From assembly GCA_947503175.1 (NCBI GenBank), contig CANNCO010000003.1:379501-443500 (forward strand): a stretch of DNA of 64,000 nucleotides. Direction: 5' to 3'. The position numbers and the translations under genes are program-made. This DNA comes from an uncultured Paracoccaceae bacterium. Lineage in GTDB: Bacteria > Pseudomonadota > Alphaproteobacteria > Rhodobacterales > Rhodobacteraceae. Position 1 is the stretch's first letter; each line of letters starts with the position of its first letter. Of the stretch, positions 1-64,000 are shown piece by piece. The notes beneath the pieces are model-generated. The model did not search any database. It was not told the origin of the DNA and worked only from the letters and a program-made list of their open reading frames with translations.

Positions 1-2
1 TG

Positions 3-710
3 CGAAACGGGCCCGTCACATTATACGCTCCGGGCTGGGTGATGATGCGCAGCGCCCTGCTGGTTCTGATGTGGCTCAGCTATTATGCGTCGCTCACCCT
101 GATGCCGCTTTCACTGGCGGCGGCGGCCTATTACACCGGGCCGCTTTTCATTGTCGCATTCGCATCGGTGCTTGCACGCCGGTGGCCAACACGGCCGGCG
201 CTTCTGGCCATTGCAGGCGGGTTTGCAGGCGTCGTTCTGATCGTCCGGCCAGAGACATCGGGCTTTCGGATTGCAACCCTGCTGCCGGTTTGCGCGGCGT
301 TTCTATATGCCTGCGCAATGGTGCTGACATCGGCAAAGTGCCGCAAGGAAAGTCCCTTCGCCCTCGCCCTTTCGCTGAATGTCGCTTTCATCATCGCAGG
401 CGCAGTTCTGGGGTTGTTTTCTGGGCGGGAGGCGTCCTTCATTCTTGGGGTATGGCAGCCCGTCGATCTTCGGCTTTTGGGAACGGTGGCTGCCCTTGCC
501 GCGCTCATCCTGATCGGCAGCGTCGGCGCAGCCGTCGCATACCAGAACGGACCGCCCGCAACGATCGCAGCCTTCGACTACAGCTATCTCGTGTTCAGCC
601 TCTTGTGGGGAAGCCTGTTTTTTGCCGAGCTTCCGGGCATTGTCGCATTGCTTGGAATAGGCATGATCCTCGGCTCGGGCCTTCTCGCCCTTCCAAGACG
701 GGAAAACTGA
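3..710 (+). CDS. EamA/DMT-family transporter, 5' end cut by window
   Basis: Inner-membrane exporter of the drug/metabolite transporter (EamA) superfamily. The reading frame is open to the first base, so the true start lies upstream; the ATG codons near position 39 fall inside the protein. The visible part has about seven hydrophobic helices, including the typical paired 'AAAAYYTGPLF' and 'AAFDYSYLVFSLLWGSLFFAE' regions, the latter near the C-terminus of the second EamA repeat. The substrate cannot be read from sequence; relatives export amino acids, metabolites or drugs. A second EamA protein follows in the same direction, so the two may be co-transcribed paralogues. Confidence 0.8.
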   Translation, partial: RNGPVTLYAPGWVMMRSALLVLMWLSYYASLTLMPLSLAAAAYYTGPLFIVAFASVLARRWPTRPALLAIAGGFAGVVLIVRPETSGFRIATLLPVCAAFLYACAMVLTSAKCRKESPFALALSLNVAFIIAGAVLGLFSGREASFILGVWQPVDLRLLGTVAALAALILIGSVGAAVAYQNGPPATIAAFDYSYLVFSLLWGSLFFAELPGIVALLGIGMILGSGLLALPRREN

Positions 711-828
711 CGACAACACCCCGAACGCCTACATGCGGGACGCCCCGGCGCCCATCGCAGCTCGCTTTCCATCGCTCCCTGCCCCTGATACGTCACCTCA
801 ATACCGGAACGTGAAGGACCTCCCCCAG

Positions 829-1695
829 ATGGACATCCGCGCAATCCTCATGGGGCTGGCCTTTGCCTTCATGTGGTCGTCGGCCTTCACATCCGCCCGG
901 ATCATTGTGGCCGAGGCATCGCCGCTTTACGCCCTGTCCTTCCGGTTCCTTCTGTCCGGCCTGATCGCCATCGGTATCGCGCTTGCCGCGGGCCAGACAT
1001 GGCGGCTGACTCGTGGCCAATGGCGCGCAACGATCCTGTTCGGCATCTGCCAGAACGCCCTTTACCTGGGCCTGAATTTCGTCGCGATGCAGTGGATCGA
1101 GGCCTCACTGGCCGCGATCATTGCCTCCGCCCTGCCCCTTCTGGTCGCGCTCGCCGGTTGGATCCTGTTTCGCGAGAAACTGGGCCTCGTCGGCATCATC
1201 GGCCTGTTTCTCGGGTTCGGCGGCGTCGCCCTGATCATGGGCGCGCGCCTGACCGAAGGGGTCGACGCTCTGGGCGTGCTCTATTGCGCAATCGGCGTTC
1301 TCGCCCTGACATTCGCCACCCTCGCCCTCCGCGGCGCGTCATCGGGCGGCAACCTGATGATGGTGATCGGGCTTCAGATGCTCGTCGGCTCGGCGGTCCT
1401 GTCCGTTGTCGCGGTCACCACCGAAACCCCCTTCGTGAACCTCAGTTGGACGCTTGTCGCGGCCTTTGTCTACACCACGATCATCCCCGGCCTCACCGCA
1501 ACATGGGTCTGGTTCCTCCTGGTCAACCGTATCGGAACGACCCGCGCCGCCACGTTCCACTTCCTCAACCCGGTCTTCGGCGTCGCAGTCGCCGCCGTCC
1601 TTCTGGGAGAGAAACTGGGCCCGCTTGACCTCATCGGTGTCGCCATCGTCACCATCGGCATTCTCGCGGTTCAGCTGGAACGCCAAAGGACCTGA
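829..1695 (+). CDS. EamA/DMT-family transporter
   Basis: Complete EamA-type exporter of 288 residues, with about ten transmembrane helices in two repeats. The N-terminus (MDIRAILMGLAFAFMWSSAF) is a classic first EamA helix containing the W-S-S/T-x-F motif. I chose the ATG at 829 because the longer frame from 733 would add 32 proline-rich, non-hydrophobic residues that no member of this family carries. The second repeat ends with the usual 'HFLNPVFGVAVAAVLLGE' element. The substrate is unknown. It lies in tandem with the truncated EamA gene upstream and is followed after 37 bp by the ccdA-like gene. Confidence 0.85.
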   Translation: MDIRAILMGLAFAFMWSSAFTSARIIVAEASPLYALSFRFLLSGLIAIGIALAAGQTWRLTRGQWRATILFGICQNALYLGLNFVAMQWIEASLAAIIASALPLLVALAGWILFREKLGLVGIIGLFLGFGGVALIMGARLTEGVDALGVLYCAIGVLALTFATLALRGASSGGNLMMVIGLQMLVGSAVLSVVAVTTETPFVNLSWTLVAAFVYTTIIPGLTATWVWFLLVNRIGTTRAATFHFLNPVFGVAVAAVLLGEKLGPLDLIGVAIVTIGILAVQLERQRT

Positions 1696-1732
1696 CGCGC
1701 ATTTGATCTGACATTCCGCAACCATCGTTTAT

Positions 1733-2458
1733 ATGCGAACGGCGATGGAACTGATCCTTGGATATGCTGCGGGGCTTCTGACCCTGATTAATCCCTGCGT
1801 GCTGCCGGTGCTGCCCATCGTGCTGGCCACGGCATTGCAGTCCGGCCGCCATGGCCCGCTCGCACTTGCGGCAGGCATGTCCGTTTCCTTCGTAACCCTC
1901 GGAATGCTGGTCTCGGTCGCGGGCCGGGCGCTCGGCATCACCGAAGAAACGGTGTCCAACGCAGGCGCCGTGCTGATGATCGGCTTCGGCCTCGTCCTCC
2001 TGGTGCCGCGCTTCTCTGCCGGTTTCGCCACCGCAACCGCCGGTGTTTCCGCCAGCGCAGATGCGCGGATCGACGACTTCGACCGCTCCGGACTGGGTGG
2101 TCAGGTCGTCGCCGGCATGCTGCTGGGCGCTGTCTGGAGCCCGTGCATCGGCCCTACCCTCGGCGGCGCGATCTCACTGGCCAGTCAGGGCGAAAGCCTC
2201 GGCTGGGCCGCCGCGATCATGGTGTCTTTCGCCATGGGCGTCTCGACGATCATCATCGCGCTCGGCTATGGCGCGCGCCAGGCCATCCTCGGCCGACAGG
2301 CCGTCATGCGCCGCATCGCGGGCGCCGCCCGACCGATCCTCGGCGGTGTCTTCGTCTTCGTCGGCATAGCCATCCTTCTCAAGTGGCACCACCTTGCCGA
2401 AATCTGGGCGCTGGAAAACCTGCCGCCCTGGCTTCTCGATCTGTCTGTTTCCCTGTAA
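1733..2458 (+). CDS. ccdA: CcdA/DsbD-like cytochrome c biogenesis transmembrane protein
   Basis: Six-helix membrane protein that, in this family, carries electrons from cytoplasmic thioredoxin to periplasmic thioredoxin-like proteins for cytochrome c maturation or disulfide reduction. The family's two redox cysteines sit in conserved contexts: 'LINPCVLPVLPIVL' in helix 1 (about residue 23) and 'SPCIGPTLGGA' in helix 4 (about residue 140). The length of 241 residues is normal for CcdA. Translation may start at the ATG at 1733 or at 1745 (MELILGYAAG). An exported thioredoxin gene begins 14 bp downstream, which suggests a donor-acceptor pair. The membrane role is well supported; the exact client is inferred. 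Confidence 0.85.
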   Translation: MRTAMELILGYAAGLLTLINPCVLPVLPIVLATALQSGRHGPLALAAGMSVSFVTLGMLVSVAGRALGITEETVSNAGAVLMIGFGLVLLVPRFSAGFATATAGVSASADARIDDFDRSGLGGQVVAGMLLGAVWSPCIGPTLGGAISLASQGESLGWAAAIMVSFAMGVSTIIIALGYGARQAILGRQAVMRRIAGAARPILGGVFVFVGIAILLKWHHLAEIWALENLPPWLLDLSVSL

Positions 2459-2472
2459 GCAAAGGACCTGAA

Positions 2473-2889
2473 ATGAACCGTCGCAGCTTCATCGTCACCG
2501 CCACCGCAGCCCTTGCAACACCCGGCATCTCGCTTGCCAACGGCGGCACCAAAGCCACGCCCGAAGAGGTCGTTCAGGCGCTTGCAGACGGGAAAACCGT
2601 CTTTGTCGATTTCTACACCGATTGGTGCACCACCTGCGCCGCGCAAACCCGCGCCATCATCGCGCTCCGCGAGGAAAATCCGCAATACGAGGAAACGATC
2701 ACTTTCCTGTCGATCGACTGGGACGCGCACAAGAACTCCGAACTCGCAAACGCTTTGGAGATCCCCCGCCGCTCGACACTGATCGTCCTCAAGGGCGGCG
2801 CGGAATACGGCCGCATCGTCGCCGGAACCTCGCGCGCAGAGATCAAGGAACTGATGGATGCGGGCGTCGCGGCAGCAACATCGTCGTAG
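2473..2889 (+). CDS. Exported thioredoxin-fold protein (partner of CcdA)
   Basis: A 138-residue thioredoxin-like protein. The N-terminus (MNRRSFIVTATAALATPG) is a signal peptide with two arginines before a hydrophobic stretch and resembles a Tat signal, so the protein probably acts in the periplasm. The active site is D-W-C-T-T-C at about residues 53-58, inside the usual 'VFVDFYTDWC' beta strand, and the cis-proline region follows near 'IPRRSTLIVLKGG'. An 'aaaggacctgaaATG' context gives a plausible ribosome binding site. Because it directly follows the ccdA-like gene, it most likely takes electrons from that protein. Its downstream target (apocytochrome or another disulfide) cannot be told from the sequence. 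Confidence 0.8.
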   Translation: MNRRSFIVTATAALATPGISLANGGTKATPEEVVQALADGKTVFVDFYTDWCTTCAAQTRAIIALREENPQYEETITFLSIDWDAHKNSELANALEIPRRSTLIVLKGGAEYGRIVAGTSRAEIKELMDAGVAAATSS

Positions 2890-2921
2890 GATCGTCTGGT
2901 CCACATCTCGGCCCAGGGCGG

Positions 2922-3104
2922 TCATTCAGGCTTGATACATTCAGGCCGGAAGGACAGATCCGCGCGCTCACGCTCGGACATCCGACGGATGTCCGGATGT
3001 GACAGCGGGTCTCTGGCCCATTTCGCATCGCAATCGGGTTTTGCGGTCAGTTTCCGCCGCTTGGTTCCGGTGAGCCGGAATGTTCGCAGGAGTCCGTGCA
3101 GCAT
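2922..3104 (-). CDS. Small hypothetical protein (60 aa), possible
   Basis: A 60-residue basic ORF, divergent from the LysR gene. It reads like a real small protein rather than noise: the C-terminal half has the pattern DxxxARDPLxHPDIRRMSERERADLxF, which resembles small proteins I associate loosely with this family of bacteria. The ATG at 3104 has no clear ribosome binding site. Function unknown. If it is not coding, the 285 bp between the thioredoxin and LysR genes is a regulatory spacer. Confidence 0.4.
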   Translation of the reverse strand: MLHGLLRTFRLTGTKRRKLTAKPDCDAKWARDPLSHPDIRRMSERERADLSFRPECIKPE

Positions 3105-3160
3105 GACGGCACTTTCGCCGGAGAACCGGGTGACGGGAATCGACTTCTGAAGGTTCTTTG

Positions 3161-3175
3161 TTTAGAAAAACTAAA
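3161..3175. promoter_or_regulatory. Palindrome overlapping the LysR start codon
   Basis: A perfect inverted repeat, TTTAG-N5-CTAAA, whose last base is the A of the LysR-gene ATG. It fits the T-N11-A core pattern typical of LysR-type regulators, which usually bind their own promoter region. The position would let the regulator block its own transcription or translation. This is inference from motif and position only. Confidence 0.5.
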
Positions 3176-4083
3176 TGCAGAACCTTAACGCAGTGCCGCT
3201 TTCAGCGCTCCGGGCAGTCGAGGCGATTGCCCGGAACGGAACACTCGGGCGCGCCGCCGAAGAACTTGGCATCACTGCCGGGGCTCTGAGTCAGCGGCTC
3301 GCAAAGGCCGAGAGGATTTTGGGACAGCCCTTGTTCAGACGGCGGACCGACGGCCTCAAACCAACCGCGATCTGCCTGAGGGTCGCCCCCCGCCTGACCC
3401 GCGCGATGACGGATCTTTCCGCAGTCGTGTCGGATATACGGGCACAGGACAATCAGACCTTGACCGTTTCCGTAGCGCCGATTTTTGCAAGCCGGTGGCT
3501 CATATGGAGAATACGGAGATTCTATGACCAGAATCCCGATGTAAGCCTGCGCGTTCTTCCGAAAATCGAAGTGGTCGACCTGGACCACTCCGAAGTGGAT
3601 GTGGGGATACGGGTCGGAGACGATCCCGCCATCGGCGCAGATGCGGTCAAGCTTCTGGATCAGCGCGTTTTTCCGGTCTGCTCGCCTGACATCGCTCAGG
3701 GCATCCGAACGCCGGAAAACTTATTGGCATTTCCCGTGATCAGGGAAAATGAAGACCTGTACGGATGGGCAGGCTGGCTGTCCGGTCAGGGTTTAGAAAC
3801 GAAAGATCTGAAACCCGGCCCGACCTATGCCGACGCATCCCTGTGTCTGGATGCAGCGATGACCGGACAGGGCGTTTTCATGGCGTGGGAAACCCTCGCA
3901 TGCGATGCACTGGAGCGCGGCCAGATCGTCTCCCCCTTCAATCACAGATCGGAAACAGGCGCGGCCTATTGGTTCGCGACAAGCCAACACGCCCGGCGAA
4001 AGCCAAGTGTCGTGAAATTCAGGGAATGGCTGAAGGCAGAACTCGCCTGCTCCATCGACCACTGGAGCAACAGTTCGGCTTAG
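3175..4083 (+). CDS. LysR-family transcriptional regulator (GcvA-like)
   Basis: DNA-binding regulator of 302 residues, the normal LysR length. Residues about 9-68 form the winged helix-turn-helix, including 'GTLGRAAEELGITAGALSQRL' and 'LGQPLFRRRTDGLKPT'. The rest is a periplasmic-binding-protein-like effector domain; the 'FASRWLIWRIRRFYDQNPDV' stretch is typical of the GcvA/AmpR-like branch. Genes on both sides (a possible small ORF on the opposite strand, and convergent aroC) do not reveal its target. A perfect T-N11-A palindrome overlaps its own ATG. The effector ligand is unknown. Confidence 0.85.
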   Translation: MQNLNAVPLSALRAVEAIARNGTLGRAAEELGITAGALSQRLAKAERILGQPLFRRRTDGLKPTAICLRVAPRLTRAMTDLSAVVSDIRAQDNQTLTVSVAPIFASRWLIWRIRRFYDQNPDVSLRVLPKIEVVDLDHSEVDVGIRVGDDPAIGADAVKLLDQRVFPVCSPDIAQGIRTPENLLAFPVIRENEDLYGWAGWLSGQGLETKDLKPGPTYADASLCLDAAMTGQGVFMAWETLACDALERGQIVSPFNHRSETGAAYWFATSQHARRKPSVVKFREWLKAELACSIDHWSNSSA

Positions 4084-4102
4084 ATCCGCTCTGCTCCGGT
4101 GC

Positions 4103-5239
4103 TTAAAGCAAACTTTTTGCAGGCCATGCTGCGCCAGCCTTCCCGATCGGCCCGCGCACACCGCCCGTCTGCGCCCGGTCCAGAAGCAGGTGATCCAGAA
4201 CCACAGCCGCCGCCATCGCCTCGCCCACCGGCACCGCGCGGATACCCACGCAGGGATCGTGCCGCCCCTTGGTAATGATCTCGGTGGCCTCACCGGCTCT
4301 GGTGATCGTCTTGCGGGGCGTCAGGATCGACGATGTGGGCTTCACCGCAAAACGCACGATAATGTCCTGGCCCGTGGAAATCCCACCCAGGATGCCGCCC
4401 GCATGGTTCGACCCATATTCAGGCCCGTCTGGACCCATCGAAATCTCATCCGCATTGGCCTCGCCGGTCAGCGACGCCGCCGCCATACCTTCGCCGATCT
4501 CGACCCCCTTGACCGCGTTGATACTCATCATCGCAGCGGCCAGATCAGTGTCTAACTTGGCGTAAACCGGCGCACCAAGCCCCGGCGGACACCCCCGAAC
4601 GCTGATCTCGATCGCCGCGCCCACCGAACTTCCCGACTTGCGCAGCCCGTCCAGATACCCGGCCCAGTCCTCGGCCGCCGCAGCGTCAGGAACCCAGAAC
4701 GGATTGCGCCCGATCTCGTCCCAGTCAAACCGCGACCGGTCGATCCCCTTCTCGCCCATCTGCACCATATAGCCGGTAATGCTCAGCTCTGGGGCAAGCT
4801 CCGCCAACGCCGCCCGCGCGACGCCGCCCGCCGCAACCCGCGCCGCCGTCTCACGCGCGCTCGACCGCCCGCCACCCCGATAATCCCGTATGCCGTATTT
4901 CTGCCAATAGGTGATATCCGCATGGCCCGGCCGAAACTTCTCGGCGATATCCCCGTAATCCTTCGACCGCTGGTCCGTGTTCCGGATCATCAACTGAATG
5001 GGCGTGCCCGTCGTCACACCTTCGAACACTCCCGAAAGGATTTCGACTTCATCGGCCTCCCGCCGCTGCGTCGTGTACTTGTTCTGCCCGGGCTTCCGCT
5101 TGTCCAGCCACACCTGAAGATCCGCCTCGGTCAGCGGAACGCCCGGCGGGCACCCATCCACGGTCGCCCCCAATGCGGGACCGTGGCTTTCACCCCATGT
5201 CGTCACCCGAAAGACGTGACCATAGCTGTTCATGCTCAT
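4103..5239 (-). CDS. aroC: Chorismate synthase
   Basis: Makes chorismate from 5-enolpyruvylshikimate-3-phosphate using reduced FMN, the last shared step to aromatic amino acids, folate and quinones. The N-terminus ([20 protein letters not shown]) carries the GESHG signature; '[15 protein letters not shown]' and '[20 protein letters not shown]' are the other family blocks, with the FMN-binding '[13 protein letters not shown]' further on. At 378 residues it is slightly longer than the usual ~360. Two starts are possible (5239 or 5233). It is convergent with the LysR gene (19-bp gap) and shares direction with a GNAT gene 63 bp upstream. Confidence 0.97.
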
Positions 5240-5302
5240 GCGTGGCGCTCCTTTGCCGACGGTCTAATGCGCGCGGCGTCCATATGGAAGCGCCCGCAAC
5301 CA

Positions 5303-5746
5303 TCAGCGGCCAAGGTGATACTCCATCATCACTTTGCTGCCCTCGCGCCCGCTGACCGCCCATCCCCGCCGCTCGTAGAACCTGACATTTCGGCTCATGG
5401 CCCGATGGGTGGCAAGCCACATCACCGCAACACCGGCACTCCGCGCCGCATCGGTTACATGGGCGATCAACGCCGTCGCGATCCCCTGACCCGCCGCATC
5501 GGGATGAACCGCAATGTTCGCGATATGCACATGATCCTCGGCAAATCCCGCCGACAGATACCCCAGAATACCAGTGTCATCCGCCGCAACCCAGACCCGC
5601 GCCGTTCCAATCTCCTCGACAACGCCCGCTGTGATGTCGGGCAGATCATCCAACCGCGCCATCCACGGCGCATAGGCCGCGCGGATCACCTCGGTTGCGG
5701 CAACCGCGTCGCTCTCCAGCGCCGGACGGATCGAAAATCCCGACAT
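5303..5746 (-). CDS. GNAT-family N-acetyltransferase
   Basis: A 147-residue acetyl-CoA-dependent acetyltransferase. The protein starts 'MSGFSIRPALESDAVAATEVI' and contains the coenzyme-A loop motif A 'IANIAVHPDAAGQGIATALI' (Q/R-x-x-G-x-G/A) at about residues 75-94. The typical 'NVRFYERRGWAVSGRE' motif B follows near the C-terminus. The substrate is not predictable. It lies upstream of aroC in the same direction, with 63 bp between, so co-transcription is possible but functionally uninformative. Confidence 0.8.
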   Translation of the reverse strand: MSGFSIRPALESDAVAATEVIRAAYAPWMARLDDLPDITAGVVEEIGTARVWVAADDTGILGYLSAGFAEDHVHIANIAVHPDAAGQGIATALIAHVTDAARSAGVAVMWLATHRAMSRNVRFYERRGWAVSGREGSKVMMEYHLGR

Positions 5747-5817
5747 GTCTCAGCCTGACCGCACCGACCTTGCAAACGCAAGCCCTTGCCCATCGCCCAC
5801 CTTCCCTCTATCACCGG

Positions 5818-5908
5818 TCGTACCTCGGGGGGCCCGGATGGGCTGAGATGTACGAAAGTGCGGACCCGTAGAACCTGAACCGGTTAGCACCGGCGGAGGG
5901 AAGGGCAG
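5818..5908 (+). promoter_or_regulatory. TPP (THI-box) riboswitch
   Basis: Contains the conserved blocks of the thiamine pyrophosphate riboswitch in order: 'ggGGCCC...GGGCTGAGAT' (5828-5849), 'GGACCC' (5872 region), 'GAACCTGAACCGG' (5871-5883) and the closing 'CACCGGCGGAGGGAAGGG'. It lies 45-50 bp before the thiB start, so thiamine pyrophosphate very likely represses thiBPQ expression. No clear intrinsic terminator with a T-run follows, so control of translation is more likely than termination (inference). Confidence 0.95.
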
Positions 5909-5953
5909 TCATCCTGACCATTCTTCACGCCCGTGCTGCGAATGGAGAATGAT

Positions 5954-6940
5954 ATGAGACCTTTTCTGATCGCGGCAGGACTTCTGGCTGGCACATCGGC
6001 ATCCGCCGATGCGCCCGTCCTGACCGTCTATACCTATGACAGCTTTATTGCCGAATGGGGCCCCGGCCCGGCAATCGAAACGGCATTCGAAGAAACCTGC
6101 GCCTGCGACCTGAAATTCGTCGCCGCCGGAGACGGTGCCGCCCTCCTGGCGCGCATCCGGCTCGAAGGCGAACGGTCCGAGGCCGACATCTTGCTGGGCC
6201 TCGACACGAACCTCACCGCCGCCGCCATAGAGTCCGGCCTCTTCGCCCCGCACAACCAGTCGGTGCCCGATCTCGACCTGCCAGTCCCATGGGACGATAC
6301 GACGTTCCTGCCCTATGACTGGGGCTATTTCGCCTTCATTCACGACACTACGCTGCTCCCGGACCCACCCACCGATTTCCGCAGCCTGGCCGACAGCGAC
6401 ACCACGATCATCATTCAGGATCCGCGCTCGTCGACACCCGGTCTGGGCCTTCTGATGTGGGTCAAGGCCGCCCATGGCGACGATGCCCCGGCAATCTGGC
6501 AGGATCTGGCGGATAACATTGTCACCGTGACCCCAGGCTGGTCCGAGGCTTACGGGCTGTTCCTCGAGGGCGAGGCGGACATGGTCCTGTCCTACACAAC
6601 CTCCCCCGCCTATCATCTGATCGCGGAAGAGGATGACACGAAAGCCGCCGCGCCCTTTGCCGAAGGTCACTATCTTCAGGTCGAGGTCGCCGGAAAACTC
6701 GCCAACAGCGATCAACCCGAACTGGCTGAAGCGTTCCTGGCCTTCATGCTGACCGATGGCTTTCAATCGGTCATTCCCACAACCAACTGGATGTATCCGG
6801 CCCGCACACCCGAAGCGGGGCTTCCAGAGGGGTTTTCGACCCTGATCCAGCCGGAAACGGCCCTTCTGATCCCCTCGGATCAAGCTGCAAGGACACGGGA
6901 TGAAGCGTTGACCGAATGGCAGAACGCGCTCGCCCGCTAG
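5954..6940 (+). CDS. thiB: Thiamine ABC transporter substrate-binding protein
   Basis: Periplasmic protein that captures thiamine or thiamine phosphates for the ThiPQ importer. A clear signal peptide (MRPFLIAAGLLAGTSASA, cleaved before DAPVLTVYTYDSF) is followed by a ~310-residue binding-protein fold; 'VYTYDSFIAEWGPGP' and 'PYDWGYFAFIHD' are typical of ThiB. I place the start at the ATG at 5954 because GGAG lies about 7 bp upstream and the signal peptide begins there; the in-frame ATG at 5942 is less likely. It follows a TPP riboswitch and overlaps thiP by 25 bp. Confidence 0.93.
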   Translation: MRPFLIAAGLLAGTSASADAPVLTVYTYDSFIAEWGPGPAIETAFEETCACDLKFVAAGDGAALLARIRLEGERSEADILLGLDTNLTAAAIESGLFAPHNQSVPDLDLPVPWDDTTFLPYDWGYFAFIHDTTLLPDPPTDFRSLADSDTTIIIQDPRSSTPGLGLLMWVKAAHGDDAPAIWQDLADNIVTVTPGWSEAYGLFLEGEADMVLSYTTSPAYHLIAEEDDTKAAAPFAEGHYLQVEVAGKLANSDQPELAEAFLAFMLTDGFQSVIPTTNWMYPARTPEAGLPEGFSTLIQPETALLIPSDQAARTRDEALTEWQNALAR

Positions 6941-8490
6941 GCCCGGCGGTCCCCCTGGGTTGGGCGGCGGCGGGTTTCGTCGCCTCCCTGACCCTGGGCA
7001 CGTTGCTGGCAGTCATCTGGCGGGCGGAGGTTCCGGCCCGCCTTGCCCCCGCCGATTGGGCCGCGATCCGGTTCACGGTTCTGCAGGCTTCGCTGTCGGC
7101 CGTGATCAGCGTCGCTCTCGCCATCCCCGTTGCCCGCGCACTGGCCCGCCGCCGTTTTCCGGGGCGCGGTGCCCTGATCACGCTTCTGGGCGCGCCGTTC
7201 CTGTTGCCTGTGATCGTGGCGATCCTTGGACTTCTCGCCGTTTTCGGACGCGCAGGTATCCTGAACACCGCTCTCACTGCCCTCAATCTCCCGCCGATCT
7301 CGATCTACGGCCTTCACGGTGTGGTTCTGGCGCATGTCTTCTTCAACCTGCCGCTTGCCGTCCGGCTGATCCTGCAAGGCTGGCTCGCGATCCCGGCAGA
7401 GCGGTTTCGCCTCGCCGCATCGCTCAACATGGGCCCCGCCGAAATCCGCCGATTCCTCGAAACCCCGATGCTCCGCGCGACACTGCCTGGCGCGTTGATG
7501 GTGATCTTCCTGATCTGCCTCACCAGCTTTGCCATCGCCCTGACCCTGGGCGGCGGCCCCCGCGCCACGACGATCGAGCTTGCCATCTATCAGGCCTTCA
7601 GTTTCGAATTCGATCTGGGCCGCGCCGCGCTTCTGGCGGGCATCCAGTTCACGCTGACCGGCATCGCGGCCCTTGTCGCGTTCCGCATCGCAAGACCGTC
7701 TGATTTCGGAACAGGCATGGACCGCGTGATGGATCGCTGGGATGCGAAAACGCCCGTAACCCGTGCAATAGACACTATCTGGATCGCCCTGGCCGCCCTG
7801 TTCCTTCTGGTTCCGCTGATAATGATCGCAGCAAACGGCATCGCCGGCCTGACGATCCTCCCCTCTGCCGTCGGTTGGGCCGCGCTCCGGTCGATCCTCG
7901 TGGCGCTCACCTCCGTTACCGTCACCCTTGCACTGGCCCTGCCCCTCGCCATGGCGGTAACCTCGCTGCGCCCGCGCGGTTCGTCCCGCCTGCTGGAAGG
8001 CTGCGGATACCTCTCCATCGCCGCCTCGCCCCTTGTCCTCGGAACCGGGCTGTTCGTCCTCCTGTTTCCCATCGCCAACCCGGCCACTCTTGCCCTGCCG
8101 GTCACGGCCTGCGTGAATGCCCTGATGACCCTGCCCTTCGCGATCCGCATCCTTGTCCCCGCTGTTGCCGAGGTCGAAGACCGCCACGGCCGTCTGGCCG
8201 ACAGCCTCGGCATGTCCGGCACGGCGCGCCTGCGCTGGCTTCTCTGGCCCCGCCTCCGGCGCCCCATCGGCTTCGCTGCCGGTCTGTCCGCCGCGCTTTC
8301 CATGGGTGATCTGGGCGTGATCGCACTCTTTGCCGATGCCGATCAGGCAACGCTGCCGCTTCAGGTGTTCCGCCTCATGTCAGCTTACCGGATGGAAGAG
8401 GCCGCGGGCGCCGCGCTTCTGCTCCTGATCCTCAGCCTCGCGCTCTTCTGGGCCTTCGACCGCGGAGGACGCGCCAATGCTGCGGCTTGA
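6916..8490 (+). CDS. thiP: Thiamine ABC transporter permease
   Basis: Inner-membrane channel of the thiamine importer. The 524 residues form two fused permease halves with about twelve helices, as in ThiP of other proteobacteria. Each half has an EAA-type loop for contact with the ATPase: 'RFRLAASLNMGPAEIRRFL' in the first and 'RHGRLADSLGMSGTARLR' in the second. It overlaps the end of thiB by 25 bp and the start of thiQ by 14 bp, so the three genes form one translationally coupled operon under the TPP riboswitch. Confidence 0.93.
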   Translation: MAERARPLGPAVPLGWAAAGFVASLTLGTLLAVIWRAEVPARLAPADWAAIRFTVLQASLSAVISVALAIPVARALARRRFPGRGALITLLGAPFLLPVIVAILGLLAVFGRAGILNTALTALNLPPISIYGLHGVVLAHVFFNLPLAVRLILQGWLAIPAERFRLAASLNMGPAEIRRFLETPMLRATLPGALMVIFLICLTSFAIALTLGGGPRATTIELAIYQAFSFEFDLGRAALLAGIQFTLTGIAALVAFRIARPSDFGTGMDRVMDRWDAKTPVTRAIDTIWIALAALFLLVPLIMIAANGIAGLTILPSAVGWAALRSILVALTSVTVTLALALPLAMAVTSLRPRGSSRLLEGCGYLSIAASPLVLGTGLFVLLFPIANPATLALPVTACVNALMTLPFAIRILVPAVAEVEDRHGRLADSLGMSGTARLRWLLWPRLRRPIGFAAGLSAALSMGDLGVIALFADADQATLPLQVFRLMSAYRMEEAAGAALLLLILSLALFWAFDRGGRANAAA

Positions 8491-9169
8491 CGGGCTTCGG
8501 ATCACATTGGGCGATTTCTCACTCGCCGCCGACATGGAGATCCCCCATCCCGGCATCACGGCCATCATCGGCCCCTCGGGCGGCGGCAAGTCGACGCTGC
8601 TTGCTGCGATCGGCGGCTTCCTCACTCCCGATACAGGCCACGTCTTCTGGAACGGTTCGAACATCACGACGCTGCCCCCGGGCGACCGCCCGATGACCAC
8701 GCTCTTTCAGGACAACAACCTGTTTCCGCATCTCACCATCGCGCAAAATGTGGGACTTGGCATCTCGCCCGCCCTGCGCCTGTCAGTCACGGATCGGGAT
8801 CTGATCGCATCGGTGATCGACCGGGTCGGCCTCACCGGACTGGCGGACCGAAAGCCCGCACAACTCTCGGGCGGTCAGCAAAGCCGCGTCGCGCTTGCCC
8901 GCGCCCTTGCCCGGAACAAACCCGTGGTCCTTCTGGATGAACCGTTTTCGGCCCTCGGCCCCGGGCTGCGCAACGAGATGCTCGACCTTGTCGCCGAAAC
9001 GCTGGGCGGCACCGTGCTCATGGTCACCCACGATCCGGCTGACGCATTGCGGATTGCGCAGAACGCGGTCCTCATTTCGGGCGGGACCGCCCGGCCGCCA
9101 ACCGATACGAAGACGCTGATCTCCGACCCGCCGCCGGAACTGCGCGACTATCTGGGAAAAACCCCGTAA
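8477..9169 (+). CDS. thiQ: Thiamine ABC transporter ATP-binding protein
   Basis: ATPase of the thiamine importer, 230 residues. Walker A is GPSGGGKST (about residues 33-41), the Q-loop is in 'TTLFQDNNLFPHLT', the ABC signature is LSGGQQSR (about 133-140), and Walker B is 'PVVLLDEPF', followed by the switch histidine in 'MVTHDPADAL'. It is the last gene of the thiBPQ operon and ends 84 bp before the convergent HU gene, whose terminator lies between them. Confidence 0.93.
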   Translation: MLRLDGLRITLGDFSLAADMEIPHPGITAIIGPSGGGKSTLLAAIGGFLTPDTGHVFWNGSNITTLPPGDRPMTTLFQDNNLFPHLTIAQNVGLGISPALRLSVTDRDLIASVIDRVGLTGLADRKPAQLSGGQQSRVALARALARNKPVVLLDEPFSALGPGLRNEMLDLVAETLGGTVLMVTHDPADALRIAQNAVLISGGTARPPTDTKTLISDPPPELRDYLGKTP

Positions 9170-9193
9170 AGCAATCCGTGCGGAATCGCACTC

Positions 9194-9227
9194 CCCCAAA
9201 AATGAATAGAGCCGCCAAGAAGGCGGC
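9194..9227 (-). terminator. Rho-independent terminator of the HU gene
   Basis: Read on the minus strand, a 6-bp GC stem (GCCGCC / GGCGGC with a 5-base loop, 9211-9227) is followed by a T-rich run (TCTATTCATTTTT). It begins 26 bp after the HU stop codon, so it ends hup transcription and separates it from convergent thiQ. Confidence 0.75.
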
Positions 9228-9253
9228 CCATTGCACTCGTTACTGAAAACACA

Positions 9254-9541
9254 TTAGCTGTTCACGCTGTCCTTCAGCGCCTTGGCGATGGTCATTTTGA
9301 CGACCTTGTCTGCATCCTTGTGGATCTGCTCGCCAGTCGCCGGGTTCCGGACCATACGCGCCGGACGCTCGCGGCAATAAATCTTGCCAACACCGGGAAG
9401 GGTCACTGCGCCACCGCCCGATACTTCCTTGGTGATGATGCTGATAATCGAATCCAGCGCACCGTTCGCGGTTTTCTTGTCAGCGCCCATTTCGTCGGCC
9501 AGGGCCGCCACAAGCTGGGTCTTCGTCATTGGTTTTGCCAT
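9254..9541 (-). CDS. hup: HU-family DNA-binding protein
   Basis: Histone-like nucleoid protein of 95 residues. It begins 'MAKPMTKTQLVAALADEMG', carries the HU core 'TLPGVGKIYCRERPARMVRNP' with the DNA-bending arm sequence 'RPARMVRNPATGE', and ends 'KMTIAKALKDSVNS'. I chose the ATG at 9541 because GGAGAC lies just upstream and it gives the standard length; the open frame extends 53 more codons but these are not HU-like. HU proteins act as dimers that bend and compact DNA. Odd: the usual 'GFGTF' turn reads 'GVGKIY'. A terminator follows at 9194-9227. Confidence 0.93.
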   Translation of the reverse strand: MAKPMTKTQLVAALADEMGADKKTANGALDSIISIITKEVSGGGAVTLPGVGKIYCRERPARMVRNPATGEQIHKDADKVVKMTIAKALKDSVNS

Positions 9542-9677
9542 CGGTTGTCTCCTCGTTTCGCCCCTATACTTGGGGCGTGTCGGCCTCTGTAAACGCCATA
9601 TTGATAGCACACACAACAGGTAGTGGTAGTAAAATAAGGTCGATCTTGCCCGTTTCAGGCACTTTTTTGCACTCTTT

Positions 9678-11162
9678 CTAAAGAAATGCCGTCTCTTCAA
9701 AGCTCCTCAGCTTCCGTGAATGGATCCGTTCAAGCGGCATTTCGCGCAATGCTTCCATCGCACGGATACCGATCAACAGATGCCGCGACACCTGGGTCCG
9801 GTAAAAATCCGATGCCATTCCAGGCAGCTTCAACTCGCCATGCAGCGGTTTGTCGGACACGCAAAGAAGCGTTCCATAGGGCACCCGAAACCGAAATCCG
9901 TTCGCCGCAATCGTCGCGCTTTCCATATCCAGTGCAATCGCCCGGCTCTGGCTCAGCCGCTGCACCGGCCCCTTGATATCGCCCAGTTCCCAGTTGCGGT
10001 TGTCAACGCTCGCCACCGTGCCTGTCCGCATGATCCGCTTCAGGTCGTAACCGGCAATATCGCTGACCGCGCCCACGGCGTTTTCCAACGCAATCTGGAT
10101 TTCCGCCAGCGCCGGCACCGGAACCCAGACCGGCAGGTCGTCGTCCAGCACATGGTCCTCGCGCAGATACGCATGGGCCAGCACAAAGTCCCCCAGCCGT
10201 TGAGAATTCCGCAGACCCGCGCAATGACCCACCATCAGCCACGCATGGGGCCGCAACACCGCGATATGATCGGTCGCTGTCCGCGCGTTCGACGGACCCA
10301 CGCCGATATTCACCAGCGTGATCCCGGCACCATGCTTGCGCTTCAGATGATAGGTCGGCATCTGCGGCAGCTTCGCAGGCACGTCCATCGGCGCATCCGA
10401 CGTCTCGATCACCTGATTGCCCGGTCCGACAAAGGCGGTATAGCCGCTGTCCTCATCGGCCAGCATCGTCCGCGCGAATGCCTCGAACTCATCCACATAG
10501 AACTGGTAGTTGGTGAACAATACGTGGTTCTGGAAATGCCGCGGATCTGTCGCCGTGTAATGGGCCAGCCGCGCCAGCGAATAATCCACCCGTTGCGCCG
10601 TGAACGGCGCCAAGGGATGCGACCCATCCTCATAGGTAAATCCGAACCCGTTCACGATATCGTCGTTCGTCGTCGACAGATCGGGCACGTCGAACACGTC
10701 GCGCAGCACGAACTCCGTGGCCCCTTCCTGCGGCACCGTCACACTGGCATCGTTCGCCACCGCGAAATGCACCGGCATCGGCGTCAGGGACGGGCCGATT
10801 TCCACCGGCGCCTTGTGATTCTCGATCAGCCAGCCGATCTGCTGGGTCAGGTAGTTCTCGAACAGGTCGGGCCGCGTGACGGTCGTCGAATACGTCCCCG
10901 GTTCTGCGACATGACCGAAACTCAGGCGGCTGTCGACGGTGCCATAGCTTGTCGCGGTGAACCGAATCTCAGGATAAAACGCCCTGTATTTCTCATCTGC
11001 CGCACCCGAGGCCAGCGTGTCCTGAAACCGCTCGCACAGAAATTCTGTCGCCGCCTTGTAAAGCTCCTGCAGACGCGCCACCGCCGCCCCGGCATCGGAA
11101 AAGCTCTCATGCGCCGGGGTGTTCGGCGAACGAAGCGGCAGATTTCGGTTCGGCGCGTTCAT
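9678..11162 (-). CDS. amn: AMP nucleosidase
   Basis: Hydrolyses AMP to adenine and ribose 5-phosphate. The 494-residue length fits Amn. The N-terminal half is the Amn-specific regulatory domain ('YPEIRFTATSYGTVDSRLSFG'), and the C-terminal half is a nucleoside phosphorylase fold with 'LVNIGVGPSNARTATDHIA' and 'HAWLMVGHCAGLRNSQRLGD'. Its start overlaps the stop codon of adenine deaminase by 4 bp (ATGA), so the two are translationally coupled. Together they could take AMP to adenine and then to hypoxanthine, feeding purine salvage and controlling the adenylate pool. Confidence 0.93.
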   Translation of the reverse strand: MNAPNRNLPLRSPNTPAHESFSDAGAAVARLQELYKAATEFLCERFQDTLASGAADEKYRAFYPEIRFTATSYGTVDSRLSFGHVAEPGTYSTTVTRPDLFENYLTQQIGWLIENHKAPVEIGPSLTPMPVHFAVANDASVTVPQEGATEFVLRDVFDVPDLSTTNDDIVNGFGFTYEDGSHPLAPFTAQRVDYSLARLAHYTATDPRHFQNHVLFTNYQFYVDEFEAFARTMLADEDSGYTAFVGPGNQVIETSDAPMDVPAKLPQMPTYHLKRKHGAGITLVNIGVGPSNARTATDHIAVLRPHAWLMVGHCAGLRNSQRLGDFVLAHAYLREDHVLDDDLPVWVPVPALAEIQIALENAVGAVSDIAGYDLKRIMRTGTVASVDNRNWELGDIKGPVQRLSQSRAIALDMESATIAANGFRFRVPYGTLLCVSDKPLHGELKLPGMASDFYRTQVSRHLLIGIRAMEALREMPLERIHSRKLRSFEETAFL

Positions 11163-12985
11163 GTCTGTTCCTCGAATAGGTCGGTCAGTTCGAACTTCGT
11201 GACATCGACCAGTCCAAGGTCCGATATCCGAAGTTCCGGGATCACCACAAGCGCAAGCAGTGAATGCTGCATATAGGCATTATTCAGCGTACAGCCGCAG
11301 TCCGCCATCGCCGCCACCATCCGGTCGGCGCTCGCCGCAACCTCGGCCGCCGGACTGTCAGACATCAGCCCGGCAATGGGCAGCTTCACCAGCGCGATTT
11401 CCTGCCCGTCCTTCCAGACCGTGATACCGCCACCGACCTCGCCCAGCCGGTTCGCCGCTGCGGCCATATCGGCGCGGCTGGTGCCCACGACAATCATGTG
11501 ATGGCTGTCATGGGCCACTGTGCTGGCCATCGCCATCCGGCCCTCATAGCCGAACCCGCTGACAAAGCCGTTGACCACATCACCCGTCGCCCGGTGCCGT
11601 TCGACCAGCGCGATCTGGCAGACGCCATCCTCACCCTCGACGACTCCGTCGACCACCGGCAGATCGGCGGTCAGCGCCTTGGTCGGCGCCTGATTCTCGA
11701 CCACGCCGATGACCTTCGCCGTCACCCGGTTCGCCCCCTCCGGCGCGGGTACCTCAAAATCCCCATCCGCCAGTGCCCGGCCCAGATTGACCGACCGCCG
11801 CGCCTTTTCCGGCCAGTTGATATGCGGGCACTCGACCAGCACCCGACCGCCTTCGGCGACCAGCGCACCGCGCGCATAAACCTGCTCGATCGGCAAGGTT
11901 CGCAAGTCGGATGTCAGGATCACATCCGCCCACCTTCCCGGTGCAATAGACCCTAACTCACGCTCCAACCCGAAATGCGATGCGGTATTCACTGTGGCCA
12001 TCTGCAAGGCCACCACCGGATCACATCCACAGTCAATCGCATGGCGCACAACCCGGTTCATATGCCCGTCATTCACCAGCGTCCCCGAATGACAATCATC
12101 AGTGCACAGAATGAAGTTCCGGGGATCAAGACCCTTCTCGGTCACCGCCGTGATCTGGCTTTCCACATCATACCACGCAGAACCCAGCCGCATCATCGAC
12201 CGCATGCCCAGCCGCACCCGCGCGACCGCGTCCGCCTCCGCCGTGCCCTCATGATCATCCGCCGGTCCACCGGCGGCATAAGCAGAGAACGAAACACCCT
12301 TATCCGGGCTCGCATAGTGCCCGCCCACGGTCTTGCCCGCCCGCATCGTCGCCGCCATCTCGGCCAACATCTGCGGATCGCCGTTGATCACCCCGGGAAA
12401 GTTCATCATCTCGCCCAGCCCGATGATCCCGGGCCACCCCATCGCCTCGGCCACGTCATCGGCGGAAATCTCGTACCCCGTCGTCTCCAGCCCCGGCGCG
12501 GAAGGCGCGCAGCTCGGCATCTGGGTGAAGATGTTGACGGGTTGCATCAGCGCCTCGTCATGCATCAGCCGCACGCCTTCCAGCCCCATCACATTCGCAA
12601 TCTCATGGGGATCGGTGAACATGCTCGTTGTGCCATGGGGTATGACGGCGCGGGCGAACTCGGCAGGGGTCAGCATGCCGCTTTCGATATGCATATGCCC
12701 GTCACAGAGGCCGGGGATCAGATACCGCCCGCCCGCCTCCACGGCTTCCGTGCCGTTGCCGATACAGTGATCGGCATTCGGACCCACATAGGCGAACCGG
12801 CCCTTGGAGATGGCCACCTGCCAGCCATCCAGAACCTCACGGCTCTGCACATTGACCAGCTTGCCGCCCCGGATCACCAGATCCGCAGGCATCCGTCCCG
12901 CCGCCACGGCGACCAGTTCGGGCGCAACCTCGGCCCAGCTTTTCAGTTTGTCAGTTTTAGAATGCGTCATGCGCAAGTTTGACAC
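11159..12985 (-). CDS. ade: Adenine deaminase
   Basis: Amidohydrolase-superfamily enzyme that converts adenine to hypoxanthine plus ammonia. Metal-binding motifs are visible: 'LCDGHMHIESGML' (about residues 93-105), 'TDPHEIANVMG' and 'CTDDCHSGTLVNDGHM'. The C-terminal beta domain has 'TVAHDSHHMIVVGTSRADM', as in bacterial Ade. About 600 residues is the normal size. Start codons at 12985 and 12970 (MTHSKTDKLKSW) are both possible. It is the first gene of an ade-amn pair, whose products catalyse consecutive steps from AMP. Confidence 0.93.
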   Translation of the reverse strand: MSNLRMTHSKTDKLKSWAEVAPELVAVAAGRMPADLVIRGGKLVNVQSREVLDGWQVAISKGRFAYVGPNADHCIGNGTEAVEAGGRYLIPGLCDGHMHIESGMLTPAEFARAVIPHGTTSMFTDPHEIANVMGLEGVRLMHDEALMQPVNIFTQMPSCAPSAPGLETTGYEISADDVAEAMGWPGIIGLGEMMNFPGVINGDPQMLAEMAATMRAGKTVGGHYASPDKGVSFSAYAAGGPADDHEGTAEADAVARVRLGMRSMMRLGSAWYDVESQITAVTEKGLDPRNFILCTDDCHSGTLVNDGHMNRVVRHAIDCGCDPVVALQMATVNTASHFGLERELGSIAPGRWADVILTSDLRTLPIEQVYARGALVAEGGRVLVECPHINWPEKARRSVNLGRALADGDFEVPAPEGANRVTAKVIGVVENQAPTKALTADLPVVDGVVEGEDGVCQIALVERHRATGDVVNGFVSGFGYEGRMAMASTVAHDSHHMIVVGTSRADMAAAANRLGEVGGGITVWKDGQEIALVKLPIAGLMSDSPAAEVAASADRMVAAMADCGCTLNNAYMQHSLLALVVIPELRISDLGLVDVTKFELTDLFEEQT

Positions 12986-13033
12986 GCGCGCACGGCACCT
13001 TCAAGACAGGGGCAGGCAAAGACGGGACCTGCG

Positions 13034-13453
13034 ATGGATTATGAGACGATATCTGCCGAAGAGTTCGGCGCCTCCCTGCGCGGGATCGGGCTGAACATCC
13101 TTGTCCGGGACATGGATGAAGAGGTGCGGTTCCTGAGCCGGGTTTTCGGAATGACGGCGCACCGGGTCTCGGAAGACTTCGCGATCATCACATCGGGCAA
13201 GGCTATCTTTCAGCTTCACACCGACCACACCTATTCCGAAAATCCGCTGCTTGGCCTTCTTCCCGAAACCCCGCCACGCGGTGCCGGGATCGAGATCAGG
13301 CTGTACGACATCGATCCAGATCAGTGTCTGATACAGGCCGAAATGGCAGATGCCCATATCCTGCAACCGCCCGCGGACAAACCGCATGGCTTGCGCGAGG
13401 CCTATATCCTTTGCCCCAACGGATATGCCTGGGTGCCATCGCGCCCCTTGTGA
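13034..13453 (+). CDS. VOC (glyoxalase-fold) family protein
   Basis: A 139-residue protein with one vicinal-oxygen-chelate fold: 'GIGLNILVRDMDEEVRFLSRVFGM' begins a beta-alpha-beta-beta-beta unit, and 'AYILCPNGYAWVPSRPL' closes it. Members bind a metal and act in glyoxal detoxification, ring cleavage or antibiotic resistance, but nothing here shows the substrate. It is divergent from ade (48 bp apart). A repeat element follows at about 13503-13556. Confidence 0.7.
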   Translation: MDYETISAEEFGASLRGIGLNILVRDMDEEVRFLSRVFGMTAHRVSEDFAIITSGKAIFQLHTDHTYSENPLLGLLPETPPRGAGIEIRLYDIDPDQCLIQAEMADAHILQPPADKPHGLREAYILCPNGYAWVPSRPL

Positions 13454-13502
13454 TCTCGAACAAGCCGACGCGGGCATGGATTTCCCCGCATTTCATGCGG
13501 CG

Positions 13503-13556
13503 ATCCGCCGGGGGCGCTGCCCCCGGACCCCCGGCGTATTTCGGACAAGACGAAAG
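13503..13556 (+). repeat. Dispersed GC-palindrome with GTATTT tail, copy A
   Basis: Contains a 7-bp stem CGGGGGC-GCT-GCCCCCG (13509-13525) and an alternative 9-bp stem using the same left arm, CGCCGGGGG (13506-13514) with CCCCCGGCG (13528-13536). The tail 'GTATTTCGGACAAGACGAAAG' (13536-13556) is nearly identical to the tail of the copy at 25412-25464. This copy lies between the VOC gene and the convergent YciI gene, where it may also end transcription. Confidence 0.75.
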
Positions 13557-13565
13557 CGGTGGTGA

Positions 13566-13880
13566 CTACATCTGAAGGATTTCGCACACTTCGACAGAAC
13601 CGGACCCATCCTTCACCATGGGACAGCCTTTCGCCATCTCGACAGCGGCATCCTGATCGGCGGCCTCGATGATCGACAGGCCGGCCACAGGATTGGCGCC
13701 TCCGTCATCGGCTACGCCGCCGGCACTTACGGTTCTCGACAGGCCCGCAGGCCCGCCGCCGTCCACGACCGCATCGCCCATGGCGCCGTACCATGCGTCC
13801 CAATCCGCCATGACCTTTTCGCCCTCCTCGGGCGTTTCGGGGCGTTTTCCCCCGTGATAGACAAACATGAACCTGGACAT
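13566..13880 (-). CDS. YciI-family (YCII-related) protein
   Basis: A 104-residue small protein with the dimeric alpha/beta-barrel fold of the YCII group: 'MSRFMFVYHGGKRPETPEEGE' at the N-terminus and 'ANPVAGLSIIEAADQDAAVEMAKGCP' in the second half. Relatives are often annotated as PhnB-like or sigma-factor-linked accessory proteins without a known reaction. It is the third gene of an ArsR / SRPBCC / YciI operon (1-bp gap to the SRPBCC gene). Confidence 0.8.
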   Translation of the reverse strand: MSRFMFVYHGGKRPETPEEGEKVMADWDAWYGAMGDAVVDGGGPAGLSRTVSAGGVADDGGANPVAGLSIIEAADQDAAVEMAKGCPMVKDGSGSVEVCEILQM

Positions 13881-13881
13881 G

Positions 13882-14334
13882 TCACACCTCCTCCTTGGCT
13901 TTGTTCTCGATCAATGCGCTCAGTTTCCGCAGGCTCGATGTCCAGCCGCTTTCGTGGTTCTGGGCTGCTTCATCGTCGGGCAGATCCACATGACTGAGCG
14001 TGAGATCCGTCCCGCCGCCCTGCGCGGGCACAAGGCGCATCGTCACATGGCTTTCGACGCCGCGCCGGTCGTTTTCGTCATGCCAGCCCCAGGTGAAACC
14101 GATCGAGTTCGGCGGGTCCACATGGGTCACATGGCCCGAAACCTTGAACCGTTGCCCTTCGGAATTGACCATCACAGAATACCAAGGGCCCTTGGCCTCG
14201 AAACTCATGTCATGCTCCGGCACCCAGAGCCCTTCAGGGCCCCACCATGTCAAAAGATGTTCGGTCTTCGAGATAAAATCGAACACGCGCTCGGGTGCGG
14301 CGCTGAAATGGCGCTCAATCGTAAGGTCCGTCAT
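13882..14334 (-). CDS. SRPBCC-domain (AHSA1-like) protein
   Basis: A 150-residue START-like ligand-binding fold of the AHSA1 group. It begins 'LTIERHFSAAPERVFDFISKTEHLLTWWGPEGL', the usual opening of bacterial proteins paired with ArsR regulators, and has 'GQRFKVSGHVTHVDPPNSIGFTWGWHDE' in the middle. Its start overlaps the ArsR stop by 4 bp. The ligand is unknown; the tight pairing with an ArsR regulator suggests that the two respond to the same signal or stress. Confidence 0.85.
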   Translation of the reverse strand: MTDLTIERHFSAAPERVFDFISKTEHLLTWWGPEGLWVPEHDMSFEAKGPWYSVMVNSEGQRFKVSGHVTHVDPPNSIGFTWGWHDENDRRGVESHVTMRLVPAQGGGTDLTLSHVDLPDDEAAQNHESGWTSSLRKLSALIENKAKEEV

Positions 14335-14669
14335 TCTCCGTCCTCCTCAAGTGCCGCGCCAAGACGATCAAGGCTTCCGGCCCAGAACGCCCGATACGAC
14401 ATCGTCCAGTGGCCGATGGCGCGCACCGTATCGGGCCGCGCCGCATAGATCCGCTGGGCACCGTCGATCCGCCGCGTGACCAGTCCCGCCTCGCGCAGGA
14501 CCTTCAGATGCCGCGACACGGCGGGGGCGGACACGTCGGTCAGACCCTGCAGGGTTCCCGCAGGCGCCTCTCCTTCCACCAGCAGATGCTCTAAGATCGC
14601 CAGCCGTGTGGGATCACCCAGGGCTGAAAAGGCCTTCGTTAGACCCGCATTGGTTTCATTTTCAATCAT
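14331..14669 (-). CDS. ArsR-family transcriptional regulator
   Basis: A 112-residue winged-helix repressor: 'TKAFSALGDPTRLAILEHLL' and 'LQGLTDVSAPAVSRHLKVLREAGLV' are the ArsR helix-turn-helix region, followed by a wing with 'TRRIDGAQRIYAARPD'. No cysteine pair of the metal-sensing types is present, so it belongs with the non-metal ArsR proteins that precede SRPBCC genes. It heads the ArsR / SRPBCC / YciI operon. A perfect inverted repeat lies 6 bp upstream of its start (14676-14691), a likely self-operator. Confidence 0.88.
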   Translation of the reverse strand: MIENETNAGLTKAFSALGDPTRLAILEHLLVEGEAPAGTLQGLTDVSAPAVSRHLKVLREAGLVTRRIDGAQRIYAARPDTVRAIGHWTMSYRAFWAGSLDRLGAALEEDGE

Positions 14670-14675
14670 GGTTAA

Positions 14676-14691
14676 TTAACTTATCAGTTAA
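14676..14691. promoter_or_regulatory. Probable ArsR operator
   Basis: Perfect inverted repeat TTAACT-TATC-AGTTAA in the AT-rich promoter region, starting 6 bp before the ArsR ATG. Size and symmetry fit an ArsR dimer site. It also lies between the divergent ArsR operon and the SDR gene, so both could be controlled. Confidence 0.6.
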
Positions 14692-14745
14692 ATTTTATTC
14701 GTCAACCCCCTTGCACCCAAACCTTCAGCGCCGGATAACGCCCCG

Positions 14746-15609
14746 ATGACCGGTACGCTTCTGTCTTTCGGCCACGGCTACTCCGCCCGCGCCCTTGCAC
14801 GGCTCCTGATCCCCCAGGGCTGGACGATCATTGGCACGACCCGCTCGACTGAAAAAGCCAGAAGACTATCGGACGACGGCGTGACGCCGCTGATCTGGCC
14901 GGGTGACGATCCTCGCCCCGCCGTCGAAACGGCCACCCATGTCCTGACATCCGTCTCACCGGGCCCGGATGGCGATCCGGTTCTCGCCGATCTCGCGGAT
15001 GCCTTGGCCCGGCGCGCACCGGCGCTGAAATGGGCAGGCTACCTTTCAACCACCGGTGTCTATGGCGACCATGCCGGCGGATGGGTGGATGAAGACACAC
15101 CTCTGACGCCCTCGACCGAACGCGGGCGCCTGCGTGTCCTGGCCGAAACCCAGTGGCGCGCGCTTGCCGAAACCTCTGGCCTCCCGCTCCATATCTTCCG
15201 GCTCGCGGGCATCTACGGCCCCGGCCGCGGCCCCTTTTCCAAGGTCCGGAACGGTACCGCCCGCCGCATCATCAAACCCGGACAGGTGTTTTCCCGCATC
15301 CATGTGGATGATATCGCACAGGTTCTTGCGGCCTCGATCGCGCACCCCAACCCGGGCGCGGTCTATAACCTCTGTGACGACGATCCAGCCCGGCCGCAGG
15401 ACGTGATCGCCCATGCCGCCGAACTTCTGGGCCAGCCGCTGCCGCCCGAAGTCGACTACGATACCGCAGATATGTCGCCCATGGCGCGGAGCTTCTACGC
15501 CGAATCCAAACGCGTCCGGAACGACCGGATCAAGTCGGAACTGGGGGTAGAGCTGATCCATCCCGACTACCGGGTCGGCCTTGCCGCACTTCTGGCGCAA
15601 GAGGACTAG
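14746..15609 (+). CDS. SDR / NAD-dependent epimerase-like protein (YeeZ type)
   Basis: A 287-residue protein with an N-terminal Rossmann fold. The glycine-rich motif is 'LLSFGHGYSARALARLL' (GxGxxA type), followed by 'WTIIGTTRSTEKARRL'. The active-site region 'LSTTGVYGDHAGGWVDE' and 'RLAGIYGPGRGPFSK' match extended SDR proteins of the YeeZ group. These have no firmly known reaction, but the pattern suggests a nucleotide-sugar or related NAD(P) substrate. It is divergent from the ArsR operon and overlaps the convergent AIG1-like gene by 4 bp. Confidence 0.8.
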   Translation: MTGTLLSFGHGYSARALARLLIPQGWTIIGTTRSTEKARRLSDDGVTPLIWPGDDPRPAVETATHVLTSVSPGPDGDPVLADLADALARRAPALKWAGYLSTTGVYGDHAGGWVDEDTPLTPSTERGRLRVLAETQWRALAETSGLPLHIFRLAGIYGPGRGPFSKVRNGTARRIIKPGQVFSRIHVDDIAQVLAASIAHPNPGAVYNLCDDDPARPQDVIAHAAELLGQPLPPEVDYDTADMSPMARSFYAESKRVRNDRIKSELGVELIHPDYRVGLAALLAQED

Positions 15610-16208
15610 GTCCGTCGTCGCAAGGCCGCTGCCAAACCCCAGAAAACAGCCAGCGCCCCCAAACCGATCACCGCCGTCATCCCATAGAACTGCAGCCGCT
15701 CGACGGGTTCCATGTTATTCAGAAACGGATAGGGCAGCCCGCTGGTCACGCTTCCGAAAGGATAGCTGTTGGCCGGCGCGACGAACCCCTCGACCCAGCC
15801 CAGATACAGAACGACAAGCGCGAAATAGGGCAGAACCACCCGCAAGGGCCGCCGAAACCCGCCATAGAGGAACAACGCATCGATCCACTGCAGAAGCGGC
15901 CCCAGACCGTGCAGATACCCGTCCAGCCACCACGGCAACGGTCCGCTTGAGTTCACCAGCGCCGGATCCTGCAGCCACAGCCGCCAATACATGCCAACGG
16001 CCAGCGCGTTGACGATCGCCGTCACCATCACCAGCCGCGGCCATTGCAAGTCACTCCGCCGCTCCGACAGGGCCAGCATCCGGCTCGCACAAAAGAAGCT
16101 CAGAAGAAGCCCCCAGATCGTCAGAAACCGGAACGGCCCGCCGGGATGCGAGTAATCGGCGACCACAACGATCTGGCGCAGCACAAACCCCGCGGCCAGC
16201 AGAAACAC
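15606..16208 (-). CDS. AIG1/ADTRP (FAR-17a)-like membrane protein
   Basis: A 200-residue protein with about six membrane helices. It lines up, from memory, with the human lipid hydrolase AIG1: 'GGPFRFLTIWGLLLSFF' matches the region of its catalytic threonine, 'WWLDGYLHGLGPLLQ' that of its catalytic histidine, and 'YPFLNNMEPVERLQFYG' its conserved YPFL...R..F block. AIG1 and ADTRP cleave fatty-acid esters of hydroxy fatty acids. The GTG at 16208 gives 200 residues but cuts the first helix; the frame stays open upstream, where a CTG (16262) overlapping the dxs stop would add 18 residues. It follows dxs directly, so it is probably the last gene of that operon. The bacterial substrate is unknown. 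Confidence 0.75.
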   Translation of the reverse strand: MFLLAAGFVLRQIVVVADYSHPGGPFRFLTIWGLLLSFFCASRMLALSERRSDLQWPRLVMVTAIVNALAVGMYWRLWLQDPALVNSSGPLPWWLDGYLHGLGPLLQWIDALFLYGGFRRPLRVVLPYFALVVLYLGWVEGFVAPANSYPFGSVTSGLPYPFLNNMEPVERLQFYGMTAVIGLGALAVFWGLAAALRRRT

Positions 16209-16258
16209 AATCCAGCGAAAAACCAGAACCGGCCTGGAATGCGGATCGACCGGGAAAT

Positions 16259-18187
16259 TCAGGCGCGTTTCTCCAGCGTCTCGACCCCAAGCACCGAAAG
16301 CACTTTCGACTCGATATCGGACGCGGCAAGACCGGCGATCTCATACATCGCCGCAGGGCTCGCCTGATCGATGAACGTATCGGGCAGGACCATCGACCGG
16401 TACTTCAGCGCCCCCGCATCCATCACCCCTTCGTCGAACAAAAGCTGCGCCACATGGCTGCCAAACCCGCCAACAGCACCCTCTTCGACAGTGATCATGG
16501 CCTCATGCTCTTGCGCCAGACCCACGATCAGATCCCGGTCCAGCGGTTTGGCGAACCGCGCATCCGCCACCGTCACCGATACACCCCGCGCGTCAAGCGC
16601 CTCGGCGGCCGCCATCACCTCGGCAAGCCGCGTGCCGAAAGACAGGATCGCAACGCGCGATCCCTCACGCATCACCCGGCCCTTGCCGATCTCAAGCGGC
16701 ACGCCCCGGTCGGGCAGTTCCACGCCCGCCCCCTCGCCGCGCGGATAGCGGAAGGCAATCGGACCGTCATCATGCCGCACCGCCGTGGCCACCATATGCC
16801 GCAACTCGGCCTCATCCGCCGCCGCCATCACGACAAATCCGGGAAGACAGGACAGGAAAGCGACGTCGAAGGCCCCGGCATGGGTCGCGCCATCCGCCCC
16901 CACCAGACCGGCCCGATCGATGGCAAACCGCACGGGCAACCGCTGGATCGCCACATCATGGACGACCTGATCGTAGCCGCGCTGAAGAAACGTCGAATAT
17001 ATTGCGCAGAAGGGCCGCATTCCGCCGGCGGCAAGCCCTGCGCTGAACGTCACCGCATGCTGCTCGGCAATCCCCACATCGAAACACCGGCTGGGATAGC
17101 GCGCCCCGAACCGGTCCAGCCCGGTCCCGTCCGGCATCGCCGCCGTCACGGCCACGATGCGGTCATCCTCGGCCGCCTCCTGAATCAGGCTCTCGGCAAA
17201 AACGCTGGTATAGGACGGTGCGTTCGACGGCGCTTTCTTCTGTTCGCCCGTGATCACATCGAACTTGGACACCCCGTGGCCCTTGTCCCGCGCCTGCTCT
17301 GCCGGGCCATAGCCATGCCCCTTCTTGGTGATCGCGTGGATCAGGATCGGCCCGGTGGCCCTCTCCTTCACCGTCCGCAACACCGGCAGAAGCTGCCCCA
17401 GATCATGCCCGTCAATCGGCCCGAGATACGAGAACCCAAGCTCCTCGAACAGCGTCCCGCCCACGGTCATATGCTTCAGCATATCCTTGGCCCGCCGCGC
17501 GCCCTCCTGAAACGGCTCGGGCAACAGGCTGACCGCCCCCTTCGCCGCCGATTTCAACTCCTGAAACGGCGCCCCGGCATAAAGACGGCTCAGATAGGAC
17601 GACATCGCCCCAACGGGCGGCGCAATGCTCATTTCGTTGTCGTTCAGAATGACGATCAGCCGCTTGCCCAGATGGCCCGCATTGTTCATCGCCTCATAGG
17701 CCATGCCGGCGCTCATCGCGCCGTCCCCGATCACCGCAATCGCATCGCCCAGCCCATGCTCGGGCGCACCGCCCAGATCGCGCGCCACGGCAAAGCCCAA
17801 GGCGGCACTGATCGACGTACTGCTATGGGCCGCACCGAACGGATCATAGGGGCTTTCCGACCGCTTGGTGAACCCGCTCAAGCCGTCCTGCTTGCGCAGG
17901 GTCCGGATCCGGTCGCGTCGCCCGGTCAGGATCTTGTGCGGATAACACTGGTGGCTCACGTCCCAGACGATCCTGTCACGCGGCGCGTCAAAGATCGCGT
18001 GCAGCGCGACCGTCAGTTCCACGACGCCAAGCCCCGCGCCCAGATGCCCGCCGGTTTCGCTCACCGCACTGATCGTCTCGGCCCGAAGCTCGCGCGCAAG
18101 CTGGCCCAGCTCGGCATCGCTCAGGCCCTTCATGTCGGCGGGCACATTGATCCGGTCCAGAAGCGGTGTTGCCGGTCGTTCACTCAT
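16259..18187 (-). CDS. dxs: 1-deoxy-D-xylulose-5-phosphate synthase
   Basis: First enzyme of the MEP isoprenoid pathway; joins pyruvate and glyceraldehyde 3-phosphate using thiamine diphosphate. The 642-residue length is normal. Family blocks seen are '[18 protein letters not shown]', '[17 protein letters not shown]', the thiamine-binding '[20 protein letters not shown]', and '[15 protein letters not shown]' with its catalytic glutamate. It lies 17 bp after ispA in the same direction, so precursor and prenyl chain synthesis are co-expressed. Its need for thiamine diphosphate makes the nearby thiBPQ genes notable, though that may be chance. Confidence 0.97.
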
Positions 18188-18204
18188 GGCGCATCTCTTT
18201 CGCG

Positions 18205-19071
18205 TTACAGGTCGCGGGCAATAACGAACCGAGCCGCATCCCGCAAGGTTTCTGCCGCAGGTCCGTAAGGCTCCAGCGCCGCCTCGGCCTCCTGAACCAG
18301 CGCCGCGGCCCGGGCTCGCGCGCCCTCCAGTCCCAGAAGCGAAACGAAGGTCGCCTTGCCCGCGCCCTCGTCCTTGTGAAGCCGCTTTCCCGCTGTCGCC
18401 TCATCGCCCACAACGTCCAAGATGTCGTCCGCGATCTGAAAGGCCAGCCCAAGCGCATGGGCATAGTGCCGCAAGGGCGCCGGATCGGCACCGCCCATGA
18501 TCGGCCCGGCAATCGCAGACCATTCGATCAGCGCCCCGGTCTTGTTCCCTTGCAACTCGGTAACGTCCTCAAGCCCCAGCGCCCGGCCCGCCGTCTCCGC
18601 GGCAATATCCTGCGCCTGCCCCAGAACCATCCCCTGCGCGCCCGACGCACGCGCCAGACTGGCGACCAGCTCGACCCGCCGCTCCGCGGGCAGGTCCATT
18701 CCCGCCAGACATTCAAACGCGAGCGTCTGAAGCGCATCGCCCACCAGAACCGCCGTCGCCTCATTCCATTTCACATGAACAGTAGGATGCCCCCGCCGCA
18801 AATCGTCATCGTCCATACACGGCAGATCGTCATGGACGAGGCTATAGGCATGAAGCGCCTCGATTGCCACCGCCGCAGCCCGTGCAACCTCTGTACCGAC
18901 CCCATGCAGCCCGGCCCCCTCGATCACCAGGAACCCGCGCAGCCGCTTGCCCCCCGACAAGGCATAGCGCATCCCCTCGGCCACGCTATCGCCACCGAAA
19001 CGCGCCAGAACAGTGTCTATTTCAGCCTGAATCTCCGCTGCACGCTCCGACAGCCGCGCCCGGAACGTCAC
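18205..19071 (-). CDS. ispA: Polyprenyl (farnesyl) diphosphate synthase
   Basis: Builds farnesyl (C15) diphosphate from IPP and DMAPP. Both aspartate-rich motifs are present: '[16 protein letters not shown]' (first, about residues 85-100) and '[13 protein letters not shown]' (second). '[10 protein letters not shown]' binds diphosphate. I set the start at the GTG at 19071 because it overlaps the xseB stop as GTGA and gives 288 residues, the normal IspA length; the longer open frame reads into xseB. It sits between xseB and dxs in one operon. Confidence 0.93.
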
Positions 19072-19310
19072 GATGCCTCGAACGGTTCGGTCCCTTTCGG
19101 CGTGCCATCGGCATCCAGCGTAATGGCGGCCACTTTCTCTTCGGCATCCTTCAGACGCGCCTCGCAATGGGCCTTCAGCGCCGCCCCACGTTCATAGAGC
19201 TTGATCGACGCATCCAGTTCGACATTCCCACTATCCAGCTGACCCACGATCGACTCCAGCTCGCGCATCGCCTGTTCGAATGTCATCTCTGCAATCGGTG
19301 TGTCGGTCAT
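19068..19310 (-). CDS. xseB: Exodeoxyribonuclease VII small subunit
   Basis: An 80-residue protein with the XseB pattern 'MTFEQAMRELESIVGQLDSGNVELDASIKLYERGAALKAHCEARLKDAEEKV', which forms a helical hairpin. Several small subunits coat one XseA large subunit to degrade single-stranded DNA. xseA itself is not in the window. The start overlaps the HDAC-like stop by 4 bp and the stop overlaps ispA's GTG by 4 bp, so translation of all three is coupled, a gene order common in this group. Confidence 0.92.
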   Translation of the reverse strand: MTDTPIAEMTFEQAMRELESIVGQLDSGNVELDASIKLYERGAALKAHCEARLKDAEEKVAAITLDADGTPKGTEPFEAS

Positions 19311-20236
19311 CCGCCCCGCTCCATCAAAACCCGCACATGCGCCGCCACGCTGTCGCCCAGCGCCTGAAGATCATACCCACCTTCCAGTGTCGAGACCACG
19401 CGCCCCCCGGCCCGGGCATCGGCCACCTCGCAGATCGCCCGCGTGACCCATTCGAAATCCGCCGTACTCCAGTTCAGATTGGCCAGCGGATCGGCCTCGT
19501 GCGCATCGAACCCGGCCGAGATCAGCACGAATTGCGGATCATAGTCATCCAGCGCGGGCAGTATCTCCGCCTCATAGACCCGCCGCATCTCGCGCCCACC
19601 CGTCATCGGCGCCAGCGGCACGTTGATCACATTGTCATGGGCGCCCGTCTCATGCACCGCTCCGGATCCGGGATAAAGCGGCATCTGATGGGACGAAATA
19701 AACAGCGTCCGCGCCTCATCCCACAACAGATCCTGCGTCCCGTTCCCGTGATGCACATCGAAATCGACAATCGCGACCCGTTCCATCCCGTGCACCTCAA
19801 GCGCATGTTTCGCCGCAATCGCCACATTGCCGAAAATACAGAACCCCATCGCGGTTTGCCGCTCCGCATGGTGCCCTGGCGGGCGGCAGCCGACAAAGGC
19901 ATTGCTCACCTCGCCCGCCATCACCGCATCGACCGCGGCGAAACAGGCCCCCACGGCGCGCCACGCGGCGGTCAGCGAACCGGGCGACAGATGCGTATCG
20001 GCATCCAGCGCCACCCAGCCCTTACCCGGAACCGCCGCCTTCACCCGCTCCAGATACGCCTCCGGGTGACAGCGCAACACATGTGCGTCCGTTCCGAACG
20101 GTGCCTCCCGCCGGTCGAGACCCTCAAAACCCGCCAGCGCCGCGACGACGGCCTCATACCGCGCCACCTGCTCGGGATGCCCGGGCGGCGTCACATGACC
20201 CAGGCAATCGTCATGGGTATAAAGCGCAGTGGTCAT
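19307..20236 (-). CDS. Histone-deacetylase-like amidohydrolase
   Basis: A zinc-dependent deacetylase of the HDAC/acetoin-utilisation superfamily, 309 residues. Active-site blocks: 'GCRPPGHHAERQTAMGFCIFGN' (His-His pair), 'IVDFDVHHGNGTQDLLWDE' (Asp and His zinc ligands), 'ISAGFDAHEADPLANL' (third zinc ligand Asp) and a closing 'LEGGYDLQALGDSV'. Bacterial members deacetylate polyamines or small molecules; the true substrate is unknown. It is the first gene of the operon with xseB, ispA and dxs. The repeat element copy C sits directly before its start. Confidence 0.9.
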   Translation of the reverse strand: MTTALYTHDDCLGHVTPPGHPEQVARYEAVVAALAGFEGLDRREAPFGTDAHVLRCHPEAYLERVKAAVPGKGWVALDADTHLSPGSLTAAWRAVGACFAAVDAVMAGEVSNAFVGCRPPGHHAERQTAMGFCIFGNVAIAAKHALEVHGMERVAIVDFDVHHGNGTQDLLWDEARTLFISSHQMPLYPGSGAVHETGAHDNVINVPLAPMTGGREMRRVYEAEILPALDDYDPQFVLISAGFDAHEADPLANLNWSTADFEWVTRAICEVADARAGGRVVSTLEGGYDLQALGDSVAAHVRVLMERGG

Positions 20237-20273
20237 GGTTTCATTGTTCCTGAAATACTCCCGCCGGAGGCGG
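20237..20273 (-). repeat. Dispersed GC-palindrome with GTATTT tail, copy C
   Basis: On the minus strand a 5-bp stem CCGCC-TCC-GGCGG (20261-20273) is followed by 'GAGTATTTCAGGAACAATGAAACC' ending at the ATG of the HDAC-like gene. It is a shorter, diverged relative of copies A and B. It fills the whole gap between petR and the HDAC-like gene, so it forms the 5' leader of that gene. Confidence 0.55.
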
Positions 20274-20278
20274 AAACC

Positions 20279-20986
20279 CTAATCCGGCGCCAGCATATAG
20301 CCCGCACCACGCACCGTCTGCAGGTATCTCGGCTGCTTCGGGTCGGCCTCCAGCTTCCGCCGCAGCCGCGTGATCTGCACGTCGATCGCCCGCTCCTGCG
20401 CCTGCGCCGCCTCGCCGCCACGCCCCAGATCCTCGACCAGCTTGGTCCGCCCGACAGGCTCGCCGGGCGTCGCCGCGAATATCCGCATCAACTGCGTCTC
20501 GGTCGCGGTCAGCCGCACGGGCGCCTCGCCCTCCCACAGTTTGCCCTTCTCCACATCATATCGCAGCGGCCCCAGATGCAGCACCTTGGGCAGCGCCGCA
20601 TCCTCATCCTCCGCCGGCACCCGCCGCAGGATCGCGTTGATCCGCAACAGCAACTCCCGCGGTTCGAACGGCTTGGCCAGATAATCGTCCGCACCGGCCT
20701 CAAGCCCGGTGATCCGATCCTCGGTCTCGTTCTTCGCCGTCAACAGCAGGATCGGCGTCGTCAGTGTCTCGCGCAACGCCTTGGTGAACGTCACCCCATC
20801 CTCGCCCGGCATCATCACATCCAGCACGATCAGATCGAAATCCAGACCTTCCAGAAGCCGCCGCGCATGGGCCGCATCCCGCGCCGCCGACACCCAGAAC
20901 CCCTGCCGCGCCAGAAATTTCTGCAACAGCCCGCGGATCCGCTCGTCATCATCGACGATCAACAGATGTGCATCGGCGTCCTGCAT
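20279..20986 (-). CDS. petR: OmpR-family response regulator (PetR)
   Basis: A 235-residue two-domain regulator. The receiver domain (about residues 7-122) has the acidic cluster 'LIVDDDERIRGLL', the phospho-aspartate in 'LIVLDVMMPGEDG', and Lys in 'DYLAKPFEPREL'. The C-terminal winged helix ends 'ARITRLRRKLEADPKQPRYLQTVRGAGYML'-like (visible near 'VQITRLRRKLE'). Its pairing with a MarR-type gene directly upstream matches petPR, known from Rhodobacter capsulatus next to the cytochrome bc1 genes. Here petABC is not adjacent. No histidine kinase lies nearby. The two genes overlap by 1 bp (TGATG). Confidence 0.85.
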   Translation of the reverse strand: MQDADAHLLIVDDDERIRGLLQKFLARQGFWVSAARDAAHARRLLEGLDFDLIVLDVMMPGEDGVTFTKALRETLTTPILLLTAKNETEDRITGLEAGADDYLAKPFEPRELLLRINAILRRVPAEDEDAALPKVLHLGPLRYDVEKGKLWEGEAPVRLTATETQLMRIFAATPGEPVGRTKLVEDLGRGGEAAQAQERAIDVQITRLRRKLEADPKQPRYLQTVRGAGYMLAPD

Positions 20987-21486
20987 CAGCCCTGCTCCTT
21001 GAGCTTGTCGAAATGACGCTCCATCTCAGGATCCATCATCGCCTCCAATACCTGCCGGAACCCGGCCACCGCCTCGGGCCCGGCCCGCCTGTAGGCCGCA
21101 CGCATCCGGCCCCTCTGGGCCTCCGACAATTCCCGTTCAAGCGTGGCGCCCTCCGCCGTCAGATACAGGTGCCGTTCACGCTTGTCGCGCGTGCCGACCC
21201 GGCTTTCCACAAGACCATCCTCGATCAGGGCACGCAACACCCGGTTCAGCGATTGTTTGGTCACGCCCAGAATGGCCAGAAGGTTGTTCACGGTCGTTCC
21301 GGGAAACCGGTTGATGAAATGCACCGCCCGGTGATGCGCGCGGCCATAGGCATGTTTTTCAAGAATGCGGTCCGGGTCCGCGGTAAAGCCGCGATAGGCA
21401 AAGAACATCGCCTCGATGCCCTTGCGCAACTGCTCGTCGGTCAGAAACAACAGGCTCTCGCCGCCCTGTATCCCTGTATCCGCCAT
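20986..21486 (-). CDS. petP: MarR-family regulator (PetP)
   Basis: A 166-residue winged-helix protein: 'FPGTTVNNLLAILGVTKQSLNRVLRALIEDGLVESR' is the DNA-recognition region and 'RVGTRDKRERHLYLTAEGATLE' the wing. The N-terminus 'FLTDEQLRKGIEAMFFAYRGF' is typical of PetP. In Rhodobacter capsulatus, PetP and PetR are encoded as a pair and are needed for normal growth and bc1 expression. A perfect inverted repeat (21518-21536) lies 32 bp upstream of its ATG and may be its own operator. It is divergent from ilvE. Confidence 0.85.
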   Translation of the reverse strand: MADTGIQGGESLLFLTDEQLRKGIEAMFFAYRGFTADPDRILEKHAYGRAHHRAVHFINRFPGTTVNNLLAILGVTKQSLNRVLRALIEDGLVESRVGTRDKRERHLYLTAEGATLERELSEAQRGRMRAAYRRAGPEAVAGFRQVLEAMMDPEMERHFDKLKEQG

Positions 21487-21517
21487 GTGACCGTCCCTTT
21501 GTCTGTTCGGTCATTTT

Positions 21518-21536
21518 ATGTCAGTCTTGTTGACAT
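21518..21536. promoter_or_regulatory. Inverted repeat between petP and ilvE
   Basis: ATGTCA-N7-TGACAT, a perfect 6-bp inverted repeat in the divergent petP / ilvE promoter region. The size (19 bp) fits a MarR dimer site. On the plus strand its right half includes TTGACA (21530-21535), so binding could block an ilvE promoter; the -10 candidate (TAGCGA, 21553) is weak. Confidence 0.5.
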
Positions 21537-21650
21537 TCCAAGAATCAATTGCTAGCGAATGCACGGTTTGGCGAAATATTATGTCCGCATCGGACGTATT
21601 TTGCGCAACATTCGCAAACGGGCGGTGGCCCAATGGGAAGGAACGGAACA

Positions 21651-22520
21651 ATGGCGGCCGGATATGACGATCGCGATGGCATGATCTGGATGGACGGGGC
21701 GCTCGTGCCCTGGCGCAAGGCCAACGTCCACATCCTGACCCACGCGATGCATTATGCCTCCAGCGTGTTCGAGGGCGAACGCGCCTATGGCGGCAATATC
21801 TTCGAAAGCCGCAAACACTCGGAACGCCTGCACGCCTCCGCCAACATGATCGACTTTCAGATCCCCTGGACGGTCGATGAAATCGAGGCCGCGAAATACG
21901 AGGTCATGAAGGCCAACGGGCTGGAAGATGCCTATGTCCGCGCCGTCGCATGGCGCGGATCGGGCGAGGACATGGGCGTCGCTGCCGCGCGCAACCCGGT
22001 CCGCGTGGCCATCGCCTGCTGGGAATGGGGCGCCTATTACGGCGATTCCAAGTTCAAGGGTGCGAAACTCGACATCTCGAAATGGAAGCGCCCGTCCCCC
22101 GAAACCATCCCGAGCCATGCCAAGGCGGCGGGCCTCTACATGATCTGCACCATGTCGAAACACACCGCCGAGGCCAAAGGCTGCGCCGACGCCATGATGT
22201 TCGACTATCGCGGTTATGTGGCCGAGGCGACCGGGGCCAACATCTTCTTCGTGAAAGAGGGCGAGGTGCATACGCCCGACCCCGATTGCTTCCTCAACGG
22301 CATCACAAGGCAAACCGTGATCGGCATGCTGAAGGACCGCCAGATCAAGGTTCACGAACGCCACATCATGCCGGACGAGCTGGAAGGCTTCGAACAATGC
22401 TGGCTCACCGGCACCGCCGCCGAGGTCACCCCCGTCGGCCAGATCGGAGATTACAACTTCGAAGTCGGCTCGCTCACCCGCGACATCGCGGAGGGCTATG
22501 AAAAGCTGGTGCGCAGCTAA
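21651..22520 (+). CDS. ilvE: Branched-chain amino acid aminotransferase
   Basis: PLP enzyme that makes leucine, isoleucine and valine from their 2-oxo acids. The 289-residue protein starts 'MAAGYDDRDGMIWMDGALVP' and has 'THAMHYASSVFEGERAYGG' (substrate loop), the PLP-lysine region 'SHAKAAGLYMICTMSKHTAE', and 'DYRGYVAEATGANIFFVKEGEVHTP', as in fold-type IV BCATs. I chose the ATG at 21651 because GGAAGG lies just upstream and the longer frame adds unrelated residues. It is divergent from petP. Confidence 0.92.
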   Translation: MAAGYDDRDGMIWMDGALVPWRKANVHILTHAMHYASSVFEGERAYGGNIFESRKHSERLHASANMIDFQIPWTVDEIEAAKYEVMKANGLEDAYVRAVAWRGSGEDMGVAAARNPVRVAIACWEWGAYYGDSKFKGAKLDISKWKRPSPETIPSHAKAAGLYMICTMSKHTAEAKGCADAMMFDYRGYVAEATGANIFFVKEGEVHTPDPDCFLNGITRQTVIGMLKDRQIKVHERHIMPDELEGFEQCWLTGTAAEVTPVGQIGDYNFEVGSLTRDIAEGYEKLVRS

Positions 22521-22555
22521 GTCCGACCTCGCGTTCAGAACTCAATGATATCCTT

Positions 22556-22604
22556 GGGCGGCGTCTCAGGACGCGCACGCCCCGAGTGTCACGGGTCGCC
22601 GCCC
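22556..22604. other. Inverted repeat after ilvE
   Basis: GGGCGGCG (22556-22563) pairs with CGCCGCCC (22597-22604) across 33 bases between the convergent ilvE and DUF1294 genes. It could form a long-loop hairpin acting as a two-way termination aid, but there is no T-run, so its function is uncertain. Confidence 0.35.
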
Positions 22605-22617
22605 GGTCTTCCGGAAC

Positions 22618-23007
22618 TCAGTTCCCCGCCGGCCCGAATATCCGCGGGCCTTCCTGACTGTCCCGCTCCTGCGCCTCGCGCCGCTCTTCCAGCCATGTCC
22701 GCGTCGGCTCACTCAGAAACAGCAGGGCCGTCGCCAGAATGATGACCTGCGCCAGCATGATCAGGTTCAGGTTCGCGGCAAATGGCTGGCGCAATCGCAT
22801 GTGCTTCAGAAACCTCTGCGCCAGCTTGGTGCCCGGGCTTCCACCCACCGCAGCCACGAACAGCAAAAGACCCTTGCTCACCCGCGGCCGGTCATACCAG
22901 GTTTGCCGCTTGTCATGCAGCATCAGCAAGAACCCCACCAGATTCAGCAGGAGGATCACGGCGACCACGCCGACCAGAAACGCGTTCTGAGAAATCCCGG
23001 CAATCAT
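22618..23007 (-). CDS. DUF1294-family membrane protein
   Basis: A 129-residue protein with three hydrophobic segments. The core 'LMLHDKRQTWYDRPRVSKGLLLFVAAVGGSPGTKLAQRFLKHMRLRQPF' matches the DUF1294 pattern (YDK...R.....L..L...GGSPGA....H.T.....F). DUF1294 domains are often fused to cold-shock domains; here the domain is alone. Function unknown. The C-terminal tail is charged (EERREAQERDSQE). Confidence 0.75.
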   Translation of the reverse strand: MIAGISQNAFLVGVVAVILLLNLVGFLLMLHDKRQTWYDRPRVSKGLLLFVAAVGGSPGTKLAQRFLKHMRLRQPFAANLNLIMLAQVIILATALLFLSEPTRTWLEERREAQERDSQEGPRIFGPAGN

Positions 23008-23115
23008 GATGGCCAGACCCGACTCAATTTACCCCGTTGGACGTTAATGCTTTTGCCCAAAGTTTCCATTACCTTCGCAGAAAGAAAGCCAACTGTGCTT
23101 TATGCGCGATCCGCC

Positions 23116-24048
23116 CTATTGCATGCCCTTCGCGCGCACTTTCGCCTCGGCCGCCTGGCGCAGACCAAGCTGCCGTTCGCGCAGGAAGATCGCCACGCCC
23201 GCGCCGATGATCAGAACCGACCCGGCCAGCATATGCAGCGTCGGCACCTCGCCGAACACCGTCCAGCCGATCAGCACCGCCCATAGCATCGAGACATAGG
23301 TGAAGGGCGCCAGAACCCCGGCCTCGGCGAACCGGTAGCTCGTGGTCAGGCACAACTGACCCACCGCCCCGATCACACCGGCCCCCAGAAGGAACACCCA
23401 TTCCCACCCGACCGGCCAGACCCAGCCAAAGGGCAGTGTCAGAAGCGACAGAAGGCTCGCCGTCAGCGAAAAGTAAAACACGATCGCCGCCGGATGCTCC
23501 GTCCCCGTCAACCGCTTGATGAAGATCTGCGCGAACGCCGCACAGGCCGCCGAGGTCAGGACAATCGCCGCACCGATCAGTTCGCGCGTATTCCCTTCGA
23601 CCGAAATTCGCGGCGACAGAATGACCGCAACACCGACAAGACCGACCAGAACCGCCGAAATCCGGATCAGACGCACTTTCTCGCCTAGCATGAAGGCCGC
23701 AAAAATCACGATCAGCATCGGCGTCGCGAACCGCAGCGCCGTTACCTCCGGCAGCGGCAGGTATTTCAGCCCGGCGAATCCCAGCCCCATGGCCAGCGTC
23801 CCAACCACCGCCCGCCGCGCATGGCCCGTCCAGTCGCTGGTCCGCAGCGCCTGCGCCACCTCACCGCGCAGCCCGAACCAGATCAGCAGCATCGGGATCG
23901 TCACGACCGAACGAAAGAACACCGCCTGCCCCGCCGGTATCCGGTCGGCGGCCTTGATCAGGCTGGTCATCACGGTAAACAGCGTGATCGCGATCAACAT
24001 CATCACGATGCCGCGAACGGGGCGAAATTCGGCGGATGGCACGGGCAT
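23116..24048 (-). CDS. EamA/DMT-family transporter
   Basis: A 310-residue inner-membrane exporter with ten predicted helices in two EamA repeats. Repeat 1 begins 'GIVMMLIAITLFTVMTSLIKAAD' and has 'LPLPEVTALRFATPMLIVIFAAFMLGEKV'; repeat 2 ends 'APFTYVSMLWAVLIGWTVFGEVPTLHMLAGSVLIIGAG'. This third DMT protein is closest in style to the RhaT/YdcZ-type group with a conserved 'RFAxPxL' motif. The substrate is unknown. Confidence 0.85.
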   Translation of the reverse strand: MPVPSAEFRPVRGIVMMLIAITLFTVMTSLIKAADRIPAGQAVFFRSVVTIPMLLIWFGLRGEVAQALRTSDWTGHARRAVVGTLAMGLGFAGLKYLPLPEVTALRFATPMLIVIFAAFMLGEKVRLIRISAVLVGLVGVAVILSPRISVEGNTRELIGAAIVLTSAACAAFAQIFIKRLTGTEHPAAIVFYFSLTASLLSLLTLPFGWVWPVGWEWVFLLGAGVIGAVGQLCLTTSYRFAEAGVLAPFTYVSMLWAVLIGWTVFGEVPTLHMLAGSVLIIGAGVAIFLRERQLGLRQAAEAKVRAKGMQ

Positions 24049-24153
24049 GCCGCCGACCTATCCCGGAACCACGCCATTGAAAACGGGGCTCAGGGTGTTT
24101 TTGCCTTATTCCGGCATCTTTCGCGGCAATCGCGGCTTCCGGGTCGATATAGT

Positions 24154-24342
24154 CTAATCGGCGCGGCGCAGAATGCTCAGAAACCGCTGCAACCGTGTCC
24201 GGTCATCCACCTGCCGGGGCGCGCGGCGCAATGATTCCGACGGGCTTCCTTTCGGCGCCCTGCTCTTCCGCTCTATCCCGGTAAAACGCTCCAGACGCTC
24301 CGCGCTATCGGCGCGTCGGTGATCGATAACGTGTCTGTTCAT
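24154..24342 (-). CDS. Small basic hypothetical protein (62 aa)
   Basis: A 62-residue arginine-rich ORF beginning 'MNRHVIDHRRADSAERLERF' and ending 'DDRTRLQRFLSILRRAD'. It has a strong ribosome binding site (GGAGGT, 7 bp before the ATG) and lies 31 bp downstream of queG in the same direction, which argues that it is expressed. No family is recognised. The charge (many Arg, few hydrophobic residues) suggests a nucleic-acid or partner-binding peptide, but this is speculation. Confidence 0.55.
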   Translation of the reverse strand: MNRHVIDHRRADSAERLERFTGIERKSRAPKGSPSESLRRAPRQVDDRTRLQRFLSILRRAD

Positions 24343-24373
24343 GCTAAGACCTCCGTTCGATCCATAAAGTTTA

Positions 24374-25411
24374 TCACAAATTGTCCAATTGCCAAACGGC
24401 CCAGGCCGCCGCATCGGCCACAGCCGCGTCCCCATCGGCCAAAAGCCGCTCTGCGACAGGCCGCAACGCCGGATCGCCGGAATTGCCGATGGCATAAAGC
24501 ACATTGCGCACGAACCGATCGCGCCCGATCCGCTTGACCGGACTGCCCGCAAACCGCGCACGAAACGCCGCGTCATCCAGACCCGCAAGTTCCGCCAGGG
24601 GCGGCGCGATGTTCTCATCCCGCGCCGCATAGCCGATCTCGCGCGCGTCCACGGCAAACTTGTTCCACGGGCAAACGGCAAGGCAATCGTCGCAGCCATA
24701 GATCCGGTTGCCCAGCCCGGGCCGCAGATCCTCATCCACCGGCCCCTTATGCTCGATCGTCAGATAGGAAATGCACCGGCGCGCATCCAGCTGATAGGGC
24801 GCGGGAAATGCATCGGTCGGACAAACGTCCAGGCAGGCCCGGCACGATCCGCAGTGATCGACCTCGGGCGCATCGGGTTCCAGCTCCAAAGTCGTGAACA
24901 CCGATCCCAGAAAGAACCAGTTCCCCAAATCCCGGCTGACCAGGTTGGTATGTTTCCCCTGCCAGCCCAGACCCGCCGCCTCGCCCAGCGCCTTCTCGGG
25001 CACAGGTGCTGTATCGACGAACACCTTCACCGCGCCGCCCGCCTCGGCAATCAGCCAGCGCGCCAGCCGCTTCAGCCGTTTCTTGACCAGGTCGTGATAG
25101 TCCTTTCCCCTCGAATAGACACTGATATTGCCCCGATCACGGCGGGTCAGCCCGGCTAGCGCATCCTCCTCGGGCGTATAGACCTCGGCCAGCATGATCA
25201 CGGTCCGTGCCTCGGGCCAAAGGGCCGCCGGATCGCCCCGCCATTGGGTACGCTCCGCAAGCCAGCCCATCTGACCGTGATACCCCTTACCCAGAAATGT
25301 CTGCAGACGCCCCGCCGCCTCCGGCACCGCATCCGGGCGACACAAACGACAGGCCGAAAACCCCTCGTCCAGCGCCCGCGCCACCAGCCGTGTTTTCAGC
25401 GCCTCACCCAT
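24374..25411 (-). CDS. queG: Epoxyqueuosine reductase
   Basis: Catalyses the last step of queuosine synthesis in tRNA (GUN anticodons), reducing epoxyqueuosine with cobalamin and two [4Fe-4S] clusters. Cluster motifs '[16 protein letters not shown]' and '[13 protein letters not shown]' are both present, about residues 190-250; '[21 protein letters not shown]' is a typical QueG block. The C-terminal part looks like the HEAT-like tail of QueG. I set the start at the ATG at 25411 (345 residues, normal length); the open frame runs further into a repeat. That repeat forms its leader. Confidence 0.93.
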
Positions 25412-25464
25412 CTTCGTCTTGTCGCAAATACGCCGGGGGGTCAGGGGGGCTGGCCCCCCTGCCG
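25412..25464 (-). repeat. Dispersed GC-palindrome with GTATTT tail, copy B
   Basis: On the minus strand an 8-bp stem CAGGGGGG-CCAG-CCCCCCTG (25442-25461) is followed by 'CGGCGTATTTGCGACAAGACGAAG', which runs straight into the ATG of queG (25411). The tail differs from copy A by about two bases. It fills the gap between the GST gene and queG, where it may end one transcript and lead the next. Confidence 0.75.
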
Positions 25465-25473
25465 GCCGTGGGT

Positions 25474-26139
25474 TCAGAAATCCAGATCGGCATAATGGGC
25501 CGGTGGCGGAAAGCCCGGAATCTGATCGGCCAGAAGCCCGCGAAACGCCGGTCGCGACTTGATCTTGGCATACCACTCGCGCACATTTCCGTTCCGGTTC
25601 CAGTCCACGTCCGAGATGTAATCCAGCGCCGAAAAATGCGCCGCCCCCGCGAAATCCGCCAGCGTCATGTTATCGCCCGCCAGCCACCTGCGCTGATCCA
25701 GAAGCCAGCCCAGGTAATCCAGATGATACTTGATCGCCTTCGCCCCGGCCTTCACGTTTCCGCTGTCGGGATAACCCGCCTTGGTGATCTTCTTGTTCAC
25801 CCGCTCATACAGCAGTTTCGACGTGACTTCCTGATGAAACTTGTCGTCGAACCACGCCACCATCCGCCGCACCTCGAACCGCCCCAGCGGGTCTTTCGGC
25901 ATCAGGGGCGGGGTCGGATTGGTTTCCTCGATATACTCACAGATCGCGGCGCTTTCGGCCATCACCTGCCCGTCCATCCGCAGAACCGGCACCTTTCCGG
26001 CCGGATTGCGACGCAGGAAATCCGTCTCCTTCTCCCAATACCGTTCCTCGACCAGTTCAACTTCGATCTTCTTCTCGGCCAGAACCAGCCGCACCTTGCG
26101 GCAGAACGGAGAAAGGGGAACATGATAGAGTCTGTGCAT
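25474..26139 (-). CDS. Glutathione S-transferase
   Basis: A 221-residue GST-superfamily protein. The N-terminal thioredoxin-like domain has '[25 protein letters not shown]' with a likely active-site Cys or Ser near residue 10-12 and '[20 protein letters not shown]' binding glutathione; the C-terminal helical domain follows from about residue 85. The substrate is unknown. It lies 62 bp upstream of queG with repeat copy B between them. Confidence 0.85.
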
Positions 26140-26156
26140 CGCCCGCGCTGCATATT

Positions 26157-26169
26157 GGGGTCAGACCCC
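26157..26169. other. Short palindrome near the GST start
   Basis: GGGGT-CAG-ACCCC, a perfect 5-bp inverted repeat, 18 bp upstream of the GST ATG. It is flanked by ATTG / CAAT, which extends the dyad loosely. It could be a regulator site or a small hairpin in the leader; no regulator gene for it is seen nearby. Confidence 0.3.
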
Positions 26170-26249
26170 TCAATGCAACGAAATCAGGGGCGGTTCAACC
26201 GCCGAGTGGCCAACCCTGCCTGATCGAACGGAACCCGGCCATCCGCCGC

Positions 26250-26723
26250 CTATAGCGACTTCCGGAAAATCACCTTGTCGTCTCCTGGCCCGAAATAGTC
26301 CCGGATCTGCCCGTCCTGCATATAGCCCAGCTTCGAATAGAGCGCGCGCGCCGTCTCGAAGGCCGGTCCCGACGAGGTTTCGATCAGGATCAGACGCGCC
26401 GCCGCGTCACGGGCCAACCCCTCCGCATGGGCAATCAGACGCCGTCCAACACCTGCATCCCGGTGATCCGGCGCAACACTGATGAACAGGAGGTTCCGAA
26501 CATCCTCCTGCAACGGTTCCGGCGACAGACACGCGGCTCCCTTCACACCCTCCGCAGCTTCCGACAGGAACCACACACGGCCCTCGTCACTGCCCGCAAG
26601 ATCGCCGCGGGTCATCTCGGACAGGAAAGACAACTCGCCCTCTCCGAACATGCCTGAAAGACGCGCAATGCGGTCGATGTCGGTATGATCGTCGGATTGC
26701 GCAGGCCGGATCATCTCAGTCAT
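26250..26723 (-). CDS. GNAT-family N-acetyltransferase
   Basis: A 157-residue acetyltransferase: 'LLFISVAPDHRDAGVGRRLIAHAEGLA' is motif A with the acetyl-CoA loop (RDAGVGRRL), and 'TARALYSKLGYMQDGQIRDYF' is motif B. Substrate unknown. It is the gene after mtgA in the same direction, 38 bp away, so the two may share a transcript. Confidence 0.85.
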   Translation of the reverse strand: MTEMIRPAQSDDHTDIDRIARLSGMFGEGELSFLSEMTRGDLAGSDEGRVWFLSEAAEGVKGAACLSPEPLQEDVRNLLFISVAPDHRDAGVGRRLIAHAEGLARDAAARLILIETSSGPAFETARALYSKLGYMQDGQIRDYFGPGDDKVIFRKSL

Positions 26724-26761
26724 ATCTTGGCCTTTCCCGATAACTCGTCCTGAAACAGAGT

Positions 26762-27505
26762 CTATTGCGCCTCAAAACACGCCGCACGGCCATCCGCCCG
26801 GATCGTCGCCGCACCATCGGCGATCTGCGACGCCCGATTGCGGACAAAGCGCGACGGATCCTTCGCCGACCGTGCTTTCGGGTCCGGCAGAACCGCCGCC
26901 AGAAGCGCCGCCTGCCGCGCCGATAATGCACCCGCCCCGACACCAAAATAATGCTGCGCCGCCGCCTCGACCCCGAACACGCCCTTATCGAACTCGGCCA
27001 CGTTCAGATAGACCTCGACGATCCGCCGCTTCGACCAGACAAGCTCCACCATGGGCGTCATCACCGCCTCCATGGCCTTCCGCAGCCAGCTCCGCCCATG
27101 CCAGAGATAGACGTTCTTCACCATCTGCTGGCTCAGGGTCGACGCCCCCCGCTGCCCCCCATCTTCAAGCGCATCACGGATCGCACCCATATCGAACCCC
27201 CAATGCAGGCAGTAATTGGCATCCTCCGCAGCCACGACGGACCGTGCCATCACCGGCGCGATATCTTCAAGCGCCACCCAATCCCGCCGAATCTCCCCAT
27301 GCCGATACCCCTCGGCGACGATATAGGGGGTCGTCGGCGGCCGGATCACCGAAAACAGCGCAATCGCCAGCAACGCAAGCAGCGCGACCCCCATCAGGCT
27401 CCGCGTCACCCACCACCAAAGCGTCTGCACAAGCGGGAACCGGCGCCTCGCCCGCTTCCCCTTCGTCGCCCGTTTCCTGCTTTTCGCTGCCGGTTTTCTT
27501 GCCAT
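26762..27505 (-). CDS. mtgA: Monofunctional biosynthetic peptidoglycan transglycosylase
   Basis: Polymerises lipid II glycan strands. The N-terminus (MARKPAAKSRKRATKGKRA) is a basic cytoplasmic tail followed by one membrane helix ('SLMGVALLALLAIALFSVI'). The GT51 domain contains the catalytic 'VAAEDANYCLHWGFDMGAIRDAL' and 'GASTLSQQMVKNVYLW', 'KRRIVEVYLNVAEFDKGVFGVEAA'. I set the start at the ATG at 27505 because the longer frame adds residues with no family match. Length (247) is normal for MtgA. Confidence 0.92.
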   Translation of the reverse strand: MARKPAAKSRKRATKGKRARRRFPLVQTLWWWVTRSLMGVALLALLAIALFSVIRPPTTPYIVAEGYRHGEIRRDWVALEDIAPVMARSVVAAEDANYCLHWGFDMGAIRDALEDGGQRGASTLSQQMVKNVYLWHGRSWLRKAMEAVMTPMVELVWSKRRIVEVYLNVAEFDKGVFGVEAAAQHYFGVGAGALSARQAALLAAVLPDPKARSAKDPSRFVRNRASQIADGAATIRADGRAACFEAQ

Positions 27506-27615
27506 GCCTGCGTCATGCCCGCGCCTGTGGTGCCCCGTCAACCGGTTTGACGACCGTCAACACCGACCTGCACGGAAAGCCCTAGAGTAACCCGCATCAT
27601 CAATGGAGGCCCACG

Positions 27616-28128
27616 ATGGAAACGAATGTGCTCCCCCACTACGACGCCAGTGACAACCCGACCGACTGCTGTCCGCGCTTCAACCCCGAAGGTTGGGACG
27701 ACCTCCATCTGCATTTCGAGGACAAGCTATTCGTCCGCGCCACGACCCGAAGCGTCATGCATGTGCCCGTGAACATGGGCAAGGTCTTTGGGCGCGTCCA
27801 TGAAAACGTCGAAAAGTCGGGCGGCTGGGACATGGACGACATGATCGTACTCAGCCGCGATCTTTCGGCATGGCAGGCCGAGCATCTGTTCGCGGTACCC
27901 CGCGACATCCCGGGCGAAGAAATGACGACCCTCTCGGGTGAATTCCTCACGCATGTTTTCGAAGGCCCCTATCAGGCCGCGCGCGAATGGGCACCGGAAC
28001 TCGAAGGCATGGTCCGCGCCAAGGGGCACGAGCCGAAACAGGTCTGGTTCTTCTACACGACCTGCCCGGAATGCCTGAAGGTCTATGGCAAGAACTACGT
28101 GGTCGGCGTGGTCGAAATCGCGCCCTGA
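27616..28128 (+). CDS. Conserved hypothetical protein with Cys pairs
   Basis: A 170-residue protein that I recognise as part of a conserved family, sometimes labelled 'hydrolase', without a proven reaction. Two cysteine pairs stand out: 'DCCPRFNPEGWDD' near residue 18 and 'YTTCPECLKVYGKNYVVGV' near the C-terminus; they could bind a metal together. The middle has 'SRDLSAWQAEHLFAVPRDIPGEEM' and 'LSGEFLTHVFEGPY'. No signal peptide, so cytoplasmic. It is convergent with gltB, 41 bp away. Confidence 0.7.
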   Translation: METNVLPHYDASDNPTDCCPRFNPEGWDDLHLHFEDKLFVRATTRSVMHVPVNMGKVFGRVHENVEKSGGWDMDDMIVLSRDLSAWQAEHLFAVPRDIPGEEMTTLSGEFLTHVFEGPYQAAREWAPELEGMVRAKGHEPKQVWFFYTTCPECLKVYGKNYVVGVVEIAP

Positions 28129-28153
28129 ACCCAGAACGCGATCCGAAGCATTC

Positions 28154-28170
28154 GGGTCAGTATCAGACCC
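28154..28170. other. Small hairpin between convergent genes
   Basis: GGGTC-AGTATCA-GACCC lies in the 41-bp gap between the 170-residue hypothetical gene and the gltB stop. It may help to end transcription from either side. No T-run is present, so confidence is low. Confidence 0.35.
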
Positions 28171-31100
28171 TATTCCGCGGGAATCGCGCGATCCTCCAGT
28201 TCCAGCGGGACGGGCAGCTTGTCCAGCATCTCCTTCGGACAGGCCTGCAGGAAATGGCCCTTCTCGGTCTCCCAGTTCTGTAGGATGTTCTCGCCGCGCG
28301 GGCTTGATGTCTCCTCCACATGCCGCTCGATCAGCCGTTTCAACTCGGCCTCCCAATGCGCCACGGTCACGGGACAGGTCACCAGCGTCTCCATATTCAT
28401 CATCGACGGCGCACGGCCCTCGGGATCGTACAGATAGGCCATGCCACCGGTCATCCCGGCCCCGAAATTCGCACCGATATCGCCCAGAATGACGGCAACA
28501 CCACCGGTCATGTACTCGCAGCCATTGGACCCGCAGCCCTCGATCACAACCTTTGCGCCCGAGTTCCGCACCGCAAACCGTTCCCCGGCCCGGCCCGAGG
28601 CGAACAGGTACCCCGCCGTCGCACCGTAAAGCACCGTGTTCCCGATGATCGTATTCTCATGGGGCACCAACGGACTTGCCATATGCGGGCGCACGACGAT
28701 CACACCACCCGACAGGCCCTTGCCGACATAGTCATTGGCATCGCCCGCGACCTCCAGCTTCAGACCCGGCGCACCAAAGGCGCCCAGCGATTGCCCAACG
28801 GACCCCGCCAGCATGATCTTAAGGTGATCGGGCTGCAGATTGTTGTTCATCCCGAACCGCTGCACGATATGGCTCGACGTGCGCGTGCCGATGGTCCGCA
28901 GCGTGTTCTGCACCGCGTAGGATAGCTGCATCTTCTCACCATCCCGCAGGAACCGCTCGGCATCCCGCACGATCTCCGCATCCAGCGTGTCATCCACCGG
29001 CGTCCGGTCCCGGTTCCGATCATAGACGATGTCATCCGCCCCATCGATCGTGATCAGAAGCGGGTTCAGGTCCAGATCGTCCAGATGCGCCGACCCCCGG
29101 CTGACCTGGCTCAGCAGATCGGCCCGCCCGATCACTTCATCAAGGCTGCGCGCCCCGATCTCGGCCAGAATCTCGCGCACTTCCTGCGCATAGAACGTAA
29201 TCAGGTTCACCACCTTGTCGGCGGTGCCTGTGAACTTCTCACGCAACCGCTCGTCCTGCGTACAGACCCCGACCGGACAGGTGTTCGACTGGCACTGACG
29301 CACCATGATGCAGCCCATGGCGATCAAGGCGGCAGTCCCGATCCCGTATTCCTCGGCTCCCATCATCGCGGCCATGACGATATCCCGGCCGGTGCGCAGA
29401 CCCCCATCGGTCCTGAGCGTCACCCGGTCCCGCAGGTTGTTCATCGACAGAACCTGATGCGCCTCGGTCAGACCCATCTCCCATGGCAGACCCGCATATT
29501 TGATGCTGGTCGCGGGGCTGGCTCCGGTGCCGCCATTATGGCCGGAAATCAGGATCACATCGGCCTTCGCCTTGGCCACCCCGGCAGCAATCGTGCCCAC
29601 GCCCGAAGACGCCACCAGCTTGACCGTCACCTTGGCCCGCGGGTTGATCTGCTTCAGATCATAGATCAGCTGCGCCAGATCCTCGATCGAATAGATGTCG
29701 TGATGGGGCGGCGGCGAAATCAGCGTCACACCCTTGGTCGAATGCCGAAGGCGCGCAATCAGGTCGGTCACCTTCATCCCCGGCAACTGGCCACCCTCTC
29801 CGGGCTTTGCCCCTTGGGCCACCTTGATCTCAAGCTCTTCGCAATGGTTCAGGTATTCCGCCGTCACACCGAACCGGCCCGACGCCACCTGTTTGATCTT
29901 GGCCGAAGGATTGTCGCCATTGGCCTCGGGCACGAAATGCGCCGGGTCTTCCCCGCCTTCACCCGAATCCGACTTGGCGCCAATCCGGTTCATCGCCACG
30001 TTCAGCGTCTTATGCGCCTCCGGGCTCAGCGCGCCCAGCGACATCCCCGGCGTCACGAACCGTTTCCGGATCGCGGTGATGCTTTCCACCTCTTCGATCG
30101 GAACAGGCTTGCCCAGCGGCTTGATATCCAGAAGGTCGCGCAGGTGGATCGGCGGGTTCGACCGCATCTTGGCTGAATACTGCTTCCACATCTCGAAACT
30201 CGCCCGGGCCACCGCCGTCTGCATCATATGCATGCTGGTTGCTTCCCACGCATGGGTCTCGCCCGACCGGCGCGCCTTGTAGAACCCGCCGATGGGCAGC
30301 ACGTCACGCCCGCCCTGCCATCCCTGGGCGTGCACTTCCTCCAGCTTGGTCTGAATCCCGGACACGCCGATTCCGCTGATCCGGCTTTGCATCCCCGGGA
30401 AAAACTCCGCAACCATCGCGCGGCTCAGGCCAACGGCCTCGAAGTTCAGACCCCCGCGATAGCTCGAGATCACCGAAATGCCCATCTTCGACATGATCTT
30501 TAGAAGGCCCGCATCGATCGCCGCCCGATACCGCGCCACGGCCTCGGTCAGGGTTCCTTCGATCAGCCCACGCTCGATCCGGTCAGCGATGGAATCCTCG
30601 GCCAGATAGGCATTCACGACCGTCGCGCCACACCCGATCAGCACGGCAAAGTAATGCGGGTCGATACATTCGGCAGAGCGCACACTCAGCGAACAGAAGG
30701 TCCGCAGGCCCTTTTGCGTCAACCAGCTATGAACCGCGCTCGTGGCAAGGATCATCGGCATCGCGACCTTTTCAGGCCCCTGATGCTGATCGGTCAGCAC
30801 GATATGGCCCGATCCCGACCGTACGGCATCCTCTGCCTCGGCACGGATCCGGTTCAGCCCCGCCCGCAGCGCCTGCGGCCCGCCATCCACGGGAAAGGTG
30901 CAATCAATCGCGACCATCGCGGATTCGAAATGCGCCTCCAGCTCTTCGAACTGCGCATTGGCCACGAACGGGCTTCCCAGAACGATGATCTCGGTCTGGC
31001 TGGAATCCTCGTCCAGCACGTTCTTCAGGTTCCCGAACCGGGTCTTCAGGCTCATCACCCGGAACTCGCGCAAGCTGTCGATGGGCGGGTTCGTCACCTG

Positions 31101-32708
31101 GCTGAAATTCTGACGGAAAAAGTGGCTCAGGGGCCGGTACTTCTCACTCAACACCGCAGACGGCGTATCGTCCCCCATCGACGCGAGCGCTTCCTTCGCA
31201 TCCTCGGCCATGGGCGCCAGAATCTGCTCCAGCTCCTCAATGGTATACCCGGCGGCGATCTGGCGCTTGCGCAACTCCCCGCCACTGAACATCGCCGTCT
31301 CGGTCACGCCGCTCAGCGCATCGTCCAGATCGTTGATCTTCCCGACCCACTCCTGAAACGGCAGCGCGGCGGCCAGCTTGTCCTTGATCTCGGTATCGTG
31401 GAACAGCCGCTTCTTCTTCATGTCCACGGCCAGCATCTGACCGGGACCCAGCGCGCCTTTTTCCACCACCGTCGCCTCGTCAACCGGCACCATGCCGGTC
31501 TCGGACCCGGCAATGACCAGACCGTCACCGGTCACCACATACCGCATCGGACGCAGCCCGTTCCGGTCAAGCCCGGCACAGACCCAGCGCCCATCCGTCA
31601 TCGCCAACGCCGCCGGGCCGTCCCACGGCTCCATCACGCTATTGCAATAGGAATACATGTCCCGCCACGCTTCCGGCAGTTCCACCGCCTGCTTCGACCA
31701 GCTTTCCGGCACCAGCATCGTCTTCGCCATCGGCGCCGACCGCCCGGCCCGCACCAGAACCTCGAAAACAGAGTCTAACGCAGCCGAATCCGAGCTTCCC
31801 GCCGGCACAATCGGCTTGATATCCTCAGCCATATCCCCGAACGCACCCGACGCCATCCGGATCTCGTGGCTCTTCATCCAGTTCAGGTTGCCCTTCAGCG
31901 TGTTGATCTCGCCATTATGGGCCAGCATCCGGAACGGCTGGGCCAGCCACCACTGCGGAAAGGTGTTCGTCGAATACCGCTGGTGATAGATCGCGAACGC
32001 GCTCTCGAACCGCTCATCCTGCAGGTCGGGATAGAACTCGGCCACATCCTGCGCCAGCATCATCCCCTTGTAGATGATCGACCGGCAGGACAGGGAACAG
32101 ATGTAAAGACTGCCCACCTGCGCCGCCAGGGCCGCCTTCTCGATCCGCCGCCGGATCACATAAAGCTCCCGCTCGAACGTCTCTTCATCGACGCCCTTCG
32201 AATTCGAAATGATGATCTGTTCGATCTCGGGCCGTGTCGCGTTGGCTTTCTCACCCAGGACGTGATGGTTCACCGGCACATGCCGCCAGCCATAGATGTA
32301 ATACCCCATCCGCAGAACTTCGGATTCCACGATGGTCCGGCACGTCTCCTGCGCCCCGAAATCCGTGCGCGGCAGAAACACCTGACCCACGGCCAGCAAC
32401 TCGCCCTCGCGCACCTCATGGCCGGTCCGCTTCACCTGCGCACCAAAGAACTTGTGCGGGATCTGCACATGAATGCCCGCGCCATCGCCTGTTTTGCCAT
32501 CGGCATCAACCGCACCCCGGTGCCAAACCGCCTTCAGCGCGTCGATCCCGTTCTGCACGACCTTCCGGCTCTTCTCCCCGTCGATGGACACAACCAGCCC
32601 CACACCACAGGAAGAATGCTCATCTTCCGCGGAATAGAGACCGTTTTCAGCCATCCACTTGCGCTTGGCGTCTTCGGCCTTGGCCCAGTTGGCATCGTAT
32701 TTGGTCAT
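28170..32708 (-). CDS. gltB: Glutamate synthase large subunit
   Basis: NADPH-dependent GOGAT alpha subunit, 1512 residues, makes two glutamates from glutamine and 2-oxoglutarate. Domains in order: class II glutaminase with nucleophile Cys in 'EHSSCGVGLVVS' (about residue 34, after a short propeptide), a central domain, the FMN-binding synthase domain with 'SGHNGGTGASPATS' and the cluster region 'CIMVRQCQSNTCPVGVCTQDERL', and a C-terminal beta-helix (GXXGXXX repeats such as 'EGCGSNGCEYMTGG'). The partner gltD lies 1 kb upstream, with two GFA genes between. Confidence 0.97.
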   Translation of the reverse strand: MTKYDANWAKAEDAKRKWMAENGLYSAEDEHSSCGVGLVVSIDGEKSRKVVQNGIDALKAVWHRGAVDADGKTGDGAGIHVQIPHKFFGAQVKRTGHEVREGELLAVGQVFLPRTDFGAQETCRTIVESEVLRMGYYIYGWRHVPVNHHVLGEKANATRPEIEQIIISNSKGVDEETFERELYVIRRRIEKAALAAQVGSLYICSLSCRSIIYKGMMLAQDVAEFYPDLQDERFESAFAIYHQRYSTNTFPQWWLAQPFRMLAHNGEINTLKGNLNWMKSHEIRMASGAFGDMAEDIKPIVPAGSSDSAALDSVFEVLVRAGRSAPMAKTMLVPESWSKQAVELPEAWRDMYSYCNSVMEPWDGPAALAMTDGRWVCAGLDRNGLRPMRYVVTGDGLVIAGSETGMVPVDEATVVEKGALGPGQMLAVDMKKKRLFHDTEIKDKLAAALPFQEWVGKINDLDDALSGVTETAMFSGGELRKRQIAAGYTIEELEQILAPMAEDAKEALASMGDDTPSAVLSEKYRPLSHFFRQNFSQVTNPPIDSLREFRVMSLKTRFGNLKNVLDEDSSQTEIIVLGSPFVANAQFEELEAHFESAMVAIDCTFPVDGGPQALRAGLNRIRAEAEDAVRSGSGHIVLTDQHQGPEKVAMPMILATSAVHSWLTQKGLRTFCSLSVRSAECIDPHYFAVLIGCGATVVNAYLAEDSIADRIERGLIEGTLTEAVARYRAAIDAGLLKIMSKMGISVISSYRGGLNFEAVGLSRAMVAEFFPGMQSRISGIGVSGIQTKLEEVHAQGWQGGRDVLPIGGFYKARRSGETHAWEATSMHMMQTAVARASFEMWKQYSAKMRSNPPIHLRDLLDIKPLGKPVPIEEVESITAIRKRFVTPGMSLGALSPEAHKTLNVAMNRIGAKSDSGEGGEDPAHFVPEANGDNPSAKIKQVASGRFGVTAEYLNHCEELEIKVAQGAKPGEGGQLPGMKVTDLIARLRHSTKGVTLISPPPHHDIYSIEDLAQLIYDLKQINPRAKVTVKLVASSGVGTIAAGVAKAKADVILISGHNGGTGASPATSIKYAGLPWEMGLTEAHQVLSMNNLRDRVTLRTDGGLRTGRDIVMAAMMGAEEYGIGTAALIAMGCIMVRQCQSNTCPVGVCTQDERLREKFTGTADKVVNLITFYAQEVREILAEIGARSLDEVIGRADLLSQVSRGSAHLDDLDLNPLLITIDGADDIVYDRNRDRTPVDDTLDAEIVRDAERFLRDGEKMQLSYAVQNTLRTIGTRTSSHIVQRFGMNNNLQPDHLKIMLAGSVGQSLGAFGAPGLKLEVAGDANDYVGKGLSGGVIVVRPHMASPLVPHENTIIGNTVLYGATAGYLFASGRAGERFAVRNSGAKVVIEGCGSNGCEYMTGGVAVILGDIGANFGAGMTGGMAYLYDPEGRAPSMMNMETLVTCPVTVAHWEAELKRLIERHVEETSSPRGENILQNWETEKGHFLQACPKEMLDKLPVPLELEDRAIPAE

Positions 32709-33145
32709 GAGCTATCTCCAGCCGAAGCGTTCACCATCGCCATCACTTCCGCTTCTGTCATACGTTTCCGATCACCCGCAAAAGCATGGCTGTCGGGCTT
32801 CGCGTCGATATAGACCTCGACGTCGAATTCCATGCCGTCAAGGCTGTCCAAAGACCCCGCCGAGAGACTCAGCAACCCTTGCATCGGGCCCGGCATCGTC
32901 AGCCGCCAGAACAGGCTCGACCCGCAGGTCTTGCAGAACCCGCGCTCGGCCCATTCCGATGATGCGTAAGTCCCGATACTGTCTTCCCCCTGCCACGTGA
33001 TCCCACCCGGCGGCACTTCGACGCCCATCTCGATCCCGCCCGAAAACTTCCGGCACATGGCGCAATGGCATGCGCCATAGCTCTTGGGATCCTCAGCCAA
33101 CTCGAACCGTACTGCGCCGCAAAGGCATCCACCCGTCTTGCTCAT
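32705..33145 (-). CDS. GFA-family protein (formaldehyde-activating-like), copy 1
   Basis: A 146-residue zinc protein of the glutathione-dependent formaldehyde-activating (GFA/CENP-V) family. Zinc ligands are seen in 'GGCLCGAVRFELAEDPKSY', 'ACHCAMCRKFSG' and 'FCKTCGSSLFW'. It probably binds two zinc ions; catalysis is unproven for most members. It overlaps gltB's start by 4 bp and lies 2 bp after another GFA gene, so it is transcribed with the glutamate synthase genes. Confidence 0.88.
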   Translation of the reverse strand: MSKTGGCLCGAVRFELAEDPKSYGACHCAMCRKFSGGIEMGVEVPPGGITWQGEDSIGTYASSEWAERGFCKTCGSSLFWRLTMPGPMQGLLSLSAGSLDSLDGMEFDVEVYIDAKPDSHAFAGDRKRMTEAEVMAMVNASAGDSS

Positions 33146-33147
33146 GG

Positions 33148-33603
33148 TCAGGCTCCTTCGGTTGTGGCGCCGTAACGCGCCAGCGTTTCTGCTTCGGTCA
33201 GCCGCTCGCGATCACCCGCAAAGGCAAACGCACCCGGCTTCCGGTCGATGAAAATCTCGCGCGTCATGCGCATCCCCGACGGATCGTCGAACAATCCGAT
33301 CGGAATTTCGTACTCGCCCCAGTGGTCTCCCGCGGCGGTGACCCGGTAATACAGCCCCGACCCGCAGCGATTGCACCAGGCGCGCTCGGCCCAGTCCGAG
33401 GTTTGCGCCACCGAAATCGCTTCAGGTCCCCGAAACGTCACATCATCCCGTTTCACTGTAACGGCGAGCAGGGCCGATCCGGCCCAACGCTGGCACATCT
33501 TGCAATGACAGGCACCGAACTCCGACGGAACGTTGCGCGCGGTGAACGTCACCGCCCCGCACAAGCACTGTCCTTTATGCTCAGTCGCGCTCATCGCCTT
33601 CAT
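33148..33603 (-). CDS. GFA-family protein, copy 2
   Basis: A second GFA-family zinc protein, 151 residues (or 148 from the ATG at 33594). Zinc-binding blocks: 'GQCLCGAVTFTARNVPSEF', 'ACHCKMCQRWAGS' and 'WCNRCGSGLYYRV'. It resembles copy 1 (similar length and order of motifs), so the pair looks like a tandem duplication. It sits between gltD and gltB; its role there is unknown. Confidence 0.88.
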   Translation of the reverse strand: MKAMSATEHKGQCLCGAVTFTARNVPSEFGACHCKMCQRWAGSALLAVTVKRDDVTFRGPEAISVAQTSDWAERAWCNRCGSGLYYRVTAAGDHWGEYEIPIGLFDDPSGMRMTREIFIDRKPGAFAFAGDRERLTEAETLARYGATTEGA

Positions 33604-33663
33604 GCTTCCTTCATCGTTTGCGTCAGGAACCCTGACCTACCTTGCTTCGCGCCGCATCGTCCA

Positions 33664-33707
33664 TGCGCATGGTATGCGCATGGTTTGCGCATAGCTTCCG
33701 CATGGAC
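33664..33707. repeat. Four 11-bp tandem repeats between gltD and the GFA genes
   Basis: Units starting at 33664, 33675, 33686 and 33697: TGCGCATGGTA, TGCGCATGGTT, TGCGCATAGCT and a degenerate TCCGCATGGAC. The 11-bp period is about one helical turn, so a protein could read all units on one DNA face. They lie just 3' of gltD on the minus strand. Confidence 0.7.
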
Positions 33708-33717
33708 CGTACGGTCC
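33704..33717. other. Perfect 14-bp palindrome after gltD
   Basis: GGACCGT-ACGGTCC, perfectly self-complementary with no spacer, directly beside the gltD stop codon (TAG at 33718-33720) and touching the tandem-repeat array. It is probably a DNA site for a dimeric protein rather than an RNA hairpin, since there is no loop. Confidence 0.6.
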
Positions 33718-35151
33718 CTATTCCGCCGCCACCTGCGCCCCTTTCGAAAGGTACTCAAGCACCGCATCCGCCGCTTCGCGTCCATCCCGGATCGCCCAGA
33801 CCACAAGGCTCGCCCCGCGGACGATGTCGCCCACGGCGTAAACGCCTTCAAGGTTCGTGGCATGGGTCCGGAAATCCGCCTTTATGGTGCCCCAGCGGGT
33901 CACCTCCAGTTCCTCGACACCCCAAAGCGACGGAATATCCTCAGGCTCGAAACCCAGCGCCTTGATCACCAGATCGGCCTCTTCGACATACTCCGCGCCC
34001 GCAATCTCCTCGGGCATCCTGCGGCCTGTGGCATCAGGCGCGCCCAGCCGCATCTCCTGAACGATCACGCCTTCGATCACGTCTCCGGTGAATCCTTTCG
34101 GGGCTGAAAGCCACACGAATTCAACGCCTTCCTCCTCCGCATTGGCCACCTCACGCTGCGACCCCGGCATGTTTTCGCGATCCCGGCGATACAGACACTT
34201 CACGCTTTCCGCGCCCTGACGAACCGCCGTCCGTACACAGTCCATCGCCGTGTCGCCGCCGCCGATCACCACCACGCGCTTGCCTTCCGCGTCCAACTCG
34301 CCGCTATCGAATTCCGGCACTTCGTCGTCAAATCCCTTGCGGTTCGATGCGGTCAGATAGTCGATCGCACGGACGATCCCACCCGCTCCGATGCCCGGGG
34401 CCTGAAGATCGCGGGACTTGTAAACGCCCGTTGCGATGATCACCGCATCATGCTTGCCCCGGATGGCGTCAAAGGTGATGTCCTCGCCGACGTTGCAGTT
34501 CAGAACGAACTCGACGCCGCCATCCTCAAGCTGCGTGATCCGCTGCATAACCACCGGTTTTTCCAGTTTGAATCCGGGAATGCCATAGGTCATCAGCCCG
34601 CCCGCACGGTCATAGCGATCATAGACGGTCACCTGGAGACCAGCGCGCCGCAGCATATCCGCGGCCGCCAGCCCACCGGGCCCCGCGCCGATGATGCCAA
34701 TGCTCTCGGACCTCTCTACGCCGGGCCGGATTGCCGGAACCCAGCCCTCGGCGAATGCCATATCCGTCAGATACTTCTCGACCGACCCGATCGTCACCGT
34801 GCCATGGCCGGACTGTTCGATTACGCAGTTGCCTTCGCACAACCGGTCCTGTGGGCAGATACGGCCGCATATCTCGGGGAAGGTGTTCGTCGCCTGGCTC
34901 AGCTCATAGGCCTCGCGCAGCCGCCCCTCTGCCGTCAGCTTCAGCCAGTCGGGGATGTTGTTGTGCAGCGGGCAATGGGTCTGGCAATAGGGTACGCCGC
35001 ACTGGCTGCACCGCCCGGCCTGTTCCGCGGCCTTGTCCCGCGCGTACTCGCCGTAAATCTCGCCGAAATCCTCGCGGCGCAGATTGGGGGGGCGTTTCTC
35101 CGGCATGTCCCGGTCAACATCCACGAAAGTAAGCATCGGGCTCTTGGCCAT
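33718..35151 (-). CDS. gltD: Glutamate synthase small subunit
   Basis: NADPH-dependent GOGAT beta subunit, 477 residues, passes electrons from NADPH through FAD and [4Fe-4S] clusters to GltB. Four-cysteine motifs: 'CSQCGVPYCQTHCPL' and 'CGRICPQDRLCEGNCV'. FAD-binding 'IGIIGAGPGGLAAADMLRRAG' and NADPH-binding 'RVVVIGGGDTAMDCVRTAVRQG' follow. It is the first gene of the gltD-GFA-GFA-gltB run; the AT-rich 200 bp upstream, shared with uppP, holds its promoter. Confidence 0.95.
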   Translation of the reverse strand: MAKSPMLTFVDVDRDMPEKRPPNLRREDFGEIYGEYARDKAAEQAGRCSQCGVPYCQTHCPLHNNIPDWLKLTAEGRLREAYELSQATNTFPEICGRICPQDRLCEGNCVIEQSGHGTVTIGSVEKYLTDMAFAEGWVPAIRPGVERSESIGIIGAGPGGLAAADMLRRAGLQVTVYDRYDRAGGLMTYGIPGFKLEKPVVMQRITQLEDGGVEFVLNCNVGEDITFDAIRGKHDAVIIATGVYKSRDLQAPGIGAGGIVRAIDYLTASNRKGFDDEVPEFDSGELDAEGKRVVVIGGGDTAMDCVRTAVRQGAESVKCLYRRDRENMPGSQREVANAEEEGVEFVWLSAPKGFTGDVIEGVIVQEMRLGAPDATGRRMPEEIAGAEYVEEADLVIKALGFEPEDIPSLWGVEELEVTRWGTIKADFRTHATNLEGVYAVGDIVRGASLVVWAIRDGREAADAVLEYLSKGAQVAAE

Positions 35152-35362
35152 GGGCAGACTCCATCAAACAGACGGCCTCTTTAATCAACTCCCAAAGCAA
35201 TTAAAAGTCAAAAATACTGACCTATATTTCAAAAAAAGTTGCAAACGCACCAAACATCATTCTGCAATGCCGCATATTAGGTAATCTATACTGACATAAT
35301 CTTCACCTTTCCTTTAGGAGTCAATCCACTAGTCTGCCCCCATCGAAAGGGGCGCTTCGCGC
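35152..35362. promoter_or_regulatory. AT-rich divergent control region, gltD / uppP
   Basis: A 211-bp spacer much richer in A+T than its neighbours. It contains runs such as AATTAAAAGTCAAAAATAC and poly-A tracts around 35190-35260 that may bend DNA. A hairpin GCCCC-N8-GGGGC (35336-35353) places the likely uppP ribosome site (AGGGG) in its right arm, 10 bp before the start. Confidence 0.45.
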
Positions 35363-36166
35363 ATGACGCTGTTTCACCTGTTCCTCGTCGCCGTCATTCA
35401 GGGACTGACCGAGTTTTTGCCAGTCTCAAGCTCCGGCCACCTGATCCTTCTGCCGAATCTCACCGGCCTCGACGATCAGGGTCAGGTGATCGACGTTGCC
35501 GTCCATGTCGGCACTCTGGGCGCGGTCATTCTGTACTTCTGGACCGACGTGAAAAAGGCCCTGATCGGCCTCGGTCAGCTTCTCCGCGGCAAACTCGCCA
35601 CGCCCGACGCCTTCCTCGCCCTCTGCCTGATAATCGCCACCATCCCTGTCGTCATCGCCGGCCTCGCTCTCAAACTCACGGGCCTCGATGACATGCTCCG
35701 CTCCACCGCCGTGATCGGCTGGACGATGCTGATTTTCGGCCTTGTCCTCTACTGGACCGACCAGAAAGGTGAAACGACCCGGGTTACCGAAGGCTGGACC
35801 CTGAAACATGCAACGATCATGGGGCTTTGGCAGGCAGTCGCCCTGATCCCCGGCACATCCCGATCTGGTATCACCATCTCGGCCGCGCGCCATCTGGGCT
35901 ATGCCCGCGAAGACGCAGCCCGCCTGGCGATGCTCATGTCGATCCCGACGATCCTTGCCTCTGGAACCCTCCTTGGCATCGAGGTGGCGCGCACCGCCGA
36001 TGCCGCCTCCGCCCGCGATGGCGCAATCGCCGCGGTCTTCGCCTTCATCGCCGCCCTTCTGGCGCTTGTCTTCATGATGCGACTTCTGCGCAGCGTCAGC
36101 TTCACGCCCTACGTGATCTACCGATGCATCCTGGGGGTGATCCTGCTGTGGATCGCCTATACTTAA
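35363..36166 (+). CDS. uppP: Undecaprenyl-diphosphate phosphatase
   Basis: Integral membrane enzyme (267 residues, about seven or eight helices) that recycles undecaprenyl diphosphate, the carrier for cell wall and polysaccharide building, and gives some bacitracin resistance. Signature motifs: 'VIQGLTEFLPVSSSGHLIL' (the E in LTEF and S in SSSG) and the active-site 'IPGTSRSGITISAA'. It overlaps the NDUFA9-like gene by 4 bp at the 3' end (convergent). Confidence 0.95.
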   Translation: MTLFHLFLVAVIQGLTEFLPVSSSGHLILLPNLTGLDDQGQVIDVAVHVGTLGAVILYFWTDVKKALIGLGQLLRGKLATPDAFLALCLIIATIPVVIAGLALKLTGLDDMLRSTAVIGWTMLIFGLVLYWTDQKGETTRVTEGWTLKHATIMGLWQAVALIPGTSRSGITISAARHLGYAREDAARLAMLMSIPTILASGTLLGIEVARTADAASARDGAIAAVFAFIAALLALVFMMRLLRSVSFTPYVIYRCILGVILLWIAYT

Positions 36167-37143
36167 GTCTTAAGATTTCTGGCCGATTTCGTGATGTCAT
36201 CGTACTGACCCTGAGGGCGGAACCGCCACAGATACTCTGGCAGAACCGCCTCAAGCGACGTCGGCGTGATCCCAAGATCTGACAATCCCCGCGCACCTTC
36301 AGATACGACGTTGTCACGCGCGAGGTTCTTGACCTGATCGCGCGTCACGGGCCCCTGTATCAACCCGAGACTCAAACCCTTGATCCCATCGAAGACGACG
36401 CCCATGATCCGCCCGATCCAAAACGGAAGGCCCAGAATCAGACGCCTCCGGTGGATCACCGCCAGCATCTGCTCCATCAATTCGCGGAACGTGTTCACGT
36501 CCGGTCCGCCCAGTTCATAGACGCCCGGGGCGGCCTGACCCATTACGCCCATCGCCGCAGCCTGTGCCACGTCATCCACGTAGACCGGTTGAAACTTTGT
36601 TTTCGCGCCGACGATGGGCAGGATCGGGCCAAGCCGTGCCATGGCCGCAAACCGGTTAAAGAATTCATCCTCGGCTCCGAACACGATCGACGGGCGCAGT
36701 ATGACAGCGTCCGGCATATGCTTCAGCACGGCTTCTTCGCCCAGACCCTTCGTTCGCGAATAATCGCTGTCGCTTTTCGGATCCGCCCCGATCGCCGAGA
36801 CATGAACCATCCGGGTCACGCCTTCTTCCGTGCCGATCCGCGCAATCCGTTCGGCCCCGTCAGCCTGCACCGCATCAAAACGGTTCTTACCGCTCTCGGA
36901 CAGAATTCCCACGCAGTTCACAACCGCATCGGCACCCTGCATGACCGACCGGACGCTTGCATCATCGCGAATGTTGCAAAGTACCGGTTCAACCTGACCG
37001 ACCGCGCCGTAGGGCTTGACGAACATCGCTTCGTTCGGGCGGCGGACAGCCACCCGGATGCGCCATCCCTCTTTCGCCAGACGACGCGCGATGTAGCGCC
37101 CGACAAAGCCAGAACCGCCATAGATGGTGACCAGTTTCGACAT
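36163..37143 (-). CDS. NDUFA9-like NAD(P)-binding protein
   Basis: A 326-residue atypical short-chain dehydrogenase of the complex I NDUFA9-subunit group. N-terminal 'LVTIYGGSGFVGRYIARRLAKEGWRIRVAVRRPNEA' is the Rossmann motif (GxxGxxG). 'FQPVYVDDVAQAAA' is the second family block. In alphaproteobacteria this gene may help assemble or stabilise respiratory complex I, or act in ubiquinone metabolism; the enzyme role is unproven. Complex I genes are not in the window. Confidence 0.85.
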   Translation of the reverse strand: MSKLVTIYGGSGFVGRYIARRLAKEGWRIRVAVRRPNEAMFVKPYGAVGQVEPVLCNIRDDASVRSVMQGADAVVNCVGILSESGKNRFDAVQADGAERIARIGTEEGVTRMVHVSAIGADPKSDSDYSRTKGLGEEAVLKHMPDAVILRPSIVFGAEDEFFNRFAAMARLGPILPIVGAKTKFQPVYVDDVAQAAAMGVMGQAAPGVYELGGPDVNTFRELMEQMLAVIHRRRLILGLPFWIGRIMGVVFDGIKGLSLGLIQGPVTRDQVKNLARDNVVSEGARGLSDLGITPTSLEAVLPEYLWRFRPQGQYDDITKSARNLKT

Positions 37144-37226
37144 CTTTGCCCTTTCGCGATTAGCTGCTCGTGCATAACCGTCGGCGAACGCGCGAACAAG
37201 CCGCCATAGGGACGCAGATTACCCCG

Positions 37227-37255
37227 TTGACAGGCTCAAAGTGGAAGAGTAATCC
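37227..37255 (+). promoter_or_regulatory. Likely sigma-70 promoter of tRNA-Leu
   Basis: TTGACA (37227-37232) and TAATCC (37250-37255) are separated by 17 bp, the ideal spacing, and the predicted start (about 37262) lies 11 bp before the tRNA. The -35 box is perfect; the -10 box matches moderately. Confidence 0.6.
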
Positions 37256-37272
37256 CCGCCCTCACGACACCT

Positions 37273-37359
37273 GCCCAGGTGGCGGAATTGGTAGACGCGC
37301 TAGCTTCAGGTGCTAGTATTCGCAAGGATGTGGAGGTTCGAGTCCTCTCCTGGGCACCA
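37273..37359 (+). tRNA. tRNA-Leu (anticodon CAG)
   Basis: Complete 87-base class II tRNA. The acceptor stem pairs GCCCAGG with CCTGGGC and is followed by ACCA, so CCA is genome-encoded. The anticodon stem CTAGC/GCTAG holds the loop TTCAGGT with anticodon CAG, which reads CUG, a major leucine codon in this GC-rich genome. A long variable arm and the T-arm GAGG-TTCGAGT-CCTC fit leucine tRNA. The gene-poor AT-rich stretch that follows makes this a possible insertion site. Confidence 0.96.
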
Positions 37360-38195
37360 ACTACTCCGCAAATCTCATCAAGGCGCGCAGCGTTGGGCTA
37401 AACGGCCCGAGTTACTTCCGCAGCATGTGCTTCTGATCCTGTCTTCACCTTTTCTGCGGCATCCGTTTGCAAGTTGCAGTCGCTAACCGGCGACTCGCGG
37501 GTTGAAATAGCCTTGGAAAACGGCCCGGCTGAAGTGGTGTCACCATGCCAATGCAGTGGCTTTGTCCCGGCGAGATGCTCTGAAATTGACGGCAGCACCA
37601 GATACCGCTTCCTTGCGTGCTCGATCGCTCAGCGTACGTGTTCCCAAATCAAGGAAGATGACGCATCTTTTCAACGAACTGGAGATCGGACAAGGACAGG
37701 CTTTCGACTCCGACAGTTTCCAAATGCAATACAACCTGTTTCGTATTGAGCCTCCATATCTATTCACTATCAGGTTCCGCTGAAACTTAATTAACAAAAT
37801 CAAGATCTTAAAGAACCTCAGCGGCCTTCAATGGACCTAATCTCTGTCAGTCTGCCCAACAAGCGCCACAAACAAGTTCGTATCTCGTCATATTCAGCCT
37901 TACTTATCCCATATTATTTATGCTAATATTACGATGTTGGTTAAGAGTTAACTTAGTTGGTTTGGTAGCGAGTTTTAACGAGTTCTTGTGTGAAGAGTAT
38001 GAGTTCCGATTTCCGTTAACGAGTATGAAGTCATCTTGCGGGGCTGTGTTTCAAAGCAATGGTGCCCCCGCCATCTATCAGTCCGTCTGGCTGACGTAAA
38101 AGAATGAGTAACTGAGTAGGAGCCCATTTGTATCCGGGTGCAGCGCCGCCGAAAGCGTGGCGCAGGACAGAAGTTTAGCTAGCAGAGGTAAAGGC
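37360..38195. other. Gene-poor AT-richer region downstream of tRNA-Leu
   Basis: About 830 bp with no gene I can support. Short frames exist on both strands (for example 37398-37598 minus and 37474-37749 plus) but none has a family match or a good ribosome site. From about 37780 to 38060 the sequence becomes clearly AT-rich, with several TTAA-containing repeats (GTTAAGAGTTAAC, GTTTTAACGAGTT, CGTTAACGAGT near 37939-38020). No integrase or duplicated tRNA end was found. Confidence 0.5.
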
Positions 38196-38396
38196 ATGAG
38201 TTCGTCGGAGGCATTTGTATGGATCGGCTTTCTTGGTCCGTTCCTTGTTGCCAGCCTTGTCATTCTTTCTGCGCGCTATCCGAGCGCATTTAACGCTGTC
38301 ATGTCGGCGTTAAAGACCCTGTTCGCCGGCAGAGGCGGATATGATCCTGGAGCAGGGTCAAATCGCAACAAGTTCGAGAAACGCAACCAGCCATAG
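38196..38396 (+). CDS. Small membrane protein (66 aa), possible
   Basis: A 66-residue ORF beginning 'MSSSEAFVWIGFLGPFLVASL' with one clear membrane helix (about residues 8-25) and a basic, glycine-rich tail. A plausible ribosome site (AGAGG, about 8 bp upstream) precedes the ATG at 38196. No family is recognised. It is the best coding candidate in the AT-richer region after the tRNA. Confidence 0.4.
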   Translation: MSSSEAFVWIGFLGPFLVASLVILSARYPSAFNAVMSALKTLFAGRGGYDPGAGSNRNKFEKRNQP

Positions 38397-39158
38397 GAAC
38401 TGAGAGCTGGGGCAGAGCGATTTCCCGATACACGCACTGATAGGTTCAGGCGTACGGGGACGTTATCGCCTACCTAAGCTCAGAACAACCTGTGGCCTTT
38501 CGCATCAGGCGCGTTGTTGCCACGCATCGCTGCAAACAACCCTAAATCCCGGATATCGAAACAGACGAGATCGGTTTGCGTCAACCGTCAACTGGATGGT
38601 GTCAATACACCGTTAACTAGCCCATTTAATGCCATATTATCGCTCACAACCCCCAAGAAATTTTGGACAAGTAACGGTATTCTGGAATTAAATGAGATCT
38701 CAATGAGACAATCGTCAGAACTTGTACGGAAGAGCGAAGAGTCCGTGTTCTCTCAGCGCCTCGATAAACTGTCAAAGAGCCGACGGCGGCCAAGTTCCGC
38801 AAAACAATCAAAAGGCAAAAGTCTTTTTGAGGGACGGGATACGTCTTCCCGCCGGAATCCGCTCGTATTCTCAAAGAAAACTTCGAATGAATCTTTAGAA
38901 GACTAGATTTGCACCGGATGCGCCACTAGAGCTGAGATCTCAGCGCGGCGACAAATCTCCGATACTGTTTTGCGTTCACACTTATGGCCCGCACATCGGT
39001 GCATGCGTAACGAACCGCCTTTCCGAGGGATATGCGGTGATGCGCGTGCCATGCCGGCCCGAGAGGTGGCATCCATACAGTCACCGCCAGCGGCAACAAG
39101 AACGGTGACGGATGCTAAGCCCTGAGAGCGAATTCCTATCGGCATGGGTTGAGCGGGA
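38397..39158. other. Mostly non-coding region with a doubtful small ORF
   Basis: About 760 bp between the small membrane ORF and the DUF3179 gene. A lysine/arginine/serine-rich frame of 67 residues (38703-38906, 'MRQSSELVRKSEESVFSQRL') is open, but lacks a clear ribosome site. On the minus strand at about 38930-39080 two overlapping frames look faintly protein-like ('PPLGPAWHAHH', 'KAVRYACTDVRAISVNAKQY'), which could be a decayed gene. Nothing else is seen. Confidence 0.4.
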
Positions 39159-40529
39159 TCAGCCGCCGTAGAGTTCGCTTTCAGCTCCCAGATACCCGTT
39201 CCATGCAAACCAATAGGCGATATGCCCGGCGACACGCGGGAATGTTGTTCCATCCTCGGCGGTCAACGCGTCTTCACCCACGGACCAGCGCGTGCCGCCG
39301 CTACTCGTCAGACCATCGGCCTCGCGTGTAAAGGTCAGATCACCCCTCTCATAGGCGCGTACCGTGCGCGTGTCGTGATCGCCGATCAGCACAAGGGGCG
39401 TATCCAGCATTCTATCGTTCAGAACTCTGCCGCCTTTGAACGCGGTCAGGGGCCAGGCTTTCGCACCACCGAACATCCGGATGCCGAATACATAGTCCTT
39501 TTGCGCATGCTGCGATTCATCCACCTGCGTCGGGAACATCAGGTCGGGAGACGCAAAGTAGTCACGATAGACAACACCCGAACCATAGTCGCGCTGGAAG
39601 CCGGTGTTCAGGGCAAGGACCCTAGTCCACGGATTGTCGCGCTGCCAGTTGGACCATGTGTCGATCGCAATCGGACGCTGAGCCAACGTAATCCCACTAT
39701 CGGTCAACGGGCCCACCACCGGCTGACCGGTAAACTGGTTCCAGAGCGAATGGGTTTCGCGATCGAACATCAGCTTGTTCGACCGATATAGGAAGCCGGA
39801 CGATCCAAATACAAAAGGTGAGTTGCGCCCCTCGACCGATGTTTCGAAAAGGATGCCCGATCCGCACAAAGTGCAATAGGCCAATGCGACCGGAACGCCT
39901 CCGATCACCTCGTTGAACATCTCGTGCCAGCCCATGATGCGAAGCGGATATGCACGGGTGTCGCCATTTATCGAAACGCCAAAGACAAGGTCATCGTCCC
40001 GCAGGTATGAGGCGTCCGCAGCTGCAATCAGTGTCGGATGATCGAGCGACGGGATGCCGTCCTTCACCACCCCGCCCCATGTGATCTCTTCGAGCCGGAT
40101 TTTCATGCGGTCACGAACAAGGTATTCGGGCTTCAGGAATACCGCGAAGTTCGGATCGATCCGCAAGAACATGAGCCTTTTGACTTCGGAATAGCTGGGG
40201 TGCGGTATCACATCCTCGCGTTTTTCCTGCCAGAGCATCCAGTTGAACCATCCGCGCCCCGGGTCTTCGCCCGCCAACTCGATCATCAGCCGTTCGATCG
40301 GCTCGCGTGGCCCGCGTGTGAACCGCAAAGCAATGATAAGGCCGGGGATCAGGTCGGTCCCGCCATGGGTCCCGATTGTCTCAAGTGCCGAAGTGTATTC
40401 CTCCGGTCCGGAAAAGATCAGCCGCAACTGGGCTGTGAACAGATCTTCGTCCGTCACGGCCAACGCGCCACCGGGGGCAATTGCGGCCATGGCAGCCAGT
40501 CTGGCAATCTCGCGACGGGTCAGTTTCAT
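39159..40529 (-). CDS. DUF3179-domain exported protein
   Basis: A 456-residue protein with an N-terminal export signal containing two arginines ('MKLTRREIARLAAMAAIAPG'), possibly Tat-dependent. The DUF3179 core is visible: 'VFGVSINGDTRAYPLRIMGWHEMFNEVIGGVPVALAYCTLCGSG', followed by 'RETHSLWNQFTGQPVVGPL' and 'YGSGVVYRDYF'. The Cys pair in YCTLCGSG may bind a metal or form a disulfide. The family is widespread but its function is unknown. It is divergent from the RNase D gene, 138 bp away. Confidence 0.85.
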   Translation of the reverse strand: MKLTRREIARLAAMAAIAPGGALAVTDEDLFTAQLRLIFSGPEEYTSALETIGTHGGTDLIPGLIIALRFTRGPREPIERLMIELAGEDPGRGWFNWMLWQEKREDVIPHPSYSEVKRLMFLRIDPNFAVFLKPEYLVRDRMKIRLEEITWGGVVKDGIPSLDHPTLIAAADASYLRDDDLVFGVSINGDTRAYPLRIMGWHEMFNEVIGGVPVALAYCTLCGSGILFETSVEGRNSPFVFGSSGFLYRSNKLMFDRETHSLWNQFTGQPVVGPLTDSGITLAQRPIAIDTWSNWQRDNPWTRVLALNTGFQRDYGSGVVYRDYFASPDLMFPTQVDESQHAQKDYVFGIRMFGGAKAWPLTAFKGGRVLNDRMLDTPLVLIGDHDTRTVRAYERGDLTFTREADGLTSSGGTRWSVGEDALTAEDGTTFPRVAGHIAYWFAWNGYLGAESELYGG

Positions 40530-40667
40530 GGCGTTCTCCTTTGTGGCAATGCCAGTCTTGCCGGTGACGCGGTCACATGCACCTCAAACTCCGGTGATGG
40601 CGTTACAGTTGAGTTCACCTGCCAAACACCGTATCGCAGGGCCCAACGGCAGAAAGGCAGACCCCCT

Positions 40668-41279
40668 GTGGCAAACCATCTTCACCAGAATGACCTTCCT
40701 GACGAGCTCGATCTGGGACCCGTCGTCGCTATCGATTGCGAGACGATGGGATTGAATCCGCACCGAGATCGGCTGTGTCTGGTTCAGCTTTCTAGCGGAA
40801 ACGGAGATGCGCATCTGGTACAGATTGCACAAGGTCAGCCCGAGGCGCCTAATCTGGCGCGGCTCGTGGCAGACCCGGAAGTCCTGAAGCTGTTCCACTT
40901 TGGTCGCTTCGATATTGCGGCCCTCTACAACACGTTCGGAGCCCTTGCCGCACCGGTCTACTGCACCAAGATCGCGTCGAAACTGGTTCGGACCTATACT
41001 GATCGGCACGGGCTGAAGAACTTGCTTGATGAGCTTCTGAAAGTCGATATCTCGAAGCTGCAACAAATGAGCGACTGGGGCGCGCCCGAGTTGACGAAGG
41101 GCCAGTTGGACTATGCGGCGTCAGACGTTCTTTATCTGCATGCCTTGCGCGAAAAGCTTGATGAACGGCTGGCACGGGAGGGCCGGGCTGAACTGGCGCA
41201 GGCCTGTTTCGACTTTCTGCCGACGCGCGCCAAGCTTGATTTGTCGGGCTGGCCAGAAACCGATATCTTCGCCCATTGA
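40668..41279 (+). CDS. rnd: RNase D-like 3'-5' exonuclease
   Basis: A 203-residue DEDDy-type exonuclease that trims tRNA or other small RNA 3' ends. Catalytic residues: 'VVAIDCETMGLNPHRDRLCLVQLSSG' (D, E), 'LKLFHFGRFDIAALYNTFG' (D), and 'DYAASDVLYLHALREKL' (Y and D). It has no HRDC domain, so it is shorter than E. coli RNase D but normal for this family in Rhodobacteraceae. I chose the GTG at 40668 (upstream AAAGG); the much longer open frame runs antisense to the DUF3179 gene. It leads the lptCAB genes. Confidence 0.88.
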   Translation: MANHLHQNDLPDELDLGPVVAIDCETMGLNPHRDRLCLVQLSSGNGDAHLVQIAQGQPEAPNLARLVADPEVLKLFHFGRFDIAALYNTFGALAAPVYCTKIASKLVRTYTDRHGLKNLLDELLKVDISKLQQMSDWGAPELTKGQLDYAASDVLYLHALREKLDERLAREGRAELAQACFDFLPTRAKLDLSGWPETDIFAH

Positions 41280-41312
41280 CCAGTGTGGTCAGCCAACCCA
41301 GAGTCGCGGCCA

Positions 41313-41909
41313 ATGGCCTTTGAGAACTTCTATTCCCGTCTGGTTGCGTGGCTTAAGATCCTGTTGCCGCTCGCGGCTCTCGGAATCCTTTCGACGGTGG
41401 TTTTCTTTGCCCGCGAGAATGACGGCCAGCGCGAAATCCCCTTTCTGACGGATGGTGGCCCGGATACACCGGGCGAGCGGTTGGCAGCCCCGGAATTCCT
41501 TGGTCTGACAAGCGACGGGTCCGAGGTAATCCTGCGGGCCAGTCAGATTACGCCAGCATCCGACGATCCGAACACGCTGATCGCAAATGAACTCTCGGGG
41601 CGGATCGAAACCTTTTCCGGGCGGATCATTCAGGCCGCCGCCCCAACCGGCCATATCGATGTGGCCGGTGAGATGGCTTTTCTCGAAGGTGTCGTATCGG
41701 TCGACACCTCGGACGGTTTCCATCTTCTGACCCGTGATCTGACGACCCGTCTTGACGTGACCTTTGCCGAAACCGGTGGAGCGGTTCGGGGCGAGGCGCC
41801 TTTCGGCGCGTTGGAAGCTGGTGGAATGCTTCTGAGTTCGGAAAATGCCGATGGAAATCTTCTTGTTTTCAACGGCGGCGTGAAGCTGATATATCAGCCG
41901 GGAAGTTAA
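41313..41909 (+). CDS. lptC: LPS export protein LptC
   Basis: A 198-residue membrane-anchored periplasmic protein that passes lipopolysaccharide from the LptBFG transporter to LptA. One N-terminal helix ('LKILLPLAALGILSTVVFFA') is followed by a beta-jellyroll with 'APEFLGLTSDGSEVILRASQI' and 'GRIIQAAAPTGHIDVAGEMAFLEGVVSV'. I chose the ATG at 41313 as giving the expected short cytoplasmic end. It lies between the RNase D gene and lptA, the normal order. Confidence 0.88.
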   Translation: MAFENFYSRLVAWLKILLPLAALGILSTVVFFARENDGQREIPFLTDGGPDTPGERLAAPEFLGLTSDGSEVILRASQITPASDDPNTLIANELSGRIETFSGRIIQAAAPTGHIDVAGEMAFLEGVVSVDTSDGFHLLTRDLTTRLDVTFAETGGAVRGEAPFGALEAGGMLLSSENADGNLLVFNGGVKLIYQPGS

Positions 41910-41920
41910 GGGATACCCAA

Positions 41921-42421
41921 GTGTCGCGTTTTCGATCAGGTCTGATTGCCGGGCTGTTTGCTGTCAGTGCAGCGGTCGCCAGTGCGCAAGGCACACGTAT
42001 CGATCTGGGCAGCCTTGAACACGATACGAGCCTGCCGGTCGAGGTCTCATCCAACAGCCTCAGCATCGCGAACGAAAACGGCCGCGCCGTCTTTGACGGC
42101 GATGTCGTCGTGGTGCAGGGGCCGATGCGGCTGGGCGCCGGTCGGATCGAGATTGAGTATGGGCAGTCGGATGGCGGCAACACGGATATCCGTGAAATGC
42201 TGGCCACCGGCGGCGTGACCTTCACCAACGGCACCGACGCCGCTGAATCGCGCGAGGCAGTTTATAGCCCGGAAGATGGTGCGTTGGTCATGACAGGCGA
42301 TGTTGTGCTGACCCAGGGTCTGGGCGTGATCTCCGGCGACAGGCTGGTGGTCGATCTGGGCGCGGGTACCGGGGTCATGGAAGGGCGCGTGCGAACCGTC
42401 TTTCAGGCGGAAGATAACTGA
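41921..42421 (+). CDS. lptA: LPS transport periplasmic protein LptA
   Basis: A 166-residue periplasmic bridge protein of the LPS export machine. It starts with GTG and a signal peptide ('RSGLIAGLFAVSAAVASA'), then has OstA-type repeats: 'ENGRAVFDGDVVVVQGPMRLGAGRIEIEY' and 'GALVMTGDVVLTQGLGVISGDRLVVDL'. The stop overlaps the lptB start by one base (TGATG), so the two are translationally coupled. Confidence 0.9.
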   Translation: MSRFRSGLIAGLFAVSAAVASAQGTRIDLGSLEHDTSLPVEVSSNSLSIANENGRAVFDGDVVVVQGPMRLGAGRIEIEYGQSDGGNTDIREMLATGGVTFTNGTDAAESREAVYSPEDGALVMTGDVVLTQGLGVISGDRLVVDLGAGTGVMEGRVRTVFQAEDN

Positions 42422-43179
42422 TGGCCACACCTGATCTGCAACTAACGCCCGGAACGCCGGGTTTGCAGGTGGTTGGGCTGCGCAAGAGTTATCGCAAGCG
42501 CCCCGTCCTGCGCGATGTGTCGCTGACGCTTCAGCGCGGTGAGATCGTCGCATTGCTGGGTCCGAACGGATCGGGAAAGACCACGAGTTTCTATGCCGTG
42601 GCCGGCCTGATCAGCCCGGATGGCGGACAGGTGATCGTGGACGGGCGGGATGTCACCATGCTGCCGATGTACCGCCGGGCGCGTCTTGGGATCGGGTATC
42701 TACCGCAGGAAGTCTCTATTTTTCGCGGGCTTAGTGTCGAGGACAATATTCTTGCCATCCTGGAGATCTCGGAACCCGACCGAATAAAGCGCCACGAGCG
42801 GCTCGACGAGCTTCTTTCGGATTTTTCGATCACGCATCTGCGCCGCGCGCCCGCATTATCCCTGTCGGGTGGCGAGCGGCGGCGAACCGAAATCGCGCGC
42901 TGTCTTGCCGCCGATCCGAAATATCTGCTTTTGGATGAACCATTTGCAGGTGTTGACCCAATTGCAGTCGGTGAGATCCGGACACTTGTCGCAAATCTGA
43001 AAGATCGGGGCATCGGCGTACTGATCACGGACCACAATGTACGCGAGACACTTGGGATCGTGGATCGCGCATACATCTTGCATGACGGTCAGGTTCTTAT
43101 GAGCGGGACGACCGATGAGGTGATCGAGGACGAAAACGTTCGTCGCGTCTATCTGGGGCAGCACTTCAAGATCGGCTGA
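42421..43179 (+). CDS. lptB: LPS export ATP-binding protein LptB
   Basis: ATPase of the LptBFGC LPS exporter, 252 residues. Walker A is GPNGSGKTTSF, the Q-loop region is 'YLPQEVSIFRGLSVEDNILAI', the signature is LSGGERRR, and Walker B is 'YLLLDEPFAGVDPIAV'. The LptB-typical 'DHNVRETLGIVDRAYILHDG' carries the switch histidine. lptF and lptG are elsewhere. In many proteobacteria rpoN follows lptB; here rpoN is absent and hpf comes next after 293 bp. Confidence 0.95.
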   Translation: MATPDLQLTPGTPGLQVVGLRKSYRKRPVLRDVSLTLQRGEIVALLGPNGSGKTTSFYAVAGLISPDGGQVIVDGRDVTMLPMYRRARLGIGYLPQEVSIFRGLSVEDNILAILEISEPDRIKRHERLDELLSDFSITHLRRAPALSLSGGERRRTEIARCLAADPKYLLLDEPFAGVDPIAVGEIRTLVANLKDRGIGVLITDHNVRETLGIVDRAYILHDGQVLMSGTTDEVIEDENVRRVYLGQHFKIG

Positions 43180-43472
43180 AGATCCAGGGTAGTTTTGTGG
43201 TCGCTGGCACCCCCTTCCCCTAGATGTCGTAGTTAAAGGAATTCTTCATGGTTACCCACCTGTTATCGTTGACAAGCAGTTGTGAAGTACCGCCAAATGA
43301 CAGCGATGAAGGACCAGAACCATACCGATTTCGGAGGCCCGGCCTCCTGTCGCGAAAGGGGTCAGCGGGCCGACAAAACACGGGCCTGGCACATCTTATA
43401 TAACAAAACCTTCGGTCATTCAGCGGGATTGGCCTCGCGTTGAGTGCCCGGTCAAGTCATTGAGGAGAAACG
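43180..43472 (+). promoter_or_regulatory. Intergenic region upstream of hpf with GC hairpin
   Basis: 293 bp with no gene. It holds a GC dyad, GGAGG-CCCGG-CCTCC (43333-43347), and an AT-rich stretch CATCTTATATAACAAAA at 43391-43408 that could be a -10 region for hpf. A good ribosome site (GAGGAGAAACG) precedes the hpf ATG. The length suggests that hpf has its own promoter, separate from the lpt genes. Confidence 0.4.
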
Positions 43473-44042
43473 ATGCGGTTTCAGATAAGCGGCAAGCAGA
43501 TCGACATTGGAATGGCGCTTCAGACGCATGTGGAAACGGAGCTCGGCACCGTTGCCCAGAAGTATGCCGGACGTCCAACCGATGCCGTGGTCATCTTTTC
43601 AAAAGATGCCCATGAGTTTGTTTGCGAAGCGGTTGTGCATCTGTCGACCGGACTTACAGCCCAGGCACGGGCCCATGATACCGAGATCTATGCAGCATTC
43701 GACAAATGCCTCGACAAGATGGAAAAACAGTTGCGCCGCTACAAACGCAGGCTCAAAGACCACCACCGAGACCGCGCTCAACCTGTTGAACTCATGGAGG
43801 CTTCCTCATATATCCTCGCCGCGTCGGACGAAGCAGACGATTCGGAACCCGAGACGCTGCAGCCGATCATTATCGCCGAGATGGAAACGAAGATTCCATC
43901 TTTGACCGTTGGAGAGGCCGTTATGCAGATGGAGCTTGCAGGTGCGCCCGTATTGGTGTTTCGCAACGAAAAGCAGGACAGCGGCGTGAATATCGTGTAC
44001 CGACGCGACGACGGAAATATTGGCTGGATCAATCCGAACTAG
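43473..44042 (+). CDS. hpf: Ribosome hibernation-promoting factor, long form
   Basis: A 189-residue long HPF that dimerises 70S ribosomes into 100S particles in slow growth. The N-terminal domain (about 1-110) begins 'MRFQISGKQIDIGMALQTHVE' and contains the basic 'CLDKMEKQLRRYKRRLKDHH'. The C-terminal dimerisation domain (about 130-189) has 'KIPSLTVGEAVMQMELAGAPVLVFRNEK' and ends 'RDDGNIGWINPN', typical of the family. The gene precedes ptsN, a common pair. Confidence 0.95.
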   Translation: MRFQISGKQIDIGMALQTHVETELGTVAQKYAGRPTDAVVIFSKDAHEFVCEAVVHLSTGLTAQARAHDTEIYAAFDKCLDKMEKQLRRYKRRLKDHHRDRAQPVELMEASSYILAASDEADDSEPETLQPIIIAEMETKIPSLTVGEAVMQMELAGAPVLVFRNEKQDSGVNIVYRRDDGNIGWINPN

Positions 44043-44111
44043 CCAAGACCCGATTTGACCTGGGGCAGACGCAGAACGCGGACCCTGAGCCAAGGAAAGA
44101 GTTAATCGCAG

Positions 44112-44576
44112 ATGGAACTTGTTTCACTCCTCTCGCCAGAGGCAATTCGTGTTCTTCCCGGAAGTACCAGCAAGAAACGCCTGTTTCAGGAGATCGGTGA
44201 GATTATCGAATCCGCGCATGGGCTGCCGGCCGGGGCTGCCTTTGACGCCCTTCAGGCACGTGAAAGCCTTGGACCAACCGGGGTCGGAAACGGGATTGCC
44301 CTTCCACATGCACGGACGTCGGAGCTATCGAACGTGACGGGCCTGTTCGTGCGTCTGGAGAAGCCGCTAGAGTTCGATGCGGTGGACCGTTTGCCCGTCG
44401 ATCTGATCTTTGCCCTGTTCGCCCCCGAAGATGCGGGTGTGGATCATCTCAAAGCCCTGGCGCTGGTGTCGCGAACGATGCGGGATCAGGCGCTTTGCTC
44501 AAAGCTTCGGGCCAACAGCGACCCCGCGACACTTTACGCTATTCTGACCGCCAAACAGGCAAGTCAGGCGGCCTGA
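44112..44576 (+). CDS. ptsN: PTS IIA-like nitrogen regulatory protein
   Basis: A 154-residue EIIA(Ntr) protein of the nitrogen-PTS phosphorelay, which links nitrogen and carbon state to potassium and other controls. The phosphorylated histidine lies in 'GIALPHARTSELSNV' (about residue 67). 'GPTGVGNGIALPHA' and 'DAGVDHLKALALVSRTMRD' are typical blocks. It is convergent with the sulfotransferase gene, with a 13-bp overlap. Confidence 0.92.
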   Translation: MELVSLLSPEAIRVLPGSTSKKRLFQEIGEIIESAHGLPAGAAFDALQARESLGPTGVGNGIALPHARTSELSNVTGLFVRLEKPLEFDAVDRLPVDLIFALFAPEDAGVDHLKALALVSRTMRDQALCSKLRANSDPATLYAILTAKQASQAA

Positions 44577-45997
44577 TCCGGCTGCCACGGACCATAGCCA
44601 AACATGAGATAATCACGCTGATAGGCCGAGCGCGCTGCGCGCTCGAGGTCTTTGGAATAGATATCCGCAAGTGCGAACTTCCCGACTGGCACCGGTGATC
44701 TGTCGGGGAGTTTTCTTTCAGATGGCGAGATGAGCACTTTCAGATCCTGTTCCAGCCGCTCCGCTCGCAAAACATGATCCGGGGGGCAGAACGCCGTGAT
44801 CCCCTGCAATGCCGACAATTGCGATGCCCAGGCCGCATCGACGCGAATAGAGGTCTGCCCCGAGAGGTTTCCCTTCAGGAACCGCAGGAACGCAAGAAAG
44901 GCTCTGTGATGCACCTTGGCGTCGTAAGCCGGATCATCTGCATGATCGGGCAGCGGCACCTCGTAGCTTCTTCGCAAGGTCTCGCGAATACCTGTGAAGG
45001 AGCCGTCCTCCACCGGGAGAATGAAGCGGCAAAACGCGTTATGGGCGCGTCGAAGCGGATGGGTCACAACGGTAAAACTCTGGTGGTTCCGGTGCCGGCG
45101 TTTCCATTGACGAAGGGTTCTCTGCGAAAAACCCTGTTCCAGATCCGCCTCCGGCCTTTCGTCCAGGTCGGCCATCCACCGCCGGACGATCAGGTCGGAT
45201 GCGCATTTGATCGGCATGAAAAGCAGAGGCTGGCTACTGCATGCGAAATAGGACGGCACATTCGGGCCGCGGATCGGTTCATGATCTGGCAGATCGTCAA
45301 GACCAAAGGGATCTTCGTTCTCCAACGCTGCCCGCATCTCTTCGAAGTTATCCACTTTTTCGGACATCGGGACCGGATTCTGACGTCTGCCATTGCGAAC
45401 CGACCGCTCTTCCTCCTTTGCGCCAAGAAAGCGCGCGAGGCCCATAACGATCTCCCGATCGTCAATGTCCGCGGCATCTATCCAAAATGCACTCTGGCCG
45501 GACTTCTGCAACTGCAAACGAATCTGCCGAACAAACTGCGCGCGTGCCGCGCGATAGGCGGCGAACTCGGCCGCATCGAACCGAATCCTACCCTTCTTCG
45601 CAGCGTTGAGATCGCCCAGCCACCATTGCCCTGTCTTGCGTGCGATCTTGAGTGAAATGAAGCTTTCCAGCGGGTTCCGGGTCAGCACAATCTTGGCGCA
45701 GGAGCGGTCGGACAAACAGAAGTCCAGCACCCGGGGATCATGATCTGAAAACAAACGAAAGCCAGCTAGGCCATCGGTCTTGCGGCATATAAGATCGATA
45801 AGCATCCGAGGGTTGGCTTCTCGTGCCTTGATATCTACCCCGAACAGCGATTTCTGATCAGGCTTGCCGACAAAATGCGGGTTGAAGACCTCCCCATGAC
45901 TCGTCAGGCCGCGAAAAGAGTTCAGTTTCTCTTCCAGCGCATTCGAGCCGGTTCGCATGTCTGCAAGAACGACGAAACTACCCCATTTCTTTGCCAT
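44564..45997 (-). CDS. Two-domain sulfotransferase (NodH-like plus second domain)
   Basis: A 477-residue PAPS-dependent sulfotransferase. The N-terminal part (about 1-215) begins 'VVLADMRTGSNALEEKLN', with the PAPS 5'-phosphosulfate loop RTGSN, and has the 3'-phosphate motif 'KIVLTRNPLESFISLKIA'. The second part (about 240-420) has a similar pair: 'MPIKCASDLIVRRW' and 'FTVVTHPLRRAHNAFCRFI', the style of sulfotransferase family 2 enzymes. It is probably cytoplasmic (no signal) and is the last gene of the glycan run, 3 bp after the GT14 gene. The acceptor sugar is unknown. Confidence 0.8.
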   Translation of the reverse strand: MAKKWGSFVVLADMRTGSNALEEKLNSFRGLTSHGEVFNPHFVGKPDQKSLFGVDIKAREANPRMLIDLICRKTDGLAGFRLFSDHDPRVLDFCLSDRSCAKIVLTRNPLESFISLKIARKTGQWWLGDLNAAKKGRIRFDAAEFAAYRAARAQFVRQIRLQLQKSGQSAFWIDAADIDDREIVMGLARFLGAKEEERSVRNGRRQNPVPMSEKVDNFEEMRAALENEDPFGLDDLPDHEPIRGPNVPSYFACSSQPLLFMPIKCASDLIVRRWMADLDERPEADLEQGFSQRTLRQWKRRHRNHQSFTVVTHPLRRAHNAFCRFILPVEDGSFTGIRETLRRSYEVPLPDHADDPAYDAKVHHRAFLAFLRFLKGNLSGQTSIRVDAAWASQLSALQGITAFCPPDHVLRAERLEQDLKVLISPSERKLPDRSPVPVGKFALADIYSKDLERAARSAYQRDYLMFGYGPWQPDQAA

Positions 45998-46000
45998 ATC

Positions 46001-47701
46001 CTAGTGAACCACACGCGGGCGACCCGCTTTGCGCACGGTGACGGGTATATCGGACGGGTCTGCAATCTCACCAACCAGATGCAATTGCAGCCCATCGTTG
46101 CGTTGGGCCGTCAGGAACGCGGAAAATCCATCGAGATTCACCATACGCGGCGGCTCGAAAAGCGGATGACCGTCGCGCATCCGTGTTTCGGCGGCCAAAA
46201 GCTGTAACCTTTCGATGGGCGCATTCAAGAACTCCGCGAGCGTCCAGATGCGAACCCGTGCCCTTGTCTCCTGTGATCTGAGGGCCTGAATATAGGCAGT
46301 CTCGATACTTTGCAGCCGGGCGGCCTGTTCGCGGATCTCGCTGGGGTCGCGCCCGGAGTTGAACAACCCGATCGACCAGGCACCGCTGATCAGCCAAATA
46401 TGCGCATTACTGTCAGCCATCATGAAACCCGTGACCTCTTGCCTGTCACGGGGACCGAACTGAAATGCTTGCCGTTCACCCCGCGTCGACCAGATGAGGT
46501 TCGTGAGAAACGCTGTCGGATTGTAGTCCCGCAATTCGGCGCAATCAGACAAGCCCCCGGCAAAATCCGTATGGCCATCGGCGAACTCCGCCCTTTCCGG
46601 CGCATAGAGATGACCATGTGCGCGGCAATCCGTCGTGCGCGAAAGCCATTTGCCAAAGTCGTCGTAGAGTTCGTCGAAACCCGATAGCACCGTGTAGGGC
46701 GCAGCCGACACGGCATGTTCGGCGGAGCGGCTTGGATAGCGGCTTTGCATATAGAGACCGGCCCGACCGACGATGCGGCGTTCTCCGGCGCGCACGAAGC
46801 TGCGCTCGATGCGGACGGGTGCGGGTGGAGCTTCGTTCAGATGCCCCGGCCCATCGCCGAGGAAAGTACCGTACAACTTGTCGGCTCCGGGCCAAACCTT
46901 TCGTACGACAAAGCAATCTGACCGCTGCAGCAACTGCAGGTGGTCATCATAGAACACATGCGGTTTGCCCTGATAGTCAAAGCGGGACAGGGTCAAAGTC
47001 CGGCTTTCGATCTGCCGGGAGTAAAGCCGGGCGAGGGTCTGGAAGTAGCTTTCGTCAGGAATCCAGACATGTTTGAAGTATCGCTCGAACGCGCGGCGTC
47101 GCGGATCTGTGATGATTGCCGTCAGCGTTTTTCGCGTCAGGCACCACCATTGAGACCCAAGATGAGGCTCAATGCCTCTTGGCACCCGACGGCTGTAATT
47201 GAGACGACGTTGCAGATCGACGGATAGGTCGAACAGTCGCCGATTCTTGCGCCAGGCAAAGGGAAAACTGAGAGTGAAGCGTTCCGAATCCAGTCCGCCG
47301 ATCGTCCATGGAACGTCTCGGGTCGTGACGCTTTCTATGAAATCGGTCTCAGGATGAGCACCGAGAAACCTTTGTAGTTCGGTCACGGGGCGAAGAGGAA
47401 GGCAACTTCCCGACGCCAGATAGACATGCCGGACCGCCGGAAATCGCTCCAACAGAAGTTCAGTGGCGCCCAGCGTTGCCTGAACGAGCGACCAGGTTCC
47501 CCACTCGCATCGAAGCCTGGGGCCGAACAGCAGGTTCGGACAGTCGGACATGGCATCAACAAAGGCATCATGCGCCTGACGCGAAACCGACTTGTCCAGA
47601 TGAACGACGACGGGACAGCCCGCGTTCGCCCAATACCGGCAGATCTGCGATGCCCGGTCCAGCGGCTCATGCGCGAGAACGACGAACCCGAGCCCGCTCA
47701 T
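46001..47701 (-). CDS. GT14 beta-1,6-N-acetylglucosaminyltransferase-like
   Basis: A 566-residue enzyme of the core-2/I-branching family. The N-terminal ~290 residues have 'GFVVLAHEPLDRASQICRYW', 'CEWGTWSLVQATLGATELLLE', 'YLASGSCLPLRPVTELQRFL' and 'PHLGSQWWCLTRKTLTAII', matching GT14. The C-terminal ~270 residues are a separate domain with no function I can name. Such proteins transfer GlcNAc or xylose in eukaryotes; the bacterial acceptor is unknown. Its start overlaps the previous gene by 4 bp, so it is coupled to it. Confidence 0.8.
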   Translation of the reverse strand: MSGLGFVVLAHEPLDRASQICRYWANAGCPVVVHLDKSVSRQAHDAFVDAMSDCPNLLFGPRLRCEWGTWSLVQATLGATELLLERFPAVRHVYLASGSCLPLRPVTELQRFLGAHPETDFIESVTTRDVPWTIGGLDSERFTLSFPFAWRKNRRLFDLSVDLQRRLNYSRRVPRGIEPHLGSQWWCLTRKTLTAIITDPRRRAFERYFKHVWIPDESYFQTLARLYSRQIESRTLTLSRFDYQGKPHVFYDDHLQLLQRSDCFVVRKVWPGADKLYGTFLGDGPGHLNEAPPAPVRIERSFVRAGERRIVGRAGLYMQSRYPSRSAEHAVSAAPYTVLSGFDELYDDFGKWLSRTTDCRAHGHLYAPERAEFADGHTDFAGGLSDCAELRDYNPTAFLTNLIWSTRGERQAFQFGPRDRQEVTGFMMADSNAHIWLISGAWSIGLFNSGRDPSEIREQAARLQSIETAYIQALRSQETRARVRIWTLAEFLNAPIERLQLLAAETRMRDGHPLFEPPRMVNLDGFSAFLTAQRNDGLQLHLVGEIADPSDIPVTVRKAGRPRVVH

Positions 47702-48708
47702 ATCCAGTCACCCTTGGACATCAGTCCGAGCGCCTCCAACTGGCGCCAGTTCACGTATTTCTCGGACCAGCGCGTCCAGAGCGTTGGCTGGGTGGCGGAT
47801 TTCTCCTGATAGGCAAGGTATTCGCGGCTCGCCGCGAAATGCTCGCGCCGCTCGATCTCTTCGGTAACCTTTTCGGGAAACATGCTGAGGAACTTCGCAT
47901 GCAGTAGGCATCCCGATGCCTTTTCACCCCCCGTCTCGTCGTAAACTGTGTTCAGACCCCGCGGCAGCAGCGCATGGGTCGAACTGGCATAGACAAACCG
48001 GCGATCCCAGCGCACCAGTGGTATCTTGTTCAAAGCTGGCGATTTCTCGGGCGCATTGGCAAAGAAGGCGCGTGCGCGCGGGCCTCCCTGGATGAACAGA
48101 TTGCGCAGGAGATGGTGTTTTGTGATCGTGTAATTGCCAGCATCAAACCATGATGCGATCTCGAATGGATTCTGCCCAGGCTGATAGACGGTCTCGGCAA
48201 TTGCACCTTTCGGGTACATGTCCAGAAGCATCGCGCCGAACGATCGGATCTGCGCAGATTGCAGCCACTCCGTCAGGGCCGGCAGCGGTCTGGTATCGCA
48301 GAATGGAAAGACAAGGAACTCGTCGGCATCGACCGTCAGGCACCAATGACCGTGGCCGTGGCGCGAAAGCAGCCAGTTCATCCAATCCATCCCATATCGC
48401 GCGCTACGATAGCTCGCTTCGGTCTGCCAAAGAGATACATCCGGTTGGTCAGCAAGATACTCACCCGAACCGTCGGTCGATCCGTTATCGACCATCAGAA
48501 AGTGGGACACCCCAAGGTCGCGATAGTACGACAGGAAATACGGCAGCCGCAGCATCTCGTTTCGCAGGACTGTAAAGGCCAGAACCTGACCAGGCCGGAT
48601 CGTCTCTGTCCTGCTGACAACCAGCGAAAGCTCATCGCGTTTGCGCCATGCCCGAAGCCGGCGCCGTCTGCGACGCCACCGCAATCGGTAAGACGTTGCT
48701 AAGCCCAT
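47698..48708 (-). CDS. GT2/GT92-like glycosyltransferase
   Basis: A 336-residue enzyme. After a strongly basic N-terminus ('RLRWRRRRRRLRAWRKRDE'), which may anchor it to the membrane or nucleic acid, it shows 'AFTVLRNEMLRLPYFLSYYRDLGVSHFLMVDNGSTDGS' and the metal-binding DxD in 'CLTVDADEFLVFP', as in Glyco_tranf_2_4 enzymes. The donor and acceptor are unknown. It is co-oriented with the GT4 gene (34-bp gap) and overlaps the GT14 gene by 4 bp. Confidence 0.8.
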   Translation of the reverse strand: MGLATSYRLRWRRRRRRLRAWRKRDELSLVVSRTETIRPGQVLAFTVLRNEMLRLPYFLSYYRDLGVSHFLMVDNGSTDGSGEYLADQPDVSLWQTEASYRSARYGMDWMNWLLSRHGHGHWCLTVDADEFLVFPFCDTRPLPALTEWLQSAQIRSFGAMLLDMYPKGAIAETVYQPGQNPFEIASWFDAGNYTITKHHLLRNLFIQGGPRARAFFANAPEKSPALNKIPLVRWDRRFVYASSTHALLPRGLNTVYDETGGEKASGCLLHAKFLSMFPEKVTEEIERREHFAASREYLAYQEKSATQPTLWTRWSEKYVNWRQLEALGLMSKGDWI

Positions 48709-48742
48709 GGGCTGACTCCGAACCGGACAGCCTTCAAGGGGA

Positions 48743-49936
48743 TCAATCCCACAGGTGGCTTAAAACAAGGTTCAGATGATCGTCCCATGTAGGCCTGTTC
48801 AAACGGGTACTCATACGGCTCCGCGATACAATCGTTCGCGGATCGCGCTCTATTAGTTGCTTTATTGCTGAGACCCATTGATACCGATCCGTGGGCTCTA
48901 CGTAAATGGGAATATCGGCAAGCGTTTCCCGAAACACAGGCAGGTTCGAGCAGACCACTGGAACGCCGCGCAACGCTGCTTCGAACGGCGGGAGTCCGAA
49001 CCCTTCCGCAAGGCTTGGGTGAAGAAGGGCTGTGCTTCCAGCTATCAGTGCGGAAATGGCACCGTCATCGAGGCCCGGCATTTCGCGAACGTTAGATGGA
49101 TGGTCGTCCAAGCGTCGTGTCAGTTCCGCATCGCACCAGCCCCGGCCACCCAGTAAAAGAAGGTGCGCCGCTGCGGTACCAAGTTCCGCCCACACGTCCA
49201 GTAGAAGCGACTGGTTCTTGCGCATGTCGATCGTGCCCAAGCAGACAAAGTAGGGCCGGGGGATCCCCGGGTCGGACTGGTCAGGTGCCGCAAGAGTCAC
49301 TCCAAGCGGCGCAACGAAGGGCTCGGGCTTTCGAATGTATCGCCGAATGTCAGAGGCGACCGCATGGGAGGGACACAGGATCTCGTCTGCGAAATCCCCG
49401 ACGGCCGAAACCCGCTCACGAAACCGCGCTGCCATACCCGGGCGCTGCGTCTTGTGTAAATCGAGGGGGATCATGTCATGTAACATCACGACTGTCCGGA
49501 CGTGATCCGGCAAGGCACCAAAAACGCGCACATCCAGATTACTGTGACCCAGATTAAGGTAGTGCGAGCCTGATCTCAGGTTTCGCGCCAGCATGCCCCC
49601 AAGCCCAACGCGCGTGCAGGATGAAACGGCCAGCCGCCGGAGATCGGCTTCGGCTGCGCGGCGCGGTGCGGCAAGTCTGCGCGAGAGCCGTGACTGAATG
49701 TCGGGCGGACCCCAAGGTGTAAATCCGTCCAGGCGATCCTTTAGTGCCACGAGCCCAGGCCGATCCAACCAGCTGAAGCCGACAGCAGTACGCGCGAGCC
49801 CATAAAGCTCGATATCACGGTCAAGCAGACCGGAGAGCCACGCATATTCGACCCTGTCGATCCCCGTATGCGGGCCGCGACCGACCCGGCTGACGAGCCG
49901 CGTGACGTCTATGCAAATCGAACGCTCCCCTGTCAC
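48743..49936 (-). CDS. GT4-family glycosyltransferase
   Basis: A 397-residue GT-B fold enzyme of family 4. N-terminal 'SICIDVTRLVSRVGRGPHTGIDRVEYAWL' is a frequent opening for GT4 enzymes of extracellular glycan loci. The donor site shows 'FVCLGTIDMRKNQSLLLDVWAEL' and the GT4 signature 'ALLHPSLAEGFGLPPFEAALRGVPVVCSNLPVF' with the E-G-F-G-L-P-P-F-E motif. Sugar donor unknown. It lies 69 bp downstream of galU. Confidence 0.88.
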   Translation of the reverse strand: MTGERSICIDVTRLVSRVGRGPHTGIDRVEYAWLSGLLDRDIELYGLARTAVGFSWLDRPGLVALKDRLDGFTPWGPPDIQSRLSRRLAAPRRAAEADLRRLAVSSCTRVGLGGMLARNLRSGSHYLNLGHSNLDVRVFGALPDHVRTVVMLHDMIPLDLHKTQRPGMAARFRERVSAVGDFADEILCPSHAVASDIRRYIRKPEPFVAPLGVTLAAPDQSDPGIPRPYFVCLGTIDMRKNQSLLLDVWAELGTAAAHLLLLGGRGWCDAELTRRLDDHPSNVREMPGLDDGAISALIAGSTALLHPSLAEGFGLPPFEAALRGVPVVCSNLPVFRETLADIPIYVEPTDRYQWVSAIKQLIERDPRTIVSRSRMSTRLNRPTWDDHLNLVLSHLWD

Positions 49937-50005
49937 GGGTATTGATCAGCAGCCATGGTGCAAGAGTTCCGTCAGATTTTGGGGATCGTCCAACGACCAC
50001 CCGCC

Positions 50006-50899
50006 CTACTGGGCAGCCTGTCGGATTGCCGTCACGCTTGCAAGGAAGTCCAGGAGTTCATCGCGCAGATCTGGACGCCCTAAAGCGAAGGCCACCGTAG
50101 CCTGCAAGAAACCGGCTTTCGATCCACAATCAAACCGATCACCGTCAAAGCAATAGCCATGGACCGGACGGCCCTCCTTCAGCTCTTCGGCGATCGCATC
50201 CGTCAGCTGTATCTCGCCGCCTGCACCACTTCCGATGTTGCAGAGGCTGTTCATGACAGAAGGCGGCAGAATATAGCGCCCGATAACGGCGAGGTTCGAG
50301 GGTGCCGACCCCGCCGCGGGTTTCTCGACCATCGCGCCGACTTCGACCAGCGGTCCCTCGGCATCAGCGACATCCAGAATACCATAGGACGACGTCTTCG
50401 CTGGCGGGACTTCCATGGCGGCAACCATCGCCCCCCCCGTCTCTTGGTAAGCATCGACCATCTGCTGAAGACATGGTTTTTCTGCATCGATCACGTCGTC
50501 CGGCAGAATCACGGCAAAAGGTTCGTTCCCAATAAGGCGGCGGGCGCACCAGACCGCGTGCCCAAGCCCAAGCGGCCGATTCTGCCTGATATATGCAATG
50601 GCGCCGGAGTCCATATTCGTGGAGTCCAGGACATCCAGAAGTTCATGTTTGCTCTTCTTTCGCAGCGATGCCTCAAGGTCGGGCGCGGCGTCGAAATAGT
50701 CTTCCAACGCGCTCTTGCCGCGCGAGGTGACAAAAATGAACTCGGTGATACCGGCAGCCCGCGCCTCATCAATCGCATACTGAATAAGCGGGCGATCCAC
50801 CAAGGTCATGATTTCTTTTGGAATAGACTTCGTCGCTGGGAGGAAACGCGTTCCCATCCCGGCTACCGGAAAGATAGCTTTTGCTACTTTTCTGCTCAT
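50006..50899 (-). CDS. galU: UTP-glucose-1-phosphate uridylyltransferase
   Basis: Makes UDP-glucose from glucose 1-phosphate and UTP, supplying sugar for glycans and LPS. The N-terminus 'MSRKVAKAIFPVAGMGTRFL' with nucleotide loop G-x-G-T-R-F-L, 'PATKSIPKEIMTLVDRPLIQYAIDEA', and 'GHAVWCARRLIGNEPFAVILPDDVI' are typical. About 297 residues is normal. Two further in-frame ATGs upstream (50908, 50920) are possible; I prefer 50899 by homology. It lies inside the glycan gene run. Confidence 0.95.
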   Translation of the reverse strand: MSRKVAKAIFPVAGMGTRFLPATKSIPKEIMTLVDRPLIQYAIDEARAAGITEFIFVTSRGKSALEDYFDAAPDLEASLRKKSKHELLDVLDSTNMDSGAIAYIRQNRPLGLGHAVWCARRLIGNEPFAVILPDDVIDAEKPCLQQMVDAYQETGGAMVAAMEVPPAKTSSYGILDVADAEGPLVEVGAMVEKPAAGSAPSNLAVIGRYILPPSVMNSLCNIGSGAGGEIQLTDAIAEELKEGRPVHGYCFDGDRFDCGSKAGFLQATVAFALGRPDLRDELLDFLASVTAIRQAAQ

Positions 50900-50962
50900 T
50901 TGCAGCATACCTAGACCCAACCTTGATACTCGTCACGAATAAACACAGTCACATGGGCGAAT

Positions 50963-52216
50963 TTATGACCGTCGTTCTTCAAATGCCATACGCTCGTTCA
51001 CACCAGCATCATAGGGGGAAAACTGCCGGGAGAGCATACCGTTCCTGCGCTCATCACGGATTCGTTTTCGAAAACGCGTCCAGCGCAACAGAGGTTCGTT
51101 GCGTCGTGCACGACCCCAGAGTCCACCCCGCTGAAGCCAGTAGCCCGGCTCTTGGAATGAAACCTTGTGATAAAGGGCCGTGGGAGACAGACGAAGCAGC
51201 AGGTCGGGGCGGTCTTCGCGGCGCTCGCCCCGTTGCCAGATCCAGCGGCTTTCCACATTTAGTTCCCGGGATGGCACAGCATCAAAAAGCGGACGAAACG
51301 GTGGTTCGCAGGCGCTGATCCAATCGGGCTTGCCTTTTCCTGGATTCTCGCATCCCTCGGCGAACTGGTTCATTTGGCGCGTAACGTCACCAGGCATGAT
51401 GCGGCCCGCCACCATGTGGCGCAGAAGCCGACGCAACTGATCTGCGCTGTGCCAGTCCAGCGCAGGCTGAACCTCGTCGTTTGGACAGTAGAGCGTCAGG
51501 AAACGGCGCAGGCTTTGGCCGATTTGCATTAGGTTGCGCGGTTCGCGGTTGTTTCCTCGCCGAGCCGACGCCAACTGCCGATGCCAGACCCGCGCCATCG
51601 GCACCAAGGCGGTTGCATGCCCGGCCCGGAACAGGCGCATGTTCAAATCCGTGTCGTCCAGATAGAATGCAAACGACGTATCGAACCCCCCTAGACAGGC
51701 AAGAACGTCTTTCCGCACGGCCATGTTCGTGCCTTCTGTCCGAACAGCGCGTTCTTCGAAGCCGGTCATCACAACCGGGGCTTTGTCAAGAACCGGTATG
51801 TCGTGATGGCGCCCCCAGAGATCGACGGATCGGGCACCCCATTGAACGCTGATCCCGTTTCTCCCCGCCACATAACCGCCCGCCGCCATAACGGATGGGT
51901 CGGTGAACGGGTGGCTCAGATGGGCCAGCCAGAACGGCTCGGCAATTGCGTCATCGTCAATGAATGCAACGATCTCTCCGGCGGCCGTCTCCAGTCCGGC
52001 GTTCCGCGCAGCCGACAAATTGGATTTCGAGAACTCAGTGATCTTCAGCTGATTGGCCAGAGGATGCTGCGTTGCCGACCGCACCCCGTCAGCGCAGGCA
52101 ACAACGATTACCTCGAAAGGATGGTATCGTTGTTGACCCAGCGCCGTCAGACAAAGCGCAAGCGCATCGGGCCTGCCCTGCGATGCAATAATGACACTGA
52201 CGCGGGGGGCCGCCAT
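50963..52216 (-). CDS. GT2-family glycosyltransferase
   Basis: A 417-residue GT-A fold enzyme. Motifs: 'RVSVIIASQGRPDALALCLTALGQQ' (nucleotide-binding start), 'SAARNAGLETAAGEIVAFIDDDAIAEP' (the DDD metal site) and 'GGFDTSFAFYLDDTDLNMRLFRAGH' (ED-like catalytic region, here DDTD). The C-terminal third is unassigned. It is the gene after cysQ (6-bp gap) and before galU. Confidence 0.87.
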   Translation of the reverse strand: MAAPRVSVIIASQGRPDALALCLTALGQQRYHPFEVIVVACADGVRSATQHPLANQLKITEFSKSNLSAARNAGLETAAGEIVAFIDDDAIAEPFWLAHLSHPFTDPSVMAAGGYVAGRNGISVQWGARSVDLWGRHHDIPVLDKAPVVMTGFEERAVRTEGTNMAVRKDVLACLGGFDTSFAFYLDDTDLNMRLFRAGHATALVPMARVWHRQLASARRGNNREPRNLMQIGQSLRRFLTLYCPNDEVQPALDWHSADQLRRLLRHMVAGRIMPGDVTRQMNQFAEGCENPGKGKPDWISACEPPFRPLFDAVPSRELNVESRWIWQRGERREDRPDLLLRLSPTALYHKVSFQEPGYWLQRGGLWGRARRNEPLLRWTRFRKRIRDERRNGMLSRQFSPYDAGVNERMAFEERRS

Positions 52217-52222
52217 CCGACG

Positions 52223-53038
52223 TCAGCTACTGGGAGCGATCTCTGGCGGAACCAGGACCGTCGCAGGCGAGGCCGCAATGAAGAACGGGTTCGCAAAACC
52301 TGGCTTGCCATAGCGCAGCGGTTCATGATCGTCGAAATTCAGAACCACACCACCGGCCCCGGACAGAACGGCATGACCGGCCGCCGTATCCCATTCCATC
52401 GTCCGCCCGAGGCGCGGATAAAGATCTGCTTCACCGGCGGCGACAAGACAGAATTTGAGCGATGAGCCCGCGCTTTTTGTATCTGCGACTGGATACTTCG
52501 CGATGTAGGCATCGGTCGCTGCATCCCTGTGCGATTTCGACGCGACCACACGCAGGGCGTTCGGATCGGGGATCGCAACCGTAATCGGCGTCAATTCACC
52601 CGGTAAATCCGGGTCAAACGGGCCGGTCTCTTCGACCGAACGCCCGTCGGGAAGCGTATAGAACATCCTCTCTTTTGCGGGCGCATAGACGACGCCACGA
52701 ACGGGATTACCGTGCTGAACGAACGCAATGTTGACGGTGAAGTCACCCCGCCGCTTGATGAACTCCTTCGTCCCGTCAAGGGGGTCCACAATCAGGAAAG
52801 CCTCTGCCTGAATGCCATGGCTCTCGGACTGTTCCTCGGTCACCAGCGGCGTATCAGGAAAGGCGGCCCGCAGCCCGGCGGAAATGATCGCATCGGCGGC
52901 TTCGTCGGCCGCGGTAACCGGACTTGCGTCCGACTTGCTGCGAACCTCGAAATCCGGTGACGCGTATATCTCCATGATCTGTGCCCCCGCCGCGAGGGAA
53001 AGCCTGCGCATCTCTGCGGTCAAACGGTCGAAATCCAA
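52223..53038 (-). CDS. cysQ: 3'(2'),5'-bisphosphate nucleotidase
   Basis: A 271-residue magnesium-dependent phosphatase of the inositol monophosphatase fold. It hydrolyses PAP (the by-product of PAPS-using sulfotransferases) and recycles sulfate activation. Signatures: 'LIVDPLDGTKEFIKRRGDF' (metal-binding DPLDGT) and 'RTMEWDTAAGHAVLSGAGG' (WDTAAG). It is the first gene of the glycan run that ends with a sulfotransferase, and by position it probably removes PAP made there. It is divergent from the ABC-2 permease gene. Confidence 0.93.
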   Translation of the reverse strand: MDFDRLTAEMRRLSLAAGAQIMEIYASPDFEVRSKSDASPVTAADEAADAIISAGLRAAFPDTPLVTEEQSESHGIQAEAFLIVDPLDGTKEFIKRRGDFTVNIAFVQHGNPVRGVVYAPAKERMFYTLPDGRSVEETGPFDPDLPGELTPITVAIPDPNALRVVASKSHRDAATDAYIAKYPVADTKSAGSSLKFCLVAAGEADLYPRLGRTMEWDTAAGHAVLSGAGGVVLNFDDHEPLRYGKPGFANPFFIAASPATVLVPPEIAPSS

Positions 53039-53147
53039 TAGCCTGCTCCGTCATTGATCCTGCGGCGTCTGAACCTTATGATACGATGCACACGGGACGG
53101 CAAGAATTCCGCGCTAGGTCCGGCAATCAGGCGGAACAGGACACACC

Positions 53148-53969
53148 ATGTTCGAGGCACGCGAAATAACCGGAGTAGTCGGTTCGGCAGGCGGCATGCT
53201 GAGGCTGATCTTTCACAACACGGTCCGAAGCGTGCGCAAGACTCATGGGAACGCCATGCTGGCCTTGCTCATCAACATATTCCAGACGCTTATGATGGTC
53301 GCCGTCTTCTATGTGATGTTCTCGCTGCTTGGATTGCGGGGCATGGCAATCCGGGGCGACTTCCTTCTCTACATCATGTCTGGCGTTTTCCTCTTCATGG
53401 TCCATGTCAAAGCCCTGCAAGCCGTCGTCAAATCCGAGGGCCCGGCCTCGCCGATGATGCACCATCTGCCGATGAATACGGCTGTCGCGATCGCGTCCGC
53501 GACCTTGGGGTCACTTTATATTCAGACACTTTCGATGGTCATAGTGCTGTTCATCTATCATGCGGGATGGGGGCCAATTTTTATTCACGATCCGATTGGG
53601 GCCTATGCAATGGTCCTTCTGGCGTGGTTTTCCGGCCTAAGCATCGGCATGATCTTTCTGGCGCTGAAACCCTGGATGCCAGGCGTCGTGGATATGGGCG
53701 CAACACTCTTTACCCGCGCGAACATGTTCGCATCCGGCAAGATGTTCGTTGCGAATTCACTTCCTGCCTACATGCTCGCGATGTTCGACTGGAACCCGCT
53801 GTTTCATGCGATCGATCAGGCGCGCGGTTTTATATTCATCAATTACAACCCTCATTTTACATCGCTTGACTATCCGATCTACGTCTCGCTGATTTGCTTG
53901 ACGATTGGTCTTATGGGTGAGTTCTACACGCGTAAACACGCTTCGATCAGCTGGAGCGCGCGGCGGTGA
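53148..53969 (+). CDS. ABC-2-type polysaccharide export permease
   Basis: A 273-residue membrane protein with six predicted helices, in the style of KpsM/Wzm export permeases: 'ALLINIFQTLMMVAVFYVMFSLL' and 'YVSLICLTIGLMGEFYTRKHA' are its hydrophobic ends, and 'MFDWNPLFHAIDQARGFIF' is the conserved C-terminal block. No ATPase partner is adjacent. Its position beside the glycan run suggests that it exports a glycan, but it may use an ATPase encoded elsewhere. Its stop overlaps the next gene's GTG by 4 bp. Confidence 0.8.
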   Translation: MFEAREITGVVGSAGGMLRLIFHNTVRSVRKTHGNAMLALLINIFQTLMMVAVFYVMFSLLGLRGMAIRGDFLLYIMSGVFLFMVHVKALQAVVKSEGPASPMMHHLPMNTAVAIASATLGSLYIQTLSMVIVLFIYHAGWGPIFIHDPIGAYAMVLLAWFSGLSIGMIFLALKPWMPGVVDMGATLFTRANMFASGKMFVANSLPAYMLAMFDWNPLFHAIDQARGFIFINYNPHFTSLDYPIYVSLICLTIGLMGEFYTRKHASISWSARR

Positions 53970-54574
53970 GATGGGCCGTTCTTCTGATCATTCTGGCATG
54001 CCCTGCCTCGGCATCTCAGGATGACTGGCCCGCTTTGTTCAACGTGACAGGCGTCGCTCAGGACGATGTTCTGAACATCCGGGCAGAGCCTGATGCAGCA
54101 TCCGAGATCATTGGAACGCTGGCGCCGAATGCTGCGAATATCGAGGTCTTGTGGCCCGACGAGAAATACAACTGGGGACAGGTGAATACCGGCGAAGGCG
54201 CTGGCTGGATCTCGCTGCGTTATCTCGCGCGGCAGGACGGTCAATGGGCCGGTCGCGTTCCGCCGATCGTCCGTTGTTTCGGGACTGAACCGTTCTGGTC
54301 GATTGACCGGGAAGGAGAGTTCCTTCTCAGTGCCGGGCTTGAACGAGCCACCACCGCCTATCGGGTTTCAAGGACACTCACTGCGGCCGGGCGATACGAT
54401 CCGCATGTGATCCAGGCCGAAGGTCCAGATGCAACGCTCTGGCTGCGCTTTGGCCGGGCGGAGTGTTCCGATGGAATGTCAGAGAGGCTTTACGGGATCG
54501 AGGCCGATGCAATCATCGACGGCGTCAACGGCCCCGAGATGCTGTCCGGCTGCTGCTCCCTTGTCGCGAACTAG
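53966..54574 (+). CDS. SH3-domain exported protein
   Basis: A 202-residue exported protein. It starts with GTG and a signal peptide ('RWAVLLIILACPASASQ'), then an SH3-type domain ('DDVLNIRAEPDAASEIIGTLAPN' ... 'NTGEGAGWISLRYLAR'), then a second domain starting 'VRCFGTEPFWSIDREGEF' resembling the conserved FGTEPFW family. Cysteines 'CFGT', 'AECSD' and the closing 'GCCSLVAN' may form disulfides. It is translationally coupled to the ABC-2 permease by a GTGA overlap. Function unknown; it may bind the envelope. Confidence 0.75.
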   Translation: MRWAVLLIILACPASASQDDWPALFNVTGVAQDDVLNIRAEPDAASEIIGTLAPNAANIEVLWPDEKYNWGQVNTGEGAGWISLRYLARQDGQWAGRVPPIVRCFGTEPFWSIDREGEFLLSAGLERATTAYRVSRTLTAAGRYDPHVIQAEGPDATLWLRFGRAECSDGMSERLYGIEADAIIDGVNGPEMLSGCCSLVAN

Positions 54575-55206
54575 GTCGCCACGCGAAGTGTTAGATTGAT
54601 TCGGCCACCGCGCGGCAGAAGCCGGGATGACCCGAACCTGATCCGGTCAATCCCATGATGGGCCAACCGTGCAGGACCTCCCATGACGAGAACGTCCCCT
54701 GATTTCAGCCAGACACTTCGGGTCCTGACGCTTCTTTCGATCCCTCCGATCCGGAACAGGGCGTCGTCGCCGAGCGAGACCGAGACGACCGGCCAGTCAA
54801 ACGAGACTTCGTCACGGTCCTGATGAAGCCCCATACGCGCGCCTTCACCGTAGAAGTTGATCAGGCAGGTGTCGGGCAATCGCGTGACGCCGCTGACCGC
54901 CTCCCAGATACGAAGGACAAGACCGGGGATCGGAGGCCAATCAGCGCCGGATGGCTGAGACTTTTCATAACGATAGCCCTTTCTGTCCGAGAACCAGCCG
55001 CAGGTACCGGCCGATGTCATCTGCACCGACATCTTCTGACCCCGGCGGGTCTCATGCCGGTGCATCGGCGCCTTCTTCGCCACCTGCCGCACAGCTGTCA
55101 GCAGCGCCTGTTGTTCGGAGGGATCGAGAAACCGTTGCCAAAGCACCGCATCGCCGATGCGGACGATCCCCGGCCCGTGATTCCGGCTCTTCAATTCGTC
55201 GCCCAT
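54571..55206 (-). CDS. alkB: AlkB-family DNA/RNA demethylase
   Basis: A 211-residue Fe(II)/2-oxoglutarate dioxygenase that removes alkyl groups such as 1-methyladenine and 3-methylcytosine from nucleic acids. The iron ligands are in 'MGLHQDRDEVSFDWPVVS' (His-x-Asp) and 'ARLAHHGIDRIRFGSSRLL' (His); 'RINLTLRV' gives the 2-oxoglutarate arginines. Other blocks: 'LINFYGEGARMGLHQDRDE'. It is divergent from dnaK, and its 3' end overlaps the SH3 gene by 4 bp. Confidence 0.92.
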   Translation of the reverse strand: MGDELKSRNHGPGIVRIGDAVLWQRFLDPSEQQALLTAVRQVAKKAPMHRHETRRGQKMSVQMTSAGTCGWFSDRKGYRYEKSQPSGADWPPIPGLVLRIWEAVSGVTRLPDTCLINFYGEGARMGLHQDRDEVSFDWPVVSVSLGDDALFRIGGIERSVRTRSVWLKSGDVLVMGGPARLAHHGIDRIRFGSSRLLPRGGRINLTLRVAT

Positions 55207-55249
55207 GAGAAACGCCCTGATTTTTAACCGTCCGGGTTGCCTACGCGTG

Positions 55250-55278
55250 CTTGCAGCCCAATTTCGCTGTCCCTATAT
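55250..55278 (+). promoter_or_regulatory. Heat-shock (sigma-32) promoter of dnaK
   Basis: CTTG (55250-55253) and CCTATAT (55272-55278) are separated by 18 bp, which matches the alphaproteobacterial RpoH consensus CTTG-N17/18-CYTATNT. It lies about 110 bp before the dnaK ATG, so dnaK (and dnaJ) are expected to rise on heat shock. The long leader may also hold control elements. Confidence 0.75.
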
Positions 55279-55387
55279 ACGCTCGGAACCCGGTCGGGGC
55301 ACGCCTCCGGCCAAAACTCTGGGATCGGATGGTGGTGCCATAACGGGCCACGGGTCCGGAACATCGCCTAAGAAGAGGAAATGACAT

Positions 55388-57307
55388 ATGGCCAAAGTCA
55401 TCGGTATCGACCTTGGAACCACAAACAGCTGCGTTGCAATCATGGATGGTTCGCAACCCCGCGTGATCGAGAATGCGGAAGGCGCACGCACCACGCCCTC
55501 GATCGTCGCCTTCACTGAAAACGAGCGCCTTGTCGGCCAGCCGGCCAAACGACAGGCGGTGACCAACCCCGAAAACACCATCTTTGCCGTCAAGCGTCTG
55601 ATCGGGCGTCGCGTCGATGATGCGGAAGTTACGAAGGACAAGGATATTGTCCCCTACGCAATCGTCGATGGCGGAAACGGAGACGCCTGGGTCGAAGCGA
55701 AGGGCGAGAAGTACAGCCCGTCACAGATCTCGGCGTTCATTCTGCAAAAGATGAAGGAAACCGCCGAATCCTATCTTGGTGAGAAGGTCGAACAGGCGGT
55801 CATCACCGTACCCGCCTACTTTAACGACGCCCAGCGTCAGGCCACCAAGGACGCAGGCAAGATTGCCGGCCTTGAGGTTCTGCGGATCATCAACGAACCG
55901 ACGGCTGCCGCGCTTGCCTATGGTCTGGACAAGAAAGAGACACGCACCATTGCCGTTTATGACCTTGGTGGCGGTACATTCGACATTACGATCCTTGAAA
56001 TCGACGACGGTCTGTTCGAGGTGAAATCCACCAACGGCGATACGTTCCTTGGCGGTGAAGACTTCGACATGCGGATCGTCAATTACCTCGCCGGCGAGTT
56101 CAAGAAAGAGAACGGTGTCGATCTGACGAAGGACAAGATGGCGCTGCAGCGGCTCAAGGAAGCTGCCGAGAAGGCCAAGATCGAACTGTCTTCCTCGACC
56201 CAGACCGAGATAAACCAGCCGTTCATCTCGATGGACCCGAACGGTGGCCAGCCGCTTCACATGGTGATGAAGCTGACACGGGCAAAGCTGGAAAGCCTTG
56301 TGTCGGACCTGATCAAGAATTCGATCAAGCCGTGCCAGGCAGCGCTCAAGGATGCGGGCCTGACTACGTCGGATATCGACGAGGTCGTTCTGGTCGGTGG
56401 TATGACCCGGATGCCGAAGGTCGTTGACGAGGTGACCAAGTTCTTCGGGAAAGAGCCGCACAAAGGCGTTAACCCGGACGAGGTGGTCGCACTTGGTGCC
56501 GCAATCCAGGCCGGTGTTCTGCAAGGCGACGTGAAAGACGTCGTTCTGCTTGACGTCACGCCGCTGTCGTTGGGCATCGAGACGCTGGGTGGCGTGTTCA
56601 CCCGCCTGATCGACCGCAACACCACGATCCCGACGAAGAAGTCTCAGATCTTCTCGACCGCCGAGGATAATCAGAACGCAGTGACGATCCGGGTCTTCCA
56701 GGGCGAGCGCGAGATGGCGACGGACAACAAGTTGCTGGGCCAGTTCAACCTGGAAGATATCCCGCCAGCTCCCCGTGGTCTGCCTCAGATCGAAGTGACC
56801 TTCGACATCGATGCCAACGGCATCGTGTCGGTCAGCGCCAAGGACAAGGGCACCGGAAAGGAACAGGTCATCACGATCCAGGCCTCGGGCGGTCTGTCGG
56901 ACGATGAGATCGAACAGATGGTTCAGGATGCCGAAGCGAATGCCGAAGCAGACAAGGATCGCCGCGAGCTTGTCGAAGCCAAGAACCAGGCCGAAAGCCT
57001 GATCCATTCGACTGAAAAGTCGATGGAAGAGCATAACGACAAAGTCGATCCGACCACGATCGAAGCCATAGAACTCGCCATCTCGGCGCTCAAGGATCAG
57101 CTTGAGACCGAGGATGCGGGCAAGATCAAGTCGGGCATCCAGAACGTCACCGAAGCGGCGATGAAACTGGGCGAGGCCATCTATAAGGCCGAGCAGGAAA
57201 AGGCCGCTGGCGAACCGTCGGAAGAAGAAGACGGACCACGTGATGTGGATGACGAGATCGTCGACGCCGATTTCGAAGACCTCGACGACGACAAGCGCGC
57301 CTCTTAA
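55388..57307 (+). CDS. dnaK: Molecular chaperone DnaK (Hsp70)
   Basis: Hsp70 chaperone of 639 residues. N-terminal ATPase: '[18 protein letters not shown]' and '[20 protein letters not shown]' phosphate loops, '[16 protein letters not shown]'; then the substrate-binding domain with '[22 protein letters not shown]' and the helical lid; the acidic tail ends '[21 protein letters not shown]'. GGAA-type ribosome site precedes the ATG. It is followed by dnaJ (74 bp), with a strong hairpin between them. Confidence 0.98.
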
Positions 57308-57328
57308 AGGTGCGCCCCGAACGCAACC

Positions 57329-57354
57329 GGCCGGCCTGCCACCGCGGGCCGGCC
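57329..57354 (+). other. Strong stem-loop between dnaK and dnaJ
   Basis: GGCCGGCC (57329-57336), a 10-base loop, then GGCCGGCC (57347-57354): an 8-bp all-GC hairpin in the dnaK-dnaJ gap, with no T-run. It is more likely to stabilise the dnaK message or lower dnaJ read-through than to be a classic terminator. Confidence 0.65.
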
Positions 57355-57381
57355 ATCGCGTTCAAGGCAAGGTGACCACGA

Positions 57382-58533
57382 ATGGCAAAGCGCGATTATT
57401 ACGAGGTTCTGGGGGTCTCGAAAGGTGCAGGCGCCGACGAGATCAAGAAGGCCTATCGTCAGAAAGCCAAGGAACTGCATCCCGACCGCAACGCAGACAA
57501 CCCGGAAGCCGAAACACAGTTCAAAGAAGCAAACGAAGCCTACGAAGTTCTGAAGGACGCCGACAAAAAGGCGGCATATGACCGCTATGGTCATGCGGCC
57601 TTTGAGGGTGGCATGGGTGGCGGCGGACCCCGTGGCAGTCAGTATGGCGGGGGAGATTTCGCCAGCGCATTCTCCGATGTCTTCGACGATCTGTTCGGTG
57701 ATTTCATGGGCGGACGGCAGGGTGGGGGCGGACGGCAACGTGCTGCCCGCGGCTCGGACCTGCGGTATAACCTGCGTGTCACGCTGGAAGAGGCCTATTC
57801 GGGTCTTCAGAAGACGATCAAGGTTCCGACGGCTCTGACATGCGAAACCTGCGACGGATCCGGCTCGGAGTCCGGAACCGAACCCACAACCTGCCCGACC
57901 TGTTCAGGCATGGGAAAAGTCCGCGCGCAGCAGGGGTTTTTCACGGTCGAGCGGACCTGCCCGACCTGCTCTGGCATGGGCCAGATCATCCAGAACCCAT
58001 GCAAGACTTGTGGCGGGGCTGGCCGTGTTCAGAAAGACCGGTCATTGTCGGTGAACATCCCCGCAGGCGTCGAAACCGGAACACGTATCCGTCTTGCCGG
58101 CGAAGGCGAAGCCGGAATGCGTGGCGGCCCGACCGGAGACCTTTACATCTTCATCGAAGTCTCCGATCACCCCCTGTTTCAACGCGACGGTCAGCACCTG
58201 TTCTGCCGCGTGCCTGTCAGCATGACATCGGCGGCGCTGGGCGGCGATATCGAAGTTCCCACGATCGACGGTGGCAGGTCCCGGGTTAAAGTCCCTGCTG
58301 GAAGCCAGTCAGGCAAGCAGATGCGCCTGCGCGGGAAGGGGATGCCCATGCTTCGTGGTGGCGGGCAGGGTGACATGTACCTTGAACTTGCGGTCGAGAC
58401 ACCGGTGAACCTTTCAGGGCGTCAGAAAGAGCTGTTGAAGGAGTTCGAAGGATTGTCCAAGACCGATACCAACCCTGAATCTTCGAACTTCTTTTCGGCG
58501 GTCAAGAACTTCTGGGACAGCATGAAGGGCTGA
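57382..58533 (+). CDS. dnaJ: Chaperone DnaJ (Hsp40)
   Basis: Co-chaperone of DnaK, 383 residues. The J domain has '[33 protein letters not shown]' with the HPD motif; a glycine-rich linker follows ('[16 protein letters not shown]'). The zinc-finger region has four CxxCxGxG repeats: [24 protein letters not shown] and CKTCGGAG. The C-terminal substrate domain is complete. It follows dnaK under the same heat-shock promoter. Confidence 0.97.
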
Positions 58534-58603
58534 GTACCAGCAGCTAACACCTCCCCGGTTCAAGGTTAACGCTTTGTTGACCTTCCGGGGCGAGTGTCCG
58601 GGT

Positions 58604-59365
58604 ATGCCACCGCGTCATAGCCAGTTTTCGGATGCAGCGCCTTCATTGTTTGAGGCCTCTCCGGTTGTCCAGCCCAAGCCTCAGCAGAAACTTCCGTCCT
58701 ACATCCGTGACCACCGGAAACGTCTGCGTGCGCGATTCATGGAAGGTGGGCCAAGCGCGATGCCCGATTACGAAATGCTCGAACTTGTCCTGTTTCGTGC
58801 AATCCCACGGCAAGATGTAAAGCCTCTTGCCCACCGGCTTCTCGAGAAGTTCGGCGACTTCAACCGCGTTATCTCGGCACCATCTCACCGTCTCGCAGAA
58901 GTTCAGGGAGTTGGCGATGCGGTGGTGCAGGAACTCAAGATCGTCGAGGCCGCCGCGCAGCGCATGGCGCGATCCCGGGTGATCGGAAGACCCGTTCTGT
59001 CCGGTTGGCAGGCCCTTCTCGACTACTGTCACACCGCGATGGCCCATAAAGAAACCGAACAGTTTCGGGTTCTGTTCCTTGATCGCAAAAACACGCTGAT
59101 TGCAGATGAAGAACAGGCGAAGGGAACCGTCGATCACGTGCCTGTCTATCCCCGCGAAGTCGTGAAGCGGGCATTGGAACTGTCGGCTTCGGCAATAATC
59201 CTTGTTCACAATCATCCATCCGGCGACCCAAATCCATCACCCGAGGATATTGCCATGACGAAGGATGTGGAAAATGCGGCCAAAGCTCTTGGTCTGACGC
59301 TCCATGATCACCTGATCATAGGCAAACAGGCCGAGCTTTCGTTCCGCGCGCACGGCTATCTCTGA
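58604..59365 (+). CDS. radC: RadC-family JAB-domain protein
   Basis: A RadC/MPN+ protein of about 253 residues from the ATG at 58604 (a TTG at 58574 would add ten). The N-terminal helical part has 'DYEMLELVLFRAIPRQDVKPLAHRLL'; the C-terminal JAMM metalloprotease-like domain has 'AIILVHNHPSGDPNPSPEDIAMT' (H-x-H and D ligands). The name derives from a repair phenotype that was later traced to recG; the real role is unsettled. It overlaps the convergent PstS-OmpA gene by 10 bp. Confidence 0.92.
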   Translation: MPPRHSQFSDAAPSLFEASPVVQPKPQQKLPSYIRDHRKRLRARFMEGGPSAMPDYEMLELVLFRAIPRQDVKPLAHRLLEKFGDFNRVISAPSHRLAEVQGVGDAVVQELKIVEAAAQRMARSRVIGRPVLSGWQALLDYCHTAMAHKETEQFRVLFLDRKNTLIADEEQAKGTVDHVPVYPREVVKRALELSASAIILVHNHPSGDPNPSPEDIAMTKDVENAAKALGLTLHDHLIIGKQAELSFRAHGYL

Positions 59366-60912
59366 CGAAGCCAGACCTCGACACGGCGGTTCATGCGGCG
59401 ACCCCAATCATCCTCGTCGCACCCGATCGGCATAACTTCACCAAACCCGTCCGCAACCAGCTTTGTTGTGACGTCTTCTGGCGACTCTATCGCGGCGGCG
59501 ACAGCCTCGCGCACCGTCTCGGCCCGCCGCCGCGACAAGTCGAGGTTGGCGCTTGCGCCGCCCTGCCCGTCGCTGAACCCTGCGAAAAGCAACTCGGATT
59601 CGTCAAAGCGACCTTCTGAAAGGTATTTCGCCAACAGAGTCACGTTAGCGCGCGACGGTGCATCAAGATCAGCGGACCCGTCCTCAAACCGAAAGGTGAT
59701 GCTCAAGCGAGATCCGTCCTGCAGCGCCGTCACCACCCGGCGCAGATCCGAAACACCCACCTCGCGGTCGGTCGATAGAATGGCGCGTCCAAGGCGGGTG
59801 CCCTGCATGGAAAATGGTTCGAACTCAAGACTCTGATCGACAAAGCCCGCTGCTCTCACCACATCCTGCGCCGTTTCCGATCCGGCAAATTCCAGAAATT
59901 CCCGTGCTATGGCAGGAAGACGCCGTGACGGAGTATAGATGTAATGCGGCGCAGTCAGGGGATAATCCTCCGACTTGATCGCAGCGACGTCCGCTCGGAC
60001 GACTTGCCCACAGGAACCGACGAAAGGCAGAACACGCGCCATGCCGACCTTGGACGTCGTACCGATGCCAAGCGCCGCCGGGTCGGAAGCCACGGCTTTG
60101 GCGACAGCCGCAACCGTGGTGTGCCTCGTGATGCGCAGAACATCATCATTATCGGCCTCCTGACTCTGGAACAGTCCAGACAGACCATGTTCTTGCGCAG
60201 GCATGTGTAATCTGATCGCGGTATCAGGCCCGCCCAGCTGTGCCCAATTCGTGATCTGGCCAGAAACGATCCGATCCAGATCGGCAAGACTGATTTTAGT
60301 CATCGGGTTATCTTGTGCCACCAAGGGCGCTATCGCATCCAAGGCAACGATTTGACTGCGCCGCGGGGCACGTAGATTCCCAAGATTGGCCTCAACGGAT
60401 CGTGCGTTCTCGGCGTCCGAAATCTCTCGGAAGGCCATGGTGATATCTGCCTGTTCCGCCACGAGATCGGCAAATCCCTCGGTCGTGGTCGTGACACGGA
60501 ACCTGATCCGGGCAACCGGGTTTCGCGTCGCCGGATCAGTTAGAAGGTAAAGAAAATGGGTCGCATCCTCGTCCTGCCTCACAAACATGAGACCCTTGCG
60601 CGCCGCGAAAGCTTCCAGAAGTCGTGGAAGCAGGTCCGTCCCTGTCAGGCCCGATCCCGAGACCATCAGTTCAGCCATGTAGAAACCGGGGATAGGGCAG
60701 GCCGCGCCTTCGCAGACGACGCCCGATCCATTGACCGTCAGCCTTCCATAGATGGTATCGATGCGGATGAACTCGCCATCATAGCTTAGCAGATCGCCCG
60801 AGAGGACAATCAGGCCATCATGGGACGTCAACGTGACACGGTCTGAAGCGAACGCAGCAGAACACATCAAACAGAAAGCTGTGACCAGCGCCGCCGGTCT
60901 TGGGAATGTCAT
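59356..60912 (-). CDS. PstS-like binding protein fused to an OmpA domain
   Basis: A 518-residue exported protein. After a signal peptide ('ALVTAFCLMCSAAFAS') there is a periplasmic binding-protein domain of the phosphate-binding (PstS) type ('LDAIAPLVAQDNPMTKISLADL', 'GQITNWAQLGGPDTAIRL'). The C-terminal ~110 residues form an OmpA-like peptidoglycan-binding domain ('ITFRFEDGSADLDAPSRANVTLLAKYL', 'GFSDGQGGASANLDLSRRRAETV'). Such fusions suggest a wall-anchored ligand sensor or scavenger rather than a free transporter subunit. It precedes an unknown secreted protein gene in the same direction. Confidence 0.85.
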   Translation of the reverse strand: MTFPRPAALVTAFCLMCSAAFASDRVTLTSHDGLIVLSGDLLSYDGEFIRIDTIYGRLTVNGSGVVCEGAACPIPGFYMAELMVSGSGLTGTDLLPRLLEAFAARKGLMFVRQDEDATHFLYLLTDPATRNPVARIRFRVTTTTEGFADLVAEQADITMAFREISDAENARSVEANLGNLRAPRRSQIVALDAIAPLVAQDNPMTKISLADLDRIVSGQITNWAQLGGPDTAIRLHMPAQEHGLSGLFQSQEADNDDVLRITRHTTVAAVAKAVASDPAALGIGTTSKVGMARVLPFVGSCGQVVRADVAAIKSEDYPLTAPHYIYTPSRRLPAIAREFLEFAGSETAQDVVRAAGFVDQSLEFEPFSMQGTRLGRAILSTDREVGVSDLRRVVTALQDGSRLSITFRFEDGSADLDAPSRANVTLLAKYLSEGRFDESELLFAGFSDGQGGASANLDLSRRRAETVREAVAAAIESPEDVTTKLVADGFGEVMPIGCDEDDWGRRMNRRVEVWLRQR

Positions 60913-60931
60913 CAGTGGGAAGGGCCCAAAT

Positions 60932-61975
60932 CTACTTTCGGGCGATTTTCAGGTCTTCAACCAGGTTTTTCAATACAAGAATCCTGCCTGCGAACTCACA
61001 ATCCGGAAAGCCGATCTGTATATCCGTGTTCTCAACAGGCGCTCCCCCACGGGTCTGAATGCGCGATACAGCAAGCGTGTCACCGCAGTTCTCGGTGGTC
61101 ACCCGCGCCGCTACCGAAAGGCGAACCGTGCCCTCACGTTCGATATAGCCAGAAGGAAAGGAATAGACCTCGACCAGACTGGCATCATCAAGTTCCGGGT
61201 CGCCAAGCCGCTGAATAAACCCGCCTACCGCCACATCGCCGCTTGCAGGAAGGACAGAACGGCGTGCTGACACATGGCCGGCGCCACCGGGTCCGGCATC
61301 GAACTCGAGCGCATGCAAAGAGAGAGCAGAAGATCCCTCCCAAAGCATCGCGACACGATCGAAGTCTGCCGCGTCCGGCACGGGCACCGTTTCTGTCACG
61401 GCGACGTTCTCTCCGACAGTCACCGAAATTCGCGCTTTGCTCTGCATCGCGGGAATAGACACCGAAAGCTGGCCGGTTGTGTCGGCGCGCATCCGGAACC
61501 TCAGGCCCGCGTGTTCGAGCAGGACAACGGCATTCGGCTCACACGGCGCTTCGAGAAGGAGTTCTATCATCCCGCCAGGCGCGACGGTTGCTTCGATGTT
61601 TTCTTCGCAAGCCATTCCGAAACCGTTCAGATTGATCTCGTCATCCCCCGGCGGGTTGTAAGAGGAATCCGCCGGTACGGAAATGCGAGAAACCTTTGCC
61701 TTCGGCAATGCTGGCGAAAGACCCGTCACTGTAACAGGCTCGGGAAAGGTAAGTTGAGACTCGGTTACCGAGGGGCCGGGCACAGCCGTCCTCAGGGTCG
61801 GAGAAAACAGCATGGAAGCATCGGCACGGGTTTGTATTGGCGTCCATTCTGTAGGCCGTGGTGCCGGCATCGCCTGATTGCTTTCACCAGACACGCCATA
61901 TTGCATGATGTGACCCGCACCAGCCGCAATCACCAGCGTGACGACGGCGGTCACGAGCATCCGCCTTGTGAACAA
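60932..61975 (-). CDS. Hypothetical exported protein
   Basis: A 347-residue protein with an N-terminal membrane segment ('MLVTAVVTLVIAAGAGHIMQY') that anchors or exports it. Two start codons are possible: TTG at 61975 (good GAGGGG site) or ATG at 61960. The rest is beta-rich with 'GGMIELLLEAPCEPNAVVLLEHAGLRFRMRADTTGQLSVSIPAM' and a C-terminal 'TDIQIGFPDCEFAGRILVLKNL'. I do not recognise a domain. Its 19-bp spacing to the PstS-OmpA gene suggests an operon, so both may act in the envelope. Confidence 0.7.
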   Translation of the reverse strand: MFTRRMLVTAVVTLVIAAGAGHIMQYGVSGESNQAMPAPRPTEWTPIQTRADASMLFSPTLRTAVPGPSVTESQLTFPEPVTVTGLSPALPKAKVSRISVPADSSYNPPGDDEINLNGFGMACEENIEATVAPGGMIELLLEAPCEPNAVVLLEHAGLRFRMRADTTGQLSVSIPAMQSKARISVTVGENVAVTETVPVPDAADFDRVAMLWEGSSALSLHALEFDAGPGGAGHVSARRSVLPASGDVAVGGFIQRLGDPELDDASLVEVYSFPSGYIEREGTVRLSVAARVTTENCGDTLAVSRIQTRGGAPVENTDIQIGFPDCEFAGRILVLKNLVEDLKIARK

Positions 61976-62169
61976 AGTGCTTTCCCCTCAAGCCGCGAAC
62001 GCAATGTTTCTCGCAGGGAAATACGCCATTCCTAAGGCATGGAGGACTTTATAGTTCTCGAATCGATACCAATAAAACCCGCATCGGTTCGCAGCGTTAT
62101 CTACATCTGGGGGTCGCGAACCCATAGCCTACAATGCGCGCGCCAGATTCCGGCCATAAATCAGATCTC

Positions 62170-64000
62170 TCAGGTAAGGCGGCCGTGGCAGTGCTTGAAC
62201 TTCTTGCCTGATCCGCAAGGACACGTGTCGTTACGCCCCGGATTGCCCCATGTGGTCGCGTCATTCTCGTCGAACCCTTCTGCTGCAGCCGGGCGGTCTT
62301 CCCCATTCGTGGGTGCCTCGGCCGGTTTCTGCAGTGCGGCTTGCTTGGCGGCCAACTCCTTGACCATGGCATCCTGTTCTTCCTGCGTCATCGGCCGAAT
62401 CTGCGCCAGCTTTTGTGTTACATCTTCGCGCAGGCCATCAAGAAGTCCTTCGAACAATTGGAACGCCTCGTTCTTATACTCATTCAGCGGGTCACGTTGA
62501 GCATACCCACGGAAACCGACGACCGATCGCAGATGCTCCAGTGTCAGAAGGTGCTCACGCCATTTCTGGTCGATGGTCTGGAGAAGGATCTGCTTTTCGA
62601 TCGAGCGCATCATATCAGGTCCGAACTGTGCAGCCTTCGAAGCCATATGTTCGTTGGATGTGCGGTAAAGGCGTTCGCGGATTTCGGCATCGTCCACGCC
62701 CTCTTCCGCTGCCCACTCGGCAACCGGTACATCCAGGCCGATCTTTGTCTTCACGTCTTCCTGCAGCGCATCTGTATCCCATTGATCGGCATAGGTCTTG
62801 GGCGGCATGTAGAAGTCGATCAGATCGTCGATGACCTGATGCCGCATGTCTTCGGCAATCTCCGAAATCTCTTCGGCATCCATGATCTCGCGACGCTGCG
62901 CAAAGATCACTTTACGTTGCTCGTTCATGACATCATCGAACTTCAGAAGCTGCTTTCGAATATCGAAGTTGCGGCCTTCGACCTTCGCCTGCGCTTTCTC
63001 GAGGCTCTTGTTCACCCAGGGGTGCACGATCGCCTCGCCTTCCTTCATACCGAGGGAGGACAGGATCTTGTCCAGACGTTCCGAGCCGAAGATCCGCATC
63101 AGGTCGTCCTCCAGCGAAAGGTAGAACGACGATTTTCCGGGATCGCCCTGACGGCCCGAACGGCCGCGCAGCTGATTGTCTATCCGGCGGCTCTCGTGCC
63201 GCTCCGTCGCCAGGACATAGAGTCCCCCCGCTTCAATAACCTTCTGTTTGTCGTCCGAGTGTTCGGCTTCGATACGCGCCCGAACCTCGTCAGGATGCGC
63301 GTCGGGATCGGCCGCCAGAGCTTCAAGTACCTTCAACTCGACATTGCCGCCAAGCTGAATGTCGGTGCCGCGACCGGCCATGTTGGTCGCGATGGTCACC
63401 GCGCCCGGTTTGCCTGCCTCTGCGACGATCTGGGCCTCCTTCTCATGCTGTCGGGCATTCAGAACGTTGTGCTTAACGCCGGCCTGATCCAGCAAGTTGG
63501 AGAGGTACTCCGATTTATCAATCGATGTCGTACCGACCAGAACCGGTTGATTTCTGGCATTTGCGGCCTTTATTCCCTTGACGATGGCATCGAACTTTTC
63601 CTTTGCCGTTCGAAAAACCTGATCGTGCTCATCAACACGCGCCACAGGCATATTTGTTGGAATCTCGACAACCCCTAAGCCGTAGATCTCCCTGAACTCC
63701 TGCGCTTCGGTTGCGGCAGTTCCGGTCATCCCCGCAAGCTTGTCGTAGAGACGGAAGTAGTTCTGAAACGTCACGCTGGCCAGGGTCACGTTTTCCGGCT
63801 GAATCTCGCAGTTTTCCTTCGCCTCGATGGCCTGATGCAATCCATCGGAGAGGCGCCGACCCGGTGTCATTCGGCCCGTGAACTCATCAATCAACATCAC
63901 TTCGCCGTCCCGGACAATGTACTCCTTGTCCTTCTGAAAAAGCTTGTGTGCCCGGAGGCCCTGGTTCACGTGATGAACGATTGTCGTCGACTCAGGGTCG
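62170..64000 (-). CDS. secA: Preprotein translocase ATPase SecA, 5' end outside window
   Basis: C-terminal two-thirds (about 610 residues) of the SecA motor that drives protein export through SecYEG. Visible parts: '[19 protein letters not shown]', '[21 protein letters not shown]', the second nucleotide-binding motif '[18 protein letters not shown]', '[17 protein letters not shown]', and the C-terminal zinc motif '[17 protein letters not shown]', which binds SecB and lipid. The reading frame is open to the last base, so the N-terminal Walker A lies beyond the window. Confidence 0.97.

Follow-up and report, generated by a model that had tools for sequence, protein, structure and literature searches.

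A FAR-17a/AIG1 family membrane protein encoded behind dxs in Rhodobacteraceae, with a probable CTG start and a predicted outside-facing Thr/His site

AIG1 and ADTRP, which hydrolyse fatty-acid esters of hydroxy fatty acids (FAHFAs), are threonine hydrolases of an atypical kind, and AIG1 is taken here to lie in one superfamily with TMEM164, an ether-phospholipid acyltransferase. T43 and H134 of AIG1 are described as required for FAHFA hydrolysis, and six helices are described as predicted for ADTRP (both PMC8123165); the catalytic histidine of AIG1 carries a different number in PMC8394805. LhaT, a lipoprotein acetyltransferase of Bacillus, is grouped with TMEM164 in the ATGY superfamily in the account given in PMC12345273. 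No bacterial enzyme or activity of the AIG1 family was found among the papers listed in literature searches on bacterial AIG1 homologues, FAHFA hydrolases and TMEM164 relatives, in which LhaT appeared as a relative only.

The window (the whole stretch of 64,000 nucleotides that was analysed) holds a gene for a protein of this family, which overlaps the end of dxs if translated from the start proposed below. The gene and its neighbours are as follows.

15606..16262, minus strand: gene of the AIG1-like membrane protein, 218 codons counted from the CTG, then a stop (PF04750, E 3.7e-11; AF2 pLDDT 92, six long helices)
16259..18187, minus strand: dxs, 1-deoxyxylulose-5-phosphate synthase (named by recognition)
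18205..19110, minus strand: ispA-like polyprenyl synthase gene, start uncertain (Pfam polyprenyl_synt, 7.4e-50)
14746..15609, plus strand: NAD-dependent epimerase-like gene, a conserved neighbour (Pfam Epimerase, 5.5e-10; convergent in 42/59 loci)

The family is a known one; the points of interest are its bacterial branch, the proposed CTG start and the predicted outside-facing site. The most likely identity of the window protein is that of a membrane-bound hydrolase or transferase of acyl esters.

Family membership and distribution

A sequence-only reading had likened the protein to AIG1 through the motifs FLT.WGLLL, W-L-x-G-x-L-H and YPFL...R..F. All three are found letter for letter in the frame, the first two as FLTIWGLLL and WLDGYLH, and the FAR-17a/AIG1 profile search by which that reading could be checked gave a significant match, far above the curated cut-off for PF04750 (43.3 bits against 24.5) and spanning profile positions 29-198 of 206. 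At E values up to 10, FAR-17a/AIG1 was the sole Pfam family obtained for the window protein and no match to DUF1405 was found; no NCBIfam model matched it. PF04750 was matched by all 54 sequences of an alignment of relatives (A2, window included), one of which also matched LtrA weakly (E 0.0039). The gene product is almost certainly a member of the FAR-17a/AIG1 family and, since Pfam's own model already covers it, the locus does not represent a novel type of system.

Within the window's family (Rhodobacteraceae), PF04750 was matched in 61 of 394 genomes, in 60 of them above the cut-off. A sample of the class gave 4 matches in 289 genomes, two of them from the window's own family (window included). 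A sample of the phylum gave 3 in 200, two being that same own-family pair; the remaining match is a short stretch that contains stops. The only other genome of the window's genus does not carry the gene, and Caulobacter vibrioides alone gave a match among 14 control genomes. The best 80 of 202 named relatives include Tateyamaria, Yoonia, Loktanella, Flavimaricola, Shimia and Marivivens. The gene is a patchy trait, most frequent in Rhodobacteraceae among the sampled groups, and the 333 genomes of the family without a match imply that its task is dispensable.

Neighbourhood of the gene

Gene surroundings were compared at 59 loci, window excluded, over about 8 kb per side where the contig allowed; the identities of dxs, xseB and regulators among the neighbours are presumptive, having been assigned by recognition. 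Upstream of the AIG1-like gene, 43 of the 59 loci have dxs on the same strand; 42 have ispA and xseB-like genes. For the spacing between dxs and the AIG1-like gene, the end points were the dxs stop and a nominal start placed 42 codons ahead of the conserved threonine, and 57 of 60 loci could be measured. The spacing was at most 150 nt in 27, 151-1500 nt in 10 and 1501-5000 nt in 4, and dxs was further off, absent or on the opposite strand in the other 16. Among the named loci, whose species overlap with those of the 57-locus set, 79 of 80 could be measured and the same four classes held 43, 10, 13 and 13. At 14500-22000 of the window, promoter-like and terminator-like patterns numbered 2 and 6, compared with 1.4 and 5.0 in shuffled sequences.

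Pairwise distances among the AIG1-like proteins correlated with those among the Dxs proteins (Spearman 0.52 over 43 loci; a value as high in 0 of 999 permutations), the AIG1-like protein diverging faster. In the tree, many forks of which are unsupported, copies labelled as moved fall on either side of the midpoint root, making up 11 of 21 copies in one group and 4 of 38 in the other. The correlated distances, the tree with its moved copies and the loose dxs gaps together suggest that the gene order is old and mostly co-inherited, yet dispensable.

Dxs was matched in 27 of the 27 genomes searched. In two genomes (G337 and G405) the AIG1-like gene stays behind ispA while dxs is gone from that place; their best remaining Dxs is encoded next to reaction-centre genes. 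Remnants of the AIG1-like gene were looked for in 27 Dxs loci (those of 25 genomes without the gene and of G337 and G405); three hits had E values below 0.01, the best being 0.002, and the two best hits lay at the end of dxs. Where the epimerase gene was found at such Dxs loci, it abuts dxs in 3 of 8 (gaps of 1, 7 and -3 nt). The genes that share a row and a strand with one moved copy (L080) are those for thiolase, enoyl-CoA hydratase and 3-hydroxyacyl-CoA dehydrogenase, an epimerase-like gene and an AMP-binding (acyl-CoA synthetase-like) gene, a row that fits an acyl-lipid task.

These arrangements bear on the meaning of the position behind dxs. The sequence-only reading had put the gene there and had taken the position in an isoprenoid operon as a hint of a lipid-related role: the position is borne out by the 43 loci, and the hint of an isoprenoid connection is weakened by the 14 of 57 loci with dxs 151-5000 nt off, by the 16 with dxs further off, absent or on the opposite strand and by G337 and G405. 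The adjacency may instead be mere inherited gene order, the protein having no isoprenoid tie and serving an unrelated acyl-lipid task. This explanation draws on the same widely spaced and unlinked loci, on the two genomes in which the gene keeps its place behind ispA, on moved copies near beta-oxidation and other genes, and on the occurrence of such copies on both sides of the root. It has to accommodate the survival of the adjacency in distant genera and the 27 loci with a gap of at most 150 nt, and is judged slightly more likely than not.

Conserved residues, predicted fold and proposed chemistry

Residues were compared over 60 loci: one in the window, one in each of 58 other genomes, and an additional copy in G193. 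Two of the genomes with a match do not figure in this set of loci drawn from the 61, namely G406, which was left out, and G407 (L093), which phmmer did not recover. Four residues, numbered from the proposed CTG, stand out.

16119..16121, minus strand: T48, counterpart of AIG1 T43 by profile alignment to human AIG1 (kept in 59/60 loci)
15909..15911, minus strand: H118, counterpart of AIG1 H134 by the same alignment (kept in 60/60 loci)
15789..15791, minus strand: E158, invariant in the bacterial set (60/60 loci) and aligned with a Cys of AIG1
15717..15719, minus strand: N182 of YPFLN, invariant in the bacterial set (60/60 loci) and aligned with a Glu of AIG1

The one locus without T48 has a gap there (L070, where a TAG breaks the gene), and G170, G175, Y178 and F180 are, like H118, E158 and N182, present in 60 of 60. 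All four listed residues are invariant across the 54 sequences of A2. Two proteins from outside the window's family but within its class (L174 and L175) share the Thr, the YLH or YIH, the Glu and the PYPFLN pattern. A search of human AIG1 with the 60-locus profile (17.0 bits; E 1.4e-7 for a search of this single sequence) paired T48 with T43 and H118 with H134; the AIG1 sequence used agrees with PMC8123165 in having these two residues at these positions. The threonine and histidine that had been proposed as catalytic are the ones conserved here. The invariant residues indicate that the gene is kept by selection, and the invariance of E158 and N182 in the bacteria, together with their replacement in AIG1, suggests that the chemistry may differ.

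The AF2 model of the window protein (mean pLDDT 92, pTM 0.89) has helices at 10-34, 47-66, 75-98, 111-133, 139-164 and 186-217, and a second family member was modelled with the same six-helix arrangement (pLDDT 88.8). According to these helices and the charge pattern, T48 and H118 are each close to the end of a helix, and the side of the membrane predicted for the two is the same. Over 60 homologues, the mean number of Lys plus Arg was 2.0 at the N-end, 2.7 in loop 2-3, 2.9 in loop 4-5 and 3.3 at the C-end, against 1.1, 0.5 and 0.7 in loops 1-2, 3-4 and 5-6. With positive charge at the opposite helix ends, the positive-inside rule would have the conserved residues face the periplasm, and a periplasmic active-site side is considered fairly probable.

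VIA-align ranked substrate-bound TMEM164 (9lw1) first for the window model, at Z 12.3 and an rmsd of 3.3 over 181 of 218 residues (next row 7.6), a score to be read in the light of the fact that helical bundles with Z up to about 13 may share only a common arrangement, without kinship. TMEM164 was absent among the 50 matches listed for the model of a second homologue (L173), the best of those listed having Z 9.8 over 120 residues; VIA-align aligns only chains preselected by Foldseek. Foldseek itself gave nothing under E 0.001 against the PDB for either model, and no solved chain was obtained with sequence profiles of the bacterial branch (A1 at E up to 1, A2 at E up to 10).

The proposed mechanism would begin with re-initiation at the overlapping dxs stop (CTGA), from CTG 16262, giving a six-helix inner-membrane FAR-17a/AIG1 enzyme. 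T48, at the start of helix 2, would be the nucleophile and H118, in helix 4, the base. The GLPYPFLN stretch, with E158 and N182, would complete a pocket at the periplasmic face, in which a lipid acyl ester would be cleaved or an acyl group moved. Acyl-ester chemistry by the Thr/His pair is likely on the evidence of the conserved residues. The best explanation taken whole, a periplasm-facing Thr/His acyl-ester hydrolase or transferase, is held with a little less assurance than either of its parts. As to the reaction itself, we infer fatty-acid ester hydrolysis from the family and the residues only.

Ester bonds of the FAHFA type are reported in bacteria in acyloxyacyl ornithine lipids (PMC7766670), and roseobacters are reported to produce ornithine, glutamine and sulphur aminolipids (PMC8319176). 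Acyloxyacyl aminolipids are a plausible substrate class because their ester bond is of the FAHFA type, and the bacterial branch is a candidate for bacterial acyloxyacyl lipid turnover. A genome survey bearing on this substrate used PF13444, which we take to be the protein family of OlsB. This family was present in all 60 genomes tested (32 with the AIG1-like gene and 28 without), which makes it likely that such a substrate is available; its presence in all 28 genomes without the gene means that the substrate is not singled out. That acyloxyacyl aminolipids (ornithine and glutamine lipids) are the substrate is a tentative suggestion.

The protein might alternatively be an acyl transferase and not a hydrolase, moving acyl or acetyl groups, in the manner of TMEM164 or LhaT, between lipids or from a prenyl-lipid ester to an outside acceptor. 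The top place of TMEM164 among fold matches of the window model is in keeping with this, although TMEM164 is missing from the 50 matches listed for the second model and is described as cysteine-dependent (PMC13276253), whereas the residue conserved here is Thr, as in AIG1 and ADTRP. LhaT is described as using acetyl-heptaprenylglycerol, with its action proposed at the outer leaflet (PMC12345273), and the window protein has a predicted outside-facing site and a common linkage to ispA-dxs; set against this, the linkage to dxs is not strict and the window protein matches no Pfam family besides PF04750. A transferase is considered the less probable alternative, and one under which the position in an isoprenoid operon would gain meaning. 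A fuller version of the periplasm-facing Thr/His enzyme can be sketched, in which it removes or moves an acyloxyacyl aminolipid chain, or uses prenyl-lipid esters like LhaT, in lipid remodelling, with translation coupled to that of dxs through CTGA; this is put forward as speculation.

A service to phototrophs, such as cleavage of carotenoid or other pigment-lipid esters, is improbable: the association with phototrophy is weak, reaction-centre genes occurring in 35 of the 61 carriers and in 130 of the 333 non-carriers (Fisher p 0.011; G347, with a match under the cut-off, left out) and rhodopsin in 4 of 26 and 1 of 54, respectively, of 80 genomes without reaction-centre genes above cut-off (p 0.036), in statistics that ignore kinship, and 26 of the 61 carriers have no reaction-centre match above cut-off. 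Carotenoid synthesis was rejected as a correlate, PF00494 being present in 78 of the 80 genomes examined for it and the two without it also being without the AIG1-like gene; it does not discriminate between genomes.

Start codon and relation to described systems

Three features at the front of the frame concern its start.

16260..16262, minus strand: proposed CTG start, overlapping the dxs TGA as CTGA (comparison with relatives, and sequence)
16271..16274, minus strand: GGAG, spaced 8 nt from the CTG and possibly its ribosome-binding site (sequence; function inferred)
16206..16208, minus strand: GTG, the earliest in-frame canonical start, use of which would drop residues 1-18, nine within helix 1 (10-34)

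The dxs stop at 16261-16259 shares bases with the CTG at 16262-16260. Between the in-frame upstream stop and T48, GTG is the sole canonical start codon (ATG, GTG or TTG considered), occurring 29, 21 and 15 codons before T48. From that stop as far as residue 8, only CTG (codon 1) and ACG (codon -1) differ from ATG by a single base. Starts were surveyed in 113 distinct sequences (window counted, identical sequences merged; no protein was found in L070, L078, L093 or L096), of which 102 have an ATG 36-51 codons before the threonine and 8 have GTG or TTG only in that range. The window and L067 are among the 3 that have none of these codons there. Both have a CTGA overlap with the dxs stop with the CTG in frame, 47 codons before the threonine in the window and 46 in L067. 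Start and stop overlap at the same place as ATGA in L051, L146 and L152 and as GTGA in L132. Since dxs often ends in GCC TGA, CTGA is frequent at this place, and the right frame would arise by chance about once in three.

The sequence-only reading had left GTG 16208 and CTG 16262 as the available starts and had noted that the CTG would restore helix 1. The starts of relatives, the part of helix 1 that GTG 16208 would cut off and the CTGA of L067 favour the CTG, from which translation very probably begins. A protein of 200 residues beginning at GTG 16208, the case for which is that no earlier canonical start lies in frame, is improbable. It would lose residues 1-18, including R16, which is conserved in 54 of 54 sequences of A2 and 55 of 60 loci, together with nine residues of helix 1. 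The excluded residues 6-18 align with relatives, and 110 of the 113 distinct sequences have an ATG, GTG or TTG in the range of 36-51 codons before the threonine. A CTG start likewise misannotated as a downstream GTG is described for FIB plasmids of E. coli in PMC11983097, where CTG starts are cited as numbering 20 among nearly 85,000 genes. If the CTG is used here, annotation from ATG, GTG and TTG alone would miss the front of a membrane helix.

The FIB plasmid rep gene resembles the present one in its CTG start and in the GTG mistaken for it, 14 codons downstream there and 18 here; it is an unrelated gene, and its CTG was shown by N-terminal analysis and mutation (PMC11983097), whereas here the start is proposed by comparison only. 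LhaT (YpjA) of Bacillus, described as a predicted six-helix membrane protein with a proposed outer-leaflet action, is similar in these respects and differs in belonging to DUF1405, to which the window protein has no match. TMEM164 gives the best fold match of the window model, at a score within the range that helical bundles may reach, and differs in its described dependence on cysteine where the window protein has a conserved threonine. Human AIG1 and ADTRP share PF04750, the Thr and His at corresponding places, the YPFL motif and six helices with the window protein. The bacterial set differs from AIG1 in its invariant E158 and N182 and is longer by about nine residues ahead of PYPFLN. A small bacterial branch that carries the AIG1 residues could offer a simple system in which to study the mechanism of threonine hydrolases.

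Start codons in relatives

The AIG1-like gene of one relative, L067, is probably a second case of a CTG start, with the same overlap with dxs as in the window. At another locus, L056 (genome G200), neither ATG, GTG, TTG nor CTG was found at 36-51 codons 5' of the codon for the threonine corresponding to Thr48 of the window protein. The start codon of L056 may be ATT or ATC.

Copy state and phototrophy genes

In genome G193 the AIG1-like gene is present twice (L053 and L054), with one copy behind dxs and the other elsewhere. At L070 (G280) the gene is interrupted by a stop codon, and the rest of the locus is conserved.

The ispA-linked dxs is absent at L079 (G337) and L091 (G405); in both genomes the best remaining Dxs gene adjoins photosynthetic reaction-centre genes.

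Reaction-centre and rhodopsin genes were modestly enriched, uncorrected for kinship, in carriers (Rhodobacteraceae genomes with a PF04750 match) compared with genomes lacking the AIG1-like gene.

Downstream small genes

The window contains the following group, assigned by recognition:

13566-14669, all on one strand: three small genes, ArsR-like, SRPBCC-like and YCII-like

Relatives of these genes likewise lie downstream at L049, L071, L072 and L086.
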